Positions 1-23,631 of a stretch of DNA of 23,631 bases are shown piece by piece. The notes beneath the pieces were generated by a model. The model was not told the origin of the DNA. It did not search any database and saw nothing but the letters and a program-made list of their open reading frames with translations. Each line of letters begins with the position of its first letter. The first letter of the stretch is position 1. The translations under genes and the position numbers were made by a program. Origin of the DNA: a virus; the IMG/VR virus record IMGVR_UViG_3300030382_001812, positions 1-23,631 of that record; one strand, written 5' to 3'.

Positions 1-65
1 TTTTTACATTTCTTACAAAGTTTTATTTTAAGAAACCTTTTAACCAAATATCTAATTAACCACAT
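1..65 (-). CDS. Partial small ORF at window edge
   Basis: An ATG at 65-63 opens a reading frame that runs leftward off the window after 21 codons (MWLIRYLVKRFLKIKLCKKC and on). It starts 3 nt after the TAA of the preceding minus-strand gene, the tight spacing seen elsewhere in this operon. The visible part is very basic, with a short hydrophobic start and a CxxC that could begin a zinc knuckle. Too little is present to name a family. Confidence 0.4.
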   Translation of the reverse strand, partial: MWLIRYLVKRFLKIKLCKKCK

Positions 66-68
66 AAT

Positions 69-341
69 TTAAGGTTGTAAAATATGACATTCAATTTCTT
101 TTTCTATCGCTTCATCTCTTGCTTTTTTTACATCTTCATTTATGATATATGTAACGTCAGCGGGTTGTGGTAATACAACTTGTCCATCACCTTCTGTTTC
201 ATAACTAATCATGTGCGTACTTATAATTTTAAAATCATCAGTATCATCTGGTTGCATATAACCATCTCCTGCTTCTCCTTCTTTAAAATTAAAGATTGTA
301 GAAAATAAAAATACATCATGTTCAAATTGAATACTATACAT
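69..341 (-). CDS. Hypothetical 90-aa phage protein
   Basis: I do not recognise this protein. It is acidic in the middle and has no membrane segment or clear motif; the C-terminal third (KKARDEAIEKEIE) is predicted helical. An in-frame ATG at 386 would add 15 residues. I prefer the ATG at 341, because it overlaps the stop of the upstream 52-aa gene by 8 nt and follows an A-rich leader (AATAAGAACG), as other genes here do. It is the third gene of a leftward chain of small overlapping genes (665 to 69), probably accessory early phage genes. Confidence 0.6.
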   Translation of the reverse strand: MYSIQFEHDVFLFSTIFNFKEGEAGDGYMQPDDTDDFKIISTHMISYETEGDGQVVLPQPADVTYIINEDVKKARDEAIEKEIECHILQP

Positions 342-492
342 CGTTCTTATTTTTATTGTTATACATTTCTTTATATATAGAACCAAAACTTTGGAACAAA
401 ATATCTAATTGAGATTTTTCTTTAATTAGACCCTTTTTTTCAAGATGCTTATAGGCATCTGAATATTTTATTATTTTACTTATATGTTTCAT
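334..492 (-). CDS. Hypothetical 52-aa protein
   Basis: A small ORF starting MKHISKIIKYSDAY and ending in TAG. Its ATG overlaps the TGA of the preceding gene as ATGA, and its stop overlaps the ATG of the following gene by 8 nt, so all three are probably translationally coupled. It is lysine-rich and largely helical, without a recognised motif. The two overlaps are the main evidence that it is real. Confidence 0.5.
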   Translation of the reverse strand: MKHISKIIKYSDAYKHLEKKGLIKEKSQLDILFQSFGSIYKEMYNNKNKNDV

Positions 493-665
493 ATTATTTT
501 TCCGTTTTGATATTTTCTACCATATTTATCTCCAACAATACAAGTTTTACCTTTAGTATAATTTATCCATTTTTGTTTTTCAAATTCCTTATTACTAAGT
601 TTTGGTTTTCCAAAATAACCTTCTTCTTCAGCAAGTTTATTTAATGCTTTTTCTAAAAAATTCAT
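489..665 (-). CDS. Hypothetical 58-aa protein
   Basis: The first gene of the leftward small-gene chain. The product starts MNFLEKALNKLAEEEGYFGK, an amphipathic helix, followed by a Lys/Tyr-rich segment with one Cys (GKTCIVGDKYG). No family is recognised. The stop TGA overlaps the next ATG by 4 nt. The AT-rich stretch upstream (666-767) probably holds its promoter, but it contains no exact TAnnTTTG on this strand. Confidence 0.5.
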   Translation of the reverse strand: MNFLEKALNKLAEEEGYFGKPKLSNKEFEKQKWINYTKGKTCIVGDKYGRKYQNGKII

Positions 666-767
666 AATTTATTTACTTTTAAATTGTTTAACATAATATT
701 AAATATAATAAATTTTATTTAAATAAAAAAATATTTATATATATATTTTATATTTATTTTTATACAG

Positions 768-814
768 AAAAAAAGAGGCAAACGTCCTTAGACATTTAAG
801 CCTCTAATTTTTTT
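768..814. terminator. Bidirectional intrinsic terminator
   Basis: A strong hairpin with 6-bp outer stem AGAGGC/GCCTCT (774-779 with 800-805) and 7-bp inner stem AAACGTC/GACATTT (780-786 with 791-797, one G-U pair). The loop is CTTA and there is a 2-nt AA bulge at 798-799. It is flanked by seven A on the left (768-774) and seven T on the right (808-814), so either strand gives a hairpin followed by a U-run. It would end the leftward transcript that begins near 1465. Confidence 0.8.
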
Positions 815-890
815 GGTATGGCCTGTTGTTAAGACACCTGTTCTTAATCGGAATACAATTGTCCAAAATAGCTTCGTTGTTAGGAGATTA

Positions 891-1052
891 TTATATTTTT
901 ATACCCATTAATTTTAATATAATAATTACGCCCCCTAAGTATCCACTGCGGTAAATCACACACTCTGATAAACAATAACTACTTATTTTTTTTTCATTAT
1001 TAATTATTGGTGCAACACTAATTGGCTTTTTTAAAGGGTTACCCCCTACCAT
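891..1052 (-). CDS. Possible 53-aa small ORF
   Basis: A frame from ATG 1052 to TAA TAA, starting MVGGNPLKKPISVAP. It has two cysteines (SYCLSECV) and a hydrophobic C-terminal stretch (GGVIIILKLMGI) that could be a short membrane segment. No Shine-Dalgarno sequence precedes it, unlike the two tiny ORFs upstream. It lies between a candidate promoter near 1470-1500 and the terminator at 768-814. No homolog is recognised, and its reality rests on length and position only. Confidence 0.3.
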   Translation of the reverse strand: MVGGNPLKKPISVAPIINNEKKISSYCLSECVIYRSGYLGGVIIILKLMGIKI

Positions 1053-1080
1053 TTATATTGGTTGTTATCAATTAAAATGG

Positions 1081-1167
1081 TTATACCAAATTCTTAAATT
1101 TCTTTAAATATTTTTTAAATGAGTTAGGGTCGGTCTTAGGTTTTAATCTTGTTATTTTATTTTTCAT
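1081..1167 (-). CDS. Possible 28-aa basic micro-protein with SD
   Basis: An ATG at 1167 is preceded by a perfect AGGAGG (1177-1172) and TTTT, a rare signal in this window. The product starts MKNKITRLKPKTDPNSFKKY and continues with LKKFKNLV: very basic and helical, 28 residues, ending in TAA. The upstream frame that crosses an amber codon ends in a TGA overlapping this ATG. No family is recognised. Confidence 0.35.
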   Translation of the reverse strand: MKNKITRLKPKTDPNSFKKYLKKFKNLV

Positions 1168-1321
1168 AAAACCTCCTGGTTATAACACAACCAGTTCTAT
1201 TTTTCCTCCATTAAAGTGCCCGTTTCACTCCCAAAGTCATACCTCATTATTTAGTTGAGTTCCTTATCCAAATTAAATTAGTTTCCTAAAATTTTAATTC
1301 TGCAGGAACACCTTTCAAAAT
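1164..1321 (-). other. Frames broken by TAG codons between two SD-led micro-ORFs
   Basis: The frame of the 38-aa ORF (1438-1322) continues past its TAG through LKGVPAELKF, a second TAG at 1288-1286 and ETNLIWIRNSTK to TAA at 1249-1247. That TAA overlaps an ATG at 1247. The ATG frame (MRYDFGSETGTLMEEK) meets TAG at 1199-1197 and, if read through, ends at a TGA overlapping the ATG at 1167. A GGAGG also lies at 1209-1205. The stretch may be remains of decayed genes, untranslated leader, or amber-interrupted genes. I cannot decide from sequence alone. Confidence 0.25.
1172..1194 (-). promoter_or_regulatory. Hairpin touching a perfect Shine-Dalgarno
   Basis: Stem CTGGTT/AACCAG (1194-1189 with 1181-1176 in transcript order) with a 7-nt loop. 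The last two bases of the right arm are the first two of AGGAGG (1177-1172), which lies 4 nt before the ATG at 1167. The geometry would let stem stability affect access to the ribosome binding site. Confidence 0.45.
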
Positions 1322-1438
1322 CTAGCGTACTCTTTCAACGCATTGGAATTTATTTATCTTAAAATCTTGCGATTCTAAAACTCTGTCCTCATTTAAAAAA
1401 TAAATTTCTTTATTTTTCTTTAGAAATTTCTTATCCAC
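1322..1438 (-). CDS. Possible 38-aa ORF with SD and GTG start
   Basis: A GTG at 1438 follows a perfect AGGAGG (1452-1447) with an 8-nt spacer, close to the textbook optimum and unlike most genes here. The product starts MDKKFLKKNKEIYFLNED and ends near CVERVR with TAG at 1324-1322. It is charged and basic, and I recognise no family. It would be the first cistron of a leftward transcript from the promoter near 1470-1500. The frame continues sensibly past the TAG, so it may be the start of a broken longer gene. Confidence 0.35.
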   Translation of the reverse strand: MDKKFLKKNKEIYFLNEDRVLESQDFKINKFQCVERVR

Positions 1439-1468
1439 TTTTTCAACCTCCTCTTTCTAATTATAATA

Positions 1469-1499
1469 TAAAGATATATAAAAAATTTTATATTACCAA
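1469..1499 (-). promoter_or_regulatory. Candidate Bacteroidetes promoter
   Basis: On the minus strand TTG (1499-1497), a 20-nt spacer, then TATCTTTA (1476-1469) fits TTG-N(~20)-TAnnTTTG except for the last base. The AGGAGG-led ORF at 1438 starts about 30 nt downstream. The region is AT-rich, so a chance match is possible. Confidence 0.45.
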
Positions 1500-1522
1500 A
1501 TAAAATTATATTTATTTTATAT

Positions 1523-1873
1523 TTATTTTGGATTGATGATTTTATTATCAATTAACATTTCCATGATTTCGTAAAAATCATTCTTTTTCATAATAACGTA
1601 TTCATCGTTATTTGACCTTTTATGAAATATTAATTTATATTGAGGCATATTAGGACGCATCTGGTCTATTATCTTATGATAGCTAGGATTGTTTTGTGTT
1701 GATTTACATTGTATCGCAAAAGGGTCAGTACATACTAAGTCTATTTTTGCATCGTCTATCATCTTAGAAGCATAACGTGAAGTTTGACAATACTTCCAAC
1801 CGTATTGTCTAAATTCCAATCGTATTTTTCTCTCGTAATCGTGTCCCTTTCTCCTTGATTTTTGTCCCGACAT
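1523..1873 (-). CDS. Holliday-junction-resolvase-like PD-(D/E)XK nuclease
   Basis: A 116-aa protein with the layout of archaeal/phage Hjc-type resolvases: a basic N-terminus, an early acidic residue in HDYERKIRLEF (Glu14), then KIDLVCTDPFAIQCKS, where Asp45 and the Q-x-K triplet (55-57) match the D...(E/Q)xK core. Length fits the family (about 110-140 aa). It would cleave branched recombination or replication intermediates before packaging, consistent with the recombination genes upstream. The start ATG at 1873 lies inside an overlapping 45-codon ORF. A different small PD-(D/E)XK nuclease (VRR-NUC or restriction-like) is the alternative. Nuclease fold is likely; the exact substrate is inferred. 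Confidence 0.7.
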   Translation of the reverse strand: MSGQKSRRKGHDYERKIRLEFRQYGWKYCQTSRYASKMIDDAKIDLVCTDPFAIQCKSTQNNPSYHKIIDQMRPNMPQYKLIFHKRSNNDEYVIMKKNDFYEIMEMLIDNKIINPK

Positions 1874-1946
1874 TTAGCAATAATACTAAAACACCTAAGA
1901 ATAAAGCAACTATGTTTAAAGTTTTTTTATATTTTATTAATTTCAT
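1809..1946 (-). CDS. Possible small single-span membrane protein
   Basis: A 45-codon ORF (MKLIKYKKTLN..., TAG stop) with a basic start, a hydrophobic segment IVALFLGVLVLLL at about residues 12-24, and a basic tail. This is the profile of a one-span inner membrane protein with both ends charged. The last 65 nt overlap the start of the resolvase-like gene in another frame, so the two may be coupled. It follows the hairpin at 1981-2045. The function is unknown. Its reality is moderately likely, because the stretch is otherwise empty and the membrane segment is well formed. Confidence 0.4.
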   Translation of the reverse strand: MKLIKYKKTLNIVALFLGVLVLLLNVGTKIKEKGTRLREKNTIGI

Positions 1947-1980
1947 TTATATAGTATAATAAAATTTTAATAAACTTTTT

Positions 1981-2045
1981 TAAAAAAAAGAAGAACACAC
2001 CGCATTGCTCATCGCATGCCCTAAGTTAGGGTGTGTCTCCTTTTT
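1981..2045. terminator. Branched hairpin between poly-A and poly-T, likely terminator
   Basis: Outer stem ACACACC/GGTGTGT (1995-2001 with 2030-2036). Inside it is a stem GCAT(T)GC/GCATGC (2002-2008 with 2014-2019) and a weak CCT/AGG pair. Eight A precede it (1982-1989) and TTTTT follows (2041-2045), so both strands show a hairpin and a U-run. On the minus strand it would close the long recombination operon (5615 to 2124). Confidence 0.6.
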
Positions 2046-2123
2046 AAATTTCCTTTTCATTTATTAAATCTTATTTGTGTCATGATTTTTGCTTACTAAA
2101 AATATAATCTTTTTTTGGTTTCA

Positions 2124-2372
2124 TTAATAAACTTTTTTAAGAACATCATATTTAACTGGGTCAAGTTCTTTTATCTTTTTTAAAAGCACCAACTGTTCTT
2201 TTAATGTTTGTTTCCTTTCTTTCTCTGTCGTATCTATTCCAGTATTACATTCAAGAACCGCCATCTGATGCATCAAATTATCTATTTGCGATTTGATTCT
2301 TTTATTAGTTACATAGGTACCTAATAATTCTTTTTTTTCTAAGCGGTTTAAATCATCAATTATTGGTGTCAT
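2124..2372 (-). CDS. Hypothetical 82-aa helical protein
   Basis: An almost entirely helical, charged protein with heptad-like hydrophobics (LNRLEKKELL, LKEQLVLLKKIKEL), suggesting a coiled coil or small helical bundle. It has one Cys and no catalytic motif. Its ATG lies 17 nt inside the end of the upstream nuclease-like gene, so translation is probably coupled. It might be an accessory subunit of the neighbouring methyltransferase/nuclease pair, but this rests on position only. Confidence 0.6.
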   Translation of the reverse strand: MTPIIDDLNRLEKKELLGTYVTNKRIKSQIDNLMHQMAVLECNTGIDTTEKERKQTLKEQLVLLKKIKELDPVKYDVLKKVY

Positions 2373-2901
2373 AATATGTATAAATTAAACCTTTATATTT
2401 TTTATCTAATTTTTTTATTAAATGAAACGGTATAGCAAAAAAATTTGCTTTAGCTGGTGGGAAATTTTGTTGTAAATATTGATTTAAATTTTCTTGCGAT
2501 AGGTTGTTTAAAGCTATTTTTAATAAAACATTGTTAATTATAAAAAATTGACTATAACCATTTTCTTCTTTATTTACATAACCAAAAAAATAAAATTGAG
2601 CTATTATTTTAAACCATTCACCAGTATCGTTTGTTTTAGGGTCATTAAAATATTCTAATGTTATTTGTTGAAAGCTCTTTTTTTTATCTCTTAAAGATTT
2701 TTCTTGAAAAGAAATTTTTGAACCATTTTCAAAAACTATAATAGTATCAATTCCTAAATCTTTATCTAAAATATCAAAAGTTTTATTTTCATTATTTCTG
2801 TCAGACCTATAAATAGATTTTATGTTATTAAAATTATTTTCATATATTTCATTAATATATGGGTGCATATTTTCTTCAAAGTCTTTATCTGCCCAACTCA
2901 T
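2356..2901 (-). CDS. Putative PD-(D/E)XK nuclease beside methyltransferase
   Basis: A 181-aa protein. The key stretch is DLGIDTIIV... followed by KISFQEKSLR: Asp52 then Q-E-K (66-68) with spacing typical of PD-(D/E)XK cores. A downstream TLEYF with Glu83 and a GEWF segment resemble the strand and helix that follow in this fold. The N-terminus (FEENMHPYINEIY) is helical. The start overlaps the methyltransferase stop as ATGA, the arrangement of restriction-modification pairs. It could be a restriction-type endonuclease, a repair nuclease, or a host-DNA-degrading enzyme. I recognise the motif, not a named family. Confidence 0.5.
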   Translation of the reverse strand: MSWADKDFEENMHPYINEIYENNFNNIKSIYRSDRNNENKTFDILDKDLGIDTIIVFENGSKISFQEKSLRDKKKSFQQITLEYFNDPKTNDTGEWFKIIAQFYFFGYVNKEENGYSQFFIINNVLLKIALNNLSQENLNQYLQQNFPPAKANFFAIPFHLIKKLDKKYKGLIYTYYDTNN

Positions 2902-4109
2902 AATCTACCTTTAATTATTTTAATATTTTCAATATCTTTTTCTATTAAAATGCAATTTCTGTTTAATTCTTTACATATTATACCAGTAGTGCCGCTACCA
3001 GCAAAACAATCTAAAACTGTATCATTTTCTTTTGACCCAGTTTTTATAATTCTTCTATATAACTCTAATGGTTTTTGTGCAGAATGATACTTACCTTCTT
3101 TGAAATTTGATTGAGGTGTTGCAATGTCCCACACGTCTGTTTGAATCTCACCAAATGTATCATCTGTAAAATTTAATTTTTTTGAATCTTTACCATAAAG
3201 ATAAATAATTGGCTCATAAGTCAACCTATATCTTTCTTGTGAAAATAATTTGTTATTATTTTTTTTTACCCATATTATTTCATTTCCATAATTGAAGTCC
3301 AAATAATTTAATCTTGATAAAATTTTATATAAATAATATTTATAGTCAGGTGAAAAACTTATATATATTCTACCAGTTGTTTTTAATTTCGGCTTTACAA
3401 GTTTTAGCCATTTTTCTGTAAAAGACAAAAAATCATCTAAACTATTAAATGTATCCCAATCATTATCTAATACAAAATAAGGTGGGTCTGTATTTAATAA
3501 GTCTATGCTGTTGTCTTTTATTTGATTTATCATATTAAAAAAATCACCTTCTAATAGTTTTATATTAGATTCTTTAAATTCTTTAGATTTCTCTTTTGTT
3601 TTTATAATATTTTCTTCTCTTTCATATTGTTTTGCAACCTTCAACATTCTACTTGTGGTTAATTCAATACGTTTATTCGTTTCTTCTGTTGCTGTTTTTA
3701 TTTCTTTTTCAAATGTTTCTTCAGGTAACGATGCAATTTTTTGAAATGTAGAACTTTCGTTTCTTGTTATCCCAAAATCAGAAAGTCTCGAAGTAATATC
3801 ATGTGACTTCGAGTAATTGTTTAAATTTTGATGTTTTGTTTTTGATATATTACTATCTATTAATAAACCACCTAATTTTCTTTGTGTATTAAGTTTTTGT
3901 TCTGCAATAATGTTTTGCAATTTAGCATCTTTCTTTTCTGCTTTTGCCCAAGTTTCTATTGCTTTTAATTTATTCAAATAATTAACACCAGTTTCAATGT
4001 CTTTAATCTGCATTAATTCATTTTTCATATTATCCCTTAATGCTATTCTAAAAACATTTTTTTCTTCTTCATTTAAATTTTTGTACTCTCTTAATTGTAT
4101 TCCATCCAT
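2898..4109 (-). CDS. DNA methyltransferase (N6-adenine or N4-cytosine)
   Basis: A 403-aa protein. The C-terminal half is an amino-methyltransferase with motif IV DPPY (208-211), HSAQKP (342-347) and the AdoMet-binding motif FAGSGTTG (369-376). Having the catalytic motif before the AdoMet motif is the beta-class order. The N-terminal ~180 residues are helical and charged (AIETWAKAEKKD, QRKLGG), an extension seen on phage methylases, perhaps derived from a ParB-like partner. Phage methyltransferases usually protect the genome from host restriction. The gene starts 3 nt after the exonuclease stop and overlaps the next, nuclease-like gene by 4 nt. Target sequence cannot be read from the protein. 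Confidence 0.9.
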   Translation of the reverse strand: MDGIQLREYKNLNEEEKNVFRIALRDNMKNELMQIKDIETGVNYLNKLKAIETWAKAEKKDAKLQNIIAEQKLNTQRKLGGLLIDSNISKTKHQNLNNYSKSHDITSRLSDFGITRNESSTFQKIASLPEETFEKEIKTATEETNKRIELTTSRMLKVAKQYEREENIIKTKEKSKEFKESNIKLLEGDFFNMINQIKDNSIDLLNTDPPYFVLDNDWDTFNSLDDFLSFTEKWLKLVKPKLKTTGRIYISFSPDYKYYLYKILSRLNYLDFNYGNEIIWVKKNNNKLFSQERYRLTYEPIIYLYGKDSKKLNFTDDTFGEIQTDVWDIATPQSNFKEGKYHSAQKPLELYRRIIKTGSKENDTVLDCFAGSGTTGIICKELNRNCILIEKDIENIKIIKGRL

Positions 4110-4112
4110 AAT

Positions 4113-4871
4113 TTATAATATTAAACTTCCATCGTTATTAATATCATCCCAACTATAACTTGAAATAATATTTTTATCTATATAATCTTTCCATTTATTA
4201 AAAGCTAAACGCCATGCTTCTTTGCCATGTTCAATCATATCTTCGGACATAGTATATACCGCTATATTAAATGGATATTTATTTTCTATTGCTATAAATC
4301 GGAACGTTCTAGGGTCATATCCTAAGCCTTCACAATAAAATGTAGCTTGTAGATGATAGGCATATCTATAGACAGCACTTCTAAACGCTTTAGGTGATGC
4401 GTCTTGACAAGTTTTAATATCAATGATATATTCATTCAATTTTATTCCGTCCGCCCTTATACGGACAGGAATAGAATTTATTTCTCCATAATAACTAACT
4501 TCTCTTTCGTTTAAAGAACTAAGAAGTTTTAATGCTAAATTATGTTTCCTATAATTAGTAAGTATTTTTCTTATGTTTTCGTTTTCATCTTGTGAAATAA
4601 CAATTTTATCTTTATTTTCTTTTAATATTAAATCCCTTTCTTCTTTGCCAGCTTTTGTTCTTAGATTGAGTTCGGGTAAGGTTACTATTTTATTTGTATT
4701 ATCTTCTAATAAAACTTCATGTACTGCAGAACCAAAATTCATTGCAGGAGAAAATTTAAACTTTTGATTTAAGAAATGATATACTGATTGTAGGTGTATA
4801 GTTTTTAATCCACTAGCGGAAATGCTTTTATGTGCGTGATATTCTTCGTTGCTATCCTTTATTTTTTTCAT
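4113..4871 (-). CDS. RecE/exonuclease VIII-like PD-(D/E)XK exonuclease
   Basis: A 252-aa protein of the DUF3799/RecE-like group. It has the N-terminal ISASGLKTI, the GSAVHEVLLE helix (47-56), RIRADG with Asp141, IIDIKT with Asp151 and Lys153, then YHLQATFY (172-179), the Gln/Tyr helix of this family. The predicted role is 5'-3' resection of double-stranded ends for single-strand annealing. The SSB-like gene lies immediately upstream in the same operon, which fits a phage recombination module, although no Beta/RecT-type annealase is visible. A terminator-like hairpin and U-run end just before the start codon. Confidence 0.85.
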   Translation of the reverse strand: MKKIKDSNEEYHAHKSISASGLKTIHLQSVYHFLNQKFKFSPAMNFGSAVHEVLLEDNTNKIVTLPELNLRTKAGKEERDLILKENKDKIVISQDENENIRKILTNYRKHNLALKLLSSLNEREVSYYGEINSIPVRIRADGIKLNEYIIDIKTCQDASPKAFRSAVYRYAYHLQATFYCEGLGYDPRTFRFIAIENKYPFNIAVYTMSEDMIEHGKEAWRLAFNKWKDYIDKNIISSYSWDDINNDGSLIL

Positions 4872-4878
4872 ATAAAAA

Positions 4879-4933
4879 AGGGTGCAAAAGTTTATATACT
4901 CCCAAACGAGTCACCTATAAACATCAACACCCT
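4879..4933 (-). promoter_or_regulatory. Two-tier hairpin before the exonuclease gene, attenuator-like
   Basis: Outer pairing of GGGTG/CACCC (4880-4884 with 4928-4932, plus A-T at 4879/4933), inner stem GTTTATA/TATAAAC (4890-4896 with 4916-4922) and a 19-nt loop. In transcript order it is followed directly by CTTTTTTAT and then the ATG at 4871. The hairpin plus U-run could be a partial terminator inside the operon that lowers expression of the exonuclease, methyltransferase and nuclease relative to the SSB-like protein. It could also be a protein-binding site. Confidence 0.5.
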
Positions 4934-4961
4934 ATTTAAGTTAAACAAAACTATAAAAAAT

Positions 4962-5234
4962 TTAAAAAGGTAAATTAACCTTATTATCCTCTTTATTGTT
5001 TACTGATGAATCAGTTTCTTCTTTGTATTGAGCCCATGTTACTACTACATCTTTTCCGTATCTATCTTTTTCACTTTTCTTAGATACATTTAAACGTATG
5101 TATTTGGTTCCTTTAAATTCTTCCACTACTTGTGGATTTTCTTTTACTTTATTTAAATTTAGCGAAATGCTAAAAAATTCACCATGTTTTCCTGTAACGG
5201 TTTTGCCGCTACCTAAATATAATGTGTCTGCCAT
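4962..5234 (-). CDS. SSB-like small single-strand-binding protein
   Basis: A 90-aa beta-rich protein (TLYLGSGKTV..., GEFFSISLNL, KYIRLNVSKK, KDVVVTWAQY) with a flexible acidic tail ending DNKVNLPF. The tail resembles the SSB C-terminal tip (D-D-hydrophobic-P-F), which recruits partner proteins. The next gene is a RecE-like exonuclease, so a DNA-binding role in recombination or replication is plausible. It is shorter than bacterial SSB (about 110 residues for the OB domain alone) and I see no exact OB-fold signature, so this is an inference from tail, size and neighbours. Small related proteins occur in other Bacteroidetes phages. Confidence 0.5.
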   Translation of the reverse strand: MADTLYLGSGKTVTGKHGEFFSISLNLNKVKENPQVVEEFKGTKYIRLNVSKKSEKDRYGKDVVVTWAQYKEETDSSVNNKEDNKVNLPF

Positions 5235-5238
5235 AATT

Positions 5239-5424
5239 CTATTTTAAAAGTTTGTCATTATTATCATTATTATTTTCTCCTGTTGCACACCAGAATCCAA
5301 AATTATATGCTGTTTGAATAATATCATTTTCAGATATATTCGTAACACCATTTAACTTATGAAAATCTATTGCGGCCTTTAAAGAAGATTGTCTAATGAT
5401 TTGTTTTTGTGTACTATCTATCAT
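5239..5424 (-). CDS. Hypothetical 61-aa protein
   Basis: The second gene of the leftward early operon. Its ATG overlaps the TGA of the HTH gene (ATGA) and it ends 4 nt before the SSB-like start. The sequence has a helix-rich core (QIIRQSSLKAAIDFHKL, then DIIQTAYNFGFWCATG) and an Asn/Asp-rich tail. I do not recognise the family. It may be a small regulator given its place behind the HTH gene, but no HTH is clear. Confidence 0.65.
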   Translation of the reverse strand: MIDSTQKQIIRQSSLKAAIDFHKLNGVTNISENDIIQTAYNFGFWCATGENNNDNNDKLLK

Positions 5425-5615
5425 AATTCTATAATTAAAGATTTTAAAAATCCCATACGAACCATCTTTTCTAGTTCATTAGCTTTAAAAGTATCGGGTT
5501 CATTAAATTTATTATGCAAAGTCATAGGAGTAATTCCTATTTTTCTTGCAAGAGTTAATTTAGTCATACCCAATTCCTTTAACCTGTACTCTAATTGTAA
5601 TCGTTTTATTAACAT
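5421..5615 (-). CDS. XRE/Cro-type HTH transcriptional regulator
   Basis: A 64-aa protein that is essentially one helix-turn-helix domain: YRLKELGMTKLTLARKIGI (helices 1-2), TPMTLHNKFNEP (recognition helix), then a fourth and fifth helix. Its size matches Cro-like or minimal XRE regulators; it lacks the dimerisation or cleavage domain of CI-type repressors. It is the first gene of the leftward operon and faces the repeat-rich control region, so it probably binds there and controls one or both divergent promoters. Whether it sets a lysis-lysogeny choice or only switches early to late expression cannot be told. Confidence 0.8.
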   Translation of the reverse strand: MLIKRLQLEYRLKELGMTKLTLARKIGITPMTLHNKFNEPDTFKANELEKMVRMGFLKSLIIEL

Positions 5616-5632
5616 AATAATTAATATTTAGG

Positions 5633-5640
5633 TAAATATA
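5633..5640 (-). promoter_or_regulatory. Candidate -7 box of leftward early promoter
   Basis: On the minus strand TATATTTA stands 17 nt before the ATG of the HTH gene and matches TAnnTTTG except for the last base. No clear TTG lies at the -33 distance. Position relative to the start is the same as for the exact boxes in the right arm. Confidence 0.4.
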
Positions 5641-5711
5641 ATTCTTTATTTTAATAAAAAAAACTTTTAGTTAATAAATATTTTTATTATATTTAATCGT
5701 CAGATTTTTTG

Positions 5712-5790
5712 TAATTACTTAATAATTATAATAATATTCTTCTTAAAAGAATATTATTAATAATTACTTAATAAGTATAATTACTTAATA
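5712..5790. repeat. Three identical 13-bp direct repeats, likely operators
   Basis: TAATTACTTAATA occurs perfectly at 5712-5724, 5761-5773 and 5778-5790. The last copy is framed by AAGTAT and ATACTT, making a longer imperfect palindrome (5774-5793). The copies lie between the divergent HTH gene and the rightward operon. Operators for the adjacent HTH protein are the simplest reading. Origin iterons are the alternative, since a helicase gene is close downstream. Confidence 0.65.
5729..5759. repeat. 13-bp perfect inverted repeat
   Basis: TAATAATATTCTT (5729-5741) pairs perfectly with AAGAATATTATTA (5747-5759) around a 5-nt loop CTTAA. It lies between the first and second 13-mer direct repeats. 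It has no U-run, so it is more likely a protein-binding or origin element than a terminator. Confidence 0.65.
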
Positions 5791-5819
5791 CTTATAAAAT
5801 AATTAAAATATTTCATTAT

Positions 5820-6155
5820 ATGATAAATAAAAAGAAAAAAGTTTTAAAGGAAATGAAAGTAAAAGAAAAGGTTGAAAAAATATTAACAGAGTTTTCAACA
5901 TCAGAAGAAACATTTAGGTTTTTAGATGTCTCACATAGAAGGTCAGAATATCAGCAAAGTTTTGATAAGGCATTTTATAAACAAACAATAACTTGTTTAA
6001 ATAAACTTGGTGATTTATTAGTTTTAACTAATGCGAATAGAATGTTTCATTTATGGGCATATAAAGAAACCGTATTGTCTCATGAAACAACAATAAGAAA
6101 TTTATATAAAACAATTTTAAAAACTATAAAAGATTATGAAAACAAAAATTTATGA
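5820..6155 (+). CDS. Hypothetical 111-aa protein
   Basis: First gene of the rightward arm. It is lysine-rich at the N-terminus and helical throughout (KVKEKVEKILTEF, NKLGDLLVLTNANRM, LYKTILKTIKDYE). No motif is recognised. The start at 5820 follows an AT-rich leader without SD; an internal ATG (MKVKEK, residue 12) is an alternative. The 3' end overlaps the helicase start by 20 nt, suggesting coupled translation and perhaps a replication-related role. Confidence 0.6.
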   Translation: MINKKKKVLKEMKVKEKVEKILTEFSTSEETFRFLDVSHRRSEYQQSFDKAFYKQTITCLNKLGDLLVLTNANRMFHLWAYKETVLSHETTIRNLYKTILKTIKDYENKNL

Positions 6156-7077
6156 TTACGATGATGTACTACAAAAAAATGATAACTCTTATGTTAAACA
6201 AATCCGAGTAAATGATTGCAGGGATAAATTAGATGACTACCACAAAAACGGATACCCGTTAGGAGAAACTTCGGGCATAAAAACATTAGATGAAAACTTT
6301 AGATGGCGGTATGGTTTTCTTTATTGTTTTAGTGGATACCCACAAAGTGGAAAAAGTGAGATATTAAATTGGCTTATGGTGTTAAGAGCAAAATTAAATG
6401 ATGATAGAATATGTATGTACTCTCCAGAGATTGATGTGCATGAACAAATTACAAATTTAGCTAGAGCATACATAGGAAAGAATGTGGATATAGCATTTCC
6501 AAATAAATGTACGGACCAAGAATGGGAAGATGCATTAGATTTTTTAGATGAACATTTTATATTTTTAGAAAACGGAAGTGAGATGCCATCTATTACAAAA
6601 CTTATAGATGCGTTTGAAGTATTACAAAAAGAAGGATTCACAGCGTTTACCATTGACCCACTTAATTGGGTATATGAAGGAACGCAAAATGATAACATAT
6701 ATAGTTATCTTAAATTATCACTTACCAGCTTAAAACAATTTGCTAAAATACATCAAGTGTTTATGATATATGTGGAGCATCCTAAAACACCTGCTCCAGT
6801 TCGTGGTAAAATTCCAAAAGCTACAGCTTATTCTTTAGCGGGCGGAACCATGCACTTCAACAAATGTGATGTAATGGTTGTTATGCATAAACTTACAGAT
6901 GAAGATGTAGAAGAACTTGTGAAGTCTGGGCAAATATTACAAAAAATTTTAGATAATAAAGAAAATAGTATTAAATTTGTTCAGTTTGAAAGTGTGAAAA
7001 TTAAATCGCAACGAATAAACGGAACTACTGGAAAAGTAATTTTACAATATAATTTAATAACCAGTAGATATAAATAA
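6136..7077 (+). CDS. Twinkle/DnaB-like replicative helicase domain protein
   Basis: A 313-aa RecA-fold ATPase: Walker A in FSGYPQSGKSE (65-75), Walker B in FTIDPLNWV (171-179, Asp174), VEHPKTP (213-219), matching the VaHPrK segment of Twinkle-type helicases, SLAGGTMHFNKCD (233-245), and the C-terminal KIKSQRINGTTGKV with a candidate arginine finger. It corresponds to the helicase half only; no primase or TOPRIM domain is fused and no separate primase is seen in the window. It should unwind the phage fork as a hexameric ring. The start overlaps the preceding gene by 20 nt. Confidence 0.85.
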   Translation: MKTKIYDYDDVLQKNDNSYVKQIRVNDCRDKLDDYHKNGYPLGETSGIKTLDENFRWRYGFLYCFSGYPQSGKSEILNWLMVLRAKLNDDRICMYSPEIDVHEQITNLARAYIGKNVDIAFPNKCTDQEWEDALDFLDEHFIFLENGSEMPSITKLIDAFEVLQKEGFTAFTIDPLNWVYEGTQNDNIYSYLKLSLTSLKQFAKIHQVFMIYVEHPKTPAPVRGKIPKATAYSLAGGTMHFNKCDVMVVMHKLTDEDVEELVKSGQILQKILDNKENSIKFVQFESVKIKSQRINGTTGKVILQYNLITSRYK

Positions 7078-7083
7078 ATAAAT

Positions 7084-7272
7084 ATGAAACAAGAACAGGC
7101 ATTACAAATAATTGTACAGGTTTGTGAGAAGGCAAACAAATCAGGAATATTCACTTTGGGTGAATCACACTTGGTATTAAAAGCATTAGAACATTTTGGA
7201 ATTAAACCACCACAAGTTGAAAATATAGATGAAGATGCAAAAGTGGTTGAGGAAACAAAAGACAAAAAATAA
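7084..7272 (+). CDS. Hypothetical 62-aa protein
   Basis: A small protein beginning 6 nt after the helicase stop. The first ~45 residues look like a compact helical domain (ALQIIVQVCEKANKSG, then TLGESHLVLKALEHFGI) and the tail is acidic and charged. I do not recognise a family. Its end overlaps the next ORF by about 40 nt in another frame. Confidence 0.6.
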   Translation: MKQEQALQIIVQVCEKANKSGIFTLGESHLVLKALEHFGIKPPQVENIDEDAKVVEETKDKK

Positions 7273-7549
7273 AGTTCCTTATAATTTTATTTGTCGCTGT
7301 AAAACCTGTAAATCAATTCAACATTTAGGTGCTACAGATAATCCATGTAGAACTACTAAATCACATTGGATAACTTTTAAAAATTATCCTAATAAAGAAA
7401 TATATTTTGATATAAATTTAAGTTCAAAATTTTATCGGTTTGATTATAATTTAAAATTAATAGAAAAAAATTCTCACAAAACCTATAAATATAACAACGA
7501 AACTATTAATAGAGAAAGATTTATTCTACTTTTAGGATGTGAAACCTAA
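7229..7549 (+). CDS. Hypothetical protein with cysteine cluster
   Basis: Up to 106 aa. All usable starts (ATG 7229, ATG 7235, TTG 7247) lie inside the preceding gene, so a 26-44-nt overlap is unavoidable. The N-terminal part carries FICRCKTCKS and then DNPC: CxCxxC plus a later Cys, consistent with a small zinc-binding knuckle. The rest is beta-rich with many aromatic and basic residues (FKNYPNKEIYFDI, FYRFDYNLKL). Possibly a nucleic-acid-binding protein; no family recognised. Confidence 0.55.
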   Translation: MKMQKWLRKQKTKNKVPYNFICRCKTCKSIQHLGATDNPCRTTKSHWITFKNYPNKEIYFDINLSSKFYRFDYNLKLIEKNSHKTYKYNNETINRERFILLLGCET

Positions 7550-7823
7550 AGGAAGGAAAAAAATAGTTTGTGAAATATTATTTTTCATAAAAAAAAATAA
7601 AATAAAAGCAAAAGAAAATCAAATCATTTATGCTAATGACGATTATAAATGTTATAAAAGAATAAAAGCGTTGGCAGACCTTTTTCCTTATAACGAAAAA
7701 GATGAACGATGTAGATTAGTAAATAAGATGATTCGTGATTTGTGGATATTATACTACTTTTATAAAAACAATCTTGATAATAGAAAAATTAATTATGAAA
7801 ATATTAAAAAAAAATATATCTAA
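7539..7823 (+). CDS. Hypothetical 94-aa basic protein
   Basis: A lysine-rich helical protein starting from GTG at 7539, overlapping the previous gene by 11 nt; no ATG gives a comparable length. Features include KPKGRKKIVCEILFFIKKNK at the start and LVNKMIRDLWILYYFYKNNL near the end. It could be a small winged-helix type DNA binder by its pattern of short helices, but I cannot recognise a motif. It lies just before the packaging genes. Confidence 0.5.
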   Translation: MKPKGRKKIVCEILFFIKKNKIKAKENQIIYANDDYKCYKRIKALADLFPYNEKDERCRLVNKMIRDLWILYYFYKNNLDNRKINYENIKKKYI

Positions 7824-7832
7824 AATAAATTC

Positions 7833-7840
7833 TATTTTTG
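7833..7840 (+). promoter_or_regulatory. TAnnTTTG promoter box before small terminase
   Basis: TATTTTTG is an exact Bacteroidetes -7 element ending 4 nt before the ATG at 7845. Transcription would begin at or about the start codon, giving a leaderless or nearly leaderless mRNA. No TTG is seen at -33. Confidence 0.5.
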
Positions 7841-7844
7841 TATT

Positions 7845-8201
7845 ATGAAAAGCAACAAAATACAACATACTAAAAAAGCATTACTAGAAGCATTAGAAAA
7901 ATCTTTAGGCGTAGTGACGACTGCCTGTAAGCAAGTCGGCATCAACAGAACTACGTTTTATAGATATTATAATGAAGATGAAAAGTTTAAAATAGAAGTT
8001 GATGATTTAAGTAATGTTGCTATTGATTTTGCTGAAAGCCAATTATTTAAACAGATACAAGGAGGTAATCCAACATCAACAATATTCTATCTTAAAACCA
8101 AAGCAAAGAAACGTGGTTATGTAGAACGACAAGAAATAGAAGTGGGCGGAGATATTAAGTCTGAAATAATTGAATGGAAGCCATCAGAAAAAAATCAGTA
8201 G
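7845..8201 (+). CDS. terS: Small terminase subunit
   Basis: A 118-aa protein with an N-terminal helix-turn-helix (ALEKSLGVVTTACKQVGI, then NRTTFYRYYNED) for recognising the packaging site, a central helix for oligomerisation (AIDFAESQLFKQI), and the typical end GNPTSTIFYLKTKAKKRGY. It lies directly before the large terminase and overlaps it by 28 nt. TerS binds viral DNA and loads the motor. Identity rests on these motifs and the neighbour; the DNA site is not visible. Confidence 0.8.
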   Translation: MKSNKIQHTKKALLEALEKSLGVVTTACKQVGINRTTFYRYYNEDEKFKIEVDDLSNVAIDFAESQLFKQIQGGNPTSTIFYLKTKAKKRGYVERQEIEVGGDIKSEIIEWKPSEKNQ

Positions 8202-9349
8202 AATGTAACATACAATTCTATCAAACATTAAACAGCACTAAAAGAATTATAGTACATCAAGGGGGTTCTAGGAGTGGAAAAACGTATGCACTTTGTCAGT
8301 ATATAATTTATTTATTAACAACTCAAAAGAAAAAATTAATTATTACAATAGCTAGAAAAACATTACCCGCATTACGTGGTTCTGTGTTTAGAGATTTTTT
8401 AGAGATAGCGGCAAGTACAGGAATATTATACAAAGGGCATTTAAACAAATCAGAATTTACGTTTACCTATAAAAATCATTTAGTGGAATTTATTTCTTTA
8501 GATAATGAAATGAAAGTAAGAGGTAGGAAGCGTGATATATGTTGGCTCAATGAAGCTAACGAATTTTACATGGAAGATTTTAACCAACTATCACTAAGAA
8601 CAAGTGGTAAAATATTACTTGACTTCAATCCTAGTGATGTTATACATTGGATATATAGTGACGTTTGTACGAGAAATGATTGTGAAACTTTTATATCTAC
8701 TTATATGGATAATGCTTTTTTAGATGAAGAAATTAAAAAAGAGATAGAACGGTTAAAAGAAAAAGATGAACAAAGATGGCGTGTATATGGGTTAGGAAAA
8801 AGGGCAACATTTAAAGAAGGACAAATATTTGATAATTGGCAATGGATAGATTACAATGATTTTCCAGATGTAGAAGAAAAAGCATTTGGTCTTGATTTTG
8901 GATATTCAAATGACGCTTCTGCAATGGTAGAAGTAAGAAGGAAGAACGATAGATTATATGTGCACGAATTAATTTTTAGAAGGGGAATGACAAACCAAGA
9001 TTTATATAATGAAATAGCAAGACATAAATTACATAATGAACTTATAATTGCCGATAGTGCGGAACCTAAATCAATAGAAGAATTAAAACGCATGGGGTTA
9101 TATGTTAAGGCAAGTAAAAAAGGACAGGGTAGCGTGTTAGCTGGGATACAGATATTAAAAGGATATGAAATTTTTGCTTCAAAACAAAGCAAAAATCTTT
9201 TACAAGAATATCAATATTATATTTGGGAAGAAAATAAAGATGGTTTAAGGATTAATAAAATAAAACAAAATAGTATGGACCACTTGATGGATGCTTTTAG
9301 ATATGCTGTAACAACGGGAATGTCTAGAGGAGATTTTGTCATCATATAA
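8174..9349 (+). CDS. terL: Large terminase subunit (packaging ATPase-nuclease)
   Basis: A 391-aa protein of the PBSX/Terminase_3 type. Walker A is GGSRSGKT (30-37), Walker B ICWLNEAN with catalytic Glu127, and a coupling motif LDFNPS (149-154). The nuclease domain shows the RNase H-like acidic triad in FGLDFGYSND (Asp241), IIADSAEP (Asp294) and MDHLMDAFRYA (Asp373). It pumps DNA into the prohead through the portal and cuts it at initiation and completion. The start at 8174 overlaps terS. Length is near the usual 400-450. Headful (pac) packaging is common for this family but is not shown here. Confidence 0.93.
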   Translation: MEAIRKKSVECNIQFYQTLNSTKRIIVHQGGSRSGKTYALCQYIIYLLTTQKKKLIITIARKTLPALRGSVFRDFLEIAASTGILYKGHLNKSEFTFTYKNHLVEFISLDNEMKVRGRKRDICWLNEANEFYMEDFNQLSLRTSGKILLDFNPSDVIHWIYSDVCTRNDCETFISTYMDNAFLDEEIKKEIERLKEKDEQRWRVYGLGKRATFKEGQIFDNWQWIDYNDFPDVEEKAFGLDFGYSNDASAMVEVRRKNDRLYVHELIFRRGMTNQDLYNEIARHKLHNELIIADSAEPKSIEELKRMGLYVKASKKGQGSVLAGIQILKGYEIFASKQSKNLLQEYQYYIWEENKDGLRINKIKQNSMDHLMDAFRYAVTTGMSRGDFVII

Positions 9350-9367
9350 TTATTTTTTGTATTTTTG
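9336..9367 (+). promoter_or_regulatory. Full TTG-N21-TAnnTTTG promoter before portal gene
   Basis: TTG at 9336-9338, a 21-nt spacer and TATTTTTG at 9360-9367 match both elements of the Bacteroidetes/Flavobacterium promoter consensus. The portal ATG is 15 nt further on. The -33 element lies within the end of the large terminase gene. Confidence 0.65.
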
Positions 9368-9382
9368 AAGTAAATTATTTCA

Positions 9383-10918
9383 ATGGCTAGTTTTTTAGAT
9401 AGAGTTCGTAATGGTATTAAAGCGTTTAACTTAGAAGGAACAAATGAATCCTATAATAAATTTATATATAACTTTCTAGGAAACACTACCATTTCCAATA
9501 ACACAAGCGATGATGATTTTATTAAAAAAGGTTATGCTTTTAATCCCACAATCTATTCAATTATAAATCTTATTTCTAAGTCCGCAGTCACGGTTCCATT
9601 TCAAATATATAACAAATTAGACCAAAGTGCATTAAAAGAATATAAGGCACTTACGGGAAATGGTTTAAACACCGAAAGCATTATCAAATCAAAACTTATT
9701 AGAAAAAGTGCTTTAATGGAAGTAGAAAATACAGCGTTAGATAAATTATTAGAAAGACCGAACCCTGCACAAAGTTGGTCGGTATTCTTAGAAGAATTAA
9801 TTGGTTTCGGTAAGCTAACAGGAAATAGATATGTATATGGCATCTATCCAGATGGTGGAGAAAACAAAAATCTTGTATATCAACTTTATAATTTACCCGC
9901 TCATTTAATAGAAATAAAAAGCGATGGAATATTTAAGCCTGTAGATAAATATGTGATGCAATATCAAAATAATGGATATGACTTAGCGGCTGAAACAGTA
10001 TTACATATTGCAGACTGGAATCCAGATTACTCTGGAGAAGGTAGCCATCTCTATGGTCAATCACCAATACAAGCTGGTATGCGAGTAATGACAACTAATA
10101 ATGAAGCGGTAGAAACATCATTAAAATATTTACATAATCAAAGTGCTAGGGGGATGCTAACACCAGAAGATGATACGCTAACACCAACACAAGCACAAGA
10201 AATGAAGTCTGCATTTAGAAGAAACTTTCAAGGAACAAAAGCGGCTAATGATATTATGATTACAGGAAAGAAATTTAGTTGGGTAAATTTTGGTTTATCA
10301 TCTGCGGATTTACAATTACTAGAATCTTATAAATCCACACAAGCGGACTTATGTAATTTATATGGTATTCCCGTAGTGCTGTTAAATAATTTAGCTCATT
10401 CAACGTATGACAATTATAGGACCGCAAGAAAAGTATTATTTACTAATGCGGTAATACCTGAACTTAATAAAATAAAGGATGAATTTAACAGGTGGTTAGT
10501 ACCACAATTTGGTGAAGATTTATATTTTGATTTTGACTATTCCGTTATTCCAGAACTTATGCCAGAACAAGAAACTTTAGTAAATACATTATCCAAATCA
10601 TATTGGCTTACTACCAATGAAAAAAGAGAAGCAGTAGGATATGGAGTTGATGAAGAAAATTATGTGATGAATGAATATTTAGTTCCTAGTGGATTATCTT
10701 CAATAGAAGATTTAAACATGGAGGTAGATGAAGATATTTCTTTTCCAGTTCAGGAAACTACACCACCTGAAGATATTATAGAAGATGAAGTAATTGAAGA
10801 AATTATAGAAGAAGAAGAAAAATCTAAAGTCAATAAAATGCTTTCTTTTGAAGATGCAAAAAAAGAATTAAAACAAAGGAAAGATGCCAATACCAAAACC
10901 AAGACCAAGAGAAAATAA
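9383..10918 (+). CDS. HK97-type portal protein
   Basis: A 511-aa protein with portal features: N-terminal SFLDRVRNGIKAF, NPTIYSIINLISKSAVTVPF, LLERPNPAQSW, GNRYVYGIYP, the stem/wing segment, then DLCNLYGIPVVLLNN and ARKVLFTNAVIPELNKI. The portal ring forms the dodecameric gate at one vertex for DNA entry and the docking site for the connector. After about residue 450 the tail becomes very acidic (EDEVIEEIIEEEE), then basic. The last 35 nt overlap the minor head gene. Confidence 0.92.
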   Translation: MASFLDRVRNGIKAFNLEGTNESYNKFIYNFLGNTTISNNTSDDDFIKKGYAFNPTIYSIINLISKSAVTVPFQIYNKLDQSALKEYKALTGNGLNTESIIKSKLIRKSALMEVENTALDKLLERPNPAQSWSVFLEELIGFGKLTGNRYVYGIYPDGGENKNLVYQLYNLPAHLIEIKSDGIFKPVDKYVMQYQNNGYDLAAETVLHIADWNPDYSGEGSHLYGQSPIQAGMRVMTTNNEAVETSLKYLHNQSARGMLTPEDDTLTPTQAQEMKSAFRRNFQGTKAANDIMITGKKFSWVNFGLSSADLQLLESYKSTQADLCNLYGIPVVLLNNLAHSTYDNYRTARKVLFTNAVIPELNKIKDEFNRWLVPQFGEDLYFDFDYSVIPELMPEQETLVNTLSKSYWLTTNEKREAVGYGVDEENYVMNEYLVPSGLSSIEDLNMEVDEDISFPVQETTPPEDIIEDEVIEEIIEEEEKSKVNKMLSFEDAKKELKQRKDANTKTKTKRK

Positions 10919-11954
10919 TAATCGGTTCATAAATAGATGTATGTCCGATAGTACAATGGTAGTTGAATACCCTGATAGTGAGCAAAGGTATGCGGTATGT
11001 AGTTCACAAATTAAAAAAAACTATTTAACAAATAAGCAAAGGAAAATTATATCAAGAAATTTTGTTAAAAATGTGGTGGCTTCTGAAAAGAAAAATTATT
11101 CTATTGCATATAAATTTTATATAGAGCAATATAAAAAAGGAATTAAAATGTTTCAAGAAGAACCTAGTGCTTCTAATGCAAATTTAAATAGTTTGTTTAC
11201 AGAAACTTTAGTGAATACTATGTTTGTTGATATATGGTCATCAACAGGATTTAAATTTTATTTTTGGTATAAAAATTATTTCGGTGATAAAAAAAAGAAT
11301 ATGACTATCAAAGAAATTACCCAAAGTTTTTATAATGAAGGAAACGCAACACCACCAGAACCCTTTAAACCAGACGCTGTGCATGTAGCTACAGCACGAA
11401 ATTTAGCTTCAACTATAAATCAAAATATAAGAAATTATGTTTTAGGCAGAGAAAATTATTTGGCTCTTGCGGGAAAAATAACAGGTGTATCGGGGGTTGC
11501 TACCGAAACATTAAAAAAAGTTTTATCAAAATACATATACGATACTAATTTCATGTCTTTAGGTGAAGCCGCAAAAGTTAGAGTATTAGAAAAAGAATTA
11601 AAATTTAAGGCACGGTGGATGGCTAAAAGAATAGTAAGAACAGAAACTACAGCCGCAGCGAATTTTGGAATATCTCTATCAGCAAAAGATGCTTTTGGTT
11701 CCGATGGATATGTTAAAGGATGGGTTGCAACAGATGATGGTAGAACAAGAAGCACACATACTAGGGCATGGAGACAATATAGAAAAACCCCAATTCCTGT
11801 AGATAACCTTTTTATTGTGGGTGGTTCATTATTAAAATTTCCTGGTGATAGTAGTCAAGGAGCAGTTGCTGCGGAAACTGTAAATTGTAGATGCGTAAGT
11901 ATTCCATTTAATAAGGAATTATTTAATATTCCTGGTGACGGATTAAACAGATAA
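10884..11954 (+). CDS. Minor head protein (Mu F / SPP1 gp7-like)
   Basis: A 356-aa protein. The C-terminal part has the Mu gpF/SPP1 gp7 signature: RIVRTETTAAANFGIS, DGRTRSTHTRAWRQYR and ETVNCRCVSIPF. The N-terminus carries a separate motif, RFINRCMSDSTMVVEYPDSE then QRYAVC, which in related phages sits at the end of portal or next to protease proteins. This suggests a small domain shuffled into this gene. The protein sits on the portal inside the head and aids assembly or DNA exit. The start overlaps the portal gene by 35 nt. Confidence 0.85.
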   Translation: MPIPKPRPRENNNRFINRCMSDSTMVVEYPDSEQRYAVCSSQIKKNYLTNKQRKIISRNFVKNVVASEKKNYSIAYKFYIEQYKKGIKMFQEEPSASNANLNSLFTETLVNTMFVDIWSSTGFKFYFWYKNYFGDKKKNMTIKEITQSFYNEGNATPPEPFKPDAVHVATARNLASTINQNIRNYVLGRENYLALAGKITGVSGVATETLKKVLSKYIYDTNFMSLGEAAKVRVLEKELKFKARWMAKRIVRTETTAAANFGISLSAKDAFGSDGYVKGWVATDDGRTRSTHTRAWRQYRKTPIPVDNLFIVGGSLLKFPGDSSQGAVAAETVNCRCVSIPFNKELFNIPGDGLNR

Positions 11955-11977
11955 AAACATTAATAAAAAATTTTAGT

Positions 11978-11985
11978 TAATTTTG
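11978..11985 (+). promoter_or_regulatory. TAnnTTTG promoter box before prohead protease
   Basis: TAATTTTG is an exact -7 element ending 14 nt before the protease ATG at 12000, in the 45-nt gap after the minor head gene. No TTG is seen at the -33 distance. Confidence 0.5.
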
Positions 11986-11999
11986 AAACAAAAAATAAT

Positions 12000-12698
12000 A
12001 TGAATAAAATTTTATTTAAACAAGGCGAACTAAGTGACATAGATGAAAACTTAGGAATCGTAAAAGGATACGGAAGTATTTTTGGCAATATAGATTCAGA
12101 TAATGACATAATTGAAAAAGGAAGTTATAGAAGAACAATTAAAAATAATGGAAACAGGGTTAAGTATATTTATAACCATGATATAACTAAACCGATTGGA
12201 AAGATGAAAGAACTTTATGAAGATGAAAAAGGTCTTGCTTTCGTTGCCGAAGTTCCAAAAACCACATTTGGAACAGAGATATTAGAATTAATGAAATACG
12301 GAGTGATAGATGAAAACTCTGTAGGAATACAACCAATAGAAAAAGAAATGGGTGATGATGGTGTGCGTAGAATTAAAGAAGTAAAATTATATGAAATTAG
12401 TGCGGTAACATTAGCCGCAAATGACCAAGCAAGAATCATGGAAGTTAAAGGTCAAAAAGAAGATAGTGATTATTACACAAAGAGATTTAATAGTTTAATT
12501 AAAATTATTAGAAAGGGAAACCTTACCGATAGTTTATGTTATCTTATTGAATACGAGTTAGAGATGTTAAAATCTTTGATTGCTCGGGATAAAACCCACC
12601 AGTCTGATGATATGGTTCAAGAGAAATCTTACCCAAAATCTAAGAAAGACAAAACGGAAACTGATTCAATTTACAATTATATGTTTAACAAATTTTAA
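12000..12698 (+). CDS. HK97-family prohead protease (peptidase S78)
   Basis: A 232-aa protein with the full S78 pattern: VKGYGSIFGNIDSDND (21-36), the catalytic His60 in YIYNHD, the catalytic Ser107 in DENSVGI, and LYEISAVTLAANDQA (130-144). It cleaves the scaffold domain from the capsid protein and then itself before DNA packaging. The ~80 residues after the protease core are charged and likely a disposable tail. It is immediately followed by the major capsid gene, the usual order. Confidence 0.92.
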   Translation: MNKILFKQGELSDIDENLGIVKGYGSIFGNIDSDNDIIEKGSYRRTIKNNGNRVKYIYNHDITKPIGKMKELYEDEKGLAFVAEVPKTTFGTEILELMKYGVIDENSVGIQPIEKEMGDDGVRRIKEVKLYEISAVTLAANDQARIMEVKGQKEDSDYYTKRFNSLIKIIRKGNLTDSLCYLIEYELEMLKSLIARDKTHQSDDMVQEKSYPKSKKDKTETDSIYNYMFNKF

Positions 12699-12712
12699 TT
12701 TTTTTTAAAATA

Positions 12713-13948
12713 ATGGAAGAAAATAAAACAAAGCAAGAGCTAGACGCTTTAGTTAATAAGATTGATTCTAAAATTGAGGAGAGTTCTCAACAGGTTAGGG
12801 ACAATGTTAAAAACGAAGTTGATAGTTTTAAGTCTAACGAAATCAAAGATTTATTAGACAAACACACAAACGTTGTTGATAGATTGGATAAAATAGAAGT
12901 TGAAAATAAAAAAGCTGCTTCTTTTCCTGTCTATAAAACAAAAAATGAGGCTTTTACTGACGCTTTTGAAAAGAGCGAATCATTAAAAGCTATGAAATCG
13001 GGTAATACCGATAGAGCAAACGTTGAATTTAAAAGTGACGTTTTAATTTCTGGTGCATTTTCTGGGGCTAATAGTTCAAGAGATGTGACAGGAGTACAAA
13101 TGGTTGATGGTATTAAAAGAGACCCAGCTGCTTATACAAACCTTAGAGACATTATACCTGTAGGTTCTACAACATCTAATGTTATTCGTTTTGTAAAAGA
13201 AGCAAGTTGGACTGATAATGCTGCTGCGGTAGCTGAAGGTTCTGCTCCAAGTGATAGTGAATTTACACTTTCTGCTAATGATGCGGTGGTTCAAAAGCTA
13301 ACTTCTGTGATGACAATATCACAAGAAATGCTAGATGACACACCTGCTCTTGGTAGTTACCTTTCAAATCGTATTCCAGCAAAAATTAATAGTTTACTGG
13401 ATACACAACTTTTGACTGGTAATGGAACTTCACCGAATTTACAGGGTCTTTTAGACGCAGCTGCTGCTGCTGAATTTGACATCGCTTCTTCTGCACCTTT
13501 CTATCACGCAATAGAAGCTGCACAAGATTTAGATGTAATAATTGTGGCACTTAATCAATTAGCTTTAGCTAATTATCAAGCGTCTGCAATCGTTTTAAAT
13601 CCTACAGATTTTCATAAAATCTACTTATTAAAAGATGGACAAGACGCTTATCTTAGAGGTAATTCTGTTACTTCTGCGGATGGCTTTTTGAGAATCAATG
13701 GAGTAAGGGTGGTAGTAAATAATCAATGTAATTCAGGTGAATTTATTGTTGGAGATTTTTCACAAGGAAGTCAGATTTGGCAACGTGAAGGATTGAACAT
13801 AGCATTTGGTTATGAGGATTCTGATAATTTCAGCAAATATTTAGTTTCTGTAAGGGGTATGATGAGAATAGCACACGCTATATATAGCAGTAATGCTTAT
13901 GTATGGGGTACTTTCTCAACTGCTAAGACTTCTTTAGAAACAGCTTAA
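12713..13948 (+). CDS. HK97-fold major capsid protein
   Basis: A 411-aa protein. Residues ~1-70 are charged and helical (ELDALVNKIDSKIEESSQQV...), the scaffold or delta domain expected to be removed by the protease. Then come the N-arm and body: GVQMVDGIKRDPAAYTNLRD, IIPVGSTTSNVIRFVKEASW, AAVAEGSAPSDSEF, KLTSVMTISQEMLDD, DTQLLTGNGTSPNLQGL and IVLNPTDFHKIYLLKD, all typical of HK97-like capsids. A strong terminator follows, as expected for the most abundant transcript. The start follows an A/T-rich leader with no SD. Confidence 0.95.
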   Translation: MEENKTKQELDALVNKIDSKIEESSQQVRDNVKNEVDSFKSNEIKDLLDKHTNVVDRLDKIEVENKKAASFPVYKTKNEAFTDAFEKSESLKAMKSGNTDRANVEFKSDVLISGAFSGANSSRDVTGVQMVDGIKRDPAAYTNLRDIIPVGSTTSNVIRFVKEASWTDNAAAVAEGSAPSDSEFTLSANDAVVQKLTSVMTISQEMLDDTPALGSYLSNRIPAKINSLLDTQLLTGNGTSPNLQGLLDAAAAAEFDIASSAPFYHAIEAAQDLDVIIVALNQLALANYQASAIVLNPTDFHKIYLLKDGQDAYLRGNSVTSADGFLRINGVRVVVNNQCNSGEFIVGDFSQGSQIWQREGLNIAFGYEDSDNFSKYLVSVRGMMRIAHAIYSSNAYVWGTFSTAKTSLETA

Positions 13949-13993
13949 TATTTAAATTATAGAATAAATACTACGGTGTTTTTTCAAACAATT

Positions 13994-14027
13994 AAAGGGC
14001 AATCAATTTGGTTGCTCTTTTTTTTTT
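13994..14027 (+). terminator. Intrinsic terminator after capsid gene
   Basis: A 9-bp stem AAAGGGCAA/TTGCTCTTT (13994-14002 with 14012-14020, one G-U pair), a 9-nt loop, then a run of ten T (14018-14027). It lies 45 nt after the capsid stop and just before a new promoter box. Confidence 0.85.
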
Positions 14028-14034
14028 ATCTTTG
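14027..14034 (+). promoter_or_regulatory. TAnnTTTG promoter box after capsid terminator
   Basis: TATCTTTG is an exact -7 element starting at the last T of the terminator run and ending 21 nt before the ATG at 14056. TTG at 14008-14010 lies 16 nt upstream, a little close for -33. It would restart transcription for the connector and lysis genes. Confidence 0.55.
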
Positions 14035-14055
14035 TTTAAATCAAAATTTATAATT

Positions 14056-14244
14056 ATGAAAATTAAAGTATTAACTGAAATAGAAAGAGATAATAGAACC
14101 TATGAAAAGGGTGATGTTATTGATATACCTGAATCTAATATTGCTGTATGGGAAAAAAATAAATGGGGGAAAACTATTAAAACAAAAGAAGAAAAAGGTA
14201 AGAAAGAAACCAAAGAAGAAAAGGGTATTAAAAAAACGAAATAA
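14056..14244 (+). CDS. Hypothetical 62-aa protein after capsid
   Basis: A small protein starting MKIKVLTEIERDNRTYEKGD with a short beta-rich domain (VIDIPESNIAVWEKNKWG) and a Lys/Glu-rich tail with repeated KEEKG. I start it at ATG 14056; the frame is open from a TTG at 14008, but that would place the start inside the terminator and promoter. Its place between capsid and connector genes is typical of small head-completion or decoration-like proteins. No function is recognised. The stop overlaps the next ATG by one base. Confidence 0.65.
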   Translation: MKIKVLTEIERDNRTYEKGDVIDIPESNIAVWEKNKWGKTIKTKEEKGKKETKEEKGIKKTK

Positions 14245-14804
14245 TGATTAGCGTACAAATAGATTCTACAACAGGAAGCGAAGTGGTATCTACTACTGAA
14301 TTAAAAAATTATGCAAGAGTAGAAACTTCAGATGATGATACTATAATAGCAAATATGGTAATTGCGGCACGAGAAAAATGTGAAGCAATTATCAATAGAG
14401 ATATTGTAGCAAAAACCAGGAGTTTATTTATGTCTAATTTAAACCATTCTGGAGAATATGGAGACCTATATAGAAGAAGAACAAAAATAGTGCTTCCATA
14501 CGCACCCATAACATCAATAACATCTGTATCAACGCAGTCGAGTGATGGGACATTAACAACCATAAATTATGATGCTTATGGATTAGAGGATAAATATATT
14601 GAAGTATCTTCATCATATCAAAAAAATATTAAAGTTGTTTACACTACTACTGGGTTAAGTTATGATGACATAAAACTAGCTATAAAACAACTAGCGACTA
14701 CATATTATGATAATAGACAAGATTTTAAAAGCGGCAGCATAACAGGCATACCAACAAATGTTCAAAACATTCTTTCACCTTATATATACTATAATGAGTT
14801 ATGA
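14244..14804 (+). CDS. Head-tail connector, HK97 gp6-like
   Basis: A 186-aa protein with the pattern of gp6-like connectors: STTELKNYARVETSDDDTII near the start, helix AAREKCEAIINRDIV, a strand segment RTKIVLPYAPITSITS, and KLAIKQLATTYYDNRQ at the end. It forms the ring docked beneath the portal. It is the first of four genes in the usual HK97 order (connector, closure, gp10-like, completion) and ends overlapping the next ATG by 4 nt. Confidence 0.85.
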   Translation: MISVQIDSTTGSEVVSTTELKNYARVETSDDDTIIANMVIAAREKCEAIINRDIVAKTRSLFMSNLNHSGEYGDLYRRRTKIVLPYAPITSITSVSTQSSDGTLTTINYDAYGLEDKYIEVSSSYQKNIKVVYTTTGLSYDDIKLAIKQLATTYYDNRQDFKSGSITGIPTNVQNILSPYIYYNEL

Positions 14805-15130
14805 TAGAAACAGGAAAATTAAGACATAGGGTAACGGTAAAACGCAACACAAATAGTGCGGATGGATATGGTGGATTCACATCTTCGCAATCAACAATAG
14901 GAACATACTGGGCAGATAGAGAATACCTAAATGGTAAAATGATTTTTCGTGATGGAAAAAGAATTTTACAAACGGGTATAGAACTAACTATGCGTAAGAA
15001 TACGGTAACAACAAACATTCAAAGGGGAGATATTTTACTTCTTACGGGAGATTCGGATGCATATAGAATAAATGATATATATGAAAAAGGATTATATACA
15101 TATAAAATACTAGCGGACAAACAACAATAA
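14801..15130 (+). CDS. Head closure / head-tail adaptor protein
   Basis: A 109-aa protein of the phage head-tail joining family: KLRHRVTVKRNTNSADGYGG, TYWADREYLNG, LTMRKNTVTTNIQRGD and DAYRINDIYEKG. These are the hallmark strands of the small beta-barrel stopper that closes the capsid after packaging. Its length is normal (100-115). It overlaps the connector gene by 4 nt and precedes the gp10-like gene by 2 nt. Confidence 0.85.
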   Translation: MIETGKLRHRVTVKRNTNSADGYGGFTSSQSTIGTYWADREYLNGKMIFRDGKRILQTGIELTMRKNTVTTNIQRGDILLLTGDSDAYRINDIYEKGLYTYKILADKQQ

Positions 15131-15132
15131 AA

Positions 15133-15510
15133 ATGGCAAAGAAAAATATAGTAAGACTTAAACCTTCTAACGTAAAAAGATTTAATAAAAAAATGAATAA
15201 GATGTCATCGTTTGCGGCAAGTGATAGAGGTGTAGAGATTGGATATAATGCCAACTATTCTCAATATGTAGAATACGGAACATCTAAAATGAAAGCACAA
15301 CCATATTTTGAACCCGCTATTCAAAACAGAAGATTGTTATTTCAAAAGAAATTAAAATCTACAGGATATAAATTATTGAAAGGACGAAGTGCTGGAACAG
15401 TAGGAAAAATATTAAAAGATTTAGGATTATCTATATTAGAAAATTCATCTCAAAGAGTGCCAGTAGATACTGGAACATTGAAACAAAGTATATTTATTAA
15501 AAATTTATAA
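15133..15510 (+). CDS. HK97 gp10-like neck/tail protein
   Basis: A 125-aa protein with the gp10-family signature YSQYVEYGTSKMKAQPYF (residues ~39-56), a basic N-terminus and the C-terminal QRVPVDTGTLKQSI. Members of this family act at the head-tail interface of siphoviruses. It keeps conserved gene order with the closure gene before it and the completion gene after it. The short gaps (2 nt on each side) suggest one operon. Confidence 0.85.
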   Translation: MAKKNIVRLKPSNVKRFNKKMNKMSSFAASDRGVEIGYNANYSQYVEYGTSKMKAQPYFEPAIQNRRLLFQKKLKSTGYKLLKGRSAGTVGKILKDLGLSILENSSQRVPVDTGTLKQSIFIKNL

Positions 15511-15512
15511 TT

Positions 15513-15950
15513 ATGAAAGAACCATCGTACCTTATTAGAAAAAAAGTTTATGATGCTTTAGATGGAAATATCACATTGAATAGTGCCACCTTATCTGTAT
15601 ATAATGTCGTTCCAAGTAGCGGTGCTTATCCTTATATTTATATTTATAGTCTTACAAATGACAATACGGAAAGTAATAAATCAAAATATATATCTTCAAT
15701 AATTACAAGAATAGAAGTAATAACTGCATTTGATACCAATACGGGAGGACAGCTAGATTGTAATTTAGCTATGAATCAAATCACTCAATTACTCGTTTCT
15801 CAATCATCGTATTTTGATTTAAGTTCAGATGATTTTAATGTTTACGGAGCAAGAAATAATGGTATAACTTATATTACGGAAGATACCGATACTCAAACTT
15901 TATATAGAGCAATATTAAGTTTTGAAAGTACGGTAGAACAAACTTCGTAA
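15513..15950 (+). CDS. Tail completion/terminator-like protein
   Basis: A 145-aa alpha/beta protein: helix SYLIRKKVYDALDG, then YNVVPSSGAYPYIYIYSLTN, a strand ITRIEVITAF, helix NLAMNQITQLLVS and TQTLYRAILSFESTV. This is the layout of DUF3168/gpU-like tail completion or terminator proteins that cap the tail tube and join it to the neck. Its place after a gp10-like gene supports this. A tail tube gene would normally come next but is not seen here. Confidence 0.7.
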   Translation: MKEPSYLIRKKVYDALDGNITLNSATLSVYNVVPSSGAYPYIYIYSLTNDNTESNKSKYISSIITRIEVITAFDTNTGGQLDCNLAMNQITQLLVSQSSYFDLSSDDFNVYGARNNGITYITEDTDTQTLYRAILSFESTVEQTS

Positions 15951-15951
15951 T

Positions 15952-16428
15952 ATGAGATTAGAATTATACCGTTATAGTAGTGGAAAAGAAAGTACACTTG
16001 GAATATTATTTTTATTAAACGATGATAACAAAAAAGAATTTTTATGCTATACTTTGGAAGATGAAAAAAGAGCAGTTAAGGAATATGGCAAGACAAGAAT
16101 ACCTGCTGGGCAATATTTCATCAAACTTCGTAAAGAAGGAGGGTATAACCAAAAGTATTCTAAAAGGTTTCCAACTATTCATAAAGGTATGTTGCATCTT
16201 CATGATGTGCCTAACTTTAGTTGGATTCTTATTCATTGCGGTAATACTGGCGATGATACTTATGGGTGTATATTGGTTGGTGATAACTCTCAACAGAACA
16301 TTACGAAAGCTGGGTTTATAGGAAACTCCACTACTTGTTATCGTAGGATATATCCAAAAATACTAAACGCTTTACAAAAGCAAAAAAAACTTATCATTAA
16401 AATTATTAATTTTGATAATAATAAATAA
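15952..16428 (+). CDS. DUF5675-family protein, lysis-associated
   Basis: A 158-aa protein with the DUF5675 pattern: N-terminal LYRYSSGKESTLGIL, CYTLEDEKRAVKEYGKTRIP, AGQYFIKLRKE, then IHCGNTGDDTYGCILVG (94-110). The His-Gly...Gly-Cys arrangement resembles the active site of L,D-transpeptidase-like folds (HxxG...GC), and members are often found in phage lysis cassettes. It may therefore cut or modify peptidoglycan, but catalysis is not established. The gene starts 1 nt after the completion gene and precedes small membrane proteins and a holin. No other endolysin is recognised in the window. Confidence 0.75.
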   Translation: MRLELYRYSSGKESTLGILFLLNDDNKKEFLCYTLEDEKRAVKEYGKTRIPAGQYFIKLRKEGGYNQKYSKRFPTIHKGMLHLHDVPNFSWILIHCGNTGDDTYGCILVGDNSQQNITKAGFIGNSTTCYRRIYPKILNALQKQKKLIIKIINFDNNK

Positions 16429-16434
16429 TCAATT

Positions 16435-16737
16435 ATGGAAAAGATTTTAAATAAACAAGTTGAAGTGGACATTGATAATGATGGCAAAGGTGATATAAAA
16501 ATTAATTTTAAAACTCTTGCTATTGTAGGTGGTATCATTATTTCTTTAACGATGGGATATTCTAAACTTCAAGCTGATATTGAAATTGCTAAAACATTAC
16601 CTGAATTGATATTAGACCAAGATGATACGAAGATATTAAATCAGAAGATGGATTTTATAATAAAAGAGTTAGAAAAATTTGAAGCTGCAACAGAAAAAAG
16701 ATTAGAAGGTTTAGAAGATAAAGTGTATAAAAAATGA
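16435..16737 (+). CDS. Single-span membrane coiled-coil protein, lysis-like
   Basis: A 100-aa protein. The short N-terminal part holds DIDNDGKGDIKIN, a DxDxDG-like acidic segment that could bind calcium. A hydrophobic span follows (TLAIVGGIIISLTMGYS, residues ~27-43), then a charged coiled coil (FIIKELEKFEAATEKRLEGLEDKV). The topology (short N-terminus, one span, long helical C-terminus) resembles phage spanin-like or holin-associated proteins. No lipobox is seen. It overlaps the next gene by 4 nt. Confidence 0.6.
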   Translation: MEKILNKQVEVDIDNDGKGDIKINFKTLAIVGGIIISLTMGYSKLQADIEIAKTLPELILDQDDTKILNQKMDFIIKELEKFEAATEKRLEGLEDKVYKK

Positions 16738-16946
16738 AACAATTAAACGCTAATAATGTAGCACAAGTTTCGGTCGATGAAGAAACATTAAAAAAACAAA
16801 TAAAGGTAGGTCAAACTATTAGCAAAATAAATACATTAATGGATGTTGCGGAAGGCATGAATACACAAGAATGGGATGGTGTACAGAAGTTACCTATCTT
16901 AATACAAATTGAAAATAAATTAATAACACTAATTGATGATTTATAA
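16734..16946 (+). CDS. Hypothetical 70-aa protein
   Basis: A small soluble protein with helices (DEETLKKQIKVGQTISKINT, LMDVAEGMNTQEWDGVQKLP, LIQIENKLITLIDDL). It overlaps the preceding membrane protein gene by 4 nt. No motif is recognised. A lysis-cassette accessory or chaperone role is possible from position only. Confidence 0.55.
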   Translation: MKQLNANNVAQVSVDEETLKKQIKVGQTISKINTLMDVAEGMNTQEWDGVQKLPILIQIENKLITLIDDL

Positions 16947-16986
16947 AACAAACGTTTTAAACCATTAATAATAAATTATATAGAAT

Positions 16987-17112
16987 ATGACTAACAAAGA
17001 AAACAAAGGCGTTAAACACGAAGTAAATTGTCTTAAAAGCAATTCTACCGAATGTGTGTGTATGACAGAGAAAGAAATTGAAGAATGTGAAAAACAAATA
17101 GAAAATAAATAA
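16987..17112 (+). CDS. Small 41-aa cysteine-containing protein
   Basis: An ORF of 41 codons starting MTNKENKGVKHEVNCLKSNS with four cysteines (residues 15, 23, 25, 34), including CVC. It is hydrophilic with a Glu-rich C-terminus (KEIEECEKQIENK). It ends 1 nt before the next small ORF, and the chain continues into the holin gene. Cysteines could bind a metal or form disulfides. Function unknown. Confidence 0.45.
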   Translation: MTNKENKGVKHEVNCLKSNSTECVCMTEKEIEECEKQIENK

Positions 17113-17113
17113 A

Positions 17114-17203
17114 ATGACGACTACGGTAGAAGGTATGATAGTAATAAGTTGTATTGGACTTATTTTACTAGCTCTAATTTATTCTATTAAAAAAGAAAAA
17201 TGA
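17114..17203 (+). CDS. 29-aa single-span membrane peptide
   Basis: A 29-codon ORF: a short Thr-rich N-terminus, hydrophobic span MIVISCIGLILLALIY and a basic tail SIKKEK. The N-out/C-in, positive-inside pattern fits a tiny membrane peptide. Its TGA overlaps the holin ATG (ATGA), so the two are probably translated together. It could be an antiholin or pinholin-like partner. Size and coupling support reality; function is inferred from position. Confidence 0.5.
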   Translation: MTTTVEGMIVISCIGLILLALIYSIKKEK

Positions 17204-17595
17204 ATTTATTTAGTAAAATATTTGGCGGTGCTTTAAAACAAGTGGTTGGTGTAGTGGATAAATTCGTTATGACCAAAGAGGAAAAGGTAAAAGCTAAACA
17301 AGAATTAACAAACATTTTTATAGAAGCTGAACAATCAGCACAAACACAGGTGACTTCAAGATGGGAAAATGACATGAAATCTGATTCATGGTTAAGTAAA
17401 AATATCAGACCATTAACCTTAATTTTTCTAACTTTTGTTTTTGTTATTATGAGTTTCTTTGATGGCAATATAGGAGAGTTCACAATTAACGAAGCATATA
17501 AACCTATTTATCAGACGCTTTTAATGGTAGTTTATTCAGCTTATTTCGTTGGACGTTCAATTGAAAAAGCAAAGTCTATTTCCACAAATGGCTAG
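17200..17595 (+). CDS. 3TM-type holin
   Basis: A 131-aa protein of the 3TM holin family (PF11351-like): a helical N-terminal half (KVKAKQELTNIFIEAEQSAQ), the family signature SRWENDMKSDSWLSKNIRPL, then TLIFLTFVFVIMSFF and TLLMVVYSAYFVGRSIEK as membrane spans. Holins form lesions in the inner membrane that time lysis and release or activate the muralytic enzyme. Neighbours (DUF5675 protein, small membrane proteins) agree. The TAG stop overlaps the start of the next ORF. Confidence 0.8.
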   Translation: MNLFSKIFGGALKQVVGVVDKFVMTKEEKVKAKQELTNIFIEAEQSAQTQVTSRWENDMKSDSWLSKNIRPLTLIFLTFVFVIMSFFDGNIGEFTINEAYKPIYQTLLMVVYSAYFVGRSIEKAKSISTNG

Positions 17596-17728
17596 AAGAA
17601 GAAATTATATTTTTGCGTATATAGAAAAACCTAAACGTAAAAGAAAAGGAATACACTCAAAAAATAAAAACACAAACCACAAAGAAGGCAAATATTATAA
17701 GAAGAAATATCGTGGTCAAGGAAGATAG
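17588..17728 (+). CDS. 46-aa highly basic conserved-type protein
   Basis: An ORF overlapping the holin end by 8 nt, starting MARRRNYIFAYIEKPKRKRK and finishing near KKKYRGQGR, with about 20 Lys/Arg and several Tyr. The KRKGIHSK...YRGQG layout resembles short basic proteins I associate with marine phage genomes, but I know no function. It could bind nucleic acid or be packaged. It overlaps the HNH gene by 17 nt. Confidence 0.5.
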   Translation: MARRRNYIFAYIEKPKRKRKGIHSKNKNTNHKEGKYYKKKYRGQGR

Positions 17729-18125
17729 ATTATGTAAATCATGTGAAAAAATTTTACCTATAAATAAATTTTATAAAAGAATTAATGGTAAATGTGAATT
17801 ATCTTGTAAGGTTTGTCGTAATATAAAAAGAGAAAAAAGGCATCGGTATTATAAACAACAATTTATTTATAAGTTATCAGAACACATGAACATCAAATGT
17901 CAGAGGTGTGGATACAATAGAAATTTTAGTGCTTTAGATTTTCACCATAAAGGTGAAAAATCTTTTGTTATCTCTAGAGAAATAAGAAATTTAACTGCTA
18001 AATCTTTTAAGAAAAATGAAAAAGTAGATAGAATTTTAAATGAAATTTTAAAATATTGTGAAATCCTCTGTGCTAATTGTCATAGAGAGCATCATACCAA
18101 GCATTTTATGAAACTTAAAAAATAG
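17712..18125 (+). CDS. HNH endonuclease with zinc ribbon
   Basis: A 137-aa protein. An N-terminal zinc ribbon has CKSCEKILPINKFYKR and then CKVCRN. The nuclease core is CQRCGYNRNFSALDFHHKGE, followed by CEILCANCHREHH, the zinc-bound beta-beta-alpha-metal HNH fold. Such genes in phages are often free-standing homing endonucleases. Here it sits between the lysis genes and the fibre and starts from GTG at 17712 inside the preceding small gene, so it is either long established or recently inserted at an edge. Packaging-related HNH proteins usually lie beside terminase, which is not the case. Confidence 0.8.
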   Translation: MVKEDRLCKSCEKILPINKFYKRINGKCELSCKVCRNIKREKRHRYYKQQFIYKLSEHMNIKCQRCGYNRNFSALDFHHKGEKSFVISREIRNLTAKSFKKNEKVDRILNEILKYCEILCANCHREHHTKHFMKLKK

Positions 18126-18133
18126 TATATTTG
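18126..18133 (+). promoter_or_regulatory. TAnnTTTG promoter box before fibre gene
   Basis: TATATTTG is an exact -7 element right after the HNH stop and 17 nt before the fibre ATG at 18151. No TTG at -33 is visible. It would give the fibre its own late promoter. Confidence 0.5.
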
Positions 18134-18150
18134 TAAATAAAAATTATTCA

Positions 18151-21100
18151 ATGGGAGCATTAACTGGAAATACGATTAGTTCAAGTTATTTAGGTTTACT
18201 AAAAACAGGAGATAATGCAATTTTAAATTCTACGTTAAGATTAATTGAAGATGGAGGCGGAACGGATTCTAGTATCAAATTATCTACAACTCAATTGGGG
18301 TTAGCAGATGGGAGTAATACTGTTCCTTCATTAACTTTTTCAAATGATGATGATACTGGATTATATAAAACTGGTAGTGGTGTTGTAGGCATAACCTCTG
18401 CTGGTGTATTATCAGGTGAAATAACATTAACTGGTTTTAGGGCAAGAAAAAACGCAACTGTAGCGGCACCTAACTATACATTTATAGGTGATGATACTAC
18501 TGGATTACATTCTTTAGCAACTGGAGAACTTGATTTAGTTACAGCATCTAACGTTAGATTAAATATATCTAATGCGGGTGCAATAAAATTAAATAATTAT
18601 GGTAGTGGTACATTTACAGGAACAGTAACACAAAGATTGGGAGTGACTTCTGCAGGTGCAATAGTTGAAATTCCTATTGGTGGAGGAGCAGTTGATGGGT
18701 CAGGTACTGCAAATACAATAACGAAATGGACGGATAGCGATACCATTGGAGATTCTATAATAACAGATAGTGGGTCAGCTATTACAATATCAGGTACAGG
18801 AGAAAATACAATATCAACTTCTTCAACAGCTACTTTAAATATTCAATCTTCAGGAGCAAATGGAAATAATGTTTATTTAGCTTTAACAAGTTCAGATACA
18901 GAATGGAGATGGACGACTAATCGTGGAGACCAAATTAGTGGAAATCAAGGAGATTTATTTTTGCGTGAAGATACAGCAGGTGTCAATGCTCTTATATTTG
19001 AAACGGATACTGGAAATGCAACCTTTGCAGGTACTATTACAGCAACTACAAATGGTTCTGCATTTGGAAATATATCAGTTGATAAAATTAATTTAGGAGA
19101 CACCGAGAAAGTTATTTGGGGTGGCGGTTCAGATTTACAAATTTATCATTCTTCAGATGTAAGTTATATTTTTACAAATAACACTTTTCCATTAAAGATA
19201 GCAACCGAAACAAGTGGTACTCCAGTAACCATAGGACATTCAACTTCTGAAGTAACGATTGGAGACAATTTAACTGTAACTGGAAATTTAGATGTAGATG
19301 GAGGCGTAATAAATTTAGGTGTTGCTGATACATCTTCGGGTCACATAAACGCTTACGAAAATATGACCTTTAATATGGATTCTGATAATGATGATACTAC
19401 TAGATATTTTGGGTTTTATACAAATGGGTCAGATGGAAGTGGAACCGAATTATTAAAAATAGAGGAATCTGGAAATGTCGGCATTGGAACTGATTCGCCT
19501 CAAAATATTCTACATTTAAAATCTAATGACCCTAAAATTATTTTAGAAGATGGAAATGCAGGAACAGATGAAAAAGTTTATGCAATATATCCAGCAGGTA
19601 GTCAATATGTTTTAGAAACACAAACAGATGCTTATGGAGCAGGGCAAACCATTTATGCAGTTGATAGAACTGGAACAACAGTAGATGGCCAAAAATGGTA
19701 TATAAATAATTCTGAAGCCTTAGTTTTAGATTCTTCTGGAAACGCAACTTTTGCAAGTAATGTAGCATTACAAAGCGATGCTGGTAACCTAACAAAATCA
19801 TTAAGTATATACAATCTAGGTACAGCAACTAATGACGATGTAGTTTTAGGTTTTAAAACACACGCTTCAAGAACTTATAGCATAGGCATACATAGAGATA
19901 GTGGATTATTTACTATATCAACTGCAGAAAACTCCGTTGCATCATCAGAAATAATGACAATGGCTTTAAATGGAGATATGAATTTCTATTCTAATGGAAA
20001 TGCCACTCGTAATTTTATATTTCAAAATACAGATACAACAAATTCAAGTTCAAGAACAACCTTACAAGCTATAGCAGGAAATAGAAGTATAGAATTACAA
20101 GCATATAATGCTGACCATCTTTATATAAATAGAACAGCATCAACAAGTCTTTATATTCAAAGAGGTGGTACAACAGATATGCAAATTACTGGTACTGGTG
20201 CTATAAAATTAGATGCTTATGGTAGTGGTTCAATTACTGGTACTTCAGCTTATAAATTATCCGTTGATTCTAGTGGTAATGTTATTGAAACTGCTATCGG
20301 TGCAGGTGCTGTAGATGGAAGTGGAACTGCAAATCGTGTTACAAAATGGACTGATTCAGATACCATAGGAAATGCAACAATGTATGATGACGGAACAAAT
20401 ATTGGCGTAGGATACACTTCTGCTCCTACATCCCCAACTGGTGTTACAAGATTTTTAGCTGTTGAAGGAACTACAGCAGGTATTGTTTTAAGTGATACAG
20501 GAGACGCAGCTTATAAGTGGGATATATGGAATAGTAGTGGAGGATTATTTATGAAATATAATGACACTACTTTTGGTGTTTGTCAAACATCTGCTGGAAA
20601 TGTTGGAATTGGAGAAACTGTACCTCGTAGTAAATTATCTGTTAATTCTAATGGTGTTCCAATTTTTACAGCCGCAGATATGGCGACTACTGGACTAACT
20701 GTTCATAATGGAGCCACTGGTACCGCAATTCAAATAGGAACTTATGATGCTGGTTCATATAATTATATTCAATCAAGTTATGTTAATAGTGCCTCTACTG
20801 CTAGAGAATTAAGATTTTATAATGGTGCTGTTAATTCTTTGAAATTAGCTACAGATGGAAACGCAACTTTTGCAGGACAAGTAATTACTTCAAGTTCTTC
20901 AAGTGGAGATTATGTTAGAATGTATGGAGGTAGTGGAACTGCTCAATGGGATATATATGGAAGTGGAGAGAATTTAAGATTATCAGAAAATTCTGGAGGA
21001 GCAGGTGTTTTAGCAGTTGACACAGGAGCAACTTTTGGAGGTAATATAACAATAAATTTAGATGCAGATAGTGTTTTAAAATTGGCAAATGGTGGTACTA

Positions 21101-23631
21101 ATGCAAGTGTTGTTTATGCAGGCTCTGGTGATGATTTATATGTTGGTGGTGGCGATAGTGCTAATGTTAGATTCTTTAATGGTTTAGCAACTCAATTTTA
21201 TGGAACAGTTGATATTGATAGCACTTTAAATGTTGATGGAAATTCAACTTTGGTAGGGAATGTGACTGTTGGAACAAGACAAGGACTAAAACCAAGTGAA
21301 TTTGGATATAGTTCAAGTTACAAAACATTAATTGTTGGAAGTGCAGGAACAACCTATGGAACTGATGCAACTACATTATGTTTCAATGTGGATGTAAGTG
21401 GAAATTCAAGTGGCTCTTATACTGGTGCAGGAGCTGAATATATGTTTAGAAATGTAGGTGCTTTTAAAAGTCCTAATGTTGGTAATGATGGTTATAATAC
21501 TATTATGGAATGGGATTCTACAGCAAACGCAACTTTTGCAGGTGATGTTACTATTGGAAATACAACTATTGTACAACCCTTAACAGTAGCAGGAAATGTG
21601 TTATTTAGAACAACTACAGCAGATGGTTTTGAAAATAGATTTCAATTTATAGCAGGAGGTGCTGCTGATGCAGGTAACTTTTATGTTTATGATGGTTCTG
21701 AGGTGGCTAAAGTTAGGTTAAATGGTTCAGGAGATTCATATATTAATGGAGGAAATGTTGGAATTGGTTCTACTAGTCTTGCAAATATATCTGGTGCAGT
21801 AGCAACTTTAACTTTTGGAAGCACAAGTGCAACTGTAAGTGGTGGAATAGCTTTTCAAGCTAACTCAACTGATGAGGTTTTAACCTATTGGGAAAATGAT
21901 TATTTATTATTTCAAGGAAGGGTAAGTGATTGTGGGTTTAAGTTTCTTAATAATGATACCAATGTATTAATGCAAATTGATTCAGGTGGTAATGTTGGAA
22001 TTGGAACAACAAGCCCAAATAGTTATAGCAGTCAAACCACATTGACAATTAATGGTAGTTCTTATGGTCGTTTGGACTTAGAAAGTGGTGGTACTATTAG
22101 AAGTTCATTATTCTCAACTACTGCAAATACAACTTTGGATGTTCAAAGTGGGTTCTTCTCAATAGATGTTGGTAGTGAACGTATGCGTATAGATACTAAT
22201 GGAAATGTTGGAATTGGAGTAACGCCTAGTTCGTGGGAAATAATATCAGAAAGTAATGCGTTACAATTTTATGGTTCTTATATTTATAATTATAGAGATA
22301 CTAATTTACTTATAGGAAATAATGCTTACTATGATGGAACTTGGAAATATTACAAATCTAGTATAGGTGCAACTAAATTTAATAGTGGTAATGGTTCTTT
22401 TGATTTTGCAGTATCTTCTACTGGAACTGCAAATAATGCAATTACTTGGATAGATGCATTAAAAATAGACAGTTCAGGAAATGTTGGAATTGGAACGACT
22501 TCAATAGATGAAAAATTACAAGTAGAAGAAGGTAATATAAAAATTGAAGCTGGGGCAAATTCAGATATTAAAGGATTAATACTTGCTCATACTGGTCAAA
22601 CAGGAAACCAAACTTTATTGGTTCAAAATTCTATTAATCCAAGAGGACATTTATATACAACTGAAAGGTCTTTAAGAATAGAAGCTGGTGCAGATGGTAG
22701 TACAGGAACAAGTGAAACATTAGATTTTTGGGTTAATGGCTCTGAAAGAATGATGATTGACACCACAGGAAATGTGGGAATTGGTGAAACTTCTCCTACT
22801 GATGGAAAAGTTCAAATAAAAACTGCTTCTGCTATTGGATGGACACCTACTGCTTTTATGTCAGGAACTAATCTTAGGTTAGCTACAGGAGGAACTGCTG
22901 CACAAAATATTACAACAGGTATTTCAATGGGTATAGGTGGAGCTGCTGAAGCTTATATTGGAGCGGTCCAAAATGTATCTACTTATGCTGATATAGTTTT
23001 TCAAACATATCACGCTGCTTATGGCGAAAGAATGCGTATTACAAGTATCGGAAAAGTTGGAATTGGAATTACAACCCCAGCCTTTATTTTAAATACACGA
23101 GGAACAGGTACATCGGAGAGAGTGTGTGTCGATAGTGAAAATTCAAGTGGAACAGCAGGTGTTTATTTTAGAGTTTTTACTCCAAATGGTTCTCCATCTA
23201 CAACTCTACAAGCAAATGGAACTATTGCAACTCAATCAAATGGAGATATGCACTTCTTTACAGGAACAACGAGTGAGTCTTTAAAAATGGTTATAGAAGC
23301 AGGAGGGTATGTTGGAATTGGAACAAGTGACCCTGCTTATGATTTACAAGTTGGAACAGGTAGTTCATCAATAGCGATGGGTAATGAGGCAACTCTAAAT
23401 GGAACATCACGATTAAAATTTTTAGGTTCAAATAGTGTTACAAACTGGCAAATATCTCATAATGATTCAATATCAGGTGCTTTAGAATTTATGCCTTCAA
23501 CAGCAGGGGGTGGTTCAACTTTTACAACTCCTGCTTTAGTTTTTGCAAGTACAGGAATACCAACATTTTCGTATCGTGTAAATTTTAATGGTAGAATATA
23601 TGGAACTCAAGCTGATTTTAGTGGTGCTGTA
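18151..23631 (+). CDS. Giant repetitive tail fibre/adhesin, 3' end beyond window
   Basis: The frame from ATG 18151 stays open for 1,827 codons to the last base, so the C-terminus is missing. The start MGALTGNTISSSYLGLLKTG and LTFSNDDDTGLYKTG are typical of phage fibres. The rest is Gly/Ser/Thr/Asn-rich and predicted beta, with two recurring modules: GNVGIG (nine copies from 19471 on) and GNATFAG-like strands, plus SGTANTITKWTDSDTIG repeated at 20320-20370. GNVGIGT-type repeats commonly precede a C-terminal S74 intramolecular chaperone that trims itself, expected downstream but not seen. The protein should form trimeric fibres that bind the host surface. Codon use is Gly/Thr-driven but AT-rich as elsewhere. 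Confidence 0.88.
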   Translation, partial: MGALTGNTISSSYLGLLKTGDNAILNSTLRLIEDGGGTDSSIKLSTTQLGLADGSNTVPSLTFSNDDDTGLYKTGSGVVGITSAGVLSGEITLTGFRARKNATVAAPNYTFIGDDTTGLHSLATGELDLVTASNVRLNISNAGAIKLNNYGSGTFTGTVTQRLGVTSAGAIVEIPIGGGAVDGSGTANTITKWTDSDTIGDSIITDSGSAITISGTGENTISTSSTATLNIQSSGANGNNVYLALTSSDTEWRWTTNRGDQISGNQGDLFLREDTAGVNALIFETDTGNATFAGTITATTNGSAFGNISVDKINLGDTEKVIWGGGSDLQIYHSSDVSYIFTNNTFPLKIATETSGTPVTIGHSTSEVTIGDNLTVTGNLDVDGGVINLGVADTSSGHINAYENMTFNMDSDNDDTTRYFGFYTNGSDGSGTELLKIEESGNVGIGTDSPQNILHLKSNDPKIILEDGNAGTDEKVYAIYPAGSQYVLETQTDAYGAGQTIYAVDRTGTTVDGQKWYINNSEALVLDSSGNATFASNVALQSDAGNLTKSLSIYNLGTATNDDVVLGFKTHASRTYSIGIHRDSGLFTISTAENSVASSEIMTMALNGDMNFYSNGNATRNFIFQNTDTTNSSSRTTLQAIAGNRSIELQAYNADHLYINRTASTSLYIQRGGTTDMQITGTGAIKLDAYGSGSITGTSAYKLSVDSSGNVIETAIGAGAVDGSGTANRVTKWTDSDTIGNATMYDDGTNIGVGYTSAPTSPTGVTRFLAVEGTTAGIVLSDTGDAAYKWDIWNSSGGLFMKYNDTTFGVCQTSAGNVGIGETVPRSKLSVNSNGVPIFTAADMATTGLTVHNGATGTAIQIGTYDAGSYNYIQSSYVNSASTARELRFYNGAVNSLKLATDGNATFAGQVITSSSSSGDYVRMYGGSGTAQWDIYGSGENLRLSENSGGAGVLAVDTGATFGGNITINLDADSVLKLANGGTNASVVYAGSGDDLYVGGGDSANVRFFNGLATQFYGTVDIDSTLNVDGNSTLVGNVTVGTRQGLKPSEFGYSSSYKTLIVGSAGTTYGTDATTLCFNVDVSGNSSGSYTGAGAEYMFRNVGAFKSPNVGNDGYNTIMEWDSTANATFAGDVTIGNTTIVQPLTVAGNVLFRTTTADGFENRFQFIAGGAADAGNFYVYDGSEVAKVRLNGSGDSYINGGNVGIGSTSLANISGAVATLTFGSTSATVSGGIAFQANSTDEVLTYWENDYLLFQGRVSDCGFKFLNNDTNVLMQIDSGGNVGIGTTSPNSYSSQTTLTINGSSYGRLDLESGGTIRSSLFSTTANTTLDVQSGFFSIDVGSERMRIDTNGNVGIGVTPSSWEIISESNALQFYGSYIYNYRDTNLLIGNNAYYDGTWKYYKSSIGATKFNSGNGSFDFAVSSTGTANNAITWIDALKIDSSGNVGIGTTSIDEKLQVEEGNIKIEAGANSDIKGLILAHTGQTGNQTLLVQNSINPRGHLYTTERSLRIEAGADGSTGTSETLDFWVNGSERMMIDTTGNVGIGETSPTDGKVQIKTASAIGWTPTAFMSGTNLRLATGGTAAQNITTGISMGIGGAAEAYIGAVQNVSTYADIVFQTYHAAYGERMRITSIGKVGIGITTPAFILNTRGTGTSERVCVDSENSSGTAGVYFRVFTPNGSPSTTLQANGTIATQSNGDMHFFTGTTSESLKMVIEAGGYVGIGTSDPAYDLQVGTGSSSIAMGNEATLNGTSRLKFLGSNSVTNWQISHNDSISGALEFMPSTAGGGSTFTTPALVFASTGIPTFSYRVNFNGRIYGTQADFSGAV
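18577..20400 (+). repeat. Internal duplication in fibre, 1,620-nt offset
   Basis: The segment from GAIKLNNYGSG at 18577 to TIGDS near 18760 recurs from 20197 (GAIKLDAYGSG) to near 20380, with VDGSGTAN and TKWTDSDTIG identical. The two copies align without gaps at an offset of exactly 540 codons. They mark a repeated long module within the fibre. Confidence 0.8.
19471..23322 (+). repeat. Nine GNVGIG-type repeats in fibre
   Basis: GNVGIG or close variants (GKVGIG, GYVGIG) start at 19471, 20596, 21751, 21988, 22201, 22477, 22768, 23050 and 23305. From 21751 on the spacing is 213-291 nt. At DNA level the core is mostly GGAAATGTTGGAATTGGA. Some copies are followed by TxxP. They probably mark successive beta-structured segments. 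Confidence 0.85.

Follow-up and report, generated by a model that had tools for sequence, protein, structure and literature searches.

Between its RusA-like gene and a series of small early genes, this phage appears to carry an accessory, self-contained transcription unit in a site that varies among its relatives. Judged by sequence signals and synteny, the unit comprises a promoter (P1), an RNA of about 697 nt (1464-768) and an intrinsic terminator, all on the leftward strand (-), as are the other features of the segment given below. It is real as sequence anatomy and comparative placement. As to its product, we give even odds to a structured orphan RNA belonging to an accessory cassette of the phage. 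This reading is based on the promoter and terminator boundaries, the lack of the segment in relatives, the structure statistics and the lack of a coding signature.

The window, i.e. the whole stretch of DNA analysed, is the entire virus record of 23,631 bases. It contains a terminase large subunit (TerL) gene (PF04466), followed to its right by what we read from the ORFs as structural-type genes, while its left part holds small genes, mostly leftward. TerL has relatives at 46 loci in IMG/VR, mostly about 70-75% identical, and most of those in the genome collection lie in Bacteroidales or other Bacteroidota assemblies. The closest of the latter (L087, NYTN01000018.1; 53%) was binned with a Rhodobiaceae MAG; its 6.9-kb contig is probably that of a phage, placed there by misbinning. 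The marine tailed phage analysed here probably infects Bacteroidota: most TerL relatives in the genome collection point to this group, and the A+T-rich starts without Shine-Dalgarno sequences (SDs) and the promoter type agree.

Boundaries and placement of the unit

P1 (1469-1500) is formed by TTTG (1500-1497), a spacer of 20 nt (N20) and TATCTTTA (1476-1469), with a predicted transcription start near 1464. It agrees, except for the last base, with the -33/-7 pattern TTTG/TAnnTTTG of Bacteroidota promoters (PMC6847099, PMC7366714). TTTG/TAnnTTTR sites as such are not more frequent than expected by chance, and a scan for sigma-70 -35/-10 elements was uninformative (49 found, 45 expected); it is conservation in relatives that makes P1 credible. 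Twenty-five loci with the RusA-like gene (1523-1873 in the window; PHROG 244) were fetched for comparison of the site. Two of them, L048 and L066, carry P1 directly downstream of this gene, with the same -33 element, the N20 spacing and an identical TATATCTTTATATTATAATTA; the alignment of P1 to these loci reaches z-scores of 8.9 and 7.8 respectively relative to shuffles. At the same site L051 has a promoter of the shape TACCTTTATGTTATAA. In L048 and L066 the first small gene begins a few tens of bases past P1. By these alignments P1 is a conserved promoter located after the RusA-like gene, which normally leads straight into the small early genes.

The window diverges from L048 and L066 exactly after TATAATTA, and the segment is missing from the relatives covering the same site as well as from all the related contigs searched. 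The small genes past it are retained: the gene at 334-492 has an SDAYK motif as in L066 and the gene at 69-386 is 50% identical to that of L048. Over about 630 kb of related contigs the longest gap free of ORFs of at least 50 aa measures 305 nt. Since no larger gap exists in these relatives, the segment is an addition and not a spacer common to the family.

At its other end, the terminator (805-768) combines a 6+7-bp stem (805-775) and a run of 7 U. Its stability (-17.3 kcal/mol, z -4.5) was equalled by none of 200 shuffles. A similar terminator ends the corresponding operon of L049 (1897-1947, E 5e-5), which argues against a wholly foreign origin of the segment. Promoter conservation in relatives and the terminator give good support to the isolated leftward transcript proposed in a preliminary description made from the letters alone. 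The same description had envisaged material from an SD-using organism. This import was rejected because no donor was found and the promoter is native to the phage; the G+C content is also phage-like, and the terminator resembles that of L049.

Beyond the terminator a promoter-like stretch, P2 (TTATATTTAATATT, 666-767), precedes the small genes 489-665, 334-492 and 69-386. It resembles the promoter regions of L048 (z 3.7) and L060 (z 4.3), a weak likeness given the A+T richness. With this stretch, the genes behind the segment seem to have retained a separate promoter. P2 bears on the possibility that the small-gene operon (665-69) has the segment as a long attenuator leader, in which pairing between the 5' end and an arm of the terminator would regulate read-through. 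In relatives P1 drives the small genes directly, while here a terminator intervenes; moreover, the 5' end (AAAGAGG) is complementary to the 3' arm of the terminator (CCUCUUU), and pairs with it in the minimum free energy (MFE) fold. Nevertheless P2 would leave no need for read-through, attenuation seldom involves an arm 690 nt away, and the alternative pairing is not dominant, the outer terminator stem and the 5'-3' helix both having pair probabilities below 0.8. We therefore hold an attenuator to be quite improbable.

A promoter and a terminator of its own, placed between genes that are neighbours in relatives, mark a moron or other accessory cassette; in the segment they are recognised by sequence signals and synteny. 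Morons and the T4 promoter-stem-loop cassettes (PeSLs, named in PMC4503421) are likewise extra units with a promoter and a terminator, placed between conserved genes, absent from relatives and with similar promoter sequences on both sides. Disparities nevertheless appear with both. Morons usually carry a recognisable protein gene, whereas the segment offers only ORFs of at most 53 aa, which belong to no families and do not have gene-like codon use. PeSLs consist of a promoter and a stem-loop only, whereas here about 650 nt of apparently non-coding sequence lie in between.

Predicted structure of the transcript

The full transcript folds with an MFE z-score of -3.7 relative to shuffles. The signal is uneven: -3.0 for the 5' half, -0.6 for the 3' half without the terminator, and only -1.7 for the whole segment when the terminator is left out. 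By stability and helix length against shuffles the transcript qualifies as a structured RNA to a moderate degree, several coding stretches of the same phage having z-scores of -2.4 to -3.2.

Individual elements of the predicted fold are more distinctive. A perfect 15-bp long-range helix (inverted repeat I1) joins a 5' arm at 1388-1402 to a 3' arm at 1109-1123 with a pair probability of 0.93; a helix of 15 bp or longer occurred in 4 of 1000 shuffles. Inside it the fold contains an 11-bp hairpin (1381-1356) and a branched stem GUUCCU/AGGAAC (1259-1309), which itself encloses GAAUUAAA/UUUAAUUU and UUAG/CUAA (pair probabilities 0.94-0.95). Two hairpins follow in tandem. The first, CUGGUUGU/AUAACCAG (1176-1194; pair probability 0.97), stands just upstream of the second of two AGGAGG sites. 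The second, AGGUUUUA/UAAAACCU (1138-1174; probability 0.92), is a perfect 8-bp hairpin covering the last AGG of that site and the A of the start codon behind it. Together they leave one base of the AGGAGG free, and the pair (1194-1176 and 1174-1138) has a z-score of -3.4, matched in none of 200 shuffles.

These elements suggest the following course. The RNA would be made from the native sigma-ABfr-type promoter of the phage, probably early in infection. According to the model the 15-bp helix would close a branched 5' domain (1402-1109), with the second AGGAGG buried between two hairpins, and a less structured 3' part would continue to the terminator. The main product would most likely be a structured non-coding RNA rather than a peptide, its likeliest role being to regulate the expression of host or phage genes in the course of infection. 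Of the three natures that the preliminary description had left open, a structured regulatory RNA is the best supported, by the 15-bp helix, the tandem hairpins and the lack of a coding signature; no homologue that could show compensatory changes turned up in the collections searched.

Shine-Dalgarno sites and small ORFs

Each of two AGGAGG sites is suitably spaced from a start codon, which suggests translation and speaks against a purely structural RNA. The first (1447-1452, within AGAAAGAGGAGGU) is 8 nt before GTG 1438, the start of a 38-aa ORF (1322-1438); the second (1172-1177) is 4 nt before ATG 1167, the start of a 28-aa ORF (1081-1167). Both ORFs were delimited mechanically. No start codon lies within reach of a GGAGG at 1209-1205. 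These sites, the tiny ORFs, the promoter and the terminator all lie where the preliminary description had placed them. For the pairing calculation (ViennaRNA duplex) we used the sequence of a Bacteroidota-like 16S tail. The predicted pairing is -13.5 kcal/mol for the first site and -11.5 kcal/mol for the second, and the best SD among the 28 other phage genes reaches -6.5 kcal/mol, in agreement with the earlier remark that the other genes of the window do without SDs.

Two AGGAGG within this segment have a chance probability of p=0.023. The full arrangement, with each site 3-12 nt before a start codon followed by at least 25 open codons, was found in 0 of 5000 shuffles; as this test is post hoc, with a look-elsewhere factor of tens, we treat it as roughly p 0.01. 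Counted over the whole window, AGGAGG shows no enrichment (7 copies, with 4.1 expected), the other five being inside ORFs. The 22,330 bases of intergenic DNA of relatives contain one AGGAGG, versus two in the segment alone. A mechanical scan also lists ORFs led by an SD in relatives; these sit within longer frames or overlap them. Both sites of the segment belong to a 16-base near-repeat (TTAGAAAGAGGAGGTT and TTATAACCAGGAGGTT). By these calculations the SD sites of the segment may be real.

Such sites are unusual in this lineage. Ribosomes of Bacteroidota as a rule ignore SDs; the exception studied best is rpsU, which is autoregulated through ribosomes lacking bS21 and for whose message a pairing around -13 kcal/mol is reported as characteristic (PMC9976891; that value was obtained with another program and is only roughly comparable). 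The extended SD is defined by a pairing below about -13 kcal/mol with 9-13 consecutive base pairs. Site 1 pairs through AGGAGGU and AGAAA across a 2-nt insertion and so does not clearly offer 9 consecutive pairs. Site 1 shares with the rpsU (bS21) leader (PMC9976891) a strong SD in an SD-avoiding lineage and a predicted pairing beyond -13 kcal/mol; it differs in that the pairing is bulged, the SD-led ORFs are tiny and orphan, and no bS21 gene is nearby, none having been found in the window or in 38 related records.

Coding signal was sought by codon use, taking as reference 35-codon pieces of the phage's own genes. The 38-aa ORF scores -0.08, an intermediate value between the phage genes (0.21 +/- 0.14) and the shuffles (-0.20 +/- 0.13). 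The 38-, 28-, 53- and 31-aa ORFs are all within the shuffled distribution (p 0.17, 0.45, 0.24 and 0.74 respectively), which is weak evidence at such lengths. The 53-aa ORF (891-1052) has no SD and is probably not a gene. No families were found for the 38-, 28- and 53-aa ORFs, and neither viral contigs nor phages yielded relatives of the peptides. Pattern matches from scans with the 53-aa and the joined 38+28-aa peptides were in no case confirmed.

The segment could then be a short mRNA, translated from strong SDs into peptides of 38 and 28 aa, with the second site locked by a hairpin and opened by translation of the first ORF. In its favour are the arrangement of sites, starts and ORFs seen in none of the 5000 shuffles, the pairing energies far beyond those elsewhere in the phage, the near absence of AGGAGG from the intergenic DNA of relatives and the perfect hairpin over the 28-aa start. 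The anatomy also provides a link, as ribosomes translating the first ORF would pass over the 15-bp helix at its 5' arm, which could alter access to the hidden second site. Against it stand the codon use of both ORFs, which is like that of shuffled DNA, the lack of peptide relatives, and ribosomes that, by the account cited above, do not normally read SDs. Of the regulated peptide operon proposed earlier only the 38- and 28-aa ORFs would qualify, and we consider such an mRNA somewhat unlikely.

In leader-peptide attenuators of the erm/cat type, a short ORF with an SD precedes a second SD that a hairpin sequesters. The segment shows the same succession, but its second ORF is only 28 aa long and no resistance or effector gene follows. 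Bacteroidota and their phages avoid SDs; a phage transcript with two strong ones, one of them hidden in a hairpin, would let one ask directly whether the bS21 mechanism is exploited or upset by phages. That the segment represents a new RNA class exploiting the SD blindness of Bacteroidota, its AGGAGG sites being read by, or titrating, ribosomes lacking bS21 and thereby timing phage peptides or acting on host translation, is in our estimation a long shot.

Searches for relatives and surroundings of the segment

At present the segment is a singleton in the sequence collections searched. Rfam, whose families include ROOL, GOLLD and OLE, gave no match in the window at the gathering score, and at E values up to 10 only chance-level matches in 700-1560. 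Nucleotide searches of phages and plasmids (E up to 10) returned only short A+T-rich matches. Scans of viral contigs with DNA patterns (the SD2 hairpin pattern, GTGTCTTAACAACAGG and GAGTGAAACGGGCACTT) gave matches that were all unrelated by context and by nhmmer. In 395 Bacteroidota genomes the best matches (L120 and L121) are A+T-rich and located in or beside unrelated genes. A covariance search over relatives had also been suggested in the preliminary description: with single-sequence models (R1 and R2) run on related contigs and on 148 or 395 genomes, only the L049 terminator stood out. No homologue came out of Rfam, phages, plasmids, related contigs or the 395 genomes.

Could the segment be decaying or non-functional DNA, an eroded accessory gene cassette of which promoter and terminator are left? 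It is a singleton without a conserved ORF, all its frames contain many stops, and relatives vary at the site that follows the RusA-like gene. Yet no PHROG or Pfam family is matched by the frames when each stop is replaced with X, and the comparison of 10,422 ORFs of relatives and prophages with the segment gave nothing above the reversed control. A decayed copy of a longer gene, the outcome that would have undone the preliminary description, is not borne out, as no frame has a protein match, although a decayed gene may lack a recognisable parent; its statement that no known family fits holds for Rfam, PHROG and Pfam. The 15-bp helix, the tandem hairpins and the two SDs are moreover unexpected in eroding DNA, and we judge erosion unlikely.

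For a structured RNA, the nearest parallels are ROOL and GOLLD (PMC12286853), which are also stand-alone phage RNAs of several hundred nt, with a closed multibranched domain and no long ORF. They have many covarying members, whereas the segment is a singleton with no nearby tRNA and no Rfam match at E 10. If its product is RNA only, it would add a candidate to the large phage RNAs, few of which are known from this host group; as a single sequence with no relative, it has the standing of a candidate with clear boundaries rather than of a discovery.

The site after the RusA-like gene appears, from the loci compared, to be a hot spot for exchange. In L052 (5343-5510) it holds a different element of about 110 nt, richer in G+C (GATTGAGGGTTGGTTTAG...CTAAGCTAAACTCTCAATCTTTTT), which by its sequence looks like another stem-loop or small RNA. 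On the other side of the RusA-like gene, a multi-helix hairpin (1975-2045, -; ACACACC...GGUGUGU with inner stems) is followed by 8 U and has a z-score of -4.0. With this strong terminator just upstream, the RusA-like gene also seems set off as a separate unit. A 45-aa ORF with a hydrophobic stretch (1809-1946, -), in a different frame from the RusA-like gene and overlapping its start, possibly encodes a small membrane protein. Further into the early region, the gene at 2898-4109 (-) encodes an N6/N4 DNA methyltransferase (PF01555, PHROG 67) whose methylase domain is preceded by an N-terminal extension of about 170 aa.
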